Assembly: GCF_001428105.1 (NCBI RefSeq)
Contig: NZ_LMSJ01000059.1
Coordinates: 72,011-136,010, forward strand
DNA from: Paenibacillus sp. Soil766
GTDB lineage: Bacteria > Bacillota > Bacilli > Paenibacillales > NBRC-103111
Direction of reading: 5' to 3'
Length of the DNA stretch: 64,000 nt
How positions within the stretch are numbered: position 1 is the first letter of the stretch; each line of letters starts with the position of its first letter. The position numbers and the translations under genes are program-made. The notes below the pieces were generated by a model. The model saw nothing but the letters and a program-made list of their open reading frames with translations. It made no database searches and was not told the DNA's origin. This document shows positions 1-64,000 of the stretch, in pieces.

Positions 1-554
1 TTCCATTTGTGTGCTTGCTCATGATTCGGTGCCAGCTCAGAAGCTCGTTGATCACCGAGCGAAGTAAGCTTCATATATTGCCCCTCGATTTCCCAGTCAA
101 TGGCAGGCGGCCAGTCGCAATCATACGCGGCGAATACGCCACCAGGGCGAAGGATACGCGCGAATTCACGTAAAGTGCTTTGCGGCTCCATCCAGTGAAA
201 CGATTGTGAGCACGTGACAATGTCTGCAGAATCGGAAGGCAGCTCTAGTTCATGAGACAATCCATTCATGAATTGAATAGCATCAGGCTTATTCATGTTC
301 TCCCATTTGGCTAGGGCAACTGCTCGCATGTCATCACTCGGCTCGACGCCGATGATCCGTTCTGCATCATTCAACCATAGAAACGAAGACAACCCTGTGC
401 CGCAGCCTACATCTACTACGGTTTCGGGGTTGCTACCCAAATAAGCCGTCAATATCTGAATCAACTCCTGCGGAGCAGTTGGCCGGCTCTCATCATACAA
501 AGCTCCGAAACCGGCAAATCGCTGTACATTACTTGAACGAATGTGTTCGATCAT
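1..554 (-). CDS. Class I SAM-dependent methyltransferase (partial, C-terminus outside window)
   Basis: The minus strand from an ATG at 554 is open to the window edge, so the C-terminus is missing. The protein begins MIEHIRSSNVQRFAGFGALY and shows the SAM-binding motif I VVDVGCGTGLSS near residues 44-55, an acidic EPSDDM after strand 2, and the later motif RILRPGGVFAAYD. This is the Methyltransf_11/25 layout of small-molecule methyltransferases. GGAGG lies upstream of the start at the usual spacing. The substrate cannot be told from sequence. A terminator of the gene upstream lies directly before it, so it probably has its own promoter. The family call is firm; the function is open. Confidence 0.85.
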   Translation of the reverse strand, partial: MIEHIRSSNVQRFAGFGALYDESRPTAPQELIQILTAYLGSNPETVVDVGCGTGLSSFLWLNDAERIIGVEPSDDMRAVALAKWENMNKPDAIQFMNGLSHELELPSDSADIVTCSQSFHWMEPQSTLREFARILRPGGVFAAYDCDWPPAIDWEIEGQYMKLTSLGDQRASELAPNHEQAHKW

Positions 555-575
555 AGATTCCCTCCTCTGAGTGGT

Positions 576-607
576 CACAAAAAAAGCTCACCAAAGGATG
601 AGCTTCT
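576..607 (-). terminator. Rho-independent terminator after the 619-915 gene
   Basis: Read on the minus strand, the arms AGCTCA and TGAGCT (585-590 with 599-604) enclose an 8-nt loop and are followed by seven T. It ends the two-gene unit 1498-619. Confidence 0.75.
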
Positions 608-618
608 ACTCTTCTTAT

Positions 619-915
619 TTAACGTACATGAACATGTAATCGTCCTTCTAGGTGAAGTATGCCTTTATCCTGCACGGCATCTTTCGCGATTACATTAATT
701 CGCTTCAGCCACTCTTCCGGCGTACAATTGACGGTTGCAGCTTGGACTAATCGCTCCGCGTGATCATAACAGGTGTCATAGCCACCTAATTTACGAATGA
801 CCTCGGCATATTCGACAACAAGCTTTCTAGCACCTTGCGAGGTGTAACCGAAACTCTGAACAAGTGCATCAACGATTCCGCGTTCATACAGATTCAGCCG
901 AACTTGTGTTCTCAT
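619..915 (-). CDS. Small uncharacterised protein, partner of the DUF3990-like gene
   Basis: It encodes 98 residues beginning MRTQVRLNLYERGIVDALV. An upstream in-frame start at 957 is possible, but the ATG at 915 has AGGTGG at the right distance. The sequence is soluble and looks all-helical, with no signal peptide. I recognise no named domain. Its start lies 32 bp inside the end of the upstream 884-1498 gene, so the two are probably translationally coupled. Small helical proteins next to DUF3990 genes occur elsewhere (DUF3791, for example) and suggest a toxin-antitoxin-like pair, but I see no clear similarity to DUF3791. The gene is well supported; the role is unknown. Confidence 0.7.
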   Translation of the reverse strand: MRTQVRLNLYERGIVDALVQSFGYTSQGARKLVVEYAEVIRKLGGYDTCYDHAERLVQAATVNCTPEEWLKRINVIAKDAVQDKGILHLEGRLHVHVR

Positions 916-1498
916 AGTAAATCCACCTGCCTCCCGTAAAAATGTTATAACCAACAAACCGAAGGGATGTCTCCCACTTCTCAGAGGAAAATACCACTTG
1001 ATTGCCTAGACGTAACGCATCTAATTTCCGCCCGCGTGTGGTGCGTAGAATTTGATCATAAAACCAATGTACATCTCTATTTAATTGTACTGCTTCTTCA
1101 ATAATTCGTCCAGTATCACCATCCGCCATCGGACCTATTATTATATCCGGATGCTTATGACAGGGGTCCGTATCTCCCTTTTTCATGACACAACGATGTG
1201 ACATCACAAATTCAGCCCATGCTAAGGAGTCACTTAAAAAAATGAGAGGTTCCATCATCGAAGGAATCGCGATCAGCTCAATTTCTAGCACACAAGGGTT
1301 CTCATGCCCCATGATTGATCGAGCCGCAGCCTTGCGCGCCCAATTTCGCGCCTGCGCAGCTGAGATGGTTGTATAAAATCCTTCGCCGAAATCACGGCCA
1401 GGTCGCCAATACCGGCTATCCAATAATTTAGCTTGGAAAAGGTTGACGAGATTATCCGTTGTTCCATGATATAAACGTTGTGGTGTTATTATATCCAT
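884..1498 (-). CDS. DUF3990-like protein, possible ADP-ribosyltransferase-fold
   Basis: The 204-residue protein opens LYHGTTDNLVNLFQ and then reads GRDFGEGFYTTISAAQA with WARKAAARS. The LYHGT, DFGxGFYTT and QAxxWA pattern is that of DUF3990, which is considered related to ADP-ribosyltransferase folds (His in LYHGT, Tyr in GFYTT). The region after about residue 110 is less typical. The start at 1498 has GAGGGAAG upstream. It overlaps the following small gene by 32 bp. No signal peptide is seen. The family call rests on motif memory, and enzymatic activity is not shown by the sequence. Confidence 0.65.
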   Translation of the reverse strand: MDIITPQRLYHGTTDNLVNLFQAKLLDSRYWRPGRDFGEGFYTTISAAQARNWARKAAARSIMGHENPCVLEIELIAIPSMMEPLIFLSDSLAWAEFVMSHRCVMKKGDTDPCHKHPDIIIGPMADGDTGRIIEEAVQLNRDVHWFYDQILRTTRGRKLDALRLGNQVVFSSEKWETSLRFVGYNIFTGGRWIYYENTSSAESV

Positions 1499-1536
1499 TT
1501 CGCTTCCCTCTGAAACCCCTTTCCCTTCTAAATAGG

Positions 1537-2520
1537 CTAGTAAGCACCACGAATATGTTCGTGTACGTGAGTCGCATAGAAGCTCTGAAGACGCGCTTGA
1601 TCTTCGGTTGTATAAGCCGGAACTTCAAGGGTGGCTAGATTATCTTCAATTTGCTTGACGTTCTTGAAGCCAGGGATAATACAAGTAATATGCGGATTCT
1701 CCAAAATCCAACGCATCGCAGCACGTGCCATGTTGCCACGACCCTCACCGATCCAAGCCAGGTCTTGCGCGAGTTCAACGCCTTTCGCAAACGGCAGTCC
1801 TGCAAACGTCTCACCCACGTTAAATTGGTCGCCATTCGCATTGAAATTCCGGTGATCATCAGCGGCAAATGTACTTGATGTCGTGAATTTCCCGGTTAAT
1901 AAGCCACTTGCCAGCGGAAGCCGCACAAGAATACCTACCCCAGCATCGTTCGCTTGTGGGAAGAGAGCTTCAGCAGGCTTCTGACGGAACAAGTTAAAGA
2001 TCACTTGCAGGGCTTTGACTCCAGGTACGGAGAGACAGAACAAACCTTCTTCCACCGTCTCCACACTTACACCGTAGTGACGAATTTTACCCTCAGCTTT
2101 CAATTTCTCAAGCACATCAAAAACGGAACCGTCTTTCAAAATCGCAAGAGGTGGACAATGAATTTGATACAGATCAATTCGTTCCCGATTTAACCGTTTT
2201 AAGCTATTTTCCGCGAATTGGCGAACCGCTTGCTCCGAGTAGGTCGCAAGGTCATGAATATCACCTGAACGACAAAATTTCGTAGCAATATGAATCTCGT
2301 CTTCTTTCCCTTTCGTCGCTTTCGCTAGGAGCTCTTCGGCATGACCTGAGCCATACACATCCGCTGTATCAAAAAAGTTCACACCTGCTTCCATCGCACG
2401 GTGCAAGCCTCGAATGGATTCTTCGTCATTCGCCTCACCCCAGCCCCCACCAATTGCCCAAGTGCCGAAGCTAACCTCACTAATTCGAAGCTCTGTATCG
2501 CCAAGTTGTCGGTATTTCAT
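1537..2520 (-). CDS. Aldo/keto reductase
   Basis: The protein has 327 residues from the ATG at 2520 (MKYRQLGDTELRISEVSFG), preceded by GAAGGAG; longer in-frame starts lack this. It is a (beta/alpha)8 barrel NADPH-dependent oxidoreductase. The catalytic set is visible: Asp and Tyr in FFDTADVYGSGHAEE (about 50-60), Lys in EIHIATKFC (about 80), and His in IDLYQIHCPP (about 115). The C-terminal NADP-binding motif is CIIPGFKNVKQIEDN. The length is typical of YhdN/Tas-like members. The substrate is unknown. The gene is monocistronic as far as the spacing shows. Confidence 0.88.
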   Translation of the reverse strand: MKYRQLGDTELRISEVSFGTWAIGGGWGEANDEESIRGLHRAMEAGVNFFDTADVYGSGHAEELLAKATKGKEDEIHIATKFCRSGDIHDLATYSEQAVRQFAENSLKRLNRERIDLYQIHCPPLAILKDGSVFDVLEKLKAEGKIRHYGVSVETVEEGLFCLSVPGVKALQVIFNLFRQKPAEALFPQANDAGVGILVRLPLASGLLTGKFTTSSTFAADDHRNFNANGDQFNVGETFAGLPFAKGVELAQDLAWIGEGRGNMARAAMRWILENPHITCIIPGFKNVKQIEDNLATLEVPAYTTEDQARLQSFYATHVHEHIRGAY

Positions 2521-2616
2521 CACTACCACTCCTTCTATGTAAAGTATCATCAAGCTGCTTCCACAATTTCTTCTTTCACCATTCGCCATAGGATAAGAGG
2601 AAACCTCCCTATTTAT

Positions 2617-2655
2617 GCAAAAAAAAGAGAGTCCGCTTATCTCGGAACCCCTCTT
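2617..2655 (-). terminator. Probable terminator between GIY-YIG and aldo/keto genes
   Basis: On the minus strand an imperfect hairpin (2643-2654 pairing with 2626-2635, AGAG/CTCT at the base) is followed by eight T. It ends the 3551-2680 unit. Confidence 0.5.
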
Positions 2656-2679
2656 TGGTAAATCGAGCAGAACGAAAGA

Positions 2680-3063
2680 CTAGCGCTTCCGTTTATTATA
2701 GCCTTTATCTTCATACGGTTCCAACTTCTCTAACCAAAGTTCAAGCAATGCATCAACTTCAGCTCGATAGCTTTTCAACTCCGCGGCATCCAATATGATT
2801 TCATCCCGAGGCTCGATGCGATCCAGCACCTCAAACACGAACGATTGGCCACCGAACGTCGCCCAGTCTTTCTGTAGCTCATTGAATGTATTGGTATTCA
2901 TCTGCTTACAAAATTCAAGCCGATTCTTCATTCCATCGAGATCCATACTACCGTTTACAAGTATTTTATCGTTCTGGGTATTGCGAATTTGATACACACC
3001 CATAGCCCGGAACGTTTGTTTATAATTGGTTGCAAGCTCCTTCTTCTTCTGTTTGTCTAACAT
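2680..3063 (-). CDS. GIY-YIG nuclease family protein
   Basis: The protein has 127 residues, with MGVYQIRNTQNDKILVNGSMD at about 21-41 giving the two beta strands of a degenerate GIY-YIG core (GVYQI ... ILVNGS). It continues into a helical region with an Arg (KNRLEF). The usual catalytic Glu region is not obvious, so nuclease activity is doubtful. It starts 5 bp after the DUF6530-like gene and has only a weak ribosome binding site, so it is probably translationally coupled. This pair of families is common in Paenibacillus from memory. The role is unknown. Confidence 0.72.
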   Translation of the reverse strand: MLDKQKKKELATNYKQTFRAMGVYQIRNTQNDKILVNGSMDLDGMKNRLEFCKQMNTNTFNELQKDWATFGGQSFVFEVLDRIEPRDEIILDAAELKSYRAEVDALLELWLEKLEPYEDKGYNKRKR

Positions 3064-3068
3064 GTTGA

Positions 3069-3551
3069 CTAATACCCCATTTCTTTTAAAATCCTGGAAA
3101 GCGTACTTAAACGTTCTCCAATCAACTCTCCGTCATCACTCAATGCTTGGCTGAAGAGTTTGATATCTTCGTTGATTTTCTCATTATCCGTACATACGCC
3201 GACGGTCATTGCATCCCCTTGTAAGCCGATTCTGTCAATGACAGGATTCTCGGTATTATATCCGTTCTCATAGCGATAAGCGTCCTCTTGGAAATGCAGT
3301 TTCGTTCGACACACGAGGATTGCTAGATCTAGCACACGGTGTAAAGGCAGCTCTTCGGATTGACGTGACCATTTCTCACCAGTGTAGCGCCATACTTTAG
3401 CCGAAATATCAACCTTTCCTCTGTCATTCCACTGAGCTAGACCTAAGGAAAGTCCTTGTGTATCCGTGTTTTGCGTATATCTACCGTCAATATTGGCATA
3501 ATTCTCAGCTACGATTACAGGTTTATGTTTGAGTGTTGTTGGGATTTTCAA
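3069..3551 (-). CDS. DUF6530-like protein
   Basis: The protein has 160 residues with a TTG start at 3551 behind GGAGG at 7-nt spacing. Landmarks are LSLGLAQWNDRGKVDISAK (about 34-52), WRYTGEKWSRQSEELPLHRV and GLQGDAMTVGVCTDNEKI. I recall this as DUF6530, a Bacillales family of unknown function, but could not confirm it. It has no membrane segment or signal peptide. It is followed by a GIY-YIG gene at 5 bp. The WNDRG and WSRQSEE segments look like conserved surfaces, but I can assign no function. Confidence 0.7.
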   Translation of the reverse strand: MKIPTTLKHKPVIVAENYANIDGRYTQNTDTQGLSLGLAQWNDRGKVDISAKVWRYTGEKWSRQSEELPLHRVLDLAILVCRTKLHFQEDAYRYENGYNTENPVIDRIGLQGDAMTVGVCTDNEKINEDIKLFSQALSDDGELIGERLSTLSRILKEMGY

Positions 3552-3589
3552 TGTGATTCCTCCAAGTTCGAAAGTAAGATGATTTCGAT

Positions 3590-3613
3590 TTACTAATTTA
3601 CTAAATTACTAAA
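3590..3613. repeat. Three tandem 8-bp units upstream of the DUF6530-like gene
   Basis: TTACTAAT, TTACTAAA and TTACTAAA follow each other without a gap, 40-60 bp upstream of the start at 3551. This is the promoter region, so they may be an operator or simply AT-rich sequence. Confidence 0.5.
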
Positions 3614-3649
3614 TAAAACCGATGATTGAAGTATACCTCAGCTTCTTTT

Positions 3650-4087
3650 TCAAGTCAATGGATGACTGTGCCCTACCCGCGGTATCCGTTTCGATGAATC
3701 AGAAAGCACGCATGTCTCGGGAAGCATGCTGCCCGACGTCATTTTCATATCAATCACATCTATTATCATTTGTAAGGAATTAATTTGTTGTTGGATATTC
3801 TCCCTATGCTGCTGCAGCTTGACTTGTAGATCAGGATGCTCTGTCAAATCGGACTCATATGTCAAACTCAGAAACGGCTTCATCTCGTCCAAAGACATAC
3901 CGGTCTTCTTCAGACAAGTGATTAGTTTCATTACAATGAGATCTTCCGGATGATAAATACGATGACGATTATTTTTCCGATTCGCCTGAGGCAACAGTCC
4001 AATTTTTTCATAATATCGAATCGTATCTTCGGATAAAGCGGATTTCTCCGCTGCTTCTTTAATTGAAAACCCTACCGCCTCACTCAT
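3650..4087 (-). CDS. MerR family transcriptional regulator
   Basis: The 145-residue protein has an N-terminal winged helix, FSIKEAAEKSALSEDTIRYYE (about 7-27), with the invariant RYYEKIGLLP. NRHRIYHPEDL and a dimerising coiled coil (about 80-115) follow. The short C-terminus has one Cys (ETCVLSD), not a metal-binding cluster, so it resembles the AdhR/YyaN class that senses aldehydes or redox state rather than metals. It is divergent from the dehydrogenase at 4256, and each gene has its own MerR-type promoter with a 19-bp spacer. It very likely regulates both itself and that gene. The inducer is unknown. Confidence 0.9.
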   Translation of the reverse strand: MSEAVGFSIKEAAEKSALSEDTIRYYEKIGLLPQANRKNNRHRIYHPEDLIVMKLITCLKKTGMSLDEMKPFLSLTYESDLTEHPDLQVKLQQHRENIQQQINSLQMIIDVIDMKMTSGSMLPETCVLSDSSKRIPRVGHSHPLT

Positions 4088-4119
4088 TATCTCCAGCTCC
4101 CTTTACGCACATTGACTTC

Positions 4120-4150
4120 ATTATAAAACTTGGAGTTAACTCCAAGTCAA
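4120..4150 (-). promoter_or_regulatory. MerR-type promoter and operator of the merR gene
   Basis: On the minus strand TTGACT (4150-4145) and TATAAT (4125-4120) are exactly 19 bp apart, the long spacer typical of MerR-controlled promoters. The spacer holds the perfect palindrome CTTGGAGTTAACTCCAAG at 4129-4146. Confidence 0.85.
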
Positions 4151-4176
4151 TACAGAATAATTTAATCCACTTAGGG

Positions 4177-4207
4177 TTGACTTGAAGTCGACTCCAAGTT
4201 GTATAGT
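4177..4207 (+). promoter_or_regulatory. MerR-type promoter and operator of the dehydrogenase gene
   Basis: TTGACT (4177-4182) and TATAGT (4202-4207) have a 19-bp spacer. An imperfect copy of the same palindrome, ACTTGAAGTCGACTCCAAGT, spans 4180-4199. It differs from the divergent operator mainly at the centre. Confidence 0.82.
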
Positions 4208-4255
4208 CAAATCCATATCCAATTACTTGCTTTTAAATTAGGGAGGAAAATTAAG

Positions 4256-5104
4256 ATGGGCACAAAACTTTTAGGTCAAATCGTCCTAATTACAGGCGCT
4301 AGCAGCGGGATAGGATTGGCGTTAACTCACCAGCTGCTGCAAGAAAACACACAGATCATTGCGCTAATTCGCACAGAATTCCCGAAAGACGATACATCCA
4401 TTCAAGCAGCAATAGCAACACGGCAATTGCGTGTGTACCGAGCGGACTTGAGTGATTTTACAAGCTTGCGGGCGGCACTTGAGCAAATTAAAAACAACGA
4501 GCAGCAGATTGATCTCCTTTACAACAATGCAGGTGGCAGCTTCCCTGAGTTGATGTATTCGAAGCAAGGTCGAGAACTTCATTATGAACTGCATACCGTC
4601 GCACCCTATATCATCACGATGGAGTTAAAGGCGCTATTGAAGAAGGGTACGCTGAAACGAGTCGTGCATACCTCTACTAACGCGTTCAATATGATGAAGC
4701 GTTTTGATCCTGAAACATTGGATAACCCCGTGCATTTTATCATGCTGTTCGGCCCCTATGCGGCGTCTAAACTCGCACTATCCTTATGGACACAAGAACT
4801 CGCTCCCCAACTTGCCCAAGAAGGGATTACGATGGTATCAGTTGACCCTGGCGGCAACAATACACTGCGCAAAGGCAAAAAATCAGGCATTCCCTTCTAT
4901 CTCAAGCCGATTATCCAATTATTATTCCCTCATCCTAGCAAAGGGGCCTCCCTACTCTATCAAGGCGCCATAGGTGACCATAAACCTGGTGCCTATTTGG
5001 CGAAAAACAAGCAAGTTGAACTGAAATTCCTCCAGCATGCACCACGGGTGCTTGAGAAAGTTCGTGACATTTACGAGTATACCTATCAGCAAGTTGGGAA
5101 ATAA
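4256..5104 (+). CDS. Short-chain dehydrogenase/reductase (SDR)
   Basis: The protein has 282 residues from the ATG at 4256 behind GGGAGGA; an upstream TTG overlaps the promoter -10 and is unlikely. It is a classical-type SDR with the cofactor motif ITGASSGIGLA (about 10-20), LYNNAGG for NNAG (about 88-94), Ser in VVHTSTNAF and the catalytic YAASK (about 165). It acts on an unknown alcohol, ketone or aldehyde with NAD(P). The divergent MerR regulator and its operator point to induction by a reactive or toxic compound. A strong terminator follows. Confidence 0.88.
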   Translation: MGTKLLGQIVLITGASSGIGLALTHQLLQENTQIIALIRTEFPKDDTSIQAAIATRQLRVYRADLSDFTSLRAALEQIKNNEQQIDLLYNNAGGSFPELMYSKQGRELHYELHTVAPYIITMELKALLKKGTLKRVVHTSTNAFNMMKRFDPETLDNPVHFIMLFGPYAASKLALSLWTQELAPQLAQEGITMVSVDPGGNNTLRKGKKSGIPFYLKPIIQLLFPHPSKGASLLYQGAIGDHKPGAYLAKNKQVELKFLQHAPRVLEKVRDIYEYTYQQVGK

Positions 5105-5137
5105 TAAATAGACGCGAACGGCGTTGCCCATACAGAA

Positions 5138-5183
5138 GAACTCCTGCAATCGTGCTTTACTAGCACTTTTGCAGGAGTTTTTC
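5138..5183 (+). terminator. Rho-independent terminator of the SDR gene
   Basis: An 11-bp stem AACTCCTGCAA / TTGCAGGAGTT (5139-5149 with 5169-5179) contains an inner GTGCT/AGCAC hairpin and ends in a T run. Confidence 0.85.
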
Positions 5184-5191
5184 CTAGTCTA

Positions 5192-5647
5192 CTATAAGTC
5201 CTGACTTAGGCGAATCATATCGCGGCACTGAATCCCATTTTCAAAAATAGGTTCCTTATAATGCCTTGTAAAGAAATCGAGATCCACGCCATAGATTCGA
5301 AAACCACACTTCTGATAGAGACTCAACTGCTGGATACCAGAATTTCCTGTGCCGATCTCAATCGTCTTATAATTTAACGTTCTTGCCGTTCCCACCGCAT
5401 GTTTCACTAGTTCCTTGCCATAACCACGGCCTTGTTTCTTCGTGATCACCGCGATATTCACCAGTTCAATCGTCTTCGGTCTCGTTGGAAGCAGCAAATA
5501 AGCGCCGACAATTTCATGGTTCTCTTCCAATACGAAACATTTGCTTTGGTACACATATGACTCGACCATCGCAAGCTCTGGATCAGCTAATAGAAATAAA
5601 TGAATCGGATATTCTTCCGTTACTTGTAATTCTCGAATATGCAACAT
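5192..5647 (-). CDS. GNAT family N-acetyltransferase
   Basis: The protein has 151 residues from the ATG at 5647 (MLHIRELQVTEEYP), which has GGAGG 8 nt upstream. A longer reading from 5737 lacks such a site. The acetyl-CoA site is clear: IAVITKKQGRGYGKELVKHA carries the Q/RxxGxG/A loop (about 75-90), followed by LYQKCGFRIYGVD in the last third. The substrate cannot be predicted. It converges with the SDR gene across a terminator. Confidence 0.85.
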   Translation of the reverse strand: MLHIRELQVTEEYPIHLFLLADPELAMVESYVYQSKCFVLEENHEIVGAYLLLPTRPKTIELVNIAVITKKQGRGYGKELVKHAVGTARTLNYKTIEIGTGNSGIQQLSLYQKCGFRIYGVDLDFFTRHYKEPIFENGIQCRDMIRLSQDL

Positions 5648-5819
5648 TCTGTGTGCCTCCATCCATTTGTGATGGGTTTCAGAAGTGAAACTTGCTTTAA
5701 TCATCCCTCTTCCTATTTTATCACGACCAATGGCCAATTATTTGGATAAAATAAGTAAAATTCATTCTTTCCGCGTTGGGATCATTCTGACTCAACATTC
5801 CATACTTCTGCTATGGCAA

Positions 5820-5845
5820 GAAAAACGGCCGCCCTAAGGCAGCCA
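5820..5845 (-). terminator. Terminator after the 5850-6501 gene pair
   Basis: On the minus strand GGCTGCC, a TTAG loop and GGCGGCC form a 7-bp stem with one mismatch (5838-5844 with 5827-5833), followed by GTTTTT. Confidence 0.75.
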
Positions 5846-5849
5846 CAAC

Positions 5850-6131
5850 TTAATTATACGTAATTTTCAAGCCCAATTCTGCGGCACGCACAAGTGCTGC
5901 GTCTGAGAATTTCGGCTTTTTGTATTTGACTTCGAACTCCTCTTTCGTCAGTGGTGTCCAATTGAAATCTCTATTCTGGTACACCCACGTTTTCGTACCC
6001 CAATCCACATGAATCGTACGACTTGCTACCTTTTTCACAACGCCAATTTCAAGAATGACACCAGTTTTACCAAAAAACTTCGCACAGTACTTCCCTACCA
6101 TTTCACTCACTCGAAACATCCTCATTTCCAT
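5850..6131 (-). CDS. Small hypothetical protein
   Basis: Up to 93 residues. Three clustered start codons (MEMRMF) leave the exact N-terminus open. It overlaps the end of the DUF1871-type gene by 29 bp and depends on coupling, since I see no strong ribosome binding site. The middle reads GKTGVILEIGVVKKVASRTIHVDWG, an alternating beta pattern like a small SH3/KOW-type barrel, with a Lys-rich C-terminus. I recognise no named family. Confidence 0.65.
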   Translation of the reverse strand: MEMRMFRVSEMVGKYCAKFFGKTGVILEIGVVKKVASRTIHVDWGTKTWVYQNRDFNWTPLTKEEFEVKYKKPKFSDAALVRAAELGLKITYN

Positions 6132-6501
6132 TAGTCAAATCACGCAGAATCCCAATTGCGATTTCAAAAGTCTCCTTATCCGACTGAAATTCATCAAGAA
6201 AGGATTTTCTGAAAATTCGTTGGATCTCTTGTCCCAACCCAGCGACACTCATATCTTCCAAATGTTTCGTTATATAAATGGTAATGCTGCGAGCCTCACC
6301 ATCGTATTCATCGTCTTGACTTCCCTCTTCTAGTAATTGAATCGGATCCCATTGATCCAGATGATATTTCACAACGCCAATGATCGGCGAAGGATCAAAC
6401 GGTAACGCAGCTAAGTACTTATTCTCTTTCCTGATTTCATTCTTTATGCTCCACAGCAAATAATTCATCTTGGTCTCATGCGATACGGCACGAAATTTCA
6501 C
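6103..6501 (-). CDS. DUF1871-type protein (YugE-like)
   Basis: The protein has 132 residues and a GTG start at 6501 behind AAAGGAGG at 8-nt spacing. The segment VKYHLDQWDPIQLLEEG (about 45-61) followed by DDEYDGEARSITIYITKHL and IQRIFRKSFLDEF matches my memory of the DUF1871/YugE pattern (WDP, DEYD, IF). These are small helical proteins of unknown role. The preceding 50 residues are not part of that core. It overlaps the next small gene. Confidence 0.65.
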   Translation of the reverse strand: MKFRAVSHETKMNYLLWSIKNEIRKENKYLAALPFDPSPIIGVVKYHLDQWDPIQLLEEGSQDDEYDGEARSITIYITKHLEDMSVAGLGQEIQRIFRKSFLDEFQSDKETFEIAIGILRDLTNGNEDVSSE

Positions 6502-6624
6502 AGAGATGGCCTCCTTTGTTGGACACCAGCTTAATCTGCTGATTCCATCTTCATCAGAGCAATCCGCTGCAGTGTCGCACCTAGCAGTTTATCATGTTAG
6601 CTGAAAGATGCCAACTTTTTATAT

Positions 6625-6813
6625 TTAATCATCTAAATTATTAATGATATTAACTAATTGAAATCTCGTTTCTACCAATCGATTTCTATTGTCATTTCGA
6701 TCCTCAGGCTCAACCCAACCAAAGCCATCGCCAACATATCTCGGGAAAACATGTACATGTACATGTACATGGCCTATATTCCATTCATCACCTGAATTTA
6801 CCTGCTCTAACAA
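6625..6813 (-). pseudogene. C-terminal remnant of a HIT family protein
   Basis: Only about 62 codons remain. They include GHVHVHVHVFPRYVGDGFGWVEP, which holds the histidine-triad motif (HxHxHxx) and the PRYxGDGFGW tail of HIT nucleotide hydrolases/transferases. A full HIT protein is about 130-150 residues, and the N-terminal half with the first conserved His and strands is absent. The open frame begins at a TTG inside the T run of the terminator of the adjacent beta-oxidation cluster. The 5' part was therefore probably lost at that junction. The repeated HV codons sit in an ACATGT repeat. I treat it as non-functional. Confidence 0.75.
6749..6771. repeat. ACATGT microrepeat in the HIT motif
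   Basis: ACATGT is repeated three times plus a partial copy, encoding alternating His-Val in the HIT motif. It is one HV pair longer than the usual HxHxH core. Confidence 0.7.
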
Positions 6814-6840
6814 AAAAACAGCCCCTCATCAGAGTGACTG
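6812..6840 (-). terminator. Terminator of the beta-oxidation/methylcitrate cluster
   Basis: On the minus strand a 9-bp stem (6832-6840 with 6819-6827, one mismatch and one G-T pair) with loop TGAT is followed by seven T, 14 bp after the stop of the last gene. Confidence 0.8.
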
Positions 6841-6853
6841 CATAGCTAACCGA

Positions 6854-7708
6854 TTAAGTTGAATACGTATAGAAACCTTGCCCTGACTTGCGTCCGAGTC
6901 GCCCTGCCTTCACATATTTTCTAAGGAGCGGGCAGGGTCGATATTTGGAATCCTTAAATCCTTCATTGAGAATTTCCATGATCGATAAACAGGTGTCCAA
7001 CCCAATGAAATCCGCGAGTTCTAGCGGTCCCATCGGATGATTCATGCCGAGCTTCATCACCGTATCTATAGCTTCCACCGTAGCTACACCTTCATACACC
7101 GTAAAAATGGCTTCGTTAATCATCGGCATGAGAATGCGATTCGAAACGAAGCCTGGAAAGTCTTGCACCTCAACCGGTGTTTTACCAAGTTCCTGACTAA
7201 GCTGAAAGATCGCTTCGAATACGGTCTGAGACGTTTCGAGGCCACGAATAATTTCAACCAGCGGCATCACTGGAACCGGGTTCATGAAATGCATCCCAAT
7301 GACTTGCGAGGGACGTGTTGTCGCCGCAGCAATCTCGGTGATCGGCAGAGATGACGTATTCGTTGCCAGTACCACTTGAGGCGGACAGATCCCGTCTAAC
7401 TTCTGAAAAAGCACCGTTTTCCAAGCCATATTCTCAGATATCGCCTCGATTACAAGGTCCACCACCGCAGCCTCTTCAATAGCTCCCGTTGGTTGAATGC
7501 GGCTGATGATGCCAGCTTTCGCTTCCTCTGTCAACCTCCCCTTCGCAATACTTCGATCTAATTGCTTACTGATCACCAACATGCCCTTGTCGATCAGTGG
7601 CATAGATTGATCATGCCAAAGTACCTTTCGGCCTGCAGATGCAACCACTTGCGCAATGCCGGTTCCCATCTGCCCAGCCCCAATTACCATGATGGTTTCT
7701 ATAGACAT
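6854..7708 (-). CDS. mmgB: 3-hydroxybutyryl-CoA / 3-hydroxyacyl-CoA dehydrogenase
   Basis: This 284-residue cytosolic enzyme oxidises (S)-3-hydroxyacyl-CoA to 3-ketoacyl-CoA with NAD. The Rossmann motif MVIGAGQMGTGIAQV is at about 8-22, followed by LVIEAISENMAWK, NTSSLPITEIA and the catalytic His in GMHFMNPVPVMPLVEI (about 140). The C-terminal helical domain has DFPGFVSNRILMPMINEA. Length and motifs match Hbd/MmgB fully. It is the last gene of the minus-strand cluster and is followed by a terminator. mmgB is given by family and gene context; hbd/paaH would be equivalent labels. Confidence 0.9.
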   Translation of the reverse strand: MSIETIMVIGAGQMGTGIAQVVASAGRKVLWHDQSMPLIDKGMLVISKQLDRSIAKGRLTEEAKAGIISRIQPTGAIEEAAVVDLVIEAISENMAWKTVLFQKLDGICPPQVVLATNTSSLPITEIAAATTRPSQVIGMHFMNPVPVMPLVEIIRGLETSQTVFEAIFQLSQELGKTPVEVQDFPGFVSNRILMPMINEAIFTVYEGVATVEAIDTVMKLGMNHPMGPLELADFIGLDTCLSIMEILNEGFKDSKYRPCPLLRKYVKAGRLGRKSGQGFYTYST

Positions 7709-7772
7709 GCTTCATCGCTCCTACAGCTTCATTGAACCGGACTATCATCACCGAATAGAATAGGATTCTCCG

Positions 7773-8939
7773 CTATTCCACGCGAAGCAAGATCGCATCA
7801 CCTTGCGCCGTACCACTGCAGATCGCTGCGATCCCATAACCACCGCCAATTCTGCGAAGCTCATGGATTAAAGTGAGAATTATCCGAGTTCCGCTGGCGC
7901 CTATGGGATGACCGAGCGCAATGGCACCGCCATTAACGTTAACGCGTTGCGAATCCCACCCTAGCATACTCTCGCATGTGAGCACGACAGCGGCAAAAGC
8001 CTCATTCACCTCGAATCGGTCAATTTGATCCAACTTCATGCCCGTTTGCTGCAGCAGCTTGCGAATCGCAAGCGCAGGTGCCGTAGCGATATATGGCGCT
8101 CGCTCGCCTACACTGGCATGACCGAGTATCGTAGCGAGCGGGACAACGCCCTGTTCTAGGGCAGCTTCACTCGCCATGACTACCATAGCGGCAGCGCCGT
8201 CATTCACGCCTGGCGCATTCCCTGCCGTAATGCTGCCTTCCTTGTCAAATACAGGGGCTAGAGCAGCAAGCTTAGCCAAGCTTGTATCCGCACGCGGTCC
8301 CTCATCACTAACCACCACAGTCGCACCAACTTGAATTGAGATCATTTCTTCTGCGAAATATCCTTTCGCCATTGCTTCTAGCGCTAATTGATGACTGCGT
8401 AAAGCCCACTCGTCCTGCATCTGACGCATAATTTGGAATTCAGCAGCAACGCGACTGCCATGGAGCACCATATGCACGCGTTCGAAAGGACAAGTCAGAC
8501 CATCATGAATCATCAGATCGATTAGTCTCTGTTCACCCATCCGTGCGCCCCACCGCGCATGCGTCGCCAAATATGGCGCCGAGCTCATGCTTTCCATACC
8601 GCCTGCCACTAGTACAGACGCATCACCTGAACGAATAATTTGGTCCGCCATGGTCACACTACGCAAACCCGAAGCGCACACTTTATTGATAGTCTCCGAC
8701 GTCACGTTCCACGCCAGTCCCGCCATGCGAGCTGCCTGACGTGAAGGAATTTGTCCTGCCCCCCCTTGCAACACCATGCCCATCAAGACTTCTTCGATCA
8801 AGGAAGGATCCAGAGTCGCACGTCGTATAGCTTCCTTGATGACAATTCCCCCTAGCTGGGCAGCTGGGACGTCCTTCAACGCGCCGCCGAACTTACCAAA
8901 AGGGGTTCTCGCACCGCCAACAATGACGCTTTCTCGCAT
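7773..8939 (-). CDS. mmgA: Acetyl-CoA acetyltransferase (thiolase)
   Basis: The protein has 388 residues from the ATG at 8939 ([19 protein letters not shown]), with GGAGGG upstream; the longer reading from 8966 is less likely. It cleaves 3-ketoacyl-CoA to acetyl-CoA plus a shortened acyl-CoA, or condenses two acetyl-CoA. The nucleophile is Cys88 in [18 protein letters not shown] and [14 protein letters not shown] (His) are present. The second active-site Cys lies in [12 protein letters not shown], a CSG variant of the usual CIGGG motif that is also seen in other Firmicute thiolases. It sits between the acyl-CoA dehydrogenase and 3-hydroxyacyl-CoA dehydrogenase genes. Confidence 0.9.
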
Positions 8940-8967
8940 ACACCTCGCCCTCCAGTCTACGCTCACG

Positions 8968-10101
8968 TCATTTAATCAAACGAGCAATCGCTCTCCGTTG
9001 CTCATCCAATGTTGCTTCAACCATTTGGAGCATGATCGCATCGCGCATATATCGTTCAACTGGGAAAGCTTTCGTATAGCCATACCCACCGTGGATTTGA
9101 ACAGCTTCAATCGCAACCGCCATCGCCGTATCCCCGGCAAATAGATTGGAATACGTACCTTTAGCCCCGCCTTGGCTCTCTAGCCATGCAGCTTGATACG
9201 TGAGCAGCCTCGCTGCTTCAATTTGTGTTGCCATATTCGCTAGCTTGAAAGCGATAGCCTGTTGGTGCGCAATCGGCTTGCCAAATTGCTTGCGTGTCTT
9301 CGCATAGGCAATGGACACATCCATTGCCGCTTGCGCAATCCCAACGGCCAGCGCTGCGATACCGCTGCGAGCAGACTCCAACGTCCGCAACGCAATCCGG
9401 TAGCCGTCCCCTTCCTCGCCAAGCCGATTCGCCAATGGGATTCGGCAATCCACCAGTTCAATGGACATACTGGGTGAGCCACGCAGTCCTAGTTTTCTTT
9501 CTTTTTTGCCTAGAATGAATCCTGGTGTGCCTTTCTCAATAATAAAAGCACTACTCGCGTGCACTGTAGAATCATTTCCCGTAGCCGCAAACACCACATA
9601 GACATCCGCTTCCACTGCGTTTGAAACGAAAAACTTTGTGCCCTGCAGCACGTAATCGTCACCATCACGCAACGCTTTTGTTTGCATGACTACGCCAGGA
9701 GTCCCTACCGTTTGTGCACTTTCAGACCATGCATATGCCCCAAGCTTACGCCCATTTCCCATCGGACCTAGAAACAACTTCTTCTGTTCCTCGGTGCCAA
9801 ACATGGAAATAGCCGCAACCGTCAACCCACTGTGAACGTAAAGTGAGTAACCCATCGAGGCGCAAGCACGAGCTAACTCCTCCAAAACCAAGGCATTCGT
9901 CAGAGCATCCGAGCCAAGTCCACCAAATAACTCAGGCACCAAAATACCAGTTAAGCCAAGCTCCCCCATCGTATCGAATACATGGCGATCAAACCGTTCT
10001 TCTTCATCTCGCAGCACCGCCGTCGGTGCAACCTCCCCAGATGCAAAATCGCGAACCATCGTCCGAATCATTTCCAATTCCTCTGAAAGGCTATAATCCA
10101 T
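8968..10101 (-). CDS. Acyl-CoA dehydrogenase
   Basis: The protein has 377 residues from the ATG at 10101 ([16 protein letters not shown]), with GGGAGGG upstream. It is an FAD flavoprotein catalysing alpha,beta-dehydrogenation of acyl-CoA and passing electrons to ETF. Family segments are [14 protein letters not shown] (acyl/FAD-binding loop; usual form LTEPxAGSD, here altered), [41 protein letters not shown] and the catalytic Glu362 in MVEATLDEQ (usual EGT, here EAT). The loop changes suggest a substrate different from that of the second dehydrogenase at 13692. It is expected to act with MmgA/MmgB. Confidence 0.88.
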
Positions 10102-10130
10102 ATGGAGCCCTCCCTCAAGCCGCATGAACG

Positions 10131-11039
10131 CTAACTTTGATCCTCCCATGTTGATCGTGCAATCGAACCATCCAAAGTCTCATAATCTTCATAGCGAATC
10201 GCCTTATATAACTCGCTGCGCGTTTGCATGTCTTCAAGCGATCCGATTTGTGTCCCTTGCTGGCGAATCTCCTCAAATACCCGCTCATAAGCTTTTGCAG
10301 CGACACGTAACGACGTAACCGGATAGAGCACCATACGAAAGCCCCAGCTTTCAAATTGTGCTGCTGTATAGTAAGGTGTACGTCCAAATTCGGTCATATT
10401 CGCCAAGAGAGGTGCATCCACTTCCTTTCGAAAATGCTGAAAGTCCTCCTCGCTCTCGAGTGCTTCTGGAAATATCGCATCTGCGCCAGCGGCGAGATAG
10501 TGCTTAGCACGGGTGATGGCTTCCGCCATGCCCTCTACTCCTTTCGCATCTGTCCGTGCAAGTATATACAATTTTGGGCTGACAGCTTTGAGGGTGCGGA
10601 TTTTTTGACACATTTCCTCGGTGGAAATGAGCTTCTTACCACTGAGATGTCCGCATTTCTTCGGCATATCTTGATCCTCAATTTGCACAGCGGCAACTTT
10701 CGCCTCTACCATCTCCTTCGCGGTCCTTGCAACATTCAGGATGCCGCCATATCCCGTATCGATATCCACCAATAACGGAAGTCCCGTTGCTCGAACGAGC
10801 TCCCTAGCTCGCTCTGCAACCTCGTTCGAATAAAGGAGTCCTAGATCAGGCAATCCTCTACTAGCCGTATAAGCGGCACCTGATAAATAAAGAGCTTCAA
10901 ACCCAGCTTGCTTGGCGATTCTAGCGGCCATGCCATCGTGGGTGCCAACGATTTGGACAATAGGACCCGCTTCAACTAAACGACGCCACTGTGCAGCTAA
11001 TTGTTCTTGACTCGGCTCCTCCTCAATCAACCATGACAT
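10131..11039 (-). CDS. prpB: Methylisocitrate lyase
   Basis: The protein has 302 residues from the ATG at 11039 (MSWLIEEEPSQEQLAAQ), with AGGAGG 5 nt upstream. It belongs to the isocitrate lyase/PEP mutase superfamily and splits 2-methylisocitrate into pyruvate and succinate. Visible motifs are VGTHDGMAARIAKQAGFEA, the metal site VDIDTGYG (about 91-98), QIEDQ, and the active-site KKCGH (127-131; KRCGH in most homologues, KKCGH is common in Firmicutes). It lies next to prpD and prpC and completes the methylcitrate cycle. The Bacillus counterpart is yqiQ. Confidence 0.92.
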   Translation of the reverse strand: MSWLIEEEPSQEQLAAQWRRLVEAGPIVQIVGTHDGMAARIAKQAGFEALYLSGAAYTASRGLPDLGLLYSNEVAERARELVRATGLPLLVDIDTGYGGILNVARTAKEMVEAKVAAVQIEDQDMPKKCGHLSGKKLISTEEMCQKIRTLKAVSPKLYILARTDAKGVEGMAEAITRAKHYLAAGADAIFPEALESEEDFQHFRKEVDAPLLANMTEFGRTPYYTAAQFESWGFRMVLYPVTSLRVAAKAYERVFEEIRQQGTQIGSLEDMQTRSELYKAIRYEDYETLDGSIARSTWEDQS

Positions 11040-11077
11040 AGTAACCTCCTGCCTCATTCAGCCGATCTGACCAATAG

Positions 11078-12526
11078 TTAAATAACGAAAAGCGACATAT
11101 ACGCAGACACGGGTGTCTGAATTAGCTTCTCGTAATCGAGTGAAAGCTTCATAATCTCATCCGTTTGCTTCCTTGGAAACCGCGTTTGCACGTTTGCTTT
11201 GAACTTATCGATCACTTTCGGCAAGCCCTCCGCACGCCGCTTGCGGTGTCCGATGGGGTACTCACAAACGATTTTGCCCGTAGACGTTCCATCCTTAAAA
11301 TAAATTTGAATGCTGTTCGCGATAGAACGCTTATCTGGATCTAGATAATCCTTGCTGTACTGCTCGTTCTCGACAACAACCATGCGCTCCCGTAGTGCAT
11401 CAATGCGCGGATCAGCAGCGATATCATCTTCGTAATGCTCCGCTGTCAATGTACCAAATAGGAGTCCGATAGCGACCATGTACTGCAGACAATGATCACG
11501 ATCTGCAGGATTGTGCAGAGGACCTTTTTTATCAATAATGCGCAGCGCTGATTTATGAGTTGTTAACATAACTTTTGTTATGTCTCCTACACGATCTTTT
11601 ACAAGTTCATGAAGAGTGAGTGCACATTCAACAGCAGTTTGCGCGTGAAATTCGGCAGGAAAAGAAATTTTGAACAAAATGTGTTCCATCACATAACTAT
11701 TCAACGGTCTAGCCAAGGTTAGCGTCTTTCCTTCGAAAAGCACATCCTGAAACCCCCAAGTTGGTGCTGTCAGCGCAGAGGCGTACCCCATCTCCCCTCC
11801 AACTGCCATCAAAGCCAAACGAACAGCCCGACTTGTTGCATCACCCGCAGCCCAAGATTTCCTAGAACCTGTATTAGGCGAGTGCCGATACGTACGTAAG
11901 CTCGCTCCATCAATCCATGCATTAGAGACAGCGCTGCATACCTCCTCCTTCGTCCCTCCCAACATAACTGCAGCCACTGCGGTGGAAGCGATTTTCACCA
12001 GATGGACATGATCCAAGCCAACGGCGTTCAGGCTATTTTCCAGTGCGAGTACGCCTTGTATTTCATGCGCTTTGATCGCCATCGTTAAGACGTCTTCCAT
12101 CGTAAAAGGCGATTGCCCCTCGGCCATACGTTTTCGACTCACATAGTCAGCAATAGCAAGGATACTGCCTAAGTTGTCGGATGGATGCCCCCATTCTGCC
12201 GCTAACCACGTGTCATTATAATCGAGCCACCGAATCATACAGCCTATATTGAAGGCCGCTTGAACGGGATCCAATTCGTATCGAGTGCCGGGCACACGAG
12301 CACCGCCGATCACATCTGAACCTGGTACAATCGGACCCAGATGTTTGGTGCAAGCGGGAAAACGCAGCGCAAGCAAGCCTGTTCCCAGAGAGTCCATGAG
12401 GACATGATGTGCAATCTGATACGCTTCCTCACTCTCAATCTCGGCATGTAGAGCGTATTCTGCAATTTCTACTATAAGCGGATCGAAAATCATCTCCCTC
12501 TGAGCCCATTCTCTAGACGTACTCAT
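11078..12526 (-). CDS. prpD: 2-methylcitrate dehydratase
   Basis: The 482-residue protein of the MmgE/PrpD family dehydrates 2-methylcitrate to 2-methyl-cis-aconitate without an Fe-S cluster. Characteristic segments are [22 protein letters not shown] (about 40-60), [21 protein letters not shown] (about 98-118), [36 protein letters not shown], and [17 protein letters not shown] with the family Asp/His residues. Its start overlaps the prpC stop by 4 bp (ATGA), which indicates translational coupling. The length fits the family. Confidence 0.92.
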
Positions 12527-13674
12527 ACGATCTCGTCCTCACTTTCTGAACATGTATCTCCCTGAGGTGGATGTAAATCTCGCTCACCCGTATAACGAAC
12601 ACGTGGTCGGAAGAGGCGATTGTTCGCATGCTGCTCCATCACATGTGCACTAATGCCAACCGTGCGTGCTGCAAGGAAAACAGGGGTGAACAGCTCAATT
12701 GGAATGCCAAGCAAGTAATAGACAGGCGCGGCATAGTAATCCAAATTGGGATGAAGCCCTTTCTCTGTACGCATCACGTTCTCCCCACGTACGCACATAT
12801 CGTATAACTCCTGTTGCTGACATGCGGGTGCGAGTTTCGCCAGTGCCTCCTTCATCAACAACGCACGTGGATCAGGTTTTCGCATATACACGCGGTGTCC
12901 GAAGCCCATGATGCGCTCCTTCCTAGCAAGCTTAGAACGAATCAACACTTCCAAATCATCTTCAGAACCCGCTTCAAGCAGCATGTGCATAACTGCTTCG
13001 TTTGCACCACCGTGCAGCGTACCTTTCAGTGAAGCAACCGCGCCAACAAGTGCACCATAAATATCTGACTGTGTAGAGGCGATCACGCGAGCTGTAAAGG
13101 TTGAATTCGGCAACTCATGCTCACTATACACAACCAGCGATTGATCAAAAATCGCTACCTCCATCGGAGAAGGGATCGTTCCTGTGATCATGTACAGAAA
13201 GTTAGCTGTATAAGATAACTTATCTTCTGGCTCAATGAGCGGTTGCTTCGTAATTGCCCGATAACCATATGCGACAATTTGCGGTACTTTGGCTAAGAGG
13301 CGTATGGCTTTACGTCCGTTCGCTGCAGGTGATCGATCATCGAGTTCGTCATCGAAGCTCGCTAACGCAGAAATGCTTGTTCGCAGCACATCCATCATAT
13401 CTGCCCGGTCCGGCATCAAATGGAGCATGGCCCGCACATTCGGCGGTAATCCATAGACCGATTGAATCTGTGATTCAATCGCTTGACGCCTCGTTTCATT
13501 CGGCAATTTACCCTCTAGCAGCAGTCCAACAACATCCAAATAGGACATTTGCTCAGCAAGCTCCATCAGATCATACCCGCGAATCACAATTTCTTCCTTC
13601 TCCACATCAAGATATGAAATGCTAGTCTCACTGGCAATCACATGTTCAAGTCCAGGCAAATAGTGATCACTCAT
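12523..13674 (-). CDS. prpC: 2-methylcitrate synthase / citrate synthase
   Basis: The 383-residue protein condenses propionyl-CoA (or acetyl-CoA) with oxaloacetate. The active site is visible: HGGANEAVM (first His region), [15 protein letters not shown] (second His, about 265) and the catalytic Asp region [16 protein letters not shown]. The early segment [21 protein letters not shown] is the citrate synthase hallmark IxYRGYxIxDL in altered form. It is smaller than the TCA enzyme of Gram-negatives, as is usual for MmgD-type synthases. It lies between an acyl-CoA dehydrogenase and prpD, which favours methylcitrate synthase; the Bacillus name would be mmgD. Confidence 0.9.
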
Positions 13675-13691
13675 GTTTTCGCTCTCCCTTC

Positions 13692-14822
13692 CTACATACT
13701 TTCAGAAAGCAGCAAACGCGAAATCACAATACGCTGAATCTCATTCGTCCCTTCATAAATTTGCGTAACTTTGGCATCTCGCAGATAACGCTCCACCTTC
13801 GATTCCTTCAGACAACCCCACATACCGCAGAGCTGGACAGCTCGCAAACATACTTTAACAGCCATATCACTGGCAAAAAGCTTCGCTATGGCAGCCTGCT
13901 TCCCATACGAGAGCCCCTTGCTCTTGCGCCAAGCGGCTTGATAGGTCAGCAGTCTTGCGCCTTCGATGTGCGTGGCCATCTCCGAGATATGAGCATAGAA
14001 TTGCTCGCTACGCTCGCTATCTCCCGCTCCATAAGCAAGAACAGCGTCCAAAGCCCCTTGGCCGATGCCCGTTGCCTGCGCCGCAATCCCGATCCGTCCG
14101 CCATCCAGACTTCGCATCGCGATGCGGAAGCCTTCGCCTTCGGGACCTAGTCGGTTGTCAGCAGGAACGCTGCAGCCCTCAAACCTCAACTCCATCGTCG
14201 TGGATGAGCGGATACCGAGCTTATTTTCTTTGGTACCGAAAATAAGCCCTTCCATGCCTTTTTCCACGATGAAAGCTGTACAACTCTTTGACTTGTTCTG
14301 CGCATCCGTTATCGCAAAAACAATATACACCTCCGCCTCCCCGCCATTCGTAACAAATAGCTTGGAGCCGTTAAGCACATATGCGTCTCCTTCCTTTGTC
14401 GCTGTGGTGCGCATCGCACCAGCATCTGAGCCTGACTCGCTTTCGGTCAGACAATAAGCGCCAAGCTTTTTACCTTGTGCCAAGGGGAGTAAATACGTTT
14501 GTTTCTGCGCATCTGTCCCATACGTATGAATCGCCCAACTGGCCAGCGACGTATGCACGGAGAGCATCACAGCAGTTGACGCGCAAACACGCGAGAGCTC
14601 TTCAATCACCATCGCATAGGTTAGGAAATCAGATCCGCCTCCGCCAAATTCTTGTGGCCAGGGAATCCCAGACCATCCAAGCTCACCTAAACTGTCGAAA
14701 ATCTCACGATCAAACCGCTCATATTCATCCCTTTCCTCTGAAGTCGGATCCATCTTCGCGAGTGCAAACTCACGGACTTTGGCTTTGATATCTTGCTGAT
14801 CATGGCTATAAGCGAATTGCAT
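13692..14822 (-). CDS. mmgC: Acyl-CoA dehydrogenase (short/branched-chain type)
   Basis: This 376-residue FAD enzyme has canonical motifs: YCLTESESGSDAGAMRTTA (substrate/FAD loop), IRSSTTMELRFEGCSVPADN, GRIGIAAQATGIGQGALDA and the catalytic Glu357 in QIYEGTNEIQR. The start at 14822 has GAAGGAGGT upstream. The segment after GQGALDAVLAY is short (GAGDSERSEQF) and lacks the usual RxQFG(K/R)PI stretch, a local peculiarity. It is the first gene of the minus-strand cluster and lies directly behind the cre-controlled promoter. Either this gene or the one at 8968 could be the true mmgC equivalent. Confidence 0.88.
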   Translation of the reverse strand: MQFAYSHDQQDIKAKVREFALAKMDPTSEERDEYERFDREIFDSLGELGWSGIPWPQEFGGGGSDFLTYAMVIEELSRVCASTAVMLSVHTSLASWAIHTYGTDAQKQTYLLPLAQGKKLGAYCLTESESGSDAGAMRTTATKEGDAYVLNGSKLFVTNGGEAEVYIVFAITDAQNKSKSCTAFIVEKGMEGLIFGTKENKLGIRSSTTMELRFEGCSVPADNRLGPEGEGFRIAMRSLDGGRIGIAAQATGIGQGALDAVLAYGAGDSERSEQFYAHISEMATHIEGARLLTYQAAWRKSKGLSYGKQAAIAKLFASDMAVKVCLRAVQLCGMWGCLKESKVERYLRDAKVTQIYEGTNEIQRIVISRLLLSESM

Positions 14823-14906
14823 GCGACGACCTCCTTCGACATGTTCATGCTGCAGACACTGGATTGGCCGAGGTAAATAGGGTCGATCGTACTTATTTGG
14901 ACAAGT
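14823..14906 (-). other. 5' leader of the mmg/prp cluster
   Basis: The stretch lies between the cre site and the first start codon. It carries the AAGGAGGT ribosome binding site close to 14822. I see no further hairpin or riboswitch-like structure. Confidence 0.4.
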
Positions 14907-14928
14907 TGTAACCGCTTACAATTATATG
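14907..14928 (-). promoter_or_regulatory. cre site and -10 element of the beta-oxidation/methylcitrate cluster
   Basis: TGTAACCGCTTACA (14907-14920) matches the CcpA cre consensus TGWAANCGNTNWCA at every position. Directly upstream on the minus strand is CATATAAT (14928-14921), which fits both a sigma-A TATAAT and the sigma-E CATAYAAT -10. No convincing -35 for either factor is visible. The cre would cover the transcription start, which predicts catabolite repression as known for Bacillus mmgA. Confidence 0.75.
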
Positions 14929-15079
14929 TTATATATACACGCTTTTGTTTGCCAATAGACTCTGCTGCGACAAAAAATGATCATGACGAACATTTGAAAC
15001 AACTACTTCTTGTTGCCACATGTCCACTCACAAGTTACATCTACCTCAAATAGCCATCGCAATTCCCCTCACTGTTAGG

Positions 15080-15180
15080 TTAGATGGAAAAGGTACAGCT
15101 AAATTTGTCAAATTCTTGATATGAGGCCAATTAGATGGAAAAGAGGATGTTAATTTCGTTGATTGGGCTGAATAAGCCGA
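15080..15180. repeat. Two imperfect 51-bp intergenic repeats
   Basis: TTAGATGGAAAAG starts at 15080 and again at 15131, each followed by a similar AT-rich stretch (TAAATTTGTCAAATT versus TTAATTTCGTTGATT). It occupies the middle of the 470-bp gap 14823-15294, whose other parts show only the cre promoter and the helicase terminator. It resembles dispersed intergenic repeats I recall from Paenibacillus. Confidence 0.5.
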
Positions 15181-15233
15181 TATCCTCTCAGATTAGCGTC
15201 ATAAGACAAACGGCGGACTGAAAACAAATCAAT

Positions 15234-15266
15234 GAGAAAGGGGACTAGACAACGTCTAACCCCCTG
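15234..15266 (-). terminator. Terminator of the helicase gene
   Basis: On the minus strand GGGG-TTAGAC, a GTT loop and GTCTAG-TCCCC form a stem (15238-15263) followed by TTTCTC. The T run is short. Confidence 0.6.
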
Positions 15267-15294
15267 TTTATATTCTAGTTGCTTTACACAACTC

Positions 15295-17256
15295 CTATTC
15301 GGACTTCAGCACGACGCCAGCTGGCAATACCCGCTCGACATGCTCACGCAGCGATGCATTCGTATACAGTTCCTCACAGAAAATCGCAATGATCCCACTA
15401 TCCTCGCGTGTACGAATCAATCGACCCATCCCTTGACGCAATCTTAGGAGCATATACGGAATGTCGACTTCTTCATAGGGCGAAGCTGCAGCTTCACGCT
15501 TTGCGTTAAATACCGGATCCTGCGGAGGAAACGGCATCGCCCAGACAATGACATTGGATAGCGATGGACCAGGAATATCGAGTCCTTCCCACAAGCTAAC
15601 GGCAGCCAACACACTATGCTCGTCCTCTTGGAACGAAGCAATCACATGCGAGATTTCTTGATCTCCTTCATAGAAGAAGGTTAGATTCTTGCATGCCGAA
15701 TGGTCTGCCATCTCCCTTTTGAAACGCTGCAATTCCTGATGTGTCGGGAACAAAATTAGCGCTCTGCCTTCTGTTCTATTTAACAAGTGGACGGCTGCAG
15801 TCATCTTCTCTTGGAAAGTACCGCCTTCCGTGAAGCGCGGGGCAATGACTTCCATCCGTTCCGCGTAGTCATACGGTGAATCTACCGAGAACGAGAGATA
15901 CTTCTCTAAGCCTAAGCTGTTCGCCACATAATCGAACTTACCCTCTACAGATAGTGTGGCCGAAGAGAACACGATTGGCATTTTGGAGGAAAAGACATAC
16001 TCCTTGAGCACTTCCTTCACCGTTCTAGGCATAACAACAAGACTGAGCCCTGTAATACTTTCCGTTGCCCAGCAAATAAAGGAATGATCGTTTCGGAATA
16101 ACGCGAACGCCTTCTGCATCATTTCCAGATGCTCCTCCACAATTTTCAGCTGATAGTCATTAAGGGTAAACATTTCTCCCTCAAAGACAAGCTCCTCTTC
16201 GATCTCGGACAAAATATCACAGAGTGTATGAATCTCTCTTTTCAAGAGATCACTCATCACGATTTGTTTACGATCAGAGCCCTCAATCGGGCGACAACAA
16301 CTTTCCAGTACCTCAAACATACGTTCGCTCTGCTCAATCGCACGATCAATACAGACGGCTAAGGTTTCACGTACTTCCCCTTTTAACAAGCGAATGACCA
16401 ATTCCTCGAACACTATATGCTTCAGCTTATAGGTCAACGCCTTCTGAGCAGCAGATTCCATCAAATGTCCTTCGTCAAACACAACGGTACAATGTTCTGG
16501 CAAAAGGGGCAGCTGTCCCTCACGCTTTCTTCCGTCATAGGTCCACACATGCTCCATGTAGAAATCATGCGAACATATGATCAGATCAGTTGACTTCCTA
16601 TACGACTCGCGAGATAACGTTTGTCCACATCGATGACGCTTATCACAGACAAAGCAATCTTGGAAAGCATCCCAGTTCATGCGATTCCATTGTTCATCGT
16701 TAAGCTGCGGGTAATTCTTACGATCACCGTACGCATAGAACTGTTGCATGGCTTCACGTGTATGAACAAAATCAGGAAGTGATTCGTATACCTCGCGATA
16801 GAGCCCTGTATCCTCGTGTCCGAATCTGGCCTCATCCACCTTCACCAAACAAGCATATTGGTCTGGCGATTTTGCCAGTCTGGCATCAATTTGCAAATTC
16901 AAATGGCGAGAGATTTTATCAATATCTCCTCCAGGTTTCACGAGTTGCTCAATTAAAGATTCATCCGCGCATGCGATGATCGCGGGTTTGTTCATAAAAC
17001 GCGAATAGCAGATCGCATATAATAAATACACCAACGTTTTCCCCGTGCCAACGCCGGCTTCCGCAAAAATCGTCTGTTTCTCAGAATAAGCCCGCTCTAG
17101 CTGAAAGGCCATATAAATTTGTTCATCTCGAACTTCAAATCCCGCTTCTGGCAATATGTCATAAAAGATATCCGCAATCCAGTCGGATACCTGCTGCATA
17201 AATGGCTGTGCATGATCATATGCAAATGGATAACGTCCCACGTGTTGTGCCCCCAA
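15295..17256 (-). CDS. ATP-dependent DNA helicase, DinG/XPD (superfamily 2) type
   Basis: This 653-residue protein unwinds DNA using ATP and probably carries an Fe-S cluster. The Walker A is AEAGVGTGKTLVYLL (about 63-77). Four cysteines between motifs Ia and II (CLVKVDEARF ... CFVCDKRHRCG) fit the XPD/DinG [4Fe-4S] pattern. Motif II is VVFDEGH, motif III SSATLSVEG, and motif VI QGMGRLIRTREDSG near the C-terminus. It resembles Bacillus YpvA/DinG-like helicases without an exonuclease domain. It is a single-gene unit with a terminator at 15234-15266. A role in repair is a family-level inference. Confidence 0.9.
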   Translation of the reverse strand: MGAQHVGRYPFAYDHAQPFMQQVSDWIADIFYDILPEAGFEVRDEQIYMAFQLERAYSEKQTIFAEAGVGTGKTLVYLLYAICYSRFMNKPAIIACADESLIEQLVKPGGDIDKISRHLNLQIDARLAKSPDQYACLVKVDEARFGHEDTGLYREVYESLPDFVHTREAMQQFYAYGDRKNYPQLNDEQWNRMNWDAFQDCFVCDKRHRCGQTLSRESYRKSTDLIICSHDFYMEHVWTYDGRKREGQLPLLPEHCTVVFDEGHLMESAAQKALTYKLKHIVFEELVIRLLKGEVRETLAVCIDRAIEQSERMFEVLESCCRPIEGSDRKQIVMSDLLKREIHTLCDILSEIEEELVFEGEMFTLNDYQLKIVEEHLEMMQKAFALFRNDHSFICWATESITGLSLVVMPRTVKEVLKEYVFSSKMPIVFSSATLSVEGKFDYVANSLGLEKYLSFSVDSPYDYAERMEVIAPRFTEGGTFQEKMTAAVHLLNRTEGRALILFPTHQELQRFKREMADHSACKNLTFFYEGDQEISHVIASFQEDEHSVLAAVSLWEGLDIPGPSLSNVIVWAMPFPPQDPVFNAKREAAASPYEEVDIPYMLLRLRQGMGRLIRTREDSGIIAIFCEELYTNASLREHVERVLPAGVVLKSE

Positions 17257-17351
17257 CCCTCTAAGTTAAGAATCAAACTTGTATTATCTCATGAATGTTT
17301 GGCAAAAGCAAAAAGGGTTGCGAAAAAGGAAGAAAATGCCGATTACATGAA

Positions 17352-17394
17352 GAAAAGCCCACTCCTACAGCAAAGCCGCTGTCCGGAATGAGCT
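17352..17394 (-). terminator. Terminator of the radical SAM gene
   Basis: On the minus strand GCTCATTCC pairs with GGAGTGGGC through G-T pairs (17385-17393 with 17357-17365), encloses a second small CAGC hairpin and ends in TTTTCTT. Confidence 0.7.
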
Positions 17395-17399
17395 TTATT

Positions 17400-18278
17400 T
17401 TACATACTAAAACGTTCGCGATAACCGCATTTCCGGCAAAGTTCCTCGACCACTTCGCGTCTAGAAAAGCCTTCAAATAACCGATTCGCTCGTTCACCCT
17501 CTACAATCTCAGAGAATGGCGTGTGGTTAATGTTCCCCAAGTTAATAACCCCTTCCCCATCTAGACAACAAGGAATGACGGTTCCGTCAACGAGAATACC
17601 TGCTTGATTACGTAAGGCGTGGCAGAAGCCAGGTCCCTCAATTTCCTCGGCCTTCAAATCAGGCCATTGAAACTCATGATCCTGATTCAAGTAGACACGA
17701 TCGGCAAGCTTAACGCCAGTTCCGCGGACGAATTTCTCATCGATTTTGTAATCGAGCTCGAACTCCTTCTCTAGCAATTCCAGCACTTCACGATTCCGAT
17801 TCCGTTCCAAATTCGTCTGATTATCTGTATCCAAATTCCATAATCGGAAGGAAATAATGACATTCGATTTCGCGACGATTTCCTTGGCAAAACGCAGGAT
17901 GCTCGTCACATAGCCTTCCTTATCCTCGGAGCCTTCATGACCGTCAAAGCTGTGCAGAGAAAAATTCATTTGGCGAAGTGCCGGTTTATCAAGCAACTTG
18001 TGCCTATTTTTGTTAATGAGCGTCCCGTTCGTTGTGATATTCACTTTGAAGCCTTTTTCATGGCTCAGATCGAGCAATTCATCGATTTTCGGATGGAGCA
18101 GCGGCTCACCCTTCACATGCAAATAAATATGATCCGTATGCGGCTTAATTTGATCAAGGATATTCGTAAATGTATCTATTTTGATGAAATTCGCTTGACG
18201 TTTCGTCTGAGGACAGAATGTGCAAGCCAAATTGCATACGCTCGTAATTTCGATATAAAACTTCTTGAACTTCTTCAT
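17400..18278 (-). CDS. Radical SAM protein with SPASM-like C-terminus
   Basis: The 292-residue protein has the radical SAM cluster motif SVCNLACTFCPQTKRQ (CxxxCxxC, about 13-28), KGEPLLHPKIDELLDL (the GGEP-like SAM-binding strand) and NITTNGTLI. The C-terminal part has FCHALRNQAG, VIPCCLDGEGVINLGNI and ELCRKCGYRERF, giving the extra cysteines of a SPASM/twitch auxiliary cluster. Such proteins modify peptides or proteins or act in cofactor synthesis. No precursor peptide gene is visible nearby, so the substrate is unknown. It is monocistronic with its own terminator. Confidence 0.88.
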   Translation of the reverse strand: MKKFKKFYIEITSVCNLACTFCPQTKRQANFIKIDTFTNILDQIKPHTDHIYLHVKGEPLLHPKIDELLDLSHEKGFKVNITTNGTLINKNRHKLLDKPALRQMNFSLHSFDGHEGSEDKEGYVTSILRFAKEIVAKSNVIISFRLWNLDTDNQTNLERNRNREVLELLEKEFELDYKIDEKFVRGTGVKLADRVYLNQDHEFQWPDLKAEEIEGPGFCHALRNQAGILVDGTVIPCCLDGEGVINLGNINHTPFSEIVEGERANRLFEGFSRREVVEELCRKCGYRERFSM

Positions 18279-18364
18279 GGTCGGACTCCGTTTCTTATTG
18301 GCGCTACTATGATAGAGGCTATTATACCAAGCGAGACGGTTGATTGAAAGGATTTCACACTTTT

Positions 18365-19159
18365 TTAGAAAAACAACTGGACCATCCTGCCAATAAAGTA
18401 GGCGGACGGAACGAGGAAAATTTGCGCTAATAGCGTACCTAAGAAGCGGGTTGTCATGAGTAAAGCGTAGATTTTGCCTAGCTGTTTACGTTGCTCTTCA
18501 TCATGCAATGCCTTATCGGTGATGAGACCCAATTGGGGATCGATGAATATGGTGAGCAAAATCGTAGCAATTCCGTTGATCAGACCCGACGCTTGTGAGG
18601 CTGTAGTCGCATAATCAGGCCATAGATGAGCCGCATATAGTGAGGCTAGTACACCCACGGAGTAGAAAGCTGTAACGACAATATTGATGAATAGGAATCG
18701 TTTAGAAATGCCGAGATAACGGAACTGGCTTAGCTTCACTTTGGGCTTTTTAATATATTTGGTCGTGTTCTTCAGCTGTGAAATCGTCACATTCGTGAGC
18801 ATCTTCGGCAGTGAACCGGCAAGTTCGAGACGAGCAATGACTCTAGCACTTAGGTTGATAAAAGTAGGAAATAACGCGATCGCGATTATCGTCCCGATCG
18901 ACGATGCCAGTAGAGAAATACGCAAATATCGCACCAAATCAAACGTGGGCTCATGCTTGGCATAATCCACAAAATTCGCCGTCATCGGCGCCTGAATCAG
19001 GTTCGCCGTACGCGATACAAGTACGACGATGCCGACAAGTGAAAGTGCCACTGCGAGTTTGTTCACCCTTACACCTGCATAACGAATCGAGTAAGACAGT
19101 GTCTCGGCTGTGTGAATGATCATCGTCAATATAAAAACCAAAATGAGTGTGTTGATCAT
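18365..19159 (-). CDS. amj: Lipid II flippase Amj family protein
   Basis: The 264-residue integral membrane protein has about six hydrophobic segments. The first, MINTLILVFILTMIIHTAET, ends in the Amj-typical IHTAETLSYSIRYAGVRV. VALSLVGIVVLVSRTANLIQAP and FINIVVTAFYSVGVLASLYA follow. This matches my memory of Bacillus Amj (YdaH, about 270 residues), which flips lipid II across the membrane as an alternative to MurJ and is induced by envelope stress. It stands alone on the minus strand between the radical SAM gene and the ABC exporter. I could not run an alignment. Confidence 0.82.
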   Translation of the reverse strand: MINTLILVFILTMIIHTAETLSYSIRYAGVRVNKLAVALSLVGIVVLVSRTANLIQAPMTANFVDYAKHEPTFDLVRYLRISLLASSIGTIIAIALFPTFINLSARVIARLELAGSLPKMLTNVTISQLKNTTKYIKKPKVKLSQFRYLGISKRFLFINIVVTAFYSVGVLASLYAAHLWPDYATTASQASGLINGIATILLTIFIDPQLGLITDKALHDEEQRKQLGKIYALLMTTRFLGTLLAQIFLVPSAYFIGRMVQLFF

Positions 19160-19211
19160 ACAAAGGGTTCATCCTTTACTTGAGTGATAGGTGCTGAAAC
19201 GTAAGAGAGAG

Positions 19212-19256
19212 AAAACGAAAACCCACCTGCTGTTGGTCGCATCGGGTGGGTTTCGT
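19212..19256 (-). terminator. Terminator of the ABC exporter operon
   Basis: On the minus strand AACCCACC pairs with GGTGGGTT (19245-19252 with 19220-19227) around a 17-nt loop, then TTCGTTTTC. It lies 87 bp beyond the last exporter gene. Confidence 0.65.
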
Positions 19257-19342
19257 GGTGATTAATCATTGTCTATTATTCGCGACGCAGCGCGGATTCC
19301 CTTTATTAGTAATCACGCATGGCGCAAGAACTACGTCTTAGA

Positions 19343-21172
19343 CTACGCCTTGCGATCGTCCCCATACCACAGCTCACGGAACGTGGAGCTGTGTCGCAGT
19401 AGTTCCTCCGATGTGCCTTCCGCTTCAATGCGGCCATCTTTCATCACGATGATGTGGTCGGCACGCGTCAACGCGGTTTTGCGGTGCGAGACGACCAGAC
19501 ACGTCGCATCACTGCGGCGCTGGAACATCCGCTCCCAAAGTTTCTGCTCTGTCTCGACGTCAAGCGCGCTCGACAGGTCGTCGAAGACGTACAGCTCGGC
19601 GTCTCGCACGAGCATTCGTGCCGCGGCCGTCCGCTGCGCTTGACCGCCGGAGAGCTTCACCCCACGCGGGCCGATGACGGTGTCCAGCCCGCCAGGCAGC
19701 TGCGCGACGTCGAACTCGAGCACCGCCGCGTTCAAAGCCTGGGGTAAGCTGTCACCTTGCTCCGCTTGCCCGAGCAAAATATTATTGCGCAGCGTATCGC
19801 TGTATAACCGCGGCACCTGCGCGGTATATGCGCTCTGCGGCGGTGTAAAGAAGGTGCCCGGATCCTCAACGGGCACACCATTCCACGCGATCGTTCCACT
19901 CTCCTTGGGCAACAGCCCAAGAAGGGAACGAACCAGCGTGGTTTTGCCAGAGCCAATCGTTCCCGTGATGACGGTGAACGATCCTCTTTGCATGGCGAAG
20001 TGAATGTCAGCGATACCTCTACCCGTATCTGGGTAGGTATAGCTGAGCCCATTCACTTCCATGCGCTGCAGCGGAGGTGCAACGACGCTGTCATTCTCTT
20101 GATCTTGAACCTGATCTTGATCTTGATCCTGATCTCGTTTTACCATCGCAACAGAAGAATCAACCTTCCCTACCCGCTCCTTCTTCAAATACAACGGCTT
20201 CACCATCGTCAACACCCTCGCCGAAGCTCCTTGCAACAAGAAGGTCAATCGCTCAAGTGAAACACTCATTTGCTTAAAATAAGTGATAAACTTCCCAACA
20301 TTCGTAATAAACTGCGTCACGAAGGTCAAATAGTACACGAACAAGGCGAGGTCACCGACAGTGAACGTCCCTGCTCTCATTTTCGTTCCCGCCAAAAGAA
20401 GCAATAATCCCGTCCCCAAATTCACGGAATTTGAGAAAACGGAGTCTAGCAATTCGCTCATCAGTCGATCTTTAAGCATCGCCTTGCGACGCTGATCACC
20501 GAAGCTGTGGAACCGCTCCATGACTCTCTTCTCGGCGCCAGCCACTTGAATGGCCTGCACATTACCGAACATCTCGCTGATCTCTCCCGTCACCTTAGAG
20601 GTGGATTCCCTACTCGCGGCACGATATTTCTGCAAACGAACAGTTGCGAGTTGTGCCGCTGAAATCACGATGACGATTGGCATAAACACGAGAAGTGTCA
20701 TTTGCGCATCAATACGAATCAATATGTAACCTGAAACGAGTGCAAAACACGTCATCCCAAACACATCTACTGACCAGCTCGCTGCTTCCTCGGATTGATC
20801 CACGTCATCGCGGAAGTGACTGATCGCTTCGCCTGGTGATACAGGAATCGCTTGTGCACCCGGCTGCTTGAGAACATGTTCTAGTAAATTGCGACGAAGC
20901 AGCATCCCCATTCGGAAACGGAAGTGCACATCCGTAATGAACCCAATGATGATCAATAGGATTCGTCCCAGTGCTGCCCCAATTAACAAAGCGATCAAAC
21001 CCCATACTCCGAATTTCAAGGTAGCATTCCCCGTTAACGTGTCGAAAAATGCTTTTGTAATTAGCCCAGGTGCAATTGGAGCCAAATAAATAATTGTCCA
21101 TGCGAGCGCATTAACGAAATATCGGAAAGGTTTATACATGATAAGCCCTTTTAAATACTGAAACGTTGTCAT
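19343..21172 (-). CDS. ABC exporter half-transporter with degenerate catalytic site
   Basis: The 609-residue protein has an N-terminal six-helix exporter domain (about 10-310) and a C-terminal ATPase domain (about 370-600). Walker A is GTIGSGKTTL, the signature is canonical (LSGGQAQRT), and Walker B is VFDDLSSALD. The second D stands where the catalytic Glu belongs, so this NBD forms the non-hydrolysing site. The H-loop is VVSHRKTA. Between the domains is a run of Asp-Gln pairs (about 340-353) coded by CTTGAT-type hexamers at 20098-20141. The start overlaps the upstream half-transporter stop by 4 bp (ATGA). The partner subunit carries the matching degenerate signature. The substrate (drug, lipid or peptide) is unknown. 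Confidence 0.9.
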   Translation of the reverse strand: MTTFQYLKGLIMYKPFRYFVNALAWTIIYLAPIAPGLITKAFFDTLTGNATLKFGVWGLIALLIGAALGRILLIIIGFITDVHFRFRMGMLLRRNLLEHVLKQPGAQAIPVSPGEAISHFRDDVDQSEEAASWSVDVFGMTCFALVSGYILIRIDAQMTLLVFMPIVIVISAAQLATVRLQKYRAASRESTSKVTGEISEMFGNVQAIQVAGAEKRVMERFHSFGDQRRKAMLKDRLMSELLDSVFSNSVNLGTGLLLLLAGTKMRAGTFTVGDLALFVYYLTFVTQFITNVGKFITYFKQMSVSLERLTFLLQGASARVLTMVKPLYLKKERVGKVDSSVAMVKRDQDQDQDQVQDQENDSVVAPPLQRMEVNGLSYTYPDTGRGIADIHFAMQRGSFTVITGTIGSGKTTLVRSLLGLLPKESGTIAWNGVPVEDPGTFFTPPQSAYTAQVPRLYSDTLRNNILLGQAEQGDSLPQALNAAVLEFDVAQLPGGLDTVIGPRGVKLSGGQAQRTAAARMLVRDAELYVFDDLSSALDVETEQKLWERMFQRRSDATCLVVSHRKTALTRADHIIVMKDGRIEAEGTSEELLRHSSTFRELWYGDDRKA

Positions 21173-22932
21173 GCCAACACCTCCTCTAACCCTGTCGCGA
21201 GCAATTGGCTAAAGCGGGAATTCGGGTCGGCGGCAAGTACTTCTCTACGGCCTGATTCCAGCACACGCCCGCCATCCAAAATAACGATATAATCAGCACG
21301 CTGTACAGTAGCAAGTCGATGGGCAATCATGATACAGGAGCGCTCAGTTAACAATTTGGAAACGGCTTTCTCCATACGCTGCTCTGTCAAAGGATCCAGA
21401 CGCGATGAAGCTTCATCCATAATAACCAATCCCGGATTCGTCAAGAATACGCGTGCAAAAGCCAACAACTGCGCCTCTCCAGCAGATAAGCTGCTTCCCC
21501 CCGATGCAAGCACCGTATCCAAACCATCTGGCATCGCTTCATACCAAGCGCCTAGTCCAAGTTCATAAAGTACGGCAATAATCTGATCATCCCGAATGGA
21601 CACATCATAAAAGGTTAAATTATCACGAATCGTCCCTTGAATGATTTCAATATTTTGTGTTACTAGCGCGACACGCTTCCGAAGCTCAGCTAGTTTACAA
21701 TTCCGAATGTCAATACCACTAAGTGCAATCACACCTTTTTGCGGATCATAAAATCGCAGTAATAACCTCGCAATCGTAGACTTCCCGCTCCCTGTTCGAC
21801 CAAGCAATCCTAGCACCTCACCAGGCTTCAAGTTCATCGTCAGGTGATCAATCGTCGGCTGATCGTCGTCATAACTGAATACAACATCCTTGAAATCAAC
21901 GCCAAGGGGTCCATCTGGAATCCTAGCCCCAGGTCCATCTTGGATCTTCGACTTAATCGCGAATAGTTCTCGAATGCGAGAAATACTTGCGTCTGCTTTT
22001 TGCAAATCTTCCATTTGCGTCCGAATCTTCTCGATTGGTTTAGCGAGTAATTCCGTGTAGAAGAAAATTAAATATACGGTACCCAAGGAAATATGATTGC
22101 CATGCCATAAATAGGCGCTAATCCCGAACGCCATCGCATTCCCCAATGCGAAAACGAAGATCGACATGTTCCACATCGCACAAAAGCCGAGGAACGCTTT
22201 GACGCGTAATGGCAACATTTTTCGAAGCATCGTATAGAAACGATTCATCACGAAGCTTACTGCACCGTTGGCGCGAATATCCTCTGTCCCCTCCAAATGC
22301 TCCCCGATAAACCCATAAAACTCAGCATTCGCCTGCCGCCACCCTGCCCAAACGGGTACAGCAAATTGACGAATCCACCCAATCATGTAAATCGCACAAA
22401 CAACGAAAACAGCCATCCCAGCACCAATTACCCAATTTTCCCGGAATAAGAGGACGAGAATCCCCGCCATGAGCAGCACATTCCCAAACAAATGAATGAT
22501 CATACTGGAGAAGAAATTCGCAAGCGCATTCACATCCCCATCCACACGCTCAATTAGCGAGCCAGATGTATGACTTTTATGAAAAGACATATCCAACGAC
22601 AGACAATGCGAGGCTAAATCAACGCGCAGCTTATTGGTTGTTTTCCAACCGACATTTTCACTAAAATAAGTCGCGATCACAGATACTAGCTGCTGAACCA
22701 GTGCAAATCCAATAAACAGAAGCGCCGCTGTAAAAAGTGGCTGCATCGCCCCTTGTGATTGCGCGGTATCAATAAAATAGCGGATGATTTGCGGATTAAT
22801 CAGTTGCAGCCCGATGGAAGCGAACAACAGGAGTGTTAATCCAATCAACGTCCCCTTCTGAGGAAACAAATAACGGCCTAACAGCTCGCGATATTGCCCC
22901 ATGGAGTTGCTGTTTTTTCGGTTTTTCTTCAT
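21169..22932 (-). CDS. ABC exporter half-transporter, partner with degenerate signature
   Basis: The protein has 587 residues from the ATG at 22932 (MKKNRKNSNSMGQYRE), with GGAGG 11 nt upstream. A GTG at 22968 in frame would add 12 residues but has no proper ribosome binding site. The exporter TM domain covers about 20-310. The NBD has Walker A LLGRTGSGKSTI, Walker B LVIMDEASSRLD with the catalytic Glu, and IAHRLATV. Its signature is LSAGEAQLLA instead of LSGGQ. This change pairs with the D-type Walker B of the 19343 protein to form one degenerate site, the arrangement of heterodimeric exporters such as BmrCD and TM287/288. Two-gene operon. Confidence 0.9.
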   Translation of the reverse strand: MKKNRKNSNSMGQYRELLGRYLFPQKGTLIGLTLLLFASIGLQLINPQIIRYFIDTAQSQGAMQPLFTAALLFIGFALVQQLVSVIATYFSENVGWKTTNKLRVDLASHCLSLDMSFHKSHTSGSLIERVDGDVNALANFFSSMIIHLFGNVLLMAGILVLLFRENWVIGAGMAVFVVCAIYMIGWIRQFAVPVWAGWRQANAEFYGFIGEHLEGTEDIRANGAVSFVMNRFYTMLRKMLPLRVKAFLGFCAMWNMSIFVFALGNAMAFGISAYLWHGNHISLGTVYLIFFYTELLAKPIEKIRTQMEDLQKADASISRIRELFAIKSKIQDGPGARIPDGPLGVDFKDVVFSYDDDQPTIDHLTMNLKPGEVLGLLGRTGSGKSTIARLLLRFYDPQKGVIALSGIDIRNCKLAELRKRVALVTQNIEIIQGTIRDNLTFYDVSIRDDQIIAVLYELGLGAWYEAMPDGLDTVLASGGSSLSAGEAQLLAFARVFLTNPGLVIMDEASSRLDPLTEQRMEKAVSKLLTERSCIMIAHRLATVQRADYIVILDGGRVLESGRREVLAADPNSRFSQLLATGLEEVLA

Positions 22933-23020
22933 TGTTATGGAGTCCTCCGTATTCCTCTCGACGTACACTCCATCATACTAAATTGGCTCCTTCTCGACAA
23001 CGGACTCTTTGGCTAAAATG

Positions 23021-23043
23021 AAAAAAGCCGCCGAGTCGGCGGT
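23021..23043 (-). terminator. Terminator-like hairpin upstream of the ABC operon
   Basis: On the minus strand CCGCCGACTCGGCGG (23042-23028) is a perfect 6-bp stem with a 3-nt loop, followed by CTTTTTTC. It would stop transcripts that run from the semialdehyde dehydrogenase gene through the repeat array. Confidence 0.8.
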
Positions 23044-23084
23044 TCATGTCTTCCCGTATAACCCACATAGCTAATGGTTGATAT

Positions 23085-23604
23085 CTGTAACGTTGTTTTT
23101 CACTCTTACAGCATGGAATTCCACCAGCCGGAGCTTATTCTCCCGCTATAACGTTGTTTTTCATCACTAAACCCCTCGAAATCGAGCCGGGGATGATTTT
23201 TCTCGAGCTATAGTGATGTTTTTCATCACTAAACCCCTCGAAATCGAGCCGGGGATGATTTTTCTTGAGCTATAGTGATGTTTTACATCACTTAAACTCT
23301 CGAAATCAGGCCGGGGATGGTTTTTCTTGAGCTATAGTGATGTTTTACATCACTATACCTCTCGAAATCAGGCCGGGTACGATTTTTCTCAAGCCATAGT
23401 GATGTTTTTCATCACTTAAACTCTCGAAATCGAGCCGGGGATGGTTTTTCTTGAGCTATAGTGATGTTTTTCATCACTAAACCTCTCGAAATCGAGCCGG
23501 GGATGGTTTTTCTCGAGCTATAGTGATGTTTTTCATCACTAAACCCCTCGAAATCGAGCCGGGGATGATTTTTCTCGAGCTATAGTGATGTTTTTCATCA
23601 CTAC
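23085..23604. repeat. 62-bp tandem repeat array with internal hairpins
   Basis: Seven full units of exactly 62 bp start at 23146, 23208, 23270, 23332, 23394, 23456 and 23518. A partial eighth starts at 23580 and a diverged copy lies at 23085-23145. Each unit begins CTATAGTGATG; AGTGATG-TTTTT-CATCACT forms a 7-bp hairpin and CTCG-AAAT-CGAG a second. Units differ by a few bases. The loop varies (TTTTT or TTTTA) while the first stem is kept in all but the first full unit. The array fills almost all of the gap between the semialdehyde dehydrogenase and the ABC exporter. There are no unique spacers, so it is not a CRISPR. I find no open frame along it. Confidence 0.92.
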
Positions 23605-23621
23605 AGAGCCATCACCCACAC

Positions 23622-25070
23622 TCAAAAATACCGCGATGTAATCATCTTCTTTTTCGTATAAAATTCAACGCCATCTTTCCCGTTGGCATGCAAATCGCCG
23701 TAGAAGGAATCCTTCCAACCGGAGAAAGGGAAAAAAGCCATCGGCGCTGGCACCCCAACGTTGACGCCGAGCATTCCCGCTTCGACTTCTTCGCGGAATT
23801 GGCGCACAGCCTTCGCATTCTCGGTGTAAATCACCGCTGAGTTCCCGAAGCTGGATTGATTCACTAACGCCAACGCGCTAGTCAAATCCGCTGCGCGGAA
23901 TAACGACAAGACAGGCCCGAATATCTCCTCTCTCGCAATGGTCATCTCCGGCTTGACATGATCGAATATCGTGGCTCCGAGGAAAAACCCTTCCCCCGCA
24001 CACGCCTCCCCCATTCTACCATCGATCAGCAGATGAGCCCCTTCTGCGATCCCTTTCTCGATGTAGCTCGCAATCCGTATGAGCTGCTCATCTCGGATAA
24101 CTGGAGTCAGTGTGACCTGCTCCTCCATCCCGCTACCAAGCACCATCTGAGCGGCAGCTTCCTTCAACCCGTCAATAAACGTATCCCCTTCGCCTACTAC
24201 AACAACGGCAGAACATGCCATACAGCGTTGGCCAGCTGAACCGAACGAAGACATGACAATATTCTCGACCGTTTTCTCCATATGTGCATCGGGCATAACG
24301 ATGTGATAGTTTTTGGCGCCTGCTAGGGCTTGCACCCTTTTACCAGCAGCAGATGCGCGTTCATACACATACTTAGCCACTGGCTGTGAGCCTACAAAGG
24401 ATACCGCTTTGACAGAAGGTGCAGACGTCAGTGCATTAACCACGTCGTGTGAACCATGGACGACATTCAGCACACCATTAGGAAGTCCAGCTTCTTGCAT
24501 CAATGCGGCTAATTTCATAGCTGTCAATGGCGTGCGTTCGGATGGCTTCAAAACGAAAGTATTCCCAAGCGCAATCGCGAGCGGAAACATCCAGCACGGC
24601 ACCATCATCGGGAAGTTAAAAGGAGTGATACCTCCGACTACGCCTAGGGGCACCCGAAATAATTCAGAATCCATTTCTGCAGAAATATTTGCGAGTGTCG
24701 TGCCCATCATGTGGGACGGTGCACCTGCTGCAAATTCTACACACTCCATGCCGCGCAGCACTTCACCAAGTGCTTCTTTGTAGCTTTTCCCGTTCTCTCG
24801 CGTAATCAATTCAGCAAGTTCATGCTCATGAGCTTGAAGCAGCTGCCAATAATGAAACAATACGCGCGCACGTTTAGGAACAGGCGTTCTACTCCATGAT
24901 TCATACGCATCTTGAGCTGCAGACACAGCTTGCTCTACATCACTAGTACTTGATAATGGCACTCGCGCAATCACTTTTCCTGTTGCAGGATTGATGACAT
25001 CACTCATCACTCCACTTGTTGCGTCTACCCAAACGCCATTAATTAGATTTTGCAGCTCTGTCATCGCCAT
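23622..25070 (-). CDS. mmsA: CoA-acylating (methyl)malonate-semialdehyde dehydrogenase
   Basis: This 482-residue aldehyde dehydrogenase converts malonate or methylmalonate semialdehyde, CoA and NAD to acetyl- or propionyl-CoA and CO2. ALDH motifs are TPFNFPMMVPCWMFPLA (about 150), KPSERTP, FVGSQPVAKYVYERASAAGK and the catalytic Cys in SAGQRCMACSAVVVV (about 283). EEIFGPVLSLF follows. GQRCMA and the lack of the usual general-base Glu are typical of MMSDH. Two close in-frame ATG codons exist; I keep the first. It is divergent from pucR and would catalyse the last step of beta-alanine or 3-aminoisobutyrate breakdown for this cluster; iolA is the equivalent inositol-pathway name. Confidence 0.9.
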   Translation of the reverse strand: MAMTELQNLINGVWVDATSGVMSDVINPATGKVIARVPLSSTSDVEQAVSAAQDAYESWSRTPVPKRARVLFHYWQLLQAHEHELAELITRENGKSYKEALGEVLRGMECVEFAAGAPSHMMGTTLANISAEMDSELFRVPLGVVGGITPFNFPMMVPCWMFPLAIALGNTFVLKPSERTPLTAMKLAALMQEAGLPNGVLNVVHGSHDVVNALTSAPSVKAVSFVGSQPVAKYVYERASAAGKRVQALAGAKNYHIVMPDAHMEKTVENIVMSSFGSAGQRCMACSAVVVVGEGDTFIDGLKEAAAQMVLGSGMEEQVTLTPVIRDEQLIRIASYIEKGIAEGAHLLIDGRMGEACAGEGFFLGATIFDHVKPEMTIAREEIFGPVLSLFRAADLTSALALVNQSSFGNSAVIYTENAKAVRQFREEVEAGMLGVNVGVPAPMAFFPFSGWKDSFYGDLHANGKDGVEFYTKKKMITSRYF

Positions 25071-25190
25071 TCATCTCCTGGGGCAATAATTTTTCTCCAA
25101 AAATCATTGGACACATTGTATAATAAGGTACACATTCCCTTACTTTTCGCAATTACGTTAACTTTCCTAACATGAAAGTGGTGATTTCGC
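25071..25190. promoter_or_regulatory. Divergent regulatory region mmsA-pucR
   Basis: It holds a plus-strand TATAAT at 25119-25124. AAATCATTGG (25101-25110) matches the first part of the Bacillus PucR box as I recall it (WWWCNTTGGTTAA) but not its 3' end. No strong -35 is visible. A regulatory role is likely from the gene arrangement; the PucR-box call is tentative. Confidence 0.35.
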
Positions 25191-26798
25191 TTGGTACAGA
25201 CTCTTTTGCAATTAACCGTGCACGATGTTTTGCAGCGCCCACTCTTTCATAAGGCTGAAGCGATTGCTACAGAAGAAGCACTAGCCCGTATAGTTCGCTG
25301 GGTTCACATCATGGAAGTTACGCAAGTCGGTCACCTTTTGAATGGAAACGAACTCATTCTTAGTACGGGAATTGGTTGGCACGATAAGGAAGAAACTAGC
25401 CTTTCGTTCCTGCAGCAATTGATCGATCGTGGTGCTTCAGGGTTGTGTATCGAGCTTGGTACCTATACGAAGCAGCCACTAGAGAGCATGAAGGCACTTG
25501 CCCTTCAAGCGAATTTTCCGCTTATTTTTTTCCATGAGGAAGTCCGATACATTGATATCACACAGGATTTACATACACATTTCATTCACCAGCATCATAA
25601 AATGGTATCCGATCTGGAATCCCTCTCCACCAAGCTTAATCAACTTCTTCTGTCAGGCAAAGGCTTGCAGCCGCTTCTCAAGCTGTTGCAAGAGACAACG
25701 CAAGCGCAGGTCGCTTTTTTTCCATTTGATTCGGATACCGCCGTTTTCGTCCCCTCCTTACCTAAAGGAGATGGCTCTGCCTTTTATGAGAAATGGATTC
25801 ATGGCGAAATGTTTCATCTCTCTGAAGTCATAATCAAGCTAGCTCATCGCCCAATACTCGCATTGGAGCACTTGTTCGCAGACCTTCTACTATATGCCGA
25901 ACAAGAGCTGAGCGAGTTCCAAATCCTTGCTTTGGATCGATGTGCGACCGCTATAGCTCAAGAGATGATGCGCACGACCTATATGGAAGAGAAAACCCGC
26001 TACAAACAGGATCTATGGGTGACCGAATGGTTAAGCGGCAAGCACACGCTTCAGGATATTCGTGACTATGTCATGTCCGTCAAACCGCCTATAAAACTAG
26101 GACCAATCACCCTTTGTGTCTTCGATAAAGCCGCAGGAAACAATGGTTCCAGAGAACAGGAAACACTCCTTATTCAGAAACAAATGATCGCCCGCTCCTT
26201 ATTTGAAAGAGAAGGCTTTTATTTACTCCCTACGGTGTATGATCACCGAATCGTCTTCATCCTCTTAGATCAAATGTCCTCTGCTGCTAGTCATGAACGA
26301 ATCTTACGGACCATCCAACGCTTACAAAAAACGCAAGAAACGCAAATTTTTCCATCTCTACTGGGGATTGGCCGAACCATTAACGATCCGCTCCACATTC
26401 AAGTCAGCTATGAAACTGCCTTAGAAACATTAGAGATCCAGAAGGATATCGGCGTACTCACTAAGCCTTTCTATCACGAGTTACACGTCTACAAAGTGAT
26501 ACTACTTATGAAGCAAAACGATCAACTTACTTCTTTCATTGACGGGTATCTCAGCGGTATTATCGCGTATGATCGTGAGAAAAATGGCCAGCTTTTGAAA
26601 ACCCTACACATGTATCTAGCGCTATCCGGCTCCAAACAGGAAACAGCTAAAGAGTTGTTCATCGTTCGGCAAACGTTGTATCATCGGCTGGACAAAATTG
26701 CTGCGATCCTCGGAGACGATTTCATGCATCCGCAGAAGAGAATCGCGCTAGAGCTAGCTCTGCACGGATATGAATATTTGAACGGTTCCATCCATTAA
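25191..26798 (+). CDS. pucR: PucR family transcriptional regulator
   Basis: The 535-residue protein has a TTG start at 25191 (an in-frame stop lies 7 bp upstream, so no longer reading exists). The N-terminal PucR domain is LTVHDVLQRPLFHKAEAI followed by RIVRWVHIMEVTQVGHLLNGNELILSTG. A central GGDEF-like regulatory region comes next. The C-terminal helix-turn-helix is KQETAKELFIVRQTLYHRLDKIAAILG (about 490-515). In Bacillus PucR controls purine degradation. Here it sits between mmsA and the hydantoinase/PreTA genes, so it probably controls pyrimidine degradation. Its stop shares the TTAA with the stop of the converging small gene. Confidence 0.88.
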   Translation: MVQTLLQLTVHDVLQRPLFHKAEAIATEEALARIVRWVHIMEVTQVGHLLNGNELILSTGIGWHDKEETSLSFLQQLIDRGASGLCIELGTYTKQPLESMKALALQANFPLIFFHEEVRYIDITQDLHTHFIHQHHKMVSDLESLSTKLNQLLLSGKGLQPLLKLLQETTQAQVAFFPFDSDTAVFVPSLPKGDGSAFYEKWIHGEMFHLSEVIIKLAHRPILALEHLFADLLLYAEQELSEFQILALDRCATAIAQEMMRTTYMEEKTRYKQDLWVTEWLSGKHTLQDIRDYVMSVKPPIKLGPITLCVFDKAAGNNGSREQETLLIQKQMIARSLFEREGFYLLPTVYDHRIVFILLDQMSSAASHERILRTIQRLQKTQETQIFPSLLGIGRTINDPLHIQVSYETALETLEIQKDIGVLTKPFYHELHVYKVILLMKQNDQLTSFIDGYLSGIIAYDREKNGQLLKTLHMYLALSGSKQETAKELFIVRQTLYHRLDKIAAILGDDFMHPQKRIALELALHGYEYLNGSIH

Positions 26799-27010
26799 GC
26801 TTTGGATTTACCTTGTGACAATAGCACATTAACGTAGTACTTCCTGGCGTTGGCCGTTGTCAAATGAAGCCTCGCTGTTTCACCACCGGGGTGTTCGAGG
26901 TCTAGCCATGCCCCTTCTAGATCCTCGAGCACACCGATGATTTTGAATTTCTGCGCGACATAGACGTCAAGCTTTTGCTTTTCCGATTGAAAAAGCTCAA
27001 ATTCAGACAT
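26795..27010 (-). CDS. Small uncharacterised protein in the pyrimidine-degradation cluster
   Basis: The protein has 71 residues from the ATG at 27010 (MSEFELFQSEKQKLDVYV), with AAGGAGG 9 nt upstream. It overlaps the end of the hydantoinase gene by 8 bp. The sequence alternates charged and beta-prone parts (FKIIGVLEDLEGAWLDLEHP ... RKYYVNVLLSQG) without Cys motifs or membrane segments. I recognise no family. Its ribosome binding site and tight linkage make it a real gene, probably the last of the minus-strand operon. A helper or binding role for the pathway is a guess. Confidence 0.72.
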   Translation of the reverse strand: MSEFELFQSEKQKLDVYVAQKFKIIGVLEDLEGAWLDLEHPGGETARLHLTTANARKYYVNVLLSQGKSKA

Positions 27011-28445
27011 AAGGAGCACCTCCTTGGACCGTTTCTATCTTCGACGGAGTGACTTGCGCGGAGGGTGAAACATATGTGCCCCTCTTGATGAATTGACCAT
27101 TTCCCGCTTCGCCCACGAATTGTTTATCCCGAATGACATAGGCTCCGCGAGACAATACCGTCACGGGCTCCCCTGTAATTTCAATGCCTTCGAACGGATT
27201 ATAATCCACATTCATATGGTGGGTTTCGGCTGAAATTGTACGCTTCACATTCGGATCAAAAATCACAATATCTGCGTCCCCGCCAACTGCAATCGTCCCC
27301 TTTTTCGGAAACAAACCAAACAGCTTGGCGCTTCGGGTCGACACAATATCCACGAACTGATTCAGTGTAATTCGCCCTTTCCCTACTCCTTCAGAGAACA
27401 GAATAGAGAAACGGTCCTCGATACAAGGTCCGCCATTTGGAATTTTGCTGAAGTCCCCGAGACCTAAATCTTTTTGACCGTTAAAATTAAACGAACACTG
27501 ATCTGAGCCCAACGTCTGCAATTGGCCCGTTTTTAAGGCATTCCACAGCACGTCTTGGTGAAACTTTGGCCGAAGTGGCGGGGACCACACATATTTCGCA
27601 CCTTCGAAATCCGGCTTTTCCAAATAGGTTTGATCGAGCATGAGATACTGCGGACACGTTTCACCCCAGATATCGACACCGCGATTACGGGCATCCGTAA
27701 TTTGCTGCACAGCCTCTTCACACGTCACATGCACGACATAGAGCTGCGAGTTGGCTAGTGCCGTGAGCTTGGCTGCACGCCCTGTCGCTTCACCTTCAAT
27801 TAAGGATGGCCGAGTCAGCGCGTGATAAATCGGGTCCGTCTGACCCGCTTCGAGTGCTTCTTTGATTAAATACTCAATGACATCGCCATTCTCCGCATGT
27901 ACCATCACGAGTGCTCCATGCTTTTTCGCCTCAAGCAAAGTCCGATAAAGTGTGCCGTCATCCGCTTGAAAGACGTTCTTATAGGCCATAAAAACCTTGA
28001 GTGACGTGATACCTTCATCATGAATCATACTCGGCAGCTCGGCCAGCACCTTATCATTGATTTCCGCAATCATGAGATGAAAGCTATAGTCAATGACGGC
28101 TTTGCCTTCTGCTTTCTGATGCCATGTCTGAACAGACTGATGGAGCGGTTTCCCTTTATTCGTCAAGCAAAAATCTATCACTGTCGTCGTTCCGCCAAAT
28201 GCTGCAGCTATCGTGCCTGTCTCGAAATCATCGGCGGTGACCGTCCCGCCAAACGGCATATCCAGATGAGTATGCGGATCAATACCGCCAGGAAAAACAT
28301 ATTTCCCTGTGGCATCTACAATCTCTGCGCCTTCTCGCGAAAGGTTCAAACCAATCCCGGTAATAATGCCATCTTCGATGAGAACATCCCCTAGATAGTG
28401 ATCCGTTGCAGTGACAATGGCGCCATTCTTAATGAGTTTGGCCAT
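27003..28445 (-). CDS. hydA: Dihydropyrimidinase / D-hydantoinase
   Basis: The 480-residue metal-dependent amidohydrolase opens the dihydrouracil ring to N-carbamoyl-beta-alanine (and 5-substituted hydantoins). The metal site GGIDPHTHLDMPFGG (about 54-68) has the HxH pair. The carboxylated Lys lies in SLKVFMAYK (about 150), later His ligands in VMVHAENGDVI and YVVHVTCEEA, and the Asp in LGSDQCSFN (about 313-321). Length and motifs match dihydropyrimidinase closely. It is followed at 3 bp spacing upstream by preA in the same operon, which fixes the physiological substrate as dihydropyrimidines. Confidence 0.93.
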   Translation of the reverse strand: MAKLIKNGAIVTATDHYLGDVLIEDGIITGIGLNLSREGAEIVDATGKYVFPGGIDPHTHLDMPFGGTVTADDFETGTIAAAFGGTTTVIDFCLTNKGKPLHQSVQTWHQKAEGKAVIDYSFHLMIAEINDKVLAELPSMIHDEGITSLKVFMAYKNVFQADDGTLYRTLLEAKKHGALVMVHAENGDVIEYLIKEALEAGQTDPIYHALTRPSLIEGEATGRAAKLTALANSQLYVVHVTCEEAVQQITDARNRGVDIWGETCPQYLMLDQTYLEKPDFEGAKYVWSPPLRPKFHQDVLWNALKTGQLQTLGSDQCSFNFNGQKDLGLGDFSKIPNGGPCIEDRFSILFSEGVGKGRITLNQFVDIVSTRSAKLFGLFPKKGTIAVGGDADIVIFDPNVKRTISAETHHMNVDYNPFEGIEITGEPVTVLSRGAYVIRDKQFVGEAGNGQFIKRGTYVSPSAQVTPSKIETVQGGAPYV

Positions 28446-28447
28446 GA

Positions 28448-29743
28448 CTACACAGCCTCCTTCTTATCGGTATCTTTTTCCCCGTTTAGCTTGGCAACAG
28501 CCGTTTGACGCTCGTTCCATGTCATTGGCTCCTCTGTTCCCTTCACCTCAACCATCGAGATTGCCCCATCTACGGGACATACAATCGCGCATAAGTTACA
28601 TCCTACACAGTCCTCTTCCCTCACCTGCAAAAAGGACTTCCCTTGCTCATCTGTATGTCGCTCAATGCATTGATGCGAGGTATCCTCGCAAGCAATATGG
28701 CACTTATTGCAGTTAATACACGTTTCCGTGTTGATCTTCGCAACGACGGCATAGTTCAAATCCAAATTTCCCCAATCTGCATAGCGCGGGACGGATTTCC
28801 CGATTAATTCAGAGACGCTGGCTAAGCCTTTTTCATCCAAATAGTTGTTCAGCCCATCGATCATATCCTCTACGATCCGGAAGCCATGATGCATAGCGGC
28901 TGTGCATACTTGAACACCTGTTGCGCCCATGAGCATAAATTCAACCGCATCGCGCCAGTTGGAAATGCCGCCAATGCCAGAAATCGGAATATTCACCCCT
29001 GGATTACGCGCACAATCCGCGACCATATGAAGGGCAATTGGCTTCACAGCAGGACCGCAATAACCGCCATGTGAGCCTTTGCCGCCGACGTGTGGAATGG
29101 TATTCCACGAGTCAATATCAACACCAGCCAGCGAGTTAATCGTGTTGATGAGCGAGATCGCATCTGCCCCGCCACGAACCGCCGCTAAGGCTGTGCTCGT
29201 AATATCCGTTATGTTCGGCGTCAGCTTCACAATCACGGGTGTCTGGGCCGCTTCCTTCGCCCACATCGTTTGCGCTTCCACAAGGTCTGGCTGCTGTCCA
29301 GATGCCGCACCCATTCCACGCTCCGCCATACCGTGCGGACACCCGAAGTTCAATTCAAGTCCGTCCACACCTACGGCTTCGACCTTTTTGACAATCTCGT
29401 GCCACTTCTCTTGCTTGGGCTCAACCATCAGTGAAACGACCAAAGCATGATTAGGAAATCGCTTCTTCGTTTCATAGATTTCCTTCAGATTAACTTCAAG
29501 CGGACGATCGGTGATCAGCTCAATATTGTTAAAGCCCGCAACACGTTGTCCGTTGAAATGAACAGCAGCGAAACGAGAGGATGTATTGATAATGGGATCG
29601 CCAAGCGTTTTCCACACGGCACCTCCCCAACCCGCTTCAAAGGCTCGCTGAACCTGATACCCCGTGTTCGTTGGCGGAGCCGATGCCAACCAGAAAGGGT
29701 TGGGTGAACCAATTCCAGCTAGATTCGTTCGTAAATCAGCCAT
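28448..29743 (-). CDS. preA: NAD-dependent dihydropyrimidine dehydrogenase, subunit PreA
   Basis: The 431-residue protein has an FMN-binding TIM barrel related to dihydroorotate dehydrogenase (about 1-320), with NLAGIGSPNPFWLASAPPT, ELNFGCPHGMAERGMG (substrate loop) and SGIGGISNWRDAVEFMLMGA. The C-terminus has two [4Fe-4S] motifs, CINCNKCHIAC and CVGCNLCAIVCP. With PreT it reduces uracil and thymine to 5,6-dihydro forms. The gene is adjacent to preT in the order known from other bacteria. The catalytic Cys region of the barrel (NFGCPHG) is intact. Confidence 0.92.
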   Translation of the reverse strand: MADLRTNLAGIGSPNPFWLASAPPTNTGYQVQRAFEAGWGGAVWKTLGDPIINTSSRFAAVHFNGQRVAGFNNIELITDRPLEVNLKEIYETKKRFPNHALVVSLMVEPKQEKWHEIVKKVEAVGVDGLELNFGCPHGMAERGMGAASGQQPDLVEAQTMWAKEAAQTPVIVKLTPNITDITSTALAAVRGGADAISLINTINSLAGVDIDSWNTIPHVGGKGSHGGYCGPAVKPIALHMVADCARNPGVNIPISGIGGISNWRDAVEFMLMGATGVQVCTAAMHHGFRIVEDMIDGLNNYLDEKGLASVSELIGKSVPRYADWGNLDLNYAVVAKINTETCINCNKCHIACEDTSHQCIERHTDEQGKSFLQVREEDCVGCNLCAIVCPVDGAISMVEVKGTEEPMTWNERQTAVAKLNGEKDTDKKEAV

Positions 29744-29776
29744 GTTGAATCCCTCCTGATTCTGAAATAACCCTGC

Positions 29777-31147
29777 CTAAGCTGATGCCTCTTGCCCCTT
29801 CACCAACTGCTTGTAAATCGCATATGCCGCCAGTTTACCTTGTTGAGCCGCTGAAACCACCATGGCTTCGCCCTGTCCATCTCCAAAAATAACATCGCCA
29901 GCTGCGAACACCTTCGGATTCGATGTCTTTCCTGCAGCTGCATCTACCAATGTCACTGTGCCCCGTGAATGAGCGAGTCCGAACTGTTCGATCAGCGATA
30001 TATGCTTCGTCTGACCGATCGCCTTGATTACCGCGTCCACTTCAATGACAAATTCGGAATCCGCAAGGGGCACTGGCCGTTTACGCCCTCCATCTGACTC
30101 TAGAAGAAGTTCCATCCGCACACATTCGATGCCAATGACGTTCCCCTGCTCATCACCGAGGATCCGTTTCGGAGCCGTTAACCACTGAAAGGCCACACCA
30201 TCAAGCTTCGCAAACTCATATTCAAAATCATAAGCTGTCATTTCTTCTTGTGTTCGTCTGTAAACGATTTGGACGTTATCTGCCCCAAGCCTAACAGAGC
30301 ACGTAGCCGCATCTATGGCGGTATTCCCAGCGCCAATCACAGCAATTCGCTTCCCTACGAAAGATTCATCGAGATCTGGGGCTGTTTTCGTCGATTCTAC
30401 GAAATCAATGGCGTCATAGACACCGGTCAATTCTTCTCCATCGATGCCAAGCATGGGTACTTTAGACATCCCAACCGCGAGCACTACAGCATCGAAATCA
30501 CTCAACAATTCAGCAGCACTGACTTCAACTCCGACACGCGTGTTCATCCGAAACTCCACTCCAAGCTGCCTGACTTGTTCGACCTCCCACAGGGAGATTT
30601 CCTGCGGCAGCCGGAATGATACGATGCCATACGTATCCAAGCCGCCCCCTTGCTCCTTCGCTTCAAAAACCGTAACCTTGAAACCGAAGCGGGCTAGCTC
30701 ACGAGCCGCCGCAAGTCCCGCAGGTCCGCTGCCCACGATCGCGACTGATTTACCATTACTTGCCCCTGCTTGAAATAAAATCTGTTCATTCTTGATCGCC
30801 CAGTCCGTTGCGTATCGCTGCAATTGACCAATTAAGATAGGCTTGGACGAATGATTGAGTACACAAGCCCCTTCGCATAATTCTTCAGTTGGACATACTC
30901 TCGAACAGGAAGCGCCAACTGGATTGGCATCCATAATCGTTCTAGCGGATCCTTTTAGATTGCCGGAGGCAATCTTTTTGATAAATGAAGGAATATCAAT
31001 GCCTGTCGGACAGGCGTGCGTACAAGGAGCGTCATAACAGAACAAGCAGCGGTTGGATTCTTCGATTGCCTCTTTGGGCTTCATGCCAGCCTTCACTTCA
31101 GCAAAATTACGCTTCAACTCCGTTAGCGAAATAAATGTCGTACCCAT
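29777..31147 (-). CDS. preT: NAD(P)-dependent dihydropyrimidine dehydrogenase, subunit PreT
   Basis: The protein has 456 residues from the ATG at 31147 (MGTTFISLTELKRNF), with GGAGGAG upstream; a longer reading from 31180 is not supported. It starts with cysteine-rich Fe-S segments (CLFCYDAPCTHACPTGIDIPS, CSRVCPTEELCEGAC), followed by two Rossmann sites: VAIVGSGPAGLAAARELA for FAD and IAVIGAGNTAIDAAT for NAD(P). The C-terminal GDVIFGDGQGEAMVVSAAQQGK is the FAD-binding GD motif. It resembles the GltD/DPD N-terminal module and passes electrons from NAD(P)H to PreA. Confidence 0.92.
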   Translation of the reverse strand: MGTTFISLTELKRNFAEVKAGMKPKEAIEESNRCLFCYDAPCTHACPTGIDIPSFIKKIASGNLKGSARTIMDANPVGASCSRVCPTEELCEGACVLNHSSKPILIGQLQRYATDWAIKNEQILFQAGASNGKSVAIVGSGPAGLAAARELARFGFKVTVFEAKEQGGGLDTYGIVSFRLPQEISLWEVEQVRQLGVEFRMNTRVGVEVSAAELLSDFDAVVLAVGMSKVPMLGIDGEELTGVYDAIDFVESTKTAPDLDESFVGKRIAVIGAGNTAIDAATCSVRLGADNVQIVYRRTQEEMTAYDFEYEFAKLDGVAFQWLTAPKRILGDEQGNVIGIECVRMELLLESDGGRKRPVPLADSEFVIEVDAVIKAIGQTKHISLIEQFGLAHSRGTVTLVDAAAGKTSNPKVFAAGDVIFGDGQGEAMVVSAAQQGKLAAYAIYKQLVKGQEASA

Positions 31148-31163
31148 CTTCGCTCCTCCTCCC

Positions 31164-32435
31164 TCATTTAAAGGTTCCACCTTTGTCTACTACGATCTGG
31201 CGGGCGGTTCGGTAAAGAAGCTCCGTCCCCAATGTAATATCCTCTGGGCTAGCATATTCCTTCGGATTGTGACTGATGCCCTCTAGGCAGCGCACGAAAA
31301 TCATGCCGTAATCGCACACATAAGACATGGATAACGAATCATGGAAAGGACCGCTCATGAGCTCAGGCGGCTTCATCCCCATCAGACCTGCTTCTTTGTG
31401 CAGCGCAGCTTTGATCCAATTCGCGCAATAGCGTGGCTCGCTATTCGTATCTTCTCGAATCGTATAGGTGAGCCCATGCTCACAGGCTACGTTCTCGATG
31501 ACACTTAGAAGTTCCGCTTCAAGTGCATTGCGACGACAGATATCGATGTCTCGTAAATCAATCGTAAAGCTTACCTTCTCAGGTATAATGTTACGAGAAT
31601 CTGGAAATACCGTGAGTGAACCGACGGTTCCTACTGTTGGGGCGCCTGGCTCACGACGAACCAGCTCGTTCAGTGCAACGATGATCTTGGCACTGCCTAG
31701 CAGGGCATCATGTCGCATCGACATCGGCACAGAGCCGGCATGACCCGCGAAGCCCGTCATCTCTACGGTGAGCCATAATGGACCGGAGATTCCGCTCACG
31801 ATACCGATCGGCTCATCGAGAGACTCCAAGACAGGTCCCTGTTCAATATGCAGCTCAAGAAAAGCGCCGATTCGGCCCTCTTGGAACGTATACCCTTCGA
31901 AATCCGCTGGATCACAGCCGAATGTGAGCAGTGCTTCTCGGCGAGTGACGCCGTTTTTGTCCGTACGTTCCAACTCATCTGCTTCGAGCTTACCCGTCAT
32001 GCCCCTAACACCGAACAACCCTTTATTGAAACGACTGCCTTCCTCATCACAGAAAGCAACAACTTCGACGTTACATGCGGGTGTCACGCCTTGTTCTATC
32101 ATCGTTTGTACCGCTTCTATCGCGCCAAGCACACCGATGGCCCCATCAAATCGCCCCCCATAGGGCTGTGAATCCACGTGCGAACCGAGCATTAGCACAG
32201 ACGCCTGTGGATCGCTCCCGCGCCACACGCCAATCAGATTAGCAAAAGGATCGATATACGCCTCCATTCCGGCTTCTTCCATCCAGGATTTCACAAGCTC
32301 CACACCCGCACGATCTTCCTTCGAAAGAGCAAGTCTACAGACGCCAGTTTCGCCGATTTTCCCAATTTGCGCTAGTTCATGTATGTGCTGTCCTAGACGT
32401 TCTGCGTTGATTTGGATAGGTGATATTGTCGACAA
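31164..32435 (-). CDS. Zn-dependent amidohydrolase (beta-ureidopropionase / N-carbamoyl amino acid hydrolase, M20 family)
   Basis: This 423-residue M20/HyuC-AllC family enzyme is predicted to hydrolyse N-carbamoyl-beta-alanine to beta-alanine, CO2 and ammonia. Metal ligands are seen in LMLGSHVDSQPYGGRFDGAIG (about 80-100), VAFCDEEGSRF (about 127-137) and LELHIEQGPVLE (about 192-203); GPFHDSLSM holds the late His. The dimerisation segment GFAGHAGSVPMSMRHDA is present. Substrate by sequence alone could be an N-carbamoyl L-amino acid, ureidopropionate or allantoate. The hydantoinase and transaminase neighbours favour ureidopropionate. Confidence 0.9.
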   Translation of the reverse strand: MSTISPIQINAERLGQHIHELAQIGKIGETGVCRLALSKEDRAGVELVKSWMEEAGMEAYIDPFANLIGVWRGSDPQASVLMLGSHVDSQPYGGRFDGAIGVLGAIEAVQTMIEQGVTPACNVEVVAFCDEEGSRFNKGLFGVRGMTGKLEADELERTDKNGVTRREALLTFGCDPADFEGYTFQEGRIGAFLELHIEQGPVLESLDEPIGIVSGISGPLWLTVEMTGFAGHAGSVPMSMRHDALLGSAKIIVALNELVRREPGAPTVGTVGSLTVFPDSRNIIPEKVSFTIDLRDIDICRRNALEAELLSVIENVACEHGLTYTIREDTNSEPRYCANWIKAALHKEAGLMGMKPPELMSGPFHDSLSMSYVCDYGMIFVRCLEGISHNPKEYASPEDITLGTELLYRTARQIVVDKGGTFK

Positions 32436-32441
32436 GTATGA

Positions 32442-33815
32442 TCATCCTTTCTCTTGCTCGTTACCAAACACAGTGAGTAAGGTTTCAATAATGAAATTCA
32501 CATCTTCATCCGTAGAGGATAATGGCGGACTGAGCGTAATGATATTGGCATAGCCAGGAACGGTATCCCCGTTCTTACCAACGAGCAGTCCCTTACTTTT
32601 ACATGCAAGAATAATAGTAGTTACCCGTTCTACGGAAGCGGGAATCTTCGATTTACGATCCTCGACCAGTTCAATGCCCATCGCTGAGCCGAAAATACGA
32701 ATTTCACCGACATGAGGATGCTCATTCAACGGCTCTAATCGAGCTCTGAAAGCTTGCCCAATCTCAGTTGAACGTTCAACAAGTCCCTCACGCGCAATAA
32801 TGTCGAGATTCGTTAAGGCCACCTTACAAGAAACAGGATTTCCACCAAATGTATTGACATGTCTAAAATGGCTAGTCGCTTCTTTCTCTTTGAAAGAATC
32901 GTATAATTCGGCCGATACAGCAGTGGCTGAAAGAGGCGAATAAGCGCTTGTTAACCCTTTGGCCATCGTGACGATGTCCGGTCGTACCCCATAATTCTGA
33001 TGACCGAAAGGCTTGCCCGATCGCCCAAAACCACAAATGACTTCATCTACGATCAGTAAAACATCATATTTATCACAAATACTTCTTACCGTCGGTAAAT
33101 AATCGTCATGCGGAACAAGCATTCCCCCGCCAGTAATTACAGGTTCCAGAATTACACCAGCGACAGAATCTGCTCCCTCCCACACAATGGCATTCTCGAT
33201 CGCTTTGGCACATTGTAAGCTGCAACTTTCTTTCGTTTGTCCGAATGGACAACGATAACAATATGGCGGGGGAACATGCTGGAAGCCTACCCCAAGCGGT
33301 TCATATTTCAGCTTTCGCTGCGCTTGACCCGTTGCTCCCAACGCGCCCATGGAATTCCCATGATACGACCGGTGACGCGAAATAAACTTATGTTTACTCG
33401 GTTTGCCATTCTGATGGTGATATTGACGAGCGATTTTGAATGCGACTTCATTCGCGTCTGATCCTGAATTGGAGTAAAAAATCCGGTACTCGCCTTCGAG
33501 CCATTCATTTAATTTCGCCGCTAACTCTATTGCCGGGATATGAGATTGAACCATTGTTGCATAAGCAAGCTTCATCATTTGCTCAGCGGCTGCTTCGGCA
33601 ATTTCTCGCCTACCATGACCTACGTTCACGCACCATAACCCTGACATACCGTCCAAATATCGATTGCCATCAATATCTGTCACCCAACTGCCTTCGCCAG
33701 AAGCGATGATCATAGGATTCTCATTATGTGCAGACATATGATGCCATACATATTTGCGATCTTTCTCTAACAGCTCCTCTTTAATCAATGGATCAACGTC
33801 ATTTTGAGCGCTCAT
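32442..33815 (-). CDS. Class III aminotransferase (beta-alanine/3-aminoisobutyrate:pyruvate type)
   Basis: The protein has 457 residues from the ATG at 33815 (MSAQNDVDPLIKEELLEKDR), with GGAGG 8 nt upstream. It is a PLP enzyme: GLWCVNVGHGRREIAEAA, YSNSGSDANEVAFKIARQYH (phosphate-binding), SYHGNSMGALGATG, DVLLIVDEVICGFGRSG, and the Schiff-base Lys in TMAKGLTSAYSPL (about 287). An unusual CYRCPFGQTKESCSLQCAK insert (about 190-208) is common in this subfamily. In this operon it should turn beta-alanine or 3-aminoisobutyrate into the semialdehyde used by MmsA. It is the first gene of the operon 33815-26795. Confidence 0.9.
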   Translation of the reverse strand: MSAQNDVDPLIKEELLEKDRKYVWHHMSAHNENPMIIASGEGSWVTDIDGNRYLDGMSGLWCVNVGHGRREIAEAAAEQMMKLAYATMVQSHIPAIELAAKLNEWLEGEYRIFYSNSGSDANEVAFKIARQYHHQNGKPSKHKFISRHRSYHGNSMGALGATGQAQRKLKYEPLGVGFQHVPPPYCYRCPFGQTKESCSLQCAKAIENAIVWEGADSVAGVILEPVITGGGMLVPHDDYLPTVRSICDKYDVLLIVDEVICGFGRSGKPFGHQNYGVRPDIVTMAKGLTSAYSPLSATAVSAELYDSFKEKEATSHFRHVNTFGGNPVSCKVALTNLDIIAREGLVERSTEIGQAFRARLEPLNEHPHVGEIRIFGSAMGIELVEDRKSKIPASVERVTTIILACKSKGLLVGKNGDTVPGYANIITLSPPLSSTDEDVNFIIETLLTVFGNEQEKG

Positions 33816-34158
33816 AAGCAGTCCCTCCATCTCTTGTCCATTCGTTCTTATTCTATTTCTATGTTCAAAAAGAGGATGTCATCCCTAGCTTTGTTTATAT
33901 TTTTCAATTGGTAGATTTGGTATTAGCAGGTTTGTACAGTGGGGGGTTAATGAAAGGGAATTTTAGCATTGTTGAAAAGTTACTCTTCAGAGGGTTCATT
34001 TCCCTCTTAAACAGACTTTCGAATAACAGCGGTCTCCTCCTTCTATCCGTTTAGCTTAACGTTATCTATTTGTGAGTATTCGTAACCCTATATGTTATAT
34101 TATATCTCGAATCTTTGGATTTTCACTATACATAGTGTTCCTAAATTGGCGTCGATAT
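33816..34158. other. Intergenic region upstream of the pyrimidine operon
   Basis: It should contain the minus-strand promoter of the transaminase-to-hydantoinase operon. GGATG-T-CATCC at 33874-33884 is a small palindrome about 60 bp upstream of the start codon and could be an operator. I find no convincing -35/-10 pair, and nothing else stands out in the AT-rich remainder. Confidence 0.35.
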
Positions 34159-34187
34159 TTGACATAGTGTAAAATCACTCATATGGT
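34159..34187 (+). promoter_or_regulatory. Probable sigma-A promoter of the LysM-NlpC/P60 gene
   Basis: TTGACA (34159-34164), a 17-bp spacer and TATGGT (34182-34187) lie about 130 bp upstream of the start codon. The long leader ends in AGGAGG at 34307-34312. Confidence 0.55.
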
Positions 34188-34318
34188 AATTACATAACTT
34201 ATATTATGTAAACAAATTACCGCCGCAACGACTATATCCATATATTGTTCATATTCTCTATTTCTTCATTTTGATAGAATGAGTACGTAACCACTATCCG
34301 ACATCTAGGAGGAAGACG

Positions 34319-34945
34319 ATGAAAAAGCTTATTCTTACAACAGTTGTTGCTACTAGTCTTATGTTCGGTGGAAGTGTAAGTGCTGCGCCTTCCAATACTT
34401 ACATAGCCACGGATTCCGACACGTTCTGGTCCATTTCACAAAAGTTTAACGTGCCCCTTTCTGATCTTATCGCAAGTAATCCTACAGTGAATGCAGATAA
34501 CATTTATGAAGGCGTTATCATAACTATCCCTTCGAAGGCAACTACCAAAGCAAGCTGGGAAGTCAAAGCCGATGCGATCATTGCCGTAGGGATGAAACAA
34601 TTAGGCGTGCCCTATGTTTTTGGTGGCAGCACACCTTTTGTAGCGTTTGATTGCTCTGGATTTGTGCAATATGCGTTTAATCAACAAGGTTTTAATTTGC
34701 TTCACTCTGCCGCTTTGCAAAGTCAATTAGGAACGCCTGTGGCGAAGAGCGACCTTCGCAAAGGTGACCTCATTTTTCTACAAGGAACCTATACGACTGG
34801 TGTTTCCCATGTTGCTATCTATCTAGGCAATAATCAAATTCTTCAAGCTGGGACAATGGGAACAAGAGAAGTGAAAATTAGCACTTTATTTGGTACTCCT
34901 TATTATGATGCGCATTATTGGGGAGCACGCCGTTTGATTAACTAA
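34319..34945 (+). CDS. Secreted LysM-NlpC/P60 endopeptidase
   Basis: The 208-residue precursor has a signal peptide at 1-23 (MKKLILTTVV ... VSAAPS). One LysM follows (about 27-71, TFWSISQKFNVPLSDLIASNP, usually YxVxxGDTLxxIA; here the first strand is altered). The NlpC/P60 domain (about 82-207) has Cys112 in FDCSGFVQYAF, His164 in GVSHVAIYLGNN and a third polar residue near DAHYWGARR. It is expected to cut D-Glu-mesoDAP bonds in peptidoglycan stems as an autolysin. AGGAGG lies 6 nt before the start. It is monocistronic with a terminator. Confidence 0.9.
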   Translation: MKKLILTTVVATSLMFGGSVSAAPSNTYIATDSDTFWSISQKFNVPLSDLIASNPTVNADNIYEGVIITIPSKATTKASWEVKADAIIAVGMKQLGVPYVFGGSTPFVAFDCSGFVQYAFNQQGFNLLHSAALQSQLGTPVAKSDLRKGDLIFLQGTYTTGVSHVAIYLGNNQILQAGTMGTREVKISTLFGTPYYDAHYWGARRLIN

Positions 34946-34973
34946 CTGACTCGCCATATACATTCTATGTGGT

Positions 34974-34998
34974 AAAAAAGCCGGTATTTACCGGCCTT
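34974..34998. terminator. Bidirectional terminator between NlpC/P60 and LD-carboxypeptidase genes
   Basis: GCCGGTATTTACCGGC (34980-34995) is a perfect 7-bp stem flanked by A6 on the left and TTT on the right. It serves both converging genes. Confidence 0.85.
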
Positions 34999-35028
34999 TC
35001 CTATATCTTTCCTCTTATTTACGATGAG

Positions 35029-35952
35029 CTAACCCGTGACGGTTGGTTCTAAGATAGTCAGTTTATTCGTGTACGTATCGAGTTCAGCCATCGCCCCAAT
35101 AGGTATGGCCGCTTTGTAATAGCCGTGGGCCGTACTAAAGTTAGTCAAAAGTGGTTTACCTAAAGGTACGATAATTCCTGAAATTAAATCATAGTAGGTT
35201 GTCGCATAGGAAGTCGTACAATTCGTACATTGTCCCATTACGATCCCTACGCAATCTCGAAATTTACCTGCCATTATTAATTGCGTCAAATAACGGTATA
35301 TCGTATTCGACGGCTCATGTGTCTCTTCGATGACGATAATTGTACCTACTGTATTGACTTCGAAAGGTGTTCCCAGTGTACCAACCAATGAAGTAAGGTT
35401 TCCACCAACAATACGACCTCTCACCGTCCCCTTCACAAGACCATACAACGGCATATTCGGCGGATTTTGAATGACTTTTGGACTTAAGAGTGTCGATGTC
35501 GCCGCATAAAATTGATCGAAGTTATAAGCTGGTGTATTGGGATTAAAATCAATTAACAACAGACTTTGAAATGTAATGAGATTCGCAAATTGATATAAAA
35601 TATTTAATAAAATCGTGATATCACTATAACCCGAAACGATTTTCGGGTGACTATTAATGAGGGTATAATCGAGGAGTGGCAATATATCTTTAACCCCTGT
35701 ACCACCTCGTGTAGGGAGAATCATACTGACGTTCGGATTGAGAAACATATTCATCAGGTCTTCCGCTCGCTGAGTTGCTGTAGCTGCAACGATCCCTCCA
35801 TATGCATAGGCATATTTGCCCACGACAACTTGAAACCCCATCTCACCGAGTGTCGCTATTCTAGCATCAATTTCGCTTGCATCAAGTGGGCTTCCTAATG
35901 TAACAATGCCAATGGTATCTCCACTTTGTAAGATGGGTGGGCGTATCGCCAT
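35029..35952 (-). CDS. LD-carboxypeptidase (peptidase family S66)
   Basis: The protein has 307 residues from the ATG at 35952 (MAIRPPILQSGDTIGIVTLG), with AGGAGG 7 nt upstream. The S66 Ser-Glu-His triad is visible: Ser110 in VSGYSDITILL, Glu in IVIEETHEPSN and His in FSTAHGYYKAAIPIG. GRIVGGNLTSLVGTLGTPF is the conserved central strand. The usual ITFxGP motif after the nucleophile helix reads ITFQSLLLI here. The family trims the terminal D-Ala of tetrapeptides in muropeptide recycling or gives self-immunity (MccF). No signal peptide is seen, so it is cytosolic. Confidence 0.88.
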   Translation of the reverse strand: MAIRPPILQSGDTIGIVTLGSPLDASEIDARIATLGEMGFQVVVGKYAYAYGGIVAATATQRAEDLMNMFLNPNVSMILPTRGGTGVKDILPLLDYTLINSHPKIVSGYSDITILLNILYQFANLITFQSLLLIDFNPNTPAYNFDQFYAATSTLLSPKVIQNPPNMPLYGLVKGTVRGRIVGGNLTSLVGTLGTPFEVNTVGTIIVIEETHEPSNTIYRYLTQLIMAGKFRDCVGIVMGQCTNCTTSYATTYYDLISGIIVPLGKPLLTNFSTAHGYYKAAIPIGAMAELDTYTNKLTILEPTVTG

Positions 35953-36049
35953 CGCTATACCTCCTACCAATGACATGAAAGAAAAGGAACTACTCCTCAA
36001 TCCCTTTTATGCTACGAATTAGCGAATTATGACAACTCTCCTATTTAGT

Positions 36050-36973
36050 TTAGATACCCATCCCGACTGGAATAAAGGCCGAAACACGATTCATGGCTTC
36101 CTGCTTTTGTTTATCCCCTACATGCGTGTATATTTGGGTCGTTTGAATACTGGCATGTCCTAACAATTCTTGCAGCGTTCGGATATCCGTCCCAGCTAAC
36201 ACTTGCATCGTTGCAAATGTATGCCTCAGCTTATGGCTGGAGAATGATTTCCCCTTCAGCTCCATATATTGCCCTTTCAATTGCCCGAATTGTTTCTCTG
36301 CAATCGCTTGAATCATTCGTATACTAATGCGTCGACCGAATTGGGATACAAAGAACGGCTGCTCGCTCCCACCCCTCGTCTCCAGTCGCTCAACTAGCGC
36401 GCGCTCAAGCACATGGACGATTTCACTGGGGAGCGGGATGACACGCCACTTCCGACCTTTCCCTAAGACCATCAATGAATTCGTGCCGCGATTAAAATCC
36501 GAAATATTCATGCGATGTAATTCGCTGACGCGAAGTCCGGCATAGCTCATCAAGAGGAACATGGCTACATTGCGAATCTGATATTTTCCTTCGATGGATT
36601 GCAGAAAGACAGAGAGTAGTTCCTCACTCAGAAAGGTCGGAACCGAATTCTTCTCTACCTTCGATTTCTTGACGACGATCGAAGGATTGTTCTTTATCAT
36701 CTGCAGTTCGATGAGTGCTGAGAAAAATGTTCGGATCGATGAAAGATAGCGATTCCTCGCGGCATCCCCCGCCCCACCTTGGCGCATCTTTGTCAAGAAT
36801 CGCATAATATCAATCGCCTCAATTGTAGCCAACTCTTTCTCTCCTAGGCTTATCAGAAATAAGCGAACATCTCCCAGATACGCTTGTTGTGTTCGTTTCG
36901 TAAACCCCTGATCTTTCATCCAGGTGTCAAAAAGCTCCAAATACTCGTCATCATATGTGAATCTAGTATCCAT
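36050..36973 (-). CDS. Tyrosine recombinase (XerC/D-like)
   Basis: The 307-residue protein has an N-terminal SAM-like core-binding domain (about 10-95, TKRTQQAYLGDVRLFLISLG) and a C-terminal catalytic domain. Arg lies in YAGLRVSELHRM, Lys in GKGRKWRVIPLP, HxxR in SHKLRHTFATMQ, and GHASIQTTQIYTHV gives the His and nucleophile Tyr. All catalytic residues are present. It may be a chromosomal Xer-type or a stand-alone integrase. The short spacing to a long inverted repeat at 37048-37101 is notable. No phage genes are near. Confidence 0.88.
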   Translation of the reverse strand: MDTRFTYDDEYLELFDTWMKDQGFTKRTQQAYLGDVRLFLISLGEKELATIEAIDIMRFLTKMRQGGAGDAARNRYLSSIRTFFSALIELQMIKNNPSIVVKKSKVEKNSVPTFLSEELLSVFLQSIEGKYQIRNVAMFLLMSYAGLRVSELHRMNISDFNRGTNSLMVLGKGRKWRVIPLPSEIVHVLERALVERLETRGGSEQPFFVSQFGRRISIRMIQAIAEKQFGQLKGQYMELKGKSFSSHKLRHTFATMQVLAGTDIRTLQELLGHASIQTTQIYTHVGDKQKQEAMNRVSAFIPVGMGI

Positions 36974-37047
36974 TCTAGTAAACTCCGTCCGTTAAAAACT
37001 AAATTGCGTTAAATATAGATTTAGTGCAATTTTTGCGTAAATAAAAT

Positions 37048-37101
37048 GCGGTCAAATTCCGCAAATTTCATGAAAATTAGATCAAATTTGCGTTTGACCG
37101 C
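37048..37101. repeat. Long inverted repeat between integrase and YolD-like genes
   Basis: GCGGTCAAA-ttcc-GCAAATTT (37048-37068) pairs with AAATTTGC-G-TTTGACCGC (37084-37101), giving 17 paired bases with a small internal loop and a 15-nt apical loop. It could be the terminator of the 37592-37110 pair (ATTTTATTT follows on the minus strand) or a recombinase site. Confidence 0.75.
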
Positions 37102-37109
37102 TATAAAGA

Positions 37110-37364
37110 TTAGTCCCGCGGATATTCTACTTTCATAATATCCATAAATGGTACTTTATCCAACTCACCGTCTCTTGTCTCCATATGTACGCGCCCGGTA
37201 CGAGAGTCCATCGTTTTGATCTGACCGCGAACTCCTTCTTCACGACCCCAAACTGTAAGAAGAATCTCCGAATTTTCCATCTTCGCTTCCGAGAGTTGAT
37301 TCCCAATCTCTTCCAAAACAAACTCATCCCGAGTCGGTCTTTTTGCTACTTTTGCTTTCGCCAT
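37110..37364 (-). CDS. YolD-like protein
   Basis: The protein has 84 residues from the ATG at 37364 (MAKAKVAKRPTRDEFVLEEI). The C-terminal half, SEILLTVWGREEGVRGQIKT followed by MDSRTGRVHMETRDGELDKVPFMDIMKVEY, has the small beta-barrel pattern of YolD-like proteins (G-x-I-x-x-[ML]-D, then vPFxDImxV). YolD proteins are often linked to Y-family DNA polymerases, but no such gene is present here. It lies 24 bp after ywbE on the same strand and is probably cotranscribed. Confidence 0.6.
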   Translation of the reverse strand: MAKAKVAKRPTRDEFVLEEIGNQLSEAKMENSEILLTVWGREEGVRGQIKTMDSRTGRVHMETRDGELDKVPFMDIMKVEYPRD

Positions 37365-37388
37365 GCTTGCTTCCCCCAATGTTCTGCA

Positions 37389-37592
37389 TCACCTAGCCGG
37401 CGATAAAATTTGTTTGACTCTTCCCACTTGTCCATCGACCAGTCGTACTTTAATCCCATGCGGATGCGTCGGCGAATTGGTCAACAGATCTTTTACAATA
37501 CCATGTGTCAATTTACCACTGCGTTGATCTTGCTTCAAAACAATATTAACTTCTATTCCCGGCGTCACGTCTTTTCGATTTTGCCCGTTCAT
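37389..37592 (-). CDS. ywbE: YwbE family protein
   Basis: The protein has 67 residues: RKDVTPGIEVNIVLKQDQRSG then HGIVKDLLTNSPTHPHGIKV and RLVDGQVGRVKQI. This is the complete YwbE signature (GxxVxIVLKxDQRTGxLTxGxVxDILTxSxxHPxGIKVxLxxGxVGRV). The family is small, conserved and of unknown function with a predicted beta-barrel. The start has only a weak ribosome binding site. Confidence 0.9.
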   Translation of the reverse strand: MNGQNRKDVTPGIEVNIVLKQDQRSGKLTHGIVKDLLTNSPTHPHGIKVRLVDGQVGRVKQILSPAR

Positions 37593-37785
37593 GCTAGTGT
37601 AATCGCCTGCTTTCTTTCCACTTTGTGTGCTTCATTATAACATATATTGTGCGTATACCCCATATTTAAGTACATGGATTATTAAACCCTTTCGGACAGT
37701 GTGCCAAATCACTACAATGAGGTAAACTAGAAAGAAAATCTGCTTAATAAGGTGATTTGTCCTTCCAATTACTCCCCCGGGAAGT

Positions 37786-37818
37786 AATTAATGATATTAA
37801 TCATTAATATCATTAATT
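37786..37818. promoter_or_regulatory. 33-bp perfect palindrome
   Basis: AATTAATGATATTAAT and its exact reverse complement flank a single C at 37802. It lies about 200 bp upstream of the DUF3995 gene. The gap 37593-37993 also holds the tandem TGAC-N4-GTCA sites and AATTCATATAATT twice, and is otherwise featureless. Confidence 0.75.
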
Positions 37819-37900
37819 CATATAATTCCCAAATTTATGTGCGTAATCCCCCATTTCGTGCCTTTTCCTATTGAAATAATCTGTTTAATTCATATAATTA

Positions 37901-37929
37901 TGACTGTGGTCATTATTTGACTGAGGTCA
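37901..37929. promoter_or_regulatory. Two tandem TGAC-N4-GTCA operator-like sites
   Basis: TGACTGTGGTCA (37901-37912) and TGACTGAGGTCA (37918-37929) are 17 bp apart, nearly two helical turns, and are followed by the DUF3995/monooxygenase genes. The form resembles TetR-family operators. No TetR gene is in the window near them. Confidence 0.6.
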
Positions 37930-37993
37930 CCTTAAAATCGATCAATTTGAAGTTGTGTGGCTTTGGCATTTAACAATGAAAGGTTGGGATGAA

Positions 37994-38419
37994 ATGATTA
38001 TCATTGGTATTTCCGTTTTAATTTTACTTTTTATTGGCGGTGTCCATATGTACTGGGCATTTGGAGGTAGATGGGGCAGTCAAGTTGCTACTCCAACGTT
38101 GGAGAATTCGAATAAACGATCATTCCGTCCCGGTAGAGCCGCTACAGTTATCGTCTCTCTTCTTTTAGTTAGTGTCGCGGTACTGTTAAGTATTCAAGGA
38201 CAATTACTGCCCTTTCCTTCGTACTTCTGGGTTACTTGGGGTTGTTGGATTTCGGTTTTCGTATTCGCCCTAAGGACGATTGGGGATTTCAAATATTTTG
38301 GTGTATTTAAAAGAGTCAAAGGCTCACGTTTCGCAAAATACGATACGTTCTTTTTTACTCCACTTTGTATTTGGCTAAGTTTCTCATTTTACTATTCAAT
38401 TCTGCGGTTTGGAGGCTGA
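37994..38419 (+). CDS. DUF3995-type membrane protein
   Basis: The protein has 141 residues from the ATG at 37994 (MIIIGISVLILLFIGGVHMYW); an ATG at 37976 would add six residues without a better ribosome binding site. Four membrane segments are seen (about 1-22, 55-75, 82-100, 120-140). GGVHMYWAFGGRWG and RPGRAATVIVSLLLV are the DUF3995 landmarks. The function is unknown. Its stop codon lies inside the ribosome binding site of the following monooxygenase gene, so the two form an operon. This pairing is frequent in Bacillales from memory. Confidence 0.8.
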   Translation: MIIIGISVLILLFIGGVHMYWAFGGRWGSQVATPTLENSNKRSFRPGRAATVIVSLLLVSVAVLLSIQGQLLPFPSYFWVTWGCWISVFVFALRTIGDFKYFGVFKRVKGSRFAKYDTFFFTPLCIWLSFSFYYSILRFGG

Positions 38420-38424
38420 ACTGC

Positions 38425-39573
38425 ATGAGCAAGAGAACATTCATGATCGTAGGCGGCGGAATCGCAGGAATTACAGCAGCTATTGCACTCCAACAGTCGG
38501 GTGAAGATGTGAAAGTCTATGAACGTTTCCCAGAAGTTCGAATGGCTGGCGCAGGAATAACCATTGCTCCAAATGCTCTCAAAGCACTTGAGCAATTAGG
38601 TTTGGCAAAAATTATTATCGATAACGGTCAAGTTAGCCGTGGTGGGATGGCCATTTTGAATGAGAAAGGCGCTGTTCTTTCAGAACTTCGAGAGTTACAT
38701 TATGAGTACCCCATGATCTCCATTCATCGTGCTGATCTTCATCGAATTTTGTTGGGAGCGCTCCATCCAGAAACGGTTGAAATGGGCAAAGAGCTCCAAA
38801 ATGTACGATATGAACAAAATAAAATTGTTCTATCCTTCATGGGTCAGACGACAGCATCCGGTGACTTTTTAATTGCGGCAGATGGGATTCATTCCCCTGT
38901 TCGGAAGCAACTGTTCGATGATGCTCCATTAAGATACGCAGGTTATACTTGTTGGCGAGGTATTGCAGATCGTTGGAATAGCCAACAACAACCGAATCGT
39001 TTCACAGAAACTTAGGGACCTCGCGGCCGCTTCGGGATCATTCCGTTACCCAAGGAAAAGACCTACTGGTATGCCTTAGTGAACGAAACGGCGGACAGCA
39101 TGTTGTATCAACATTTTCAAATCAGTGATTTAATCGCCAAATTCGGCAATTTTCATGCACTGACATTGGAAATCTTATCAGCTACGACTGACTCCAATGT
39201 GATTCACAGTGATATCAATGATATTAGACCTCTTACTCGCTTCACTGATGGACGTTCCCTCCTGATCGGAGATGCTGCACATGCAATCACACCAAACTTA
39301 GGGCAAGGCGCTTGTCAAGCCATTGAAGACGGTGTCGAACTTGCCCGCTGTTTACAGAAACATTCGGGAATACCCCGTGCATTCCATCACTTTGAACAAC
39401 TCCGTAGACAAAGAACACACCAAATTTCCAAACGATCCTTGGCTATTGGAAAGCTAGCGCAATTGGAAAATCCGTTTCTTTGCGGACTACGCAATCTCAT
39501 GATGCGAGTGGCACCGACCTCCATGCAAATGAAGCAGCTTGAATCCTTGTATAACGTCAATTTTAATGATTGA
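38425..39573 (+). pseudogene. FAD-dependent monooxygenase broken by an in-frame TAG
   Basis: From the ATG at 38425 (GGAGG upstream) the frame codes a PHBH-type flavin monooxygenase: MIVGGGIAGITAAIALQQSG (FAD motif), LIAADGIHSPVR (DG motif) and, later, RSLLIGDAAHAITPNLGQGA (GD motif). The frame is uninterrupted to 39573 except for TAG at 39013-39015, codon 197. The codons around it read TET-stop-GPRGRFGIIPL, where homologues have Trp (TEtwGpgxRFGxvPL). This points to one TGG to TAG change. Full length would be 382 residues, which is normal. Without read-through no active enzyme is made. A sequencing error is the alternative. Confidence 0.88.
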
Positions 39574-39763
39574 ATGATACCTCTTGCTTTCTCTCACCTA
39601 TAACTACTTTCATTCTTACCTCACTTTTACTAGAGAAATACGGAATCAACAGGGATGCCATCTTTCCATGGGTTGACTATTCATATACAATAGAAATAGT
39701 TAATGTCATTAATTCACACTTAATCATCGATATCACGGAGTCAGCTCGGAAGGAATGTATGTT

Positions 39764-40627
39764 ATGCCTAGGTTCATGGACGATACGATAAGTCCTTATC
39801 CACTTCGAATCATTACTTTACCTATCGATGCCAGTAAATTGAAACTGCAATCCCTACGGATTCTACACGTTGGACATCTCCCCGGTCGGATTATGTATCG
39901 CGGACATGCCACATTTGAGAGCTTTGCCATTGTATATATTGCAGGAGGCAAGGGAACTTACCGAGTCAATGACGGACCTGTTCAAAAAGTAGAAAGCGGC
40001 AGCCTATTCTTCTTCCGCCCAAATCAGTTTTATCAATACGGCCCCGAACCCGGCGGCTTCTGGGATGAGTATTATTTTACGCTCGAGGGCAGCCGTGTGC
40101 TGGAATGGCAGAATAGTTGGTTAACGGATTTGGATCAAGTGAAGCATGTTGGTAATGAGGATGCTGCCCAGCATAATCGCATTGAGCGCATATTCATTGG
40201 GATGGAAAGTGGCATTCCTGCTAATATTGATCGGGCAGCTTTACTTATTGAGACATTGCTTTTTGAATTCATTCAGCGGGCTGAAGCCACAACGGAAACA
40301 ACGAAGACTGGGCAGTTTATCAATCTTATCAACGAGCTTAGCGATTCGTTATATCAACCATTTGATGCACAAAGCATTGCGAAACGACATCACATTTCAC
40401 TCTCTACCCTTCGAAGAATCGTCAGTGATTATTCTGGCTATCCGTTAAATACCTATATGCATAGAATGAAAATGGCTGAAGCCAAAAATATTTTATTAAA
40501 TACGACTATTTCCGTAAAGGAAATTGCCGACTCGCTAGGTTACAAAGACGTCTTCTACTTCTCGCGAATTTTTAAAAAGTATGTAGGAGTCTCGCCTCAT
40601 ATTTTCCGAAATACGATGCACACCTAG
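39764..40627 (+). CDS. AraC family transcriptional regulator
   Basis: The protein has 287 residues from the ATG at 39764 (MPRFMDDTISPYPLRII), with AAGGA 9 nt upstream; an ATG at 39755 would add three residues but is too close to that site. The N-terminal cupin-like sensor has FAIVYIAGGKGTYRVND and GSLFFFRPNQFYQYGPEP. The C-terminal double helix-turn-helix is DAQSIAKRHHISLSTLRRIV and ISVKEIADSLGYKDVFYFSRIFKKYVGVSP (about 240-275). The effector is unknown, possibly a sugar. The neighbouring genes give no catabolic context. Confidence 0.85.
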   Translation: MPRFMDDTISPYPLRIITLPIDASKLKLQSLRILHVGHLPGRIMYRGHATFESFAIVYIAGGKGTYRVNDGPVQKVESGSLFFFRPNQFYQYGPEPGGFWDEYYFTLEGSRVLEWQNSWLTDLDQVKHVGNEDAAQHNRIERIFIGMESGIPANIDRAALLIETLLFEFIQRAEATTETTKTGQFINLINELSDSLYQPFDAQSIAKRHHISLSTLRRIVSDYSGYPLNTYMHRMKMAEAKNILLNTTISVKEIADSLGYKDVFYFSRIFKKYVGVSPHIFRNTMHT

Positions 40628-40719
40628 TTGCTAAAATTTCCGACTACTTAGCACGACTTGTCACATTGCTGCATATGATAGATTGAAAGCAAATCTTCGT
40701 ATGTGGGGGTGAATCAGAC

Positions 40720-41004
40720 ATGGCACTTACACTATCGGGTTTAATGCTTTATGCAATGTGGCTTGTCTTAGGAGTCATGGGTCTTAGCTTCGTAGTAGAA
40801 TTGTTCAAATCGTTCTCAGCTGGCACGTTTTCTAGCTCTTCGATTACAAATTACTTGAGAGACCTTTTGTACTTTGTGTTCCCATTATTCTTACTTTCCA
40901 ACTTGATGCCGCTAGATCATACCGATTACATTATCAAAATCGCCTATTATATCGGTGCGCTTGGCGTCGTTTATCATTATGTTGGAGGATACTTCAAAAA
41001 ATAA
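40720..41004 (+). CDS. Small hypothetical membrane protein
   Basis: The protein has 94 residues with GGGGGTGA upstream. Hydrophobic segments at about 7-28 (LMLYAMWLVLGVMGLSFVVE), 47-62 (YFVFPLFLLSNLMP) and 70-88 suggest three membrane passes with a short Lys-rich tail. No family is recognised. A strong terminator follows, which supports a real monocistronic gene. Confidence 0.7.
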   Translation: MALTLSGLMLYAMWLVLGVMGLSFVVELFKSFSAGTFSSSSITNYLRDLLYFVFPLFLLSNLMPLDHTDYIIKIAYYIGALGVVYHYVGGYFKK

Positions 41005-41025
41005 ACCTGCAATCGCATTCACAAC

Positions 41026-41054
41026 AGCTGCTGAGTCGCTCAGCAGCTTTTTTT
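41026..41054 (+). terminator. Rho-independent terminator
   Basis: AGCTGCTGAG-TCG-CTCAGCAGCT is a perfect 10-bp stem (41026-41048) followed by TTTTTT. Confidence 0.92.
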
Positions 41055-41061
41055 ATGTACT

Positions 41062-41089
41062 AAAAAACTGTTCACCTTTAGGTAAACAG
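41062..41089 (-). terminator. Rho-independent terminator of the DUF3892 gene
   Basis: On the minus strand CTGTTTACC-TAAA-GGTGAACAG (41089-41068) is a 9-bp stem with one G-T pair, followed by TTTTTT. Confidence 0.88.
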
Positions 41090-41103
41090 CTTTTCAAGCC
41101 CCT

Positions 41104-41370
41104 TTAAAACCGAGGTAAATTCGATAAATTATTGCTTGGATCTCCATCTGGATACGAACGTAAAGTTTTCTCTCCTTTACGATTTACCCCCGTATTCGCA
41201 TCTTCAATTAAATCTGCTTCCGTCATCTCAATTGCAGTTTGAACATCGACCACTTGGCCATTTTGAAATTGAACAGCTTCGATACTTCCATTTTCATAAT
41301 GTACGGACTGGATCATGGCTTTATTCGGATCAATCGTATGTGGACCACTATTACGACGTCGCGGCATCAT
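41104..41370 (-). CDS. DUF3892 domain protein
   Basis: The protein has 88 residues with two adjacent ATG codons behind AAAGGAGG. MIQSVHYENGSIEAVQFQNG then VVDVQTAIEM and KGEKTLRSYPDGDPSNNLSNLP fit DUF3892: a short beta domain with the LRSxPDGxxxNNLxxLP tail. The function is unknown. Confidence 0.78.
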   Translation of the reverse strand: MMPRRRNSGPHTIDPNKAMIQSVHYENGSIEAVQFQNGQVVDVQTAIEMTEADLIEDANTGVNRKGEKTLRSYPDGDPSNNLSNLPRF

Positions 41371-41400
41371 GCTTCCTCCTTTATCTTCCTATAAGGTGTT

Positions 41401-41423
41401 TAACCCCACGAAGGTGGGGCTTC
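41401..41423 (-). terminator. Weak hairpin after the coiled-coil gene
   Basis: CCCCAC-CTTC-GTGGGG on the minus strand, followed by TTAAAC. The stem is good but the T run poor. Confidence 0.5.
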
Positions 41424-41444
41424 ATTTTCAGCTTCATTCCGATA

Positions 41445-41684
41445 CTATGACTGTGTAGACTCACTTTGGGATTTAATTTCCTGCTTCAGGTCTTCTGTCT
41501 TCTGCTGCGCTTGCTTGATTTGATTTTGAAGATCTTCTACCTGCTGCTCGGCCTCCGAAAGTGCCGCCGCTGTAGCTTGTGAATAGATTTGCTGAGCAAC
41601 CTGCAAGGTTTGTTCGGCTGCTTGCTCTGCTTTTTGGGCTACATCTTTGATTTGTGCTAAACCAAGTTCCTTTTGTTGCGGCAT
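41445..41684 (-). CDS. Small Gln/Ala-rich coiled-coil protein
   Basis: The protein has 79 residues. After MPQQKELGLAQIKDVAQKAE almost the whole sequence is a heptad-like coiled coil of Ala, Gln, Glu and Lys (about 10-75), with no Cys, Trp or membrane segment. GGGGGTATTACC precedes the ATG. It may be a structural or spore-associated small protein; nothing in the sequence says which. Composition alone makes homology calls unreliable. Confidence 0.65.
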   Translation of the reverse strand: MPQQKELGLAQIKDVAQKAEQAAEQTLQVAQQIYSQATAAALSEAEQQVEDLQNQIKQAQQKTEDLKQEIKSQSESTQS

Positions 41685-41743
41685 GGTAATACCCCCAGCT
41701 GATGTTTTGCATACCCAATTAATGTAGGCAACCTAGTCCTTTT

Positions 41744-42631
41744 TTATTCGGGCAAAAGATAAGCATGTGTGCTTAACTGATCAGCTAAAAGGTTGGTCGG
41801 TACGATGAATTCCGGTGTTCCCATATAGCCGGGTGTAACCTCATATTTTTGAAACACGATAACAAGCTTCCCGTCGCTATTGATATAAAAACTTTGATCC
41901 TTTTTTATCGACTTAAAATAAAATTTTACATCATTCGGAACACCTTCCACCCAATACACTTTGGCGGGATCATCCTTCATACGTTGTATCATTTGAGCCT
42001 TAATCGAGTCACTGATCACTTGAATATATCCGTCATCTTTATATAAGCTTGGTAATGATATTAGTAACTGATTTTTCTTATCAATCGTGTCATATTGGAA
42101 AGTTGTAGACGAAGAAGCCGCTGTGTTAACTACATATCTACCTACTGAGAAGATCTGATCATTGTCCGTTTTAACGATATACCCGCTATCTACCCCAAGA
42201 TGTCCCTCTAATCCACTTGCTTTCATCTTCTCAATGTCAATCATGAAATCTGTATAGAGCTTCTTGCTTTCTTCCATGTATTTCGTATTTAGGGACTCCT
42301 CCAAGGCTTTGTTATCCAAATTCGTGATAATAGGGACTTCTACTTTTGCTTTATTTGCACCATCATCATACTGAAATTCTCGAAATGTCAAAACTTTGAT
42401 CAGTTTGCCAACGACGGGCATATCAACTAATGACCCAGCGAAAGCTGGGCTCGTGTTAAGACCCACAACAAATACAACAGCTGCTGCCGCGATAGCTACT
42501 GATGACCACTTCAGATTCATCCTAGGCTTTTTTCTATGTTGTTTTATCGCTTGATTGACAATGAAATCGAGTTCGGCAGGAATAGGTATGTCCATATAGG
42601 TTTGTTTCATTTGTTCTAACTTCTCGTCCAT
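41744..42631 (-). CDS. rsiV: Anti-sigma factor, RsiV-like (DUF3298)
   Basis: The 295-residue protein has an N-terminal cytoplasmic sigma-binding part (1-40). One membrane segment at about 42-62 is followed by NTSPAFAGS, which looks like a signal-peptidase site after Ala65. The extracellular part includes TFREFQYDDGANKAKVEVPI and a DUF3298-type C-terminus (QYDTIDKKNQLLISLPSLYK, FYINSDGKLVIVFQKYEVTPG). In Bacillus RsiV binds lysozyme and is then cut by signal peptidase and RasP, which frees SigV. The gene follows sigV by 2 bp, and GGAGGT precedes its ATG. The stimulus here is inferred from the family. Confidence 0.82.
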   Translation of the reverse strand: MDEKLEQMKQTYMDIPIPAELDFIVNQAIKQHRKKPRMNLKWSSVAIAAAAVVFVVGLNTSPAFAGSLVDMPVVGKLIKVLTFREFQYDDGANKAKVEVPIITNLDNKALEESLNTKYMEESKKLYTDFMIDIEKMKASGLEGHLGVDSGYIVKTDNDQIFSVGRYVVNTAASSSTTFQYDTIDKKNQLLISLPSLYKDDGYIQVISDSIKAQMIQRMKDDPAKVYWVEGVPNDVKFYFKSIKKDQSFYINSDGKLVIVFQKYEVTPGYMGTPEFIVPTNLLADQLSTHAYLLPE

Positions 42632-42633
42632 GG

Positions 42634-43143
42634 TTAGTTTACCTCCACAAGCGTATCATCGTTCATTTTTATCCGTAAAAGCTTAAGTGCTTGGTACAGC
42701 CGAGTCTTAATCGTACTCGTGTTTTCTTTTAGCACATCTGCAATTTCATCGATCTTCAAATCTTCGAAATAGCGAAGCGTAATCACACTTCGATACATAG
42801 CAGGTAAATCTTCTAATGCTCTCTCCAAGTCAATATCCGTGTAGGCATCTTCACTGCCAGGCGTTATCGCTTCCATTGTCACATCATCCATAACGGTAAG
42901 TTTCTTATGTTTACGCAAGAAATCTAATGAGGTATTGACGACAATTCGGTAAAACCAACTTTTTATGGCCACATGGCTTTTCAACGAATCTGAGGCTGCT
43001 AAAGCTTTCTGAATCGCCTCTTGCACGATGTCGAGTGCATCCTCTTGATTTTTCACATAGCTATAGGCAAGACGATATACATGCTCCTTATGCTCCGTTA
43101 TACAGGTAATGAGTTCATTTTCTAGCTTCCTATTCGTAGTCAT
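42634..43143 (-). CDS. sigV: ECF RNA polymerase sigma factor, SigV-like
   Basis: The 169-residue protein has sigma region 2 (VYRLAYSYVKNQEDALDIVQEAI at about 20-42, then IKSWFYRIVVNTSLDFLRK) and region 4 (LEDLPAMYRSVITLRYFEDL and IDEIADVLKENTSTIKTRL, about 105-150). Region 3 is missing, as expected for ECF factors. Wording and length match Bacillus SigV, which drives lysozyme resistance genes such as oatA and dlt. It forms a tight operon with the membrane anti-sigma gene. An ECF-type promoter lies upstream, which suggests autoregulation. Confidence 0.87.
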   Translation of the reverse strand: MTTNRKLENELITCITEHKEHVYRLAYSYVKNQEDALDIVQEAIQKALAASDSLKSHVAIKSWFYRIVVNTSLDFLRKHKKLTVMDDVTMEAITPGSEDAYTDIDLERALEDLPAMYRSVITLRYFEDLKIDEIADVLKENTSTIKTRLYQALKLLRIKMNDDTLVEVN

Positions 43144-43203
43144 ATCGTTGATGACGCTCCTTTTACCGCGCGGTTAATCAGATTTGAATCATGTTGTAGC
43201 TAA

Positions 43204-43230
43204 GACGTATAGGAGTGCCAAATAGTTTGA
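43204..43230 (-). promoter_or_regulatory. Putative ECF promoter of sigV-rsiV
   Basis: On the minus strand TCAAAC (43230-43225) and CGTC (43207-43204) are 17 bp apart, close to the ECF/SigV pattern TGAAAC-N16/17-CGTC. It lies about 60 bp upstream of the sigV start. Confidence 0.6.
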
Positions 43231-43299
43231 TTTCGAAGCCTACCATTTTAGGGAATCCACTGGTATACTAACAGCAAGACGCTTATGAGGTGAACCGCT

Positions 43300-44382
43300 A
43301 TGAATATTATTAAAGTCAAAGACCGCCATGAGTTAGATCGACGAGTCCCTTCGATGCCTTGGTATATTGAGAAATTTATTAATTATAAGCTTCCTGATCT
43401 TTCACCCTCATCACTTCTTGAATATGTACGTGATTATGAAATTTTCCTCTCATGGCTTCTTGCCGAGGGATTAAGCACAGCGACCGTAATGAATCAAGTC
43501 CCACTTGAGGACTTAGAGCGACTACATATGGACAGCGTTAATAATTTTCGCATGTTCCTTGCGACTCGTAAAGCACAAGCTAATGGTAAAACTACGATTA
43601 ACCGTAAATTGTCTGCACTGCGCTCCTTATTTCATTATTTGAGTCAAATTGCCGAAGATGATAACTTCTACCCGCTCCTGAAACGAAATGTGATGGCGAA
43701 GGTAGAGATTAAGCGAGCGCATAAGGCCAAAGACAGCGCAGCGAAGCTCGAAGGCAAGTTGCTGCAGGAAGATGAAATTGCAGAGTTCATTGCTTATGTG
43801 AAAGATGGCTATGAGCACGATATAGCAACGAATAAACAAGCACTATACGCCTATGAGTTAAATAAGGTCAGAGATGCCTGTATCGTTACGCTGATCCTCA
43901 ATTCAGGACTTCGTGTATCTGAGGTGTTTAACCTGAATGTCGATGATATCGATATGAAATTGAAACTCGTCCATGTGTATCGAAAAGGTAAAAATGACGA
44001 TACGTTCAAAACGCCAGTCTACTTCCGTCTCGATGCCATTCAAGCCATCACGGACTACTTGAGGATACGCTCCTCCCGATACAAGCCAGCCAAAAAAGAA
44101 AAGGCCCTCTTCATTGCCATGGCCAATGGCAAAAAAGAAGGCGAGCGTATGACGAAACGAGCAATTCAAGAGCTTGTGATCAAATATGCAAAACGATTTG
44201 GTAAGCCGTACTTATCTGTACATAAATTGCGACACTCGTTCGCCACGGATTATTACTTACAGAACGACTTGTACAAAACGCAAGAACAGCTCGGCCATGC
44301 TTCTCCTGAGACCACACAAATCTATGCACATCTCACGGATCGTACAATGTCTGAAGCGATTGACAAGCGTGCGGAGTCTTAA
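43300..44382 (+). CDS. xerS: Tyrosine recombinase, XerS-like
   Basis: The 360-residue protein has an N-terminal MPWYIEKFINYKLPDLSPSS stretch and YVRDYEIFLSWLLAEGLS typical of the longer XerS recombinases (about 356 residues in streptococci). All catalytic residues are seen: Arg in LNSGLRVSEVFNL, Lys in YRKGKNDDTFKTPV, HxxR in HKLRHSFATDYY, and GHASPETTQIYAHL. XerS acts alone on a difSL site in streptococci. I see no obvious dif in the flanks. Paenibacilli usually also have XerC/D (CodV/RipX), so this may be an extra chromosomal recombinase. GAGGTGA precedes the ATG. Confidence 0.82.
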   Translation: MNIIKVKDRHELDRRVPSMPWYIEKFINYKLPDLSPSSLLEYVRDYEIFLSWLLAEGLSTATVMNQVPLEDLERLHMDSVNNFRMFLATRKAQANGKTTINRKLSALRSLFHYLSQIAEDDNFYPLLKRNVMAKVEIKRAHKAKDSAAKLEGKLLQEDEIAEFIAYVKDGYEHDIATNKQALYAYELNKVRDACIVTLILNSGLRVSEVFNLNVDDIDMKLKLVHVYRKGKNDDTFKTPVYFRLDAIQAITDYLRIRSSRYKPAKKEKALFIAMANGKKEGERMTKRAIQELVIKYAKRFGKPYLSVHKLRHSFATDYYLQNDLYKTQEQLGHASPETTQIYAHLTDRTMSEAIDKRAES

Positions 44383-44422
44383 GGCTGTTAATACCCCACA
44401 CTCGGCACTACTATTGTGTAAA

Positions 44423-45103
44423 TTATCCAGCCATGTTGTTGATAGAGTGAATGGTATCAAATACAGAAATATGATCTACTTTACCCGTAGATTTGGGAAT
44501 AATAAATTTGAGTTGAAATTCTTGTGAAGCTTTATAAATATAAATGGTATCATCACCATTGACTTTGGTGTCAGTTGGCTTGCCTAAAGCTTGTTCAATC
44601 TGACTTAACGTCAGTGTATGCAACTTTGGATCATTCGAGCGAATATCTATGATTTGACTTCCCTTATTAAAACCAATAACAGCATTCTTCTTTGTGTAGG
44701 TCGCGTAAATTCCACTACCCGCTGATTCTGACTTATCAGCCTTTCCCCACGATTTATCGACATCGTCAGTAAGTCCAGTATTGGCTGCAAACGGAATGCC
44801 GTTAACTTTACCTGATTTGGCAAGCTCCAACATATCTTTAATTTGCTTAGATACCGTACTTGCACTTGTAGTTGACGAAGGCATCGGTGATGAAGTAGGA
44901 GCCGCGGAAGCACTAACAGTAGGACTTGCAGTTGGACTAGCCACTGAAGTTGTTGCAGGTGTAGCGGATGGGGATGGTGACGAGCTCGGACTTGGAGTCG
45001 TCGTATTGGACGCCGAGTCTTGTGTTGAAGAACATGCCGTCGCTAAGAGCATTGTCGACAAAATCAACGTATATATTGTAGTTTTTCTCTTGTATGTTTT
45101 CAT
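44423..45103 (-). CDS. YjgB/DUF4309 family lipoprotein
   Basis: The 226-residue protein has a type II signal peptide with Cys24 in LLATACSSTQD; the -3 residue is Ala instead of the usual Leu. A Ser/Thr/Pro-rich linker spans about 30-85 (TPSPSSSPSPSATPATTS-like). The C-terminal DUF4309-type domain has IKDMLELAKSGKVNGIPFA, DVDKSWGKADKSES, YATYTKKNAVIGFNKG and TLSQIEQALGKPTDT. Exported and membrane-anchored; the function is unknown. AAAGGAGAT precedes the ATG. It converges with xerS. Confidence 0.82.
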   Translation of the reverse strand: MKTYKRKTTIYTLILSTMLLATACSSTQDSASNTTTPSPSSSPSPSATPATTSVASPTASPTVSASAAPTSSPMPSSTTSASTVSKQIKDMLELAKSGKVNGIPFAANTGLTDDVDKSWGKADKSESAGSGIYATYTKKNAVIGFNKGSQIIDIRSNDPKLHTLTLSQIEQALGKPTDTKVNGDDTIYIYKASQEFQLKFIIPKSTGKVDHISVFDTIHSINNMAG

Positions 45104-45184
45104 AGTAATCTCCTTTAATTGATTTAGTTACAGTTTACTAACGAAGTACCTACATAAAAAGTTGCAACTCATGAAATAAAACAA

Positions 45185-45210
45185 ACCATAAGGGAATAAT
45201 CCCCTATGGT
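45185..45210. terminator. Terminator of the aldo/keto reductase gene
   Basis: ACCATAAGGG and CCCCTATGGT pair around AATAAT (one mismatch or bulge). The minus strand continues TTGTTTTA after the stem; the plus strand continues TTGTTTT as well. Confidence 0.78.
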
Positions 45211-45234
45211 TTGTTTTGGTTAGAATTGGCAACA

Positions 45235-46224
45235 TTATTTCAAGATTTTCTCAATCGCTGCTAATTCTTCTGGAGCAAACTCCAGATTTTTAAGAGCGGC
45301 AACATTCTCCTCAATTTGTGACACGCGACTTGCACCAATCAAAGCTGACGTAACACGCTCGCCGCGAAGTACCCAAGCCAGTGACATCTGTGCTAAGCTT
45401 TGACCACGAGAGCTTGCCAACTCGTTTAGCTGAATAATTTGGTTGAGCTTGTCTTCTGTGATATCCTTCTCTTTCAAGAATTGACTCTTTCCGCCAGCTC
45501 TCGAATCCGCAGGGATTCCATTCAGATATTTATTCGTTAGCAAGCCTTGAGCAAGCGGGCAAAAAGCAATACTTCCAGCACCGAAATCATCCAATACATC
45601 CTGTAAACCTTCTTCGATCCAGCGATTCATCATACTATAGGCAGGTTGATGGATAAGAAGTGGTGTCCCCAAACCTTTGAGAATGGAAGCCGCTTCTTTC
45701 GTTTGCTCAGCAGAATAGTTGGAAAGTCCAACATAAAGCGCCTTACCTTGACGTACGATTAAATCCAAAGTCGCCATCGTTTCTTCAAACGGTGTGTTCG
45801 GATCTGGGCGGTGAGAGTAGAAAATATCTACATAGTCTAGGCCCATTCTTTTCAAGCTTTGATCCAAGCTGGAAACCATGTTTTTCTTGGAGCCCCACTC
45901 GCCATAAGGACCTTCCCACATGTGGTAACCTGCTTTTGTTGAGATAATTAATTCATCGCGATATGCTGCGAGGTCACTTTTAAGCACACGTCCCATTAAT
46001 TCCTCAGCAGAGCCTGGCGGTGGGCCATAGTTATTCGCTAAGTCAAAGTGTGTAATCCCCAAATCAAAAGAACGCAGCAACATAGCTCTTCCGTTCTCAT
46101 GTAAATCTAAACCTCCGAAATTATGCCACATGCCGAGTGAGATTGCAGGAAGCTTCAACCCCGATTTTCCAGTACGATTATATTTCATTTCTGCATAGCG
46201 TGTTTGACTTGCTTGATAGACCAT
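45235..46224 (-). CDS. Aldo/keto reductase, L-glyceraldehyde 3-phosphate reductase type
   Basis: The 329-residue AKR barrel has FDLANNYGPPPGSAEELMG (Asp/Tyr, about 60-78), LIISTKAGYHMW (Lys) and DYVDIFYSHRPDPNTPFEET (His, about 140). The C-terminal ALIGASRVSQIEENV binds NADP. The GPPPGSAE loop and KAGYHMWEGPYGEWGSKK are specific to the YghZ/MgrA (AKR14) group, which reduces L-glyceraldehyde 3-phosphate and methylglyoxal. AAGGAGG precedes the ATG. It is monocistronic. Confidence 0.88.
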   Translation of the reverse strand: MVYQASQTRYAEMKYNRTGKSGLKLPAISLGMWHNFGGLDLHENGRAMLLRSFDLGITHFDLANNYGPPPGSAEELMGRVLKSDLAAYRDELIISTKAGYHMWEGPYGEWGSKKNMVSSLDQSLKRMGLDYVDIFYSHRPDPNTPFEETMATLDLIVRQGKALYVGLSNYSAEQTKEAASILKGLGTPLLIHQPAYSMMNRWIEEGLQDVLDDFGAGSIAFCPLAQGLLTNKYLNGIPADSRAGGKSQFLKEKDITEDKLNQIIQLNELASSRGQSLAQMSLAWVLRGERVTSALIGASRVSQIEENVAALKNLEFAPEELAAIEKILK

Positions 46225-46352
46225 GATAGTCCTCCTTCACATTTCTATGTAACCTGAATTTGGTATGAAACATATGTATTCACTAAAGTTTTCACAAATA
46301 TCCTTCTTCCTATGTACCAGTATAGTTCAAGCCTGTCAACAATAAAAGAACT

Positions 46353-46396
46353 GAAAAAAACGTGTCTTACTAACCTTAAGGTTAGTATGGCACGTT
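46353..46396 (-). terminator. Rho-independent terminator of the kinase gene
   Basis: On the minus strand ACGTG...TACTAACC-TTAA-GGTTAGTA...CACGT forms a long stem with a small internal loop (46360-46396), followed by TTTTTTTC. Confidence 0.85.
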
Positions 46397-46403
46397 TTAT
46401 AGA

Positions 46404-47432
46404 TTAATTCTGATCTAAACGTAGTAAGGTGTTGTGCTCTTGGAGCCATTTCGTTTTCTCATACGTATTGCCAATAATATCGACCAGCACGCCTTGTGGA
46501 TCTACCCCATCCAAGTATCGCCCAAGGAAATGAATGAAAACATCAAGTCTACGAAGCTCGATTAGCAGGGGTAATATCCTAATTTCTTCTTGTGATAATT
46601 GGACAAATTGACAGTAACCTTCATAAAATGCTTTGCTATTCCTTCTGAGCCTATCCTCGGAAAGCATCGGGTCAATAAGATCGGACAAACAAACGGCAAG
46701 TTCCATAACCCTCGCATCGATCGTCACAAATTCAAAATCAAGAATGGCAACAAAACGCCCCTCATCATCCACCAGCATGTTGGAACCGTTAATATCGCCA
46801 TGGACGAGTTGATGCGGCAGCTGACGAATGGTGGGAATGGCGCTAAACAATGCCATGTAACGATTAAATATATAAGCAAGTTCGTCCTGCTGTGCGATGA
46901 ACGGCTCAGGCGGTTGCAGCGCGAAAGCTTGAATCGCATCTGGCTTGCAGCTAGGATGAATATGTTCTATTTCATAGTAAGGAGCGTACTCCGGTTTATC
47001 TGCTATTGAAATCTTGGCTAGGGAAGCAGATAATTGTCCTGCCGCTTTCCCCATCTCTTTCAGTTGACTTATACCTAATTCGATTGGATTATGACCTTCT
47101 GTAAAAGTAAACAAGGCAGCAAGCTTCCCATCATCATCTTCCCCTAAAGTCACCACAGTTCCCCCAGTTGGCAGCTCTAGAGGTATTGGAATTTCGAAAG
47201 GAAGCTCCTCCTTCATTTCAGCTAAACGAAGCAATACGCTATGCTCAAACTTAATTTTGTTCCGGTCACGATGCGTTTCATACAGTCGTAGAACATATGT
47301 ACGATCCTCTACCTCAACGAATCGTGTTGTATTATTCATCCCGCCTGCCCCAACACGAAGCGTCCATGTTTGGTCCCCGAACCAATTAGCTGGGAGTAAT
47401 GCTAATTGTTCCTCTTTTTCAATGACTCGCAT
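46404..47432 (-). CDS. APH-family phosphotransferase / kinase-like protein
   Basis: The 342-residue protein has an aminoglycoside phosphotransferase/RdoA-like kinase fold. NNTTRFVEVEDRTYVLRLYE (about 33-52) carries the ATP-binding Lys/Arg strand. LPHQLVHGDINGSNMLVDDE (about 207-226) holds the Brenner motif HGDxxxxN, and VAILDFEFVTIDARVMELA has the metal-binding DFE. The substrate could be a small alcohol such as choline or homoserine, or a protein. Nothing in the neighbours decides. It ends at its own terminator. Confidence 0.82.
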   Translation of the reverse strand: MRVIEKEEQLALLPANWFGDQTWTLRVGAGGMNNTTRFVEVEDRTYVLRLYETHRDRNKIKFEHSVLLRLAEMKEELPFEIPIPLELPTGGTVVTLGEDDDGKLAALFTFTEGHNPIELGISQLKEMGKAAGQLSASLAKISIADKPEYAPYYEIEHIHPSCKPDAIQAFALQPPEPFIAQQDELAYIFNRYMALFSAIPTIRQLPHQLVHGDINGSNMLVDDEGRFVAILDFEFVTIDARVMELAVCLSDLIDPMLSEDRLRRNSKAFYEGYCQFVQLSQEEIRILPLLIELRRLDVFIHFLGRYLDGVDPQGVLVDIIGNTYEKTKWLQEHNTLLRLDQN

Positions 47433-47455
47433 AATACCCTGACTCAGCTCCTCTC

Positions 47456-47962
47456 TTAAACTTGATTGTCACCTTCTACCGCGAATTCAAAATCCTCTAC
47501 ATCGAAAGCCTCGACAGGTATGGCATACTCCACTAATCGCTCAATAAAATCAAATTGATCCGTTAATAACACAGCTTGCTCTTTCAATGAGGTCAAAATT
47601 AATTCCGTTTCGATGGGATCAAATTGATCCCCATAAGCTTCATTATCTATTGCATACACAATTTTCAATGTCACATGCTCATTTATTGGTAAAGGAGGGC
47701 TTTTTCCCCAAGGCATGGACAACGCTTTTTCAATTTTTTTCTTATTAAAAGATTCCTCAAAAAATGCAATGAGCTCACCGATCATTTGTTTGACAAAACC
47801 ATCATCTTCATGTTCTAACATAATCGGTTCAGGGCTGCTATGCAGTTCATATAATTCTTGAATGGTCGTGTAAGGAATCAAATAGGTCACAGGCTTTGAT
47901 GGCAGCATGAGCTGGCCATGCACGGCTAACATCACAGCTTCGATAATAAACGTTTTGCTCAT
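47456..47962 (-). CDS. Conserved hypothetical protein
   Basis: The protein has 168 residues from the ATG at 47962 (MSKTFIIEAVMLAVHGQLML), with GGGGGG upstream. Highlights are VTYLIPYTTIQELYELHSS, IGELIAFFEESFNKKKIEKA and FDPIETELILTSLKEQAVLL. I recall close Paenibacillus relatives labelled ADP-heptose synthase, but there is no nucleotidyltransferase HxGH or kinase motif here, so that name is unsupported. It is soluble, acidic and of unknown role. It may be cotranscribed with the kinase 23 bp downstream. Confidence 0.75.
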   Translation of the reverse strand: MSKTFIIEAVMLAVHGQLMLPSKPVTYLIPYTTIQELYELHSSPEPIMLEHEDDGFVKQMIGELIAFFEESFNKKKIEKALSMPWGKSPPLPINEHVTLKIVYAIDNEAYGDQFDPIETELILTSLKEQAVLLTDQFDFIERLVEYAIPVEAFDVEDFEFAVEGDNQV

Positions 47963-48061
47963 GGAGTCCCCCCCTAATGCTACAATCATCATTCAGCAAT
48001 ACTTCGCTAAGAATACTCGGAAACCCTTTTTTTCACATAGAAACACATCGTACCCTTGCCT

Positions 48062-48117
48062 CATAAAATTAAACCGTTAGCCCCCAAGATCGCTTTGACC
48101 ATTCGAGCTAACGGTTC
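48062..48117 (-). terminator. Terminator of the ykuK gene
   Basis: AACCGTTAGC pairs with GCTAACGGTT (48072-48081 with 48107-48116) around a 25-nt loop. The minus strand continues TTAATTTTATG. Confidence 0.7.
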
Positions 48118-48126
48118 ATAACCAGC

Positions 48127-48720
48127 TTATAAACTACCATCGAACACCTCATTGTCTTCATAAAGAGGTCGATATGGTTTCTTAGAGAAGCGATTCGCAT
48201 AGGCGGATGCCACATAACAATCGGGTTTAATGACCGGAACCATCCCGACAGATTCCACCCGTCTCACCATTTCTTGGACGAATTTTGCCGTCCGATTTCT
48301 ATTCTCGTCATCTCCCGCATCAATATGAATGAACATATCGAACGTGGCACCTTGATACAGATGAGGAAGAATAATATTTTCCATATCTAATCGCTTGTTT
48401 TCGTCAAAATACATCGCAATCTCTTCACTTAACGTCGTTTCCATCGAAAGCTTTTCTTTGATGGAGTGAAGGGCTCTTGGTACGATGACTTGACGATAAC
48501 ATGCCCACGCTCCTTTCCCTAGCCGCTGGATCACTACGCCGGTAATGAATTTCGTATGACCTGTGTGTACCTGACAATCCGTACCTATAATGAATTTATA
48601 GGTTGCCACAGGGTCAAGACGCATGAAATGGAGAATACGCTCGTGCACGGTATCCAGGTTAAGTCCTCTTTCTGCCCGATTCCTAAATTCCAGTGGTTGG
48701 TTCGTCGTCGAAGGTTTCAA
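48127..48720 (-). CDS. ykuK: RNase H-like YkuK family protein (DUF458)
   Basis: The protein has 197 residues and a TTG start at 48720 behind AAGGGAGAG. The RNase H-like core shows FIIGTDCQVHTGHTKFITGV (about 43-62) and IQRLGKGAWACYRQVIVPR. METTLSEEIAMYF, FDMFIHIDAGDDENRNRTAKF and YVASAYANRFSKK follow. These match YkuK throughout (GTDSQVH, DIG, NRT, ASxYANRYT). Acidic residues for metal binding (D in GTDC, E in SEEIA, D in HIDAG) are kept. The biochemical function of the family is not known. Confidence 0.88.
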   Translation of the reverse strand: MKPSTTNQPLEFRNRAERGLNLDTVHERILHFMRLDPVATYKFIIGTDCQVHTGHTKFITGVVIQRLGKGAWACYRQVIVPRALHSIKEKLSMETTLSEEIAMYFDENKRLDMENIILPHLYQGATFDMFIHIDAGDDENRNRTAKFVQEMVRRVESVGMVPVIKPDCYVASAYANRFSKKPYRPLYEDNEVFDGSL

Positions 48721-48752
48721 AGATAAGGCTCTCCCTTTCTCCTTAAACTATA

Positions 48753-48786
48753 GAAAAAGGCGGATGCTCAAGGCAGCACCCACCTT
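48753..48786 (-). terminator. Terminator of the SH3b-NlpC/P60 gene
   Basis: On the minus strand GGTGGGTGCT pairs with AGCATCCGCC using G-T pairs (48783-48774 with 48768-48759), followed by TTTTTC. Confidence 0.75.
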
Positions 48787-48828
48787 TAATATAGTATATG
48801 GCAAACCTTGCCTGTTCGAACCATCAAC

Positions 48829-49788
48829 TTATTTTAAAACAGGGCCACCGTACAAAAATCGATTTTCCCACTGCTTGCCATCGATCGTATCGACGCGAAC
48901 GCCACCTGATTCAACGGAATAGGTATGCAGCATTTGACCGTTGCCTAAGTATAGACCAACATGTGTGATAGGCTCTGTCAAGACATTAATGTCATCGTAA
49001 TCCGATGCTTTAGAACCTTTGTAGCTGCTGAAAAATAAGAGATCCCCGCGCTTTAACTTCGTCCAATCCTTCACAATTGAACCCAACGATCTTACATAGC
49101 TGCCTTGCGCAGCAGAATCACTTGGCAAAGACAGACGGAGAGCATCCCAGTACATCGTTTGCACAAAGTCTGAGCAGTCAAAAGTAGTTGGATCATTGCG
49201 TGTTGATCCGAATTCATACGGAGTACCCAGGTACGCTTGACCCGCTTCAATCACAGCTTCGATCTCATCCGCTATAGGCATATTTGGCTTCACTACGGAG
49301 AAGTCTACAGTTATGTATTTGGAACTAGTGCTCATATAACCGCTGACACCGTCAGCATCTTTCACTTTATACCAGCTATCATTCACTTTATCAGTGACAA
49401 GAACTTCCTCACCTTTGGCTAACATTCGAATAACTTTTGAACCCGAGCTAGCGTCTGAAGAAGGTAATGTACGGAAATTAACACCATAAATGATTTGTGC
49501 ATTACTAACAATCGTTATGTATTTACTGTTTGTCGATACGTATCCACTTACACTTTGCGCATCCTTAATTTTGAACCAATTCGCTGTCGGATAGTCAGTC
49601 ACTGTGACCAATTCCCCTGTTTTCAACATGCGAATGACATTACTCGATGTGCTTGGTTGATCTCGAAAGCTTACCCCTGCTACGATCTGAGCTTTCGTCA
49701 CGACCCCCTCTTCAGCTTGCGTATCATTGGGAAGTAGAGCCATGAATGATACCATCAATACAGCAATTACCATTGTCAACTTATTCAT
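48829..49788 (-). CDS. Secreted SH3b-SH3b-NlpC/P60 endopeptidase
   Basis: The protein has 319 residues from the ATG at 49788 (MNKLTMVIAVLMVSFMALLP), with GGAGGG upstream. A signal peptide ends near Ala25. Two bacterial SH3 domains follow (about 30-93 and 97-161), each with the pattern VxFRxxPSxxSxxIRMLxxGExVxVTD ... WxKIKDxxxxSGYxSTxSKYI. The NlpC/P60 domain (about 172-319) has Cys205 in FDCSDFVQTMYW, His in EPITHVGLYLGNG and YLGTPYEFGSTR. It is a peptidoglycan hydrolase acting at the wall, like YkfC-type gamma-D-Glu-diamino-acid endopeptidases. Monocistronic. Confidence 0.9.
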   Translation of the reverse strand: MNKLTMVIAVLMVSFMALLPNDTQAEEGVVTKAQIVAGVSFRDQPSTSSNVIRMLKTGELVTVTDYPTANWFKIKDAQSVSGYVSTNSKYITIVSNAQIIYGVNFRTLPSSDASSGSKVIRMLAKGEEVLVTDKVNDSWYKVKDADGVSGYMSTSSKYITVDFSVVKPNMPIADEIEAVIEAGQAYLGTPYEFGSTRNDPTTFDCSDFVQTMYWDALRLSLPSDSAAQGSYVRSLGSIVKDWTKLKRGDLLFFSSYKGSKASDYDDINVLTEPITHVGLYLGNGQMLHTYSVESGGVRVDTIDGKQWENRFLYGGPVLK

Positions 49789-49927
49789 CGTCTTACCCTC
49801 CACCTCATGATGTTAAAATTTTCTTTCGTATCCTTATTATAGTTTGAGGGGGTCATGCGCGAATATAGGTGAATGGTAACGATTCTTGTCTTACCATGCG
49901 TGGCGATTAGCCTATTGACGGCTAGGT

Positions 49928-50224
49928 TTAATTTTCCAATTTCCGAGCTTCAGCTTTACGAGTTATAGATGACCAATACAGTCGCCATTGTGGTGAGTTT
50001 TTGAGTTTTACATTTCCTATCTTCATCTCATTTTCTTCCAATTCAATCACTTGCCAACTGTTGGGATCTTGAACAGCTTGTGATTCTAAAAAGTTAAAAG
50101 CGTGCTCTTTGGCTTCCTCTTGCTCATGCCAGAATTTCACACCATAGTATGCGAGTCCATAGTGGTTAACCAGTGTCGTCGTATAAATTTGTTCGGATTC
50201 TATATGCTGCAGCACATAAGGCAT
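49928..50224 (-). CDS. Small conserved hypothetical protein
   Basis: The protein has 98 residues with AGGAGG 9 nt before the ATG. It begins MPYVLQHIESEQIYTTTLVN and continues YGVKFWHEQEEAKEHAFNFL. It ends Lys/Arg-rich. No membrane segment, Cys or known motif is seen. The excellent ribosome binding site makes it a real gene. Function unknown. Confidence 0.75.
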   Translation of the reverse strand: MPYVLQHIESEQIYTTTLVNHYGLAYYGVKFWHEQEEAKEHAFNFLESQAVQDPNSWQVIELEENEMKIGNVKLKNSPQWRLYWSSITRKAEARKLEN

Positions 50225-50242
50225 ATTCCTTTACCTCCTGAT

Positions 50243-50275
50243 GAAAAGGCCCATTCACCACAAGGGGAATGGACC
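50243..50275 (-). terminator. Terminator of the fused 2-oxoacid oxidoreductase operon
   Basis: GGTCCATTC pairs with GAATGGGCC on the minus strand (50274-50266 with 50256-50248), followed by TTTTC. Confidence 0.8.
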
Positions 50276-50317
50276 TCCGTTTGTAGACGAGATTTCTCAG
50301 ATAACAGTTATGCCAAC

Positions 50318-52621
50318 TTACAAATAGGCGTTCTCATGCTTCGCTTTCAGCATGTTCCAACGTCTCTCTACTTCGGTCTCGAACGATTTCAGTGAGCCTT
50401 CATATTCAGGCTTCGTAAGATGTTTCGTTTTCCCCATCGTTTTCAACCAATCGGATAATGGAATCTTCTTACTCTTATCCTCCGGATTGTAGGTGATCGA
50501 AGTCACACCATGCTCCACCTCATACAGTGGGAAGAAGCAGGAATCCACCGCAGCACCAACGATGTTAGAGCCCTCTTGATCATCAGACAGCCAGTTCAAT
50601 GGACAAGCAATGAGGATTTTGCCATATACCAACCCCTCATGCTGCGCATACCATTGCGCCTTCGCCGCCTTCTTGACCAGATCTTGCGGATACGCTTCTG
50701 AACCGGTAAATACATACGGTATATGCGTCGCTGCCATAATTTGCGCAGTATCCTTATGATGGAATACCTTTCCACCTTGATGTTTCCCGACATTGGAGGT
50801 CGACGTCCGATGCCCCATCGGCGTTGAATACGACAATTGTGCACCAGTGTTCATGTAACCTTCATTATCGTACTCGAGGATAATCATTTTATGATTGCGA
50901 AGGGCCGCTCCAATAGCTGGCCCCATTCCGATATCCATACCGCCATCACCAGTAATCATGACGAAGGTGAAATCGTCTTTCAATCCCAGATGATCAAGTT
51001 CTCCACGTCGCTTCCGCTCCCAGAACATCTCAACAACACCTGACAGCGTTGCTGCGCCATTCTGGAACAGATTGTGGATGTAAGTAGCTTTATGCGCCGA
51101 GTACGGATAGCCCGTTGTTACAACCATCGCACAGCCTGTATGGAAAATGGAGACGATATCGCCTTCTATGCCTTTGAAGAACAGTTCGAGTCCTGAGAAA
51201 ATACCGCAGCCAGGACAAGCGCCATGACCTGGTGCAATCCGCTTTGGCTTTTTCGTCAAGGAACGAAGCGGCGGGATACGTACATTCAATTTCCCTGTAT
51301 TCTCATCTGGGGTAACGGTGATGAGACCCGTCTTCAGATCTTCATACTTCATCGGCGTCAATACTCGCTTCGGTGCTTTCGAAGGATCCCCCGGCGTATG
51401 GCCGTAGTAATCAAAAGGCACTTCAACCTTGCCGATCTCCATCGCGTCAATGGCGAATTGGAACAGATTATGCCCATCCTCGGCATAAAAGTCTTTGCCA
51501 CCTAAGCCATAGATTCGGCTTATGACAAGCGTGTCCCTGTTCCCATTCGTGAACAGTGCCGCTTTAATTTCATTGACCATGTTGCCGCCATGTCCGCCGT
51601 AGGAATCCGCGCGATCGCCTACGGTGATCGCTTTCACATTCTTCAGCGCCTCTGCAATCTGCTTCGCTGGGAACGGTCTGATCAGGTTCGGTGCGATCGA
51701 ACCTGCTTTAATGCCCTTCGCGCGGAGCTGGTCGACGACATCCTTGATGATTTCGGAAGCCGAATTCATCAAGAATACTGCGACTTCCGCGTCTTCCATC
51801 CGATACAGCTCTAGAATCGGATAGTCACGACCCGTCAATTCGGCATACTCCTGCCGAATACGGTCATATACACCTTCGGCGTTATACATCGCCATCGACT
51901 GTTGATAGCAATTATTAATGTAATCCGGCTCATTCATATAGGGTCCGACGGTAATCGGATTATTACGATCCAATGTATCTGGGAAGCCCTGTGGCTTCTC
52001 ACCTACGAATGCCTGCACATCAGCCCGATGTGCGAAGGTTTGCACTCTGCGCTTTTGATGAGATGTGAAATAACCATCTGATGCGACCATTACTGGCAAA
52101 CGCACCTCAGGATCCTCAGCTAATTTCAGCGCCATAATATTCATATCATACACCGCTTGCGGATCTCGACACATCACAATCGGCCAACCCGTATTCAAAG
52201 CATAGTATAGATCTGAATGATCGCCATGAATATTCAGCGGCCCCGAGACAGAACGGCAAACCAAATTCATAACCATCGGAAATCGGGTTCCGGATTGGAC
52301 CGGCATTTGTTCTAGCATATACAAATAACCGTTGGCACTTGTCGCGTTAAATACGCGGCCGCCAGCAGTTGATGCACCATAACATATACCTGCTGAACCA
52401 TGTTCACCATCGGCAGGAATTAATACAATGTCATGCTGTCCATTGGACTTCATGAGATCTAGAAACTGAGCTACTTCCGTCGATGGTGAGATTGGAAAGT
52501 ATCCCATGACATGATAATTAATTTGATGTGCTGCATAGGCAGCCATCTCATTCCCTGATTCGTACACGATGCGTTGTTCGACTTTGGCTATCCCTAATTC
52601 CTGCTTGATATCAATGGACAT
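50318..52621 (-). CDS. 2-oxoacid:ferredoxin oxidoreductase, fused alpha-beta subunit
   Basis: The 767-residue protein oxidises a 2-oxoacid (pyruvate or similar) with CoA and reduces ferredoxin. The alpha part (about 15-420) has YFPISPSTEVAQFLDLM, HGSAGICYGASTAGGRVFNA and SGPLNIHGDHSD. The TPP-binding beta part (about 470-760) has GHGACPGCGIFSG and HTGCAMVVTTG for a [4Fe-4S] cluster, and the TPP/Mg motif MITGDGGMDIGMGPAIGAA with EYDNEGYMNTGAQ. The gamma and ferredoxin parts are in the upstream gene 52656-53666. Alpha-beta fusion plus gamma-delta fusion is an unusual split of the POR modules. True substrate unknown. Confidence 0.87.
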   Translation of the reverse strand: MSIDIKQELGIAKVEQRIVYESGNEMAAYAAHQINYHVMGYFPISPSTEVAQFLDLMKSNGQHDIVLIPADGEHGSAGICYGASTAGGRVFNATSANGYLYMLEQMPVQSGTRFPMVMNLVCRSVSGPLNIHGDHSDLYYALNTGWPIVMCRDPQAVYDMNIMALKLAEDPEVRLPVMVASDGYFTSHQKRRVQTFAHRADVQAFVGEKPQGFPDTLDRNNPITVGPYMNEPDYINNCYQQSMAMYNAEGVYDRIRQEYAELTGRDYPILELYRMEDAEVAVFLMNSASEIIKDVVDQLRAKGIKAGSIAPNLIRPFPAKQIAEALKNVKAITVGDRADSYGGHGGNMVNEIKAALFTNGNRDTLVISRIYGLGGKDFYAEDGHNLFQFAIDAMEIGKVEVPFDYYGHTPGDPSKAPKRVLTPMKYEDLKTGLITVTPDENTGKLNVRIPPLRSLTKKPKRIAPGHGACPGCGIFSGLELFFKGIEGDIVSIFHTGCAMVVTTGYPYSAHKATYIHNLFQNGAATLSGVVEMFWERKRRGELDHLGLKDDFTFVMITGDGGMDIGMGPAIGAALRNHKMIILEYDNEGYMNTGAQLSYSTPMGHRTSTSNVGKHQGGKVFHHKDTAQIMAATHIPYVFTGSEAYPQDLVKKAAKAQWYAQHEGLVYGKILIACPLNWLSDDQEGSNIVGAAVDSCFFPLYEVEHGVTSITYNPEDKSKKIPLSDWLKTMGKTKHLTKPEYEGSLKSFETEVERRWNMLKAKHENAYL

Positions 52622-52655
52622 GCGTGTAGTTCCACCCTTCTCCCATAAATACTCT

Positions 52656-53666
52656 CTAAGAGTTTATAGCTAGATTGAAACGATGAGGCATGCGATTTAG
52701 ATCAGCATAACCATCTTCTTCACGCTCACTGGAGAGCGCATCGGTTGGACAAGCTTGTACACATTTAAGACAACCTTTACAATACTGATAGTCTATGCCT
52801 TGCAGGAACATTTGGGGACGGCCTTTTTTGTCAGGAAGCTCATCCCATACGAAACAAAAGTCTGGACACACATTATCGCAAGATGCGCAGTGAATACATG
52901 AATCTTCATGAAAATGCGGCATCATCCCAGCACGGGAAATACTCAAATCTTTGAGTATACTATTCCCTGGGTTCGTAACTACTCCCCCGATAGGCTGTGT
53001 AGCGAAGCCCAGAACTGGTGTATCATACCGAACAAACTCTGGCATTGATTCCCCTACTGGAAGCGCATACGTTTGGAAAACTACCTCATTATATCCACGA
53101 TCGAACGTACGCAATGCTGGTGCAACTGCAAGTGGGTATTTCTTTTCTAAAGACTTTCTAATAACTCCTCGCATGACATCTGGATCCAGAAAATCACACA
53201 ATCGGAACATGGCTCCTAACATAGCCATATTTACACGATTCTTCTCCTCGAGCGAGATACCAATTGCGTCAATGACAGCAATTGTGCCCCCTCTAAGCTT
53301 CATCTTCTCCTTCAATTCATCAGGCGTTTTCGTTGAATTTACTAACACGGTACTATCCTCATAGATGCCACTGATAACGTTTACAGTTTTGGAAAGAGAT
53401 TCATGAAAAACACCTACAACATGCGGTCGTTCAACGGGGGATGTATCCCGAATCTTCGTATCCATGTCACAAAATCGAATATGTGCTTTTACTGCCGATC
53501 CTTTCTTCTCAGACCCATAGGATGAGAAACTGACACCGTTCAAACCAACGCCAACAACTCCTGCTTCAGCCAGCATCTTACCTGCCAGATTGGCGCCTAG
53601 ACCGCCGATGGATTCCAGTCTTATCTCGAAAAATCCGAGATCGTTCAATTTAGGTAAAGTTACCAT
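52656..53666 (-). CDS. 2-oxoacid:ferredoxin oxidoreductase, fused gamma-ferredoxin subunit
   Basis: The protein has 336 residues from the ATG at 53666 (MVTLPKLNDLGFFEIRLES), with AAAGGAG upstream. The gamma domain (about 10-200) has IRLESIGGLGANLAGKMLAE and SFSSYGSEKKGSAVKAHIR. The C-terminal delta part has two [4Fe-4S] motifs, CIHCASCDNVCPDFC and CKGCLKCVQACP (about 255-315). It is cotranscribed with the alpha-beta gene 34 bp downstream, and together they make a complete enzyme. Confidence 0.87.
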   Translation of the reverse strand: MVTLPKLNDLGFFEIRLESIGGLGANLAGKMLAEAGVVGVGLNGVSFSSYGSEKKGSAVKAHIRFCDMDTKIRDTSPVERPHVVGVFHESLSKTVNVISGIYEDSTVLVNSTKTPDELKEKMKLRGGTIAVIDAIGISLEEKNRVNMAMLGAMFRLCDFLDPDVMRGVIRKSLEKKYPLAVAPALRTFDRGYNEVVFQTYALPVGESMPEFVRYDTPVLGFATQPIGGVVTNPGNSILKDLSISRAGMMPHFHEDSCIHCASCDNVCPDFCFVWDELPDKKGRPQMFLQGIDYQYCKGCLKCVQACPTDALSSEREEDGYADLNRMPHRFNLAINS

Positions 53667-53779
53667 GCTTGGTCTCCTTTCAAAAATGAACTGCATATAG
53701 AGTGAATAGTGTGAATAATAAATCTACTATTATTGTAACAAGAAATGGCTGGTAAGCAACCTTTTTTTAATTCAGCCAT

Positions 53780-53947
53780 TCAAAGCAAATAATCAATGAT
53801 TAAACCGCATCTCCCCAAATAAAAACTATACGTTTCCTGATCCACTTCTATGTCATTCTCCCTTGCCTCACAATCTTCACAAACGTCTACATAATCGTCT
53901 TCAATCGGATTAAACACTACACCGCACACCTGTGAGCACAATCGCAT
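53780..53947 (-). CDS. 55-residue Cys-rich small protein
   Basis: A short frame starts at the ATG at 53947 with GAGGAGAG upstream and ends TGA at 53780. It begins MRLCSQVCGVVFNPIEDDYV and continues DVCEDCEARENDIEVDQE, with Cys at 4, 8, 23, 26 and 47. CxxxC plus CxxC suggests a small zinc or Fe-S knuckle. The rest is acidic. The good ribosome binding site and complete frame support a gene. I know no named family for it. It lies between the ferredoxin-subunit gene and the histidine kinase, on the minus strand. Confidence 0.62.
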   Translation of the reverse strand: MRLCSQVCGVVFNPIEDDYVDVCEDCEARENDIEVDQETYSFYLGRCGLIIDYLL

Positions 53948-53981
53948 TCACATCTCTCCTCGGCTTCAAATCCCTCAATAT

Positions 53982-53995
53982 TGTAAACGCTTGCA
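53982..53995. promoter_or_regulatory. cre-like site
   Basis: TGTAAACGCTTGCA matches the cre consensus TGWAANCGNTNWCA at 13 of 14 positions. It lies just upstream of the small Cys-rich gene and may reach the oxidoreductase operon. Confidence 0.5.
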
Positions 53996-54083
53996 AAACC
54001 TGTTTCTTTATTATACAGCGCTTTATACACCAATGACTATAAGTCTTTATGAAATCTTTAGCATTCCAAATAGGTCATTTCAC

Positions 54084-54111
54084 TTGATTCAAGATGTATT
54101 TGTGAGATAAT
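54084..54111 (+). promoter_or_regulatory. Possible sigma-A promoter of the histidine kinase gene
   Basis: TTGATT (54084-54089), a 16-bp spacer and GATAAT (54106-54111). Reasonable but not strong. Confidence 0.45.
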
Positions 54112-54129
54112 GTAGAAATAATTGCCAAA

Positions 54130-54137
54130 TTGTCGAA
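54130..54137 (+). promoter_or_regulatory. Spo0A box upstream of the histidine kinase
   Basis: TTGTCGAA, identical to the consensus 0A box, lies 22 bp upstream of the kinase start and just downstream of the proposed transcription start. That position would favour repression. Confidence 0.6.
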
Positions 54138-54158
54138 ATATGGAAAGGATGCTGATGA

Positions 54159-55406
54159 TTGCTTCATTTCATTATAGCCAATGAATTACAAAACCTTTTT
54201 TACATCATGAGCTCTGCTCTGCTTCATCTCATTCTTGCTCCTCATTTTATATATAAAGAAAAGTATTTGAATCTTTTTTTCTCTTTGATACTTGGAGGCT
54301 TCATCCTTCTATACTGGAACTTTGCGGATATTGATCCTTTAATCTACTCCTTGCAATTAGTTCCTGTATGTTTGCTTTTTGTAACATTAGGCGTTGGCAT
54401 TGCACCTTCGATCATGACATGGATCATATTCAATTTCGGTTGCATGTTCGTACTGAATTACTATTGGGAACCAGCTCTATTAAGCAGCACTTTCATGTTA
54501 ATGCTAGGCATTCTTGTTCGAAATCGTGTAGCTAACGCAGATTTAAAAGTTAAGCTCCTGTATGCAACTGGTATCCTCATCATTTATGAACTATTGTATG
54601 CACCACTTGCTCCTTATGTCTTAGCACCATTTTCCTTGTACACTGGTTTAGTTTTAGCCCTTGCTTTTATCTCATTATGGATTATGATTTCTTTACTTTT
54701 TTTTATTAACAAATATGAAATACAGAGAACACATATCACTCATCTAGAAAAAAATCGCATGTTAGCGGAGTTATCGGCTACAGTATCACATGAAATCCGG
54801 AATCCATTGACATCTACTCGTGGATTTCTGCAATTACTCGCAAGATCGGATCTAACTCTACCTGATCGTAAGCGCTATGTTGACCATGCCTTATCAGGCG
54901 TGGACCAAGCCATCACCTTACTGACAGATTTCCTTAACTATGCGAAACCCTCACTTGACATGAAGGAACAACTAGATATTAAAGCAGAACTAGATCATAC
55001 TATACGTTTTATTACTCCCTATGCGCATGATTTTCAAATTACCATTGATGTTTCTCATGCATGTGAAACACCTCTTTATATTCTTGGAGAGTCTCAAAAG
55101 CTTCGCCAATGTTTACTGAATCTCATTAAGAATGCCATTGAATCCATGCCAAATGGTGGAAAACTGTCATTGCGTACTTGCAAACATCCGAGTGCCGTTC
55201 AGGTATCGATCATAGACACGGGAGTTGGAATGACCAACAAGCAACTGAACTCTTTGGGCAAGCCATTCTACACAACCAAACAGCATGGTACAGGACTTGG
55301 ACTTGTCGTAGTCATGAGTCTCATCAAGAAAATGAATGGCAAGATTTCATTCACTAGCAACCTCAATTGCGGAACGCAATGCTCTATTATTTTCCAACAA
55401 TACTAG
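54159..55406 (+). CDS. Membrane sensor histidine kinase, KinB/sporulation kinase type
   Basis: The 415-residue protein has a TTG start at 54159 with AAAGGA 9 nt upstream; an in-frame stop directly precedes it. Five to six membrane helices fill about 10-190. The HisKA box is ATVSHEIRNPLTSTRGF (His about 213). The HATPase has NLIKNAIESM (N box), DTGVGMT (G1) and TKQHGTGLGL (G2). No receiver gene is adjacent, so it is an orphan kinase. The HEIRNPLTSTRGF wording and the membrane input domain resemble the sporulation kinases that feed Spo0F. The perfect 0A box upstream supports that link. Confidence 0.85.
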   Translation: MLHFIIANELQNLFYIMSSALLHLILAPHFIYKEKYLNLFFSLILGGFILLYWNFADIDPLIYSLQLVPVCLLFVTLGVGIAPSIMTWIIFNFGCMFVLNYYWEPALLSSTFMLMLGILVRNRVANADLKVKLLYATGILIIYELLYAPLAPYVLAPFSLYTGLVLALAFISLWIMISLLFFINKYEIQRTHITHLEKNRMLAELSATVSHEIRNPLTSTRGFLQLLARSDLTLPDRKRYVDHALSGVDQAITLLTDFLNYAKPSLDMKEQLDIKAELDHTIRFITPYAHDFQITIDVSHACETPLYILGESQKLRQCLLNLIKNAIESMPNGGKLSLRTCKHPSAVQVSIIDTGVGMTNKQLNSLGKPFYTTKQHGTGLGLVVVMSLIKKMNGKISFTSNLNCGTQCSIIFQQY

Positions 55407-55414
55407 CATAACGA

Positions 55415-55458
55415 AAAAGCAAGCTAGACAAGAGGCTCGCTCTTATCTAGCTTACTTT
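55415..55458. terminator. Bidirectional terminator between kinase and phosphatase genes
   Basis: AAGCTAGA-C-AAGAG and CTCTT-A-TCTAGCTT pair around GCTCG (55421-55453). The minus strand continues GCTTTTTC, the plus strand ACTTTTG. Confidence 0.75.
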
Positions 55459-55476
55459 TGTATTGTTGTATGCCAC

Positions 55477-55965
55477 TTACTTAATCCGTCCATGTTCATC
55501 CACGATATGTGCAAGTAACCGACTACAACTTTCCTCAACCATTTCATATACTTCTTGAAATTTCCCCGTATAGTAGGGATCAGGGACTTCAGTAATTGTT
55601 TGATTAGAAGAAAAGTCCAACAATTTATGTATGGAAGCTTGTTTCCGATTTTCCGCAAATTCTGGAGCAAATGTGGCCAAGTTCACGATGTTACTTTCAT
55701 CCATGGCGATAATATACGTAAATTGATGAAAATCATCCGGACGAACCTGTCTAGCTTGTAGTCCCTCATATTCAATCTGATTCCGGTCGAGAATATCCCG
55801 TGTTCCTTGATGTGGAGGATGACCGATATGCCAATCCCCAGTACCCGCCGAATCAATGGAGATGACATCTTCAAGACCGGCTTCCTTTACTTGATGACGA
55901 AATACCGCTTCCGCCATAGGTGAACGGCAAATATTACCCAAACAAACGAATAAGACCCTAATCAT
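55477..55965 (-). CDS. Low-molecular-weight protein-tyrosine phosphatase
   Basis: The 162-residue protein has the P-loop FVCLGNICRSPMAEAVF at about 6-22 (CX5RS: Cys8, Arg14) and the acid loop EVPDPYYTGKFQEVYEMVE (Asp about 128). STGTGDWHIG/HPPHQG follows the family pattern. It dephosphorylates phosphotyrosine proteins, or phosphoarginine proteins if YwlE-like. Its start overlaps the preceding ATPase gene by 4 bp (ATGA), so both are made together. Length and motifs are normal. Confidence 0.9.
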   Translation of the reverse strand: MIRVLFVCLGNICRSPMAEAVFRHQVKEAGLEDVISIDSAGTGDWHIGHPPHQGTRDILDRNQIEYEGLQARQVRPDDFHQFTYIIAMDESNIVNLATFAPEFAENRKQASIHKLLDFSSNQTITEVPDPYYTGKFQEVYEMVEESCSRLLAHIVDEHGRIK

Positions 55966-56696
55966 ATTTGACCAAAAACAAGCATTTTTTCATTCAACGT
56001 GAGTGGTCTGGCTGGAATATCCAGGACAATTCTACCGTCTGACACTCCCCAAATACGTGTAGCAAATCGTTCCGCAAGTTCTACTTTGTGTAAAGTTGCA
56101 ATGACAGTCATGTTGCGGTCTTTGCACAACGACTTCAAATCTTGCAAAATGTACTCAGTAGACTTCGGATCAAGTCCAGATACCGGCTCATCGGCCACTA
56201 GCACCTTAGGGCCAAGAATCAATGCTTTTGCAATGGCAACTCGTTGCTGCTCTCCACCGCTAAGCTGACCAACCTTCTTTTCTCCTTTATCCAAAAGACC
56301 AACTTTCTCCAAGAAGTCCATGCTGTCGATTTTCTCATTTCTCGACGATAATCCTGTAACCATCCGAAGTGGTGCCTGATAAACCCTACCCATCAACACA
56401 TTTTTGACAGCGCTTTTATTCCGATTTAGAGAAGGTTTTTCCTCCAGGTAAGCGAAATCCTTCCCCAATTTGAACCTGTCCCACGGACCTGGCTTCGTTA
56501 TATCATTCGAGTTATAGATGAGCTGACCGCTTGTCCATTTCTCTTGATGGCTAATACATCGAAGCAGCGTTGTTTTCCCACTGCCACTGCTGCCGATTAC
56601 CGCGATAAACTCACCCGCATCTACTTGAAAGCTAATTTGCGATAAGACCTGAATATCTGGAGGGAATACTTTACTCAAATTGCGAACTGTCAGCAT
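55962..56696 (-). CDS. Orphan ABC ATPase, PhnC-like
   Basis: The 244-residue protein has Walker A VIGSSGSGKTTLLRCI (about 34-49), signature GQLSGGEQQRVAIAKAL, Walker B VLVADEPVSGLDPKST and H-loop TLHKVELAERFATRIWG. NVLMGRVYQAPLRMVTGL and LAERFATRIWGVSDG resemble phosphonate/phosphite importer ATPases (PhnC). No permease or binding protein gene is adjacent, and it is instead coupled by a 4-bp overlap to a tyrosine phosphatase. It may serve a distant permease or have a non-transport role. The substrate is unknown. Confidence 0.83.
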   Translation of the reverse strand: MLTVRNLSKVFPPDIQVLSQISFQVDAGEFIAVIGSSGSGKTTLLRCISHQEKWTSGQLIYNSNDITKPGPWDRFKLGKDFAYLEEKPSLNRNKSAVKNVLMGRVYQAPLRMVTGLSSRNEKIDSMDFLEKVGLLDKGEKKVGQLSGGEQQRVAIAKALILGPKVLVADEPVSGLDPKSTEYILQDLKSLCKDRNMTVIATLHKVELAERFATRIWGVSDGRIVLDIPARPLTLNEKMLVFGQI

Positions 56697-56739
56697 GACA
56701 ACTCTCCTTCACGTAAGCCTAGTGGTCATTCATAAGAAA

Positions 56740-56792
56740 TAGTAAATCGCCGCTCAACTAGGGCCATTGAACTGCTCGTTGAGGGCGATTCC
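56740..56792 (-). terminator. Terminator of the miaB-ricA unit
   Basis: AATCGCC-CTCAAC pairs with GTTGAG-C-GGCGATT on the minus strand (56791-56779 with 56759-56746) around a 19-nt loop. The following T run is weak (TTTACTATTTC). Confidence 0.6.
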
Positions 56793-56813
56793 CTTCTCAT
56801 TTACATGTCTAAT

Positions 56814-57278
56814 TTAATCGCAGGAAGTCGGTGCTTCTGCCGCGCCTGCTTCAACATTAATTTTATCTGAAATCGTGTCTCTAACGACTGACATTACAAG
56901 TTGAAGCAAATAGTTGATATCTTCTTGTGTTTGCTTGAACTCATTTACGATAGGAATCCCATCTAATTCATCTTGCAGAACTTCGATTTCATTTTCAATT
57001 TTTTCCACCATTTTCTTGTTTTGGAACGTTTCAAAAGCAACAATCTCTTTTTGCTTCTTCTTAATCGCACTAATTAAACCTTGAATATCAGGATTCGTAG
57101 CAATTTGCTTTTCAGCCTTTTGATAAAACTGAACTTCATTGGAAGTAGTTAGCAAAGCAGCTAATTCCTTTGCTTTCGACAGAATATCTTCGCGAACGAT
57201 CATTTCTGTATTCGTAAATTCCTCAACTTTAAATGCATGAGGTTGGTTATCGTCATGTGCATGATCACATTGGGACAT
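56814..57278 (-). CDS. ricA: RicA/YmcA-YlbF family regulator
   Basis: The 154-residue, mostly helical protein has MIVREDILSKAKELAALLTT at about 26-45, ATNPDIQGLISAIKKKQKEI at about 72-91 and FKQTQEDINYLLQLVMSVV near the end, as in YlbF/YmcA proteins. Its position directly after miaB is that of ymcA in Bacillus. RicA with RicF and RicT forms a complex with Fe-S clusters that aids RNase Y and phosphorelay functions in competence, biofilm and sporulation. Cys4 and Cys153 near the termini could be ligands. The family is secure; the assignment to RicA rests on context. Confidence 0.85.
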   Translation of the reverse strand: MSQCDHAHDDNQPHAFKVEEFTNTEMIVREDILSKAKELAALLTTSNEVQFYQKAEKQIATNPDIQGLISAIKKKQKEIVAFETFQNKKMVEKIENEIEVLQDELDGIPIVNEFKQTQEDINYLLQLVMSVVRDTISDKINVEAGAAEAPTSCD

Positions 57279-57313
57279 TGAATAACACGCTCCTATTTAT
57301 CCTGTTCGTAATT

Positions 57314-58900
57314 TTATACAGATATCTGAAGAGGCTTATGTACAATCTCGCCCTTCAAAATCCAAGTTTGTGCATGAGTAACTTTGACATGAACCATCTG
57401 GCCTATTAAAGAAGGATTCCCTGTGAAGTGGATTAGCTTATTCGTCCGTGTACGGCCAGCAAGCACTTCTGTGTTGTTCTTGCTTTCACCTTCGACTAAG
57501 ACTTCGACGGTTTGATCTAACAAGCGCTCATTGCTGTCTTTGCTCAGCTTATTTACTAGCTCATTCAGCCTATATAAACGCTGTTTCTTCACTTCCATCG
57601 GTACATTATCTTCCATCTCAGCTGCAGGCGTGCCTACTCTCGGCGAATAGATGAAAGTAAATGCAAAATCAAAGCCAACTTCCTCGTACAGCGTCATTGT
57701 ATCCTCGAATTGCTCATCAGTCTCACCTGGAAAACCAACGATAATGTCTGTCGTTAATACGACATCTGGTATCGTCGCCTTAATTTTGCCTGCTAGTTGC
57801 AAATAATGATCCCTCGAGTACTTCCGGCTCATCCGTTTTAAGACATCGGTGTTACCAGCTTGCACCGGTAAATGGATGTGCTCAACGAGATTGCCACTTT
57901 TCCCTAACACCTCAATCAAACGATCATCGAAATCACGCGGATGCGAAGTTGTAAAACGAATACGTGGAACATCAATCTTACGAATATCGTCCATCAAATC
58001 AGCGAAAGTGTACGTTATATCTTCAAAGTCTTTGCCATAAGCATTGACATTCTGTCCAAGTAGCGTAATTTCCTGAAAGCCTTGACGAGCCAAATCCCTG
58101 ACTTCTGCCAAGACGTCCTGCGGTCTACGGCTTCGCTCCTTACCACGTGTATAGGGAACTATACAGTAAGTACAGAACTTATCGCAGCCGTACATAATGT
58201 TAACCCAAGCACGGATACCTTCCCGTTTTTTGGGGAGATTTTCTACGATATCGCCTTCTTTTGACCATACCTCCACAACCATTTCTTTGTTGAAGAAGGC
58301 ATCTTTCAAAAGGCTTGGCAAGCGATGAATATTATGTGTTCCGAAAATCATATCGACAAAGGCATGTTTTTGCATAATACGATTTACCACGGATTCTTCT
58401 TGCGACATACAACCACATACACCAAGAATAAGTCCTGGCTTCTGCGCTTTCAGTGTCTTCAAATGACCAAGTTCACCGAATACCTTGTCTTCGGCATTCT
58501 CACGAATGGCACACGTATTCAAGAGGATCACATCTGCGATCTGCTTGTCATCCGTAGCCGTATAACCCATTTGCTCGAAAAGACCTCTCATGACTTCGGT
58601 ATCATGCTCATTCATCTGACATCCGTATGTCGTGATTAAGTAATATTTGTCCTTACCAAACTCCTGCATATCTTCTGGTATCGCAAAATCGTAGTGAACC
58701 TGAATGTCTTCTTTACCACGTTGCTTCTCATCCTTATAGTTCGGTGCAGAATTAATTTGGATGTTCCTACCTTTAATTCGATACGTTGTCTTGCCCTCTT
58801 CTTGGCTTAACACTTTCGCATCCGAGAAGTCAAAGTATTTGGAGTAATCCTTAACCTTGTCGGATGTTAAGTCCGATGTATTTGGGTTCTCCTTTGACAT
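57314..58900 (-). CDS. miaB: tRNA-2-methylthio-N6-(dimethylallyl)adenosine synthase
   Basis: The 528-residue protein methylthiolates i6A37 of tRNAs reading UNN codons. The UPF0004 domain (about 83-200) has [35 protein letters not shown] and [10 protein letters not shown] with its three Fe-S cysteines. The radical SAM motif is [20 protein letters not shown] (CxxxCxxC, about 240). The C-terminal TRAM domain is [20 protein letters not shown]. About 70 extra N-terminal residues precede the core, as in Bacillales MiaB. It is followed by ricA. Confidence 0.95.
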
Positions 58901-59015
58901 GATGAATTCACTTCCCTTTATCTATAAATATAGCTCTAACTTGTATTAACCCAATATCAAATTATAGCACAAAAGATACCTGTATATCCATATAGGCTTC
59001 CATAACACTATAATG

Positions 59016-59041
59016 AGAAAAACCTTCTCCTAAGAGAAGGC
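59016..59041 (-). terminator. Terminator of the GGDEF-EAL gene
   Basis: CCTTCTC-TTAG-GAGAAGG on the minus strand (59040-59023), followed by TTTTTC. Confidence 0.88.
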
Positions 59042-59047
59042 CATCAA

Positions 59048-61480
59048 TCACTGATGTCTAAATGAATATTGCTGCTTAATGATACTAGTCAACTCTTGAG
59101 CAGGTAATGGGCGGCTAATTAAGTACCCTTGCGCTTCATTGCATTCTTTTTGTAGTAAGAATTGAAGCTGTTCCTTCGTTTCTACCCCTTCTGCAATTAC
59201 CTTCAGGTCCAAATTATGCGCCATTGAAATAATCGTATGTACGAGTGCTGCATCCTTCGCATCCTCAAACATATTTCGAGTAAACGATTGGTCAATTTTT
59301 AAGCTGTCGATAGGAAACAACTTCAAATAATTCAAAGATGAATATCCCGTTCCAAAGTCATCAATTGATAAAAAGATACCCATAGCTTTCAATTTATGCA
59401 TAGTCTCAATAGCATACTTGGAATCTTGAATGATACTTTCCGTTAACTCAAGTTCTAGATATTTATGTTCGAGACCAGATTCATCTAATGCTTTACTCAC
59501 GATATCGATTAAATTGTTTTGTTTAAATTGCCTGGAAGAAATATTTACAGCTATTCGAAATGGTGGATGTCCTTGCTTCTGCCATTCTTTATTTTGGCGG
59601 CAAGCCTCGTTTAGCACCCATTCACCAATTGGAATGATTAATCCAGTTTCTTCTGCTAGTGGAATAAAATCGGCTGGTGAGATTGGCCCCCATTCGGGAT
59701 GCTGCCAACGTATCAATGCTTCTGCTCCTGTAATCTTACCCGTATTCACATCAATCTGTGGTTGATAAAAAACTTTAAACTCGTTACGTTCTAGTGCTTT
59801 ACGCAGCCCAATTTCCAATTGCATTTTTTTGGTGACCGCTTCATTCATCTCAGGTGTATAAAACTGAAAATTATTTTTACCTTGTTCTTTCACACGATAC
59901 ATCGCTGTATCAGCATTTTTAATTAAAGTCTCAATATCACCACCATCAGATGGATAGAGACTAATACCAATGGAAGGTGTAACGAATAACTCGTGTTCAA
60001 GAATGGTAAAAGATTGTGAGAAAATACGAACAATTTTATTAGCATTTTTTATCATCTCATCAGCAGTTGTATGCGCCCAGAGAATAATAAATTCATCGCC
60101 GCCTTGGCGAGAAACCGTATCTCCTTTACCGATGCAAGCTTCAAACCGCTTCGCAACCTCAATCAATAATTTATCTCCCATAGCATGGCCAAGTGTGTCA
60201 TTAATAAATTTAAACCGATCCAAATCGATGAACATGATCCCCATACTTTGTTGATTTTCATAAGCTTGATCTAAAGCAAGATCGAGACGATCATTTAATA
60301 AAAGCCGATTCGGCAGACCCGTTAAGGGATCTCGATACACCATCCGATTAATTTTTTCTTCTGTCCTTTTCCTTTCAGAGATATCTCGAATTATGCAGCT
60401 AAAGCACGTACTTTCTTCTTCTTTCCAAACTGCAAGTGAAAGCTCCATTGGAAACTCCGTTTGATCTTTGCGTAACCCTAGTAATTCATATGTCATGCCA
60501 AGTTCATTCACTTCACCAGTAGCTAGGAACCTCTCCAATTGCTCCTTATGTGATTCTATGAACCGTTCTGGAAAAATGCGATGTAGTTTTTCCCCAATAA
60601 GCTCTTGTTCTTCGTAGCCAAAAATGAGTTGCGCACCCTTATTCCAGGAGAGAATTGTCCTATTATGATCAGCTAAGATAATAGCATCATGAGCAGATTC
60701 TACTACGGAACGAAATCTTTTCTCAGACATCATCATCTGTGATTCAAAACGTCTATCGATGAATGTACTGATGAACGCTAGTCCTAAAATAAATAAAATG
60801 CCAAAACCAATTAAATAGGCCAACAATTTCGTATCGAACGTAAGTTCTGAAGCGATGTGTGCATGATCATGTTTGAACGTTGCTGCTGCCATACCTGTAT
60901 AGTGCATACCACTTATTGCTATGCCCATGATCAACGAACTACCTAGCTTTCGCAACATAATACGAGGTGAGCCGGCATTTTGTTTAACCGCGAATAACAA
61001 CAGGAGTGCAACTAAAGAGACAACATATGCAATGATGGCAGAAAGAGCCCATAGATAGGGATTATATTCAATAGTCGCCCCCATCACCATTGCTTCCATG
61101 CCAATGTAATGCATCGATACTACCCCTGTAGCAATAAAAGTAGCTCCAATGAACACGTGAGGTTTGCGCATAATGGGTCTACTGACGATATATAAGGCTA
61201 ACCAAGATGCAAGCAACGCTGGAACAATTGAATAAATCACTGTAGATAATTTGTATGAGACAGATATCGGTAAATGAAACGCTAGCATCGCGACGAAATG
61301 CATCGACCAGATACCCATTCCCATTGCAAATGCACCGCCAGCTAACCAGGCTTGCCTCACTGAACGTTTGGCCTTATGGATGCGAATACCGAGATCCAAT
61401 GCAGCAAATGATGCAATGATTGCAATGAGAATTGAAAAAATGACAAATGGGATGTGATACGAACTTGAGATAGTTTCCAC
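59048..61480 (-). CDS. MHYT-PAS-GGDEF-EAL cyclic-di-GMP protein
   Basis: The 810-residue protein has a GTG start at 61480 behind GGAG at 8-nt spacing. The N-terminal MHYT sensor has seven membrane helices (about 1-245) with MHFVAM, MHYIGMEAM and MHYTGMAA. A PAS domain follows (about 260-375: FRSVVESAHDAIILADHNRT). The GGDEF domain is intact (SRQGGDEFIILW, about 465) and so is EAL (AEALIRWQHPEWG, about 600; SIDDFGTGYSSLNYLK and VIAEGVET). Both cyclase and phosphodiesterase motifs look active, so it may be bifunctional. MHYT is thought to sense O2, CO or NO through metal. Single-gene unit. Confidence 0.93.
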   Translation of the reverse strand: METISSSYHIPFVIFSILIAIIASFAALDLGIRIHKAKRSVRQAWLAGGAFAMGMGIWSMHFVAMLAFHLPISVSYKLSTVIYSIVPALLASWLALYIVSRPIMRKPHVFIGATFIATGVVSMHYIGMEAMVMGATIEYNPYLWALSAIIAYVVSLVALLLLFAVKQNAGSPRIMLRKLGSSLIMGIAISGMHYTGMAAATFKHDHAHIASELTFDTKLLAYLIGFGILFILGLAFISTFIDRRFESQMMMSEKRFRSVVESAHDAIILADHNRTILSWNKGAQLIFGYEEQELIGEKLHRIFPERFIESHKEQLERFLATGEVNELGMTYELLGLRKDQTEFPMELSLAVWKEEESTCFSCIIRDISERKRTEEKINRMVYRDPLTGLPNRLLLNDRLDLALDQAYENQQSMGIMFIDLDRFKFINDTLGHAMGDKLLIEVAKRFEACIGKGDTVSRQGGDEFIILWAHTTADEMIKNANKIVRIFSQSFTILEHELFVTPSIGISLYPSDGGDIETLIKNADTAMYRVKEQGKNNFQFYTPEMNEAVTKKMQLEIGLRKALERNEFKVFYQPQIDVNTGKITGAEALIRWQHPEWGPISPADFIPLAEETGLIIPIGEWVLNEACRQNKEWQKQGHPPFRIAVNISSRQFKQNNLIDIVSKALDESGLEHKYLELELTESIIQDSKYAIETMHKLKAMGIFLSIDDFGTGYSSLNYLKLFPIDSLKIDQSFTRNMFEDAKDAALVHTIISMAHNLDLKVIAEGVETKEQLQFLLQKECNEAQGYLISRPLPAQELTSIIKQQYSFRHQ

Positions 61481-61618
61481 AGTGATGTCTCCTAACTTAG
61501 GGCAATGATTTTGATATTTACAGGAGCCATTGAATCAAATCAAAAAGCCTAAACATACATTTTTTTTGAATCTGTTAATTATATTTTACCATGATTTACT
61601 TAGTGCCTCTACACGTTT

Positions 61619-61626
61619 ATGTCGAA
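61619..61626 (+). promoter_or_regulatory. Possible Spo0A box upstream of the GGDEF-EAL gene
   Basis: ATGTCGAA fits the core TGNCGAA at 7 of 7. It lies about 140 bp before the gene in an otherwise AT-rich stretch (61481-61689) where I see no clear promoter. Confidence 0.3.
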
Positions 61627-61689
61627 TATACTCGAAAATATTCAAATTTTACATATTAACGTAATATTCATGCAAAAAAATACGCAAAT

Positions 61690-61723
61690 AAGCATCCTTT
61701 ACCCGTCGATGTAAAGGATGCTT
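61690..61723. terminator. Bidirectional-looking terminator after pduL
   Basis: AAGCATCCTTTAC and GTAAAGGATGCTT make a perfect 13-bp stem with an 8-nt loop. The minus strand continues ATTTGCGTATTTTTTT, the plus strand ATTGTTTT. Confidence 0.85.
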
Positions 61724-61766
61724 ATTGTTTTATAATTAGTCTAGCTAATATTTAATATCATTAACT

Positions 61767-62336
61767 TTATAACAAGAGTTCCGCTTTGTCACCTGTTTTC
61801 ACACCTGCTGCATTTCCCTCATCGGTATCAATATGCATATCCAACGCAAATTGGTCCGAGACGCGAGCTATTACATCTTCAAATATTAATGGCCTCTCTC
61901 CTCGCAAATGAACGCGTAGAAGCTGTTTATCTTGAATTCCCCATAGATTTGCATCAGAAGTATGAAAGTGAATATGTCTGGCAGCTACAATGACGCCCTG
62001 ATCCAATGTAACTTCTCCTTGTGGTCCAATGACACGCAGTCCAGGTGTTCCTTCAATATGGCCTGATTCTCTCACTGGCGGATGAATACCTAGTGTGAAA
62101 GCATCTGTACGTGAAACTTCAATTTGTGTTTGTGGACGAATCGGACCGAGAATTCGCACCTTATCGAATTGACCTTTCGGTCCTATAATAGCAACTGTCT
62201 CTTGAGCTGCGAATTGGCCTGGCTGCGAAAGATCCTTGAAACTCGAAAGCTCGTACCCTTCACCGAAAAGTGCAACTAGGTCGGTTTGTGAAAGATGTAT
62301 ATGTCTTGCTGAAACACCAATTGGAATCAAAGGCAT
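61767..62336 (-). CDS. pduL: Phosphate propanoyltransferase (PduL-type phosphotransacylase)
   Basis: The protein has 189 residues from the ATG at 62336 (MPLIPIGVSARHIHLSQTDL); a longer frame to 62399 crosses the korB terminator. It exchanges CoA and phosphate on acetyl- or propionyl groups. The two similar beta-barrel halves each carry zinc-binding His: SARHIHLSQ (about 10-18) and AARHIHFHTSDA (about 133-144). LSQPGQFAAQETVAIIGPKG and RVLGPxRPQTQIEVSRTDA follow the family. No microcompartment targeting helix precedes the core, so it is probably cytosolic. Its place behind korAB suggests acyl-CoA to acyl-phosphate conversion. Confidence 0.9.
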   Translation of the reverse strand: MPLIPIGVSARHIHLSQTDLVALFGEGYELSSFKDLSQPGQFAAQETVAIIGPKGQFDKVRILGPIRPQTQIEVSRTDAFTLGIHPPVRESGHIEGTPGLRVIGPQGEVTLDQGVIVAARHIHFHTSDANLWGIQDKQLLRVHLRGERPLIFEDVIARVSDQFALDMHIDTDEGNAAGVKTGDKAELLL

Positions 62337-62388
62337 GGTAACCACTCTTCCTCTCTTTAGATCATAATTGACAGTATTACCGCTCAGC

Positions 62389-62420
62389 AAAAAAGGCATA
62401 CGGAGTTTTACCGTATGCCT
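62389..62420 (-). terminator. Rho-independent terminator of korAB
   Basis: GGCATACGG and CCGTATGCC pair perfectly on the minus strand around 7 nt (62419-62395), followed by TTTTTT. Confidence 0.9.
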
Positions 62421-62433
62421 TCTAAGGAATTTG

Positions 62434-63300
62434 TTATTTAAACTCAGTAAGCAGTTTGCTGAAGTCAGCTTCGGAAAGTTTAAGATCTTGTTTAGTTAGA
62501 CCTTCTTTTGCAAAGCTAGGAATGGAATCTTCATAGCTCTTTTTATCTTTATTTTGGTAGATGATGCCTGTCAACATGGAGTTTGTTTCCATGATCTTAG
62601 TCATCGCCATCACACGGTTTGTGTAATCATAGTCTGGAATCTCATCCAAATCAACGATATTCTCTTTGAACCAGTCATATGTGTTTACTTTGTTGAAAGT
62701 AACACAAGGACTGAATACGTTGATCAAGGAGAAACCTTTGTGGTTCAAACCAGCTTCAATAACAGCTGTTAACTGTTTTAGGTTGCTGGAGAAGGATTGT
62801 GCTACGAAAGAAGCACCTGCAGCCATTGCAATTTCAAGTGGTGAAATTGCGGACTCGATTGTACCGGATGGTACGCTTTTTGTTTTGAAGCCTTCCGCAC
62901 TACGTGGAGATGCTTGACCTTTTGTCAAACCGTAGATTTGGTTATCCATTACAATGTAAGTAACATCAATGTTACGACGAATAGCATGAACAGTGTGCCC
63001 CATACCAATTGCAAAACCGTCTCCGTCTCCACCAGAAGCAATAACTGTCAAATCGCGGTTAGCCATTTTCACGCCTTGTGCGATTGGCAATGATCTTCCA
63101 TGAATACCGTGGAATCCGTATGCATTGATGTAACCTGAGATACGTCCAGAACATCCGATACCTGAAACGATTGCTAAGTTTTCTGGCTCTAAACCAACGT
63201 TAGCTGAAGCACGCTGAATAGCCGCTTGAACGGAGAAATCTCCACATCCAGGACACCAGTTAGGCTTTACATTGTTACGAAAGTCTTTTAATGTTGCCAT
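62434..63300 (-). CDS. korB: 2-oxoacid:ferredoxin oxidoreductase, beta subunit
   Basis: The 288-residue TPP-binding subunit has NWCPGCGDFSVQAAI (about 14-28, CxxC for [4Fe-4S]), SGIGCSGRISGY (third Cys) and the TPP/Mg motif IASGGDGDGFAIGMGHTVHA with DNQIYGLTKGQASP. FSPCVTFNKVNTYDWFK contains the late Cys. The two-subunit KorAB type usually takes 2-oxoglutarate, and pyruvate in some species. Its start overlaps korA by 13 bp. Confidence 0.92.
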   Translation of the reverse strand: MATLKDFRNNVKPNWCPGCGDFSVQAAIQRASANVGLEPENLAIVSGIGCSGRISGYINAYGFHGIHGRSLPIAQGVKMANRDLTVIASGGDGDGFAIGMGHTVHAIRRNIDVTYIVMDNQIYGLTKGQASPRSAEGFKTKSVPSGTIESAISPLEIAMAAGASFVAQSFSSNLKQLTAVIEAGLNHKGFSLINVFSPCVTFNKVNTYDWFKENIVDLDEIPDYDYTNRVMAMTKIMETNSMLTGIIYQNKDKKSYEDSIPSFAKEGLTKQDLKLSEADFSKLLTEFK

Positions 63301-64000
63301 GCTAAAGTCAACTCCTTACATTTTTGTTCGATTTCTGCTGGTAAGAACGGATTACCGTTGTATTTAAGTACGTTTTTAATTTTATCTGCATGGCCAACAT
63401 GCAATTTAATTTGATCTGCCAATTGACCTGTAGCGTTGTTTTCTACAACGATAACTTGTTTCGCTTTTTCAACAAGCGGACGAAGTTGTTCAGCTGGGAA
63501 CGGATGAATCAAGCGTACAGTTGCATGGTTGGTTTTGATACCTTCCAATTCAACACGACTTCTAGCTTCATCAATTGTTCCACCTGTGGAACCCATACCG
63601 ATAATAAGCAGATCTGGATTCTCATGAGGAGCATCAAATTTGATAGCATCTGTCACTTGAATATGTTTCAACTTCTCAAGACGCTTATCCATCATACGTT
63701 GACGATTTTCAGTGCTTTCGGAAGGACGACCTGTTTGGTCATGCTCTACGCCTGTCACATGGTGGATACCGTTCTTCACGCCAGGGATTACACGTGGAGA
63801 AACACCTTTTTCCGTGAACTCATAACGTTTGAACAACTGATTAGGTTCTTGTTCTGGTGCTTCAGTTACTAGTGCGCCGCGGTCAATGACGATGCGGTTG
63901 TAATCCAGCATTTCTGCGGATTGTTTACCTAGTGAAAGTTGAAGATCCGTCATAAGAATAACAGGCACTTGGTACTGCTCAGCAAGGTTGAAAGCTTCAA
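63288..64000 (-). CDS. korA: 2-oxoacid:ferredoxin oxidoreductase, alpha subunit (partial, N-terminus outside window)
   Basis: The open frame runs through the window end, so about 237 C-terminal codons are present. It starts inside EAFNLAEQYQVPVILMTDL. Visible are KYEFTEKGVSPRVIPGVK (as KRYEFTEKGVSP), GIHHVTGVEHDQTGRPSEST, LIIGMGSTGGTIDEARSRV and QVIVVENNATGQLADQI, the domain III/IV pattern of KorA. The fused gamma and TPP-partner domains at the N-terminus lie outside. It is coupled to korB. Confidence 0.9.
   Translation of the reverse strand, partial: EAFNLAEQYQVPVILMTDLQLSLGKQSAEMLDYNRIVIDRGALVTEAPEQEPNQLFKRYEFTEKGVSPRVIPGVKNGIHHVTGVEHDQTGRPSESTENRQRMMDKRLEKLKHIQVTDAIKFDAPHENPDLLIIGMGSTGGTIDEARSRVELEGIKTNHATVRLIHPFPAEQLRPLVEKAKQVIVVENNATGQLADQIKLHVGHADKIKNVLKYNGNPFLPAEIEQKCKELTLAWQH

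Follow-up and report, generated by a model that had tools for sequence, protein, structure and literature searches.

The intergenic DNA downstream of mmsA in Paenibacillus sp. Soil766 carries a tandem array of short palindromes, for which the original prediction had offered three possible natures: a structured RNA, a protein-binding array or a minisatellite. The question was which of these the array is. The whole stretch of DNA analysed, here termed the window, comprised 64,000 nucleotides; genomes and loci are cited by their labels (G and L) only where needed. Tandem Repeats Finder reported a period of 62 at 23155-23603 with 7.2 copies, 91% matches, 0% indels and a score of 730. Nine palindrome positions were found (one degenerate, one half-degenerate and seven intact; Table 1). 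The distance between the first two was 61 bp and then 62 bp seven times, so that the predicted strict 62-bp period without indels held for all steps except the first. The AGTGATG-T5-CATCACT hairpin was indeed kept in all full units but the first, with A as the last loop base in two units. A second hairpin, CTCG-AAAT-CGAG, had been ascribed to each unit; it was intact in five of seven units and read CTCGAAATCAGG in the other two. It was not common to the other arrays of this genome and was rejected as a general feature.

Table 1. Features of the palindrome array and its surroundings in the window.
Feature	Position	Strand	Remarks
Degenerate terminal palindrome TAACGTTG-TTTTT-CACTCTTA	23088..23108 (start ~23088)	none	61 bp to next; sequence reading
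Half-degenerate palindrome, left arm TAACGTTG, right arm CATCACTA	23149..23169	none	sequence reading
Seven intact palindromes TAGTGATG-TTTT(T/A)-CATCACT(A/T)	23211..23603		starts 23211, 23273, 23335, 23397, 23459, 23521, 23583
Seven array-specific spacers, 41 bp each, separating 21-bp palindromes	23170..23582		pairwise divergence 0.111 per site
Terminator-like hairpin and T tail	23028..23042	minus	downstream of mmsA and array
mmsA, CoA-acylating methylmalonate-semialdehyde dehydrogenase	23622..25070	minus	NCBIfam TIGR01722, 610 bits vs cut-off 448.5
ABC transporter permease/ATP-binding protein	21169..22968	minus	MsbA-like models, below their equivalog cut-offs; start from longest ORF, approximate

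The stop codon of mmsA abuts the array, and the minus-strand terminator-like site (23042-23028) places the array between this codon and the site. The ABC transporter gene lies on the other side of the site, with the array upstream of it. At the far end of the array, where a terminator had been predicted, one such minus-strand site was found against 0.8 expected by chance in shuffles. No ORF of at least 70 aa overlapped the array. RNA folding of 87 nt, as the original prediction had proposed, gave z values of -4.9 and -4.3 on the two strands, far beyond shuffles, as is to be expected of any palindrome.

The Soil766 genome (8.26 Mb) was searched with the window array, which yielded 22 matches including the window's own. 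The palindrome with up to two mismatches occurred 101 times and the reversed control pattern 0 times. Approximately 12 arrays of 4 to 18 palindromes each were recognised, together with one fragment (L015), and their common palindrome was TAGTGATG-T5-CATCACTA. The base step was 62 bp in ten of the 12 arrays, 52 bp in L011 and alternately 51 and 62 bp in L190. Three arrays (L014, L017 and L191) combined repeated inner steps of 62 bp with steps of 51 bp at one end; by eye, the shorter step of L191 resembled an 11-bp deletion within the 62-bp unit. Spacers were alike within an array and different from array to array. Identical arrays scattered at random, named beforehand as an observation that would refute the prediction, were not seen, since palindrome and spacing were common and spacers differed. 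Half of the 12 arrays (L010, L014, L017, L190, L191 and L192) touch an ORF of 72-128 aa, taken as spurious. The neighbouring genes comprised mmsA, sdhB, catalase, GerA-type, GH35, LacI- and AraC-type regulators, purN/purH, a MarR-like regulator, a lactonase, leuA, an MFS efflux gene, ilvA, an MCP gene and rtcB, several of these names resting on matches below equivalog cut-offs. No functional theme was found among the named neighbours, and a few neighbours matched nothing.

Several of these loci showed features of their own. At L016:1880-2205 (G000:C22, ~65880-66205), a second array with the palindrome CTGTAAGCGTG-TTTTT-CGCCGTTACAG and a period of 61 adjoins the TAGTGATG array, and two palindrome subfamilies are therefore present at one locus. 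The array on the catalase side (L010:1-98) stops at a contig end in other DNA that looked insertion-sequence-like by eye, and a unit like that of L010 continues at the end of another contig (L015:1-180); an insertion has probably divided one original array into L010 and L015. Upstream of leuA stand two T-box leaders in tandem, with the palindrome array between leaders and gene (L017:1743-2317), and the orthologues of this site carry arrays in Paenibacillus sp. Root444D2 (L255) and in G025 (L271). In the same array, one palindrome has its T5 centre inverted to A5 with the spacer orientation unchanged (L017:1385-1654), the rest of the array being uniform. Near the sdhB array, a Guanidine-I riboswitch lies in front of an NMT1-like gene (L009:937-1045).

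The distance between neighbouring palindromes fell into two classes. In the fetched loci, 500 of 512 neighbours up to 80 bp apart were spaced 50-52 or 61-63 bp after four duplicate records (L207, L075, L072 and L094) had been dropped (512 of 525 before dropping), and no excess was seen at 41, 72 or 83 bp. For 10.2 to 10.84 bp per turn, distances of 51 and 62 bp lie 0 to 23 degrees apart round the helix. The two classes are compatible with helical phasing rather than proof of it, and the helical period is weakly constrained because it was fitted to two points.

Conservation within arrays was compared for arms, centres and spacers in the 27 array classes that had three or more units. Mean pairwise divergence per site was lowest in the arms (0.011), intermediate in the centre (0.033) and highest in the spacers (0.103), an approximately nine-fold lower divergence of arms than of spacers. 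The arms were less divergent in 24 of the 27 classes, tied in two and more divergent in one, L010 (0.100 vs 0.073), where a 2-bp insertion in one unit accounted for the excess. A parallel computation, which agreed with this one, excluded 8 of 218 neighbour distances as unusually long or short; a unit with a broken centre was the cause of two of these (120 and 123 bp). An array was present at the orthologous site of another species for ten of the 12 own arrays (91 loci compared), seven matching with both flanks and three (L010, L013 and L192) with one flank; for L009 and L011 no orthologous array was found among these loci. In 17 orthologous unit pairs, the arms were identical at 12 of 12 positions in every pair, the unit length was 61-63 bp, and relative to the spacer the T-rich strand of the centre lay the same way round in all 17. 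The spacers of these pairs were 41-86% identical, some without detectable homology, against 46% (sd 6, 359 pairs) between non-orthologous spacers. The palindromes are hence conserved beyond what recent duplication gives, which answers a question raised by the original prediction, and selection seems to act on the distance as well as on the site.

The family extends beyond this genome. Of 60 genomes searched, 8 contained exact AGTGATGTTTTTCATCACT, Soil766 among them; all 8 belong to one genus. The array pattern was found in 34 stretches across GTDB genomes, 24 of them in P. oryzisoli, P. plantarum, Paenibacillus sp. Soil750 and Root444D2 and P. eucommiae; the other ten, single matches in unrelated MAGs, were taken as chance. 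A generalised palindrome, TANNGATG-W5-CATCNNTA (W = A or T), was present in 23 of 104 family genomes, 18 of 30 within the genus and 5 of 74 outside it (5 of 22 genera), and its control gave 0 save one match in one genome. The search of whole genome and relatives that had been advised for the unit thus revealed a family of arrays. Full palindromes numbered 0 to 1,129 per genome, with 90 in Soil766; the highest count was that of G077, whose match places were the same as in P. eucommiae G060. A 400-kb sample of P. eucommiae contained dispersed elements of four palindromes spaced 51-62-51, and this tetrad with unrelated spacers was also present in further members of the genus and, beyond it, in other genera. 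Longer arrays alternated 51 and 62. A common solo site was not seen in a non-exhaustive view of the low-copy genomes, whose loci were viewed for spacing only. An approximately 300-bp dispersed stretch with a large inverted repeat, often beside the four-palindrome element, was observed in P. eucommiae (L154:1226-1551).

The mmsA site itself was surveyed in 20 genomes with a close mmsA, reading ~700 bp beside the gene end in each. Arrays were present in two (Soil766 and Soil750, the latter with three units at 61 bp). Among the other 18, P. plantarum had a single intact 27-bp palindrome, G027 a decayed palindrome, G006 a remnant, and 15 had none. At the same intergenic site, within ~700 bp of the mmsA match, G024 (L178) carried an unrelated tandem repeat of ~50 bp, as seen by eye.

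The outer bases of the palindrome differed between lineages and were rather uniform within some of them. T5 cores, found without regard to the half-site, extended to AGT/ACT in 85 of 88 cases in Soil766 and in 102 of 106 in P. oryzisoli; the corresponding counts were 14/21 in Soil750, 10/27 in P. plantarum, 1/94 in Root444D2, 1/34 in G025, 1/20 in G004 and 0/30 in G016. The half-sites of Root444D2 were mixed (TAAC 37%, TAAG 23% and TAGC 19% of 288) and those of P. eucommiae mostly TAAC (73% of 162), separate shares for the Soil766 and P. oryzisoli arrays being biased, as these loci were found with the AGT half-site. Three related genomes have other half-sites at purN-purH, and their short spacers shared 60-73% identity with the one of Soil766 (null 48%, sd 6). 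The retained spacer homology indicated that the half-sites had changed in place, at this one locus only; two other shared loci had no spacer homology left to distant species. Uniform half-sites in a genome would be expected from one factor reading all sites, and also if a mobilising enzyme had spread a single variant of the palindrome.

Among the three natures first proposed, a protein-binding array fits these observations best, short of proof. We take the arrays for BIME/BOX-like repeats that would be recognised in trans; the sites recognised would most likely be duplex DNA in helical phase. We give this reading, phased arrays of duplex sites for one putative trans-acting factor, the best odds, a probability of roughly 0.4 and thus under one half. 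According to it, the window array would be one member of a genome-wide family, and a dyad-symmetric site of 21-27 bp (half-site TA(A/G)NGATG, A/T-rich 5-bp centre) would be read by the factor, most likely a dimeric DNA-binding protein. Spacings of 51 or 62 bp would give neighbouring sites almost equal helical angles; dimers bound to them would then face one way and could bind cooperatively along the array. Whole units may be gained or lost by unequal recombination or slippage, which would homogenise the spacers within an array, and the preference of the factor would keep the palindromes alike over all arrays of one genome. Protein reader, duplex recognition, cooperativity and amplification route are what we infer from the pattern; chromosome architecture or a 3' boundary are guesses at the cellular role.

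Duplex recognition is suggested by the fixed helical distances, the lack of a strong bias for the transcribed strand, the varied A/T centres and the weak folding of spacers. In co-directional loci, 138 units had T5 and 100 units A5 on the sense strand, and T5 was sense in seven own arrays and antisense in five. The centres varied among A/T words in other species. Folding of the spacers, with strands set by the T5 side, hardly exceeded that of mononucleotide shuffles (mean z -0.56 and -0.36), and the spacer as a structured RNA was dismissed. The duplex reading is weakened by the T-rich strand kept in 17 of 17 orthologous pairs, which a symmetric duplex site does not demand; common descent or a directional A-tract could also have kept it. 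Covariation between the arms of a palindrome was 0.699 vs 0.650 in shuffles (0 of 2000 reaching it, z 3.7), above shuffles as would also be predicted for a hairpin; it fits the duplex, single-strand and RNA readings alike. Pairing of arms across the short spacer had a raw match of 0.760, but a z of 2.0 with 73 of 2000 shuffles reaching it, and was rejected. The shuffle tests make no correction for common descent, and loci from different species are partly of one origin.

A possible alternative, given somewhat lower odds, is that the arrays are selfish repeats of the REP/BIME kind. Intergenic palindromic repeats of bacteria are usually explained by transposases, and here a transposase or nuclease would act on the palindrome as a single-stranded hairpin, and the spacing would reflect the geometry of this enzyme and not a host function; the enzyme would disperse the elements and amplify the units, for example by rolling-circle copying. 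The patchy copy number among genomes, the many dispersed copies of one four-palindrome element in P. eucommiae, and the single and decayed palindromes at the mmsA site of relatives are in line with this, as is the T5 side on one strand in all orthologous pairs, which a strand-specific hairpin would want. PF01797 (Y1/RAYT) gave one partial match above cut-off in P. eucommiae G060, and a match in G002, which is without a full palindrome; the remaining eight of the ten genomes searched, Soil766 (G000) and seven others (G022, G012, G001, G003, G005, G061 and G063, G061 being the same strain as G001), had no match, which speaks against mobilisation by RAYT in this genome. Nor was a mobile vehicle found: the AGTGATG array pattern was absent from viral contigs and the window array had no match in plasmids or phages, these two patterns being the ones that the searches covered among the palindrome variants. 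Moreover, palindromes are still intact in old arrays at orthologous sites, whereas decay would be expected of idle selfish copies. A MITE would have terminal inverted repeats and a target-site duplication; inverted symmetry was not found in the four-palindrome element, the short spacers of 18 such elements showing no resemblance when one was inverted against the other (mean z 0.22, vs 3.95 for direct comparison).

A further alternative, of somewhat lower odds again, is that the array acts as a structured RNA in a 3' untranslated region (of mmsA in the window) whose hairpins stabilise, process or terminate the transcript or bind an RNA-binding protein. The place of the array between stop codon and terminator-like site and the strong folding, found on both strands, agree with such a role. 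Divergent gene pairs rarely host arrays: directions, taken as longest-ORF calls, could be given for 62 of 80 loci, of which 36 were co-directional, 19 convergent and seven divergent. Pairing in RNA is further hinted at by mismatched arm pairs on the sense strand, which were G.T in 18 and A.C in six loci (p 0.02; 36 loci, L242 left out and L017 added by hand), with no such bias across the short spacer (11 vs 8). Against this role stand the occurrence of both T5 and A5 loops on the sense strand, the spacers that fold little by themselves, and the fixed distances of 51 and 62 bp, for which an RNA offers no obvious reason. Furthermore, no Rfam family matched an array at gathering score in 13 loci and 7 P. 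eucommiae loci, weak sub-threshold miRNA matches being the only ones to touch arrays. An ordinary minisatellite, slippage at a chance palindrome with no function or recogniser, would account for the homogeneity within arrays and the change of copy number between species, but is very improbable because palindrome and spacing are common to ~12 arrays of one genome while spacers are not, and it is contradicted by recurrence across species and genera and by the conservation of the arms.

The arrays were compared with known repeat systems. With their short palindromic repeats recurring regularly every 60 bp or so, CRISPR arrays resemble the present ones; unlike in CRISPR, spacers here are ~90% alike within an array (divergence ~0.10 per site) and hence not independently acquired, and CRISPR was rejected. 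The REP/BIME elements of proteobacteria, as described in PMC2817692, are likewise high-copy intergenic palindromes in regular clusters. The arrays differ from them in the 5-bp A/T centre and in two fixed spacer lengths despite unrelated spacer sequences, inter-REP segments of Stenotrophomonas varying substantially in length according to that source, and also in that no RAYT gene was found in the own genome. Proteins cited there as binding REP/BIME are IHF, DNA gyrase and DNA polymerase I (PMC2817692). BOX of Streptococcus pneumoniae (PMC3049150) is a dispersed repeat of composite build, in which the inner modules stand in tandem and vary in number, a layout resembled by L014, L017 and L191 with their 51-bp end steps and inner 62-bp repeats. 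BOX modules (boxA-boxB(n)-boxC) are conserved in sequence, whereas here only palindromes and distances are kept and non-orthologous spacers stand at a null-like identity of 0.46 (sd 0.06). In PMC3733652, stem lengths of 8-9 bp and loop lengths of 4-5 bp are given for the CGTC class of palindromic repeats, sizes like those of the present palindrome. Unlike in GTAG and CGTC repeats, neither tag constantly stood beside the palindromes in the units inspected by eye. The arrays would function most like BIMEs and BOX elements (PMC2817692, PMC3049150), and depart from what defines both because no Y1 transposase was found, GTAG is not constant and the modules are not conserved in sequence. A text search of the literature found the literal palindrome letters in no paper, and the titles and abstract starts of the matches listed included no paper on such repeats in Paenibacillus. 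Neither Paenibacillus nor Firmicutes is named in the main text of PMC3733652 by term search, and 'Paenibacillus' does not occur in the main text of PMC12306157. As far as these searches show, the arrays are intergenic palindromic repeats of a form not described in the literature searched.

Such arrays are at risk of being mis-called as CRISPR or as minisatellites for strain typing. They constitute a natural experiment, in which arrays number in the dozens, many of the spacers are unrelated, two distances are permitted and half-sites are lineage-specific. A bolder form of the duplex-site reading, which we consider somewhat unlikely, is an undescribed architectural system of the Paenibacillaceae, in which a dedicated dimer would hold to the site and the 51/62-bp distances while the sequence between them is replaced. 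If this were true, tens to hundreds of intergenic arrays would form a chromosome-wide scaffold, the site sequence co-evolving with the protein in each lineage. If the reader were identified, it would become clear whether a host can use REP-like arrays as architecture.
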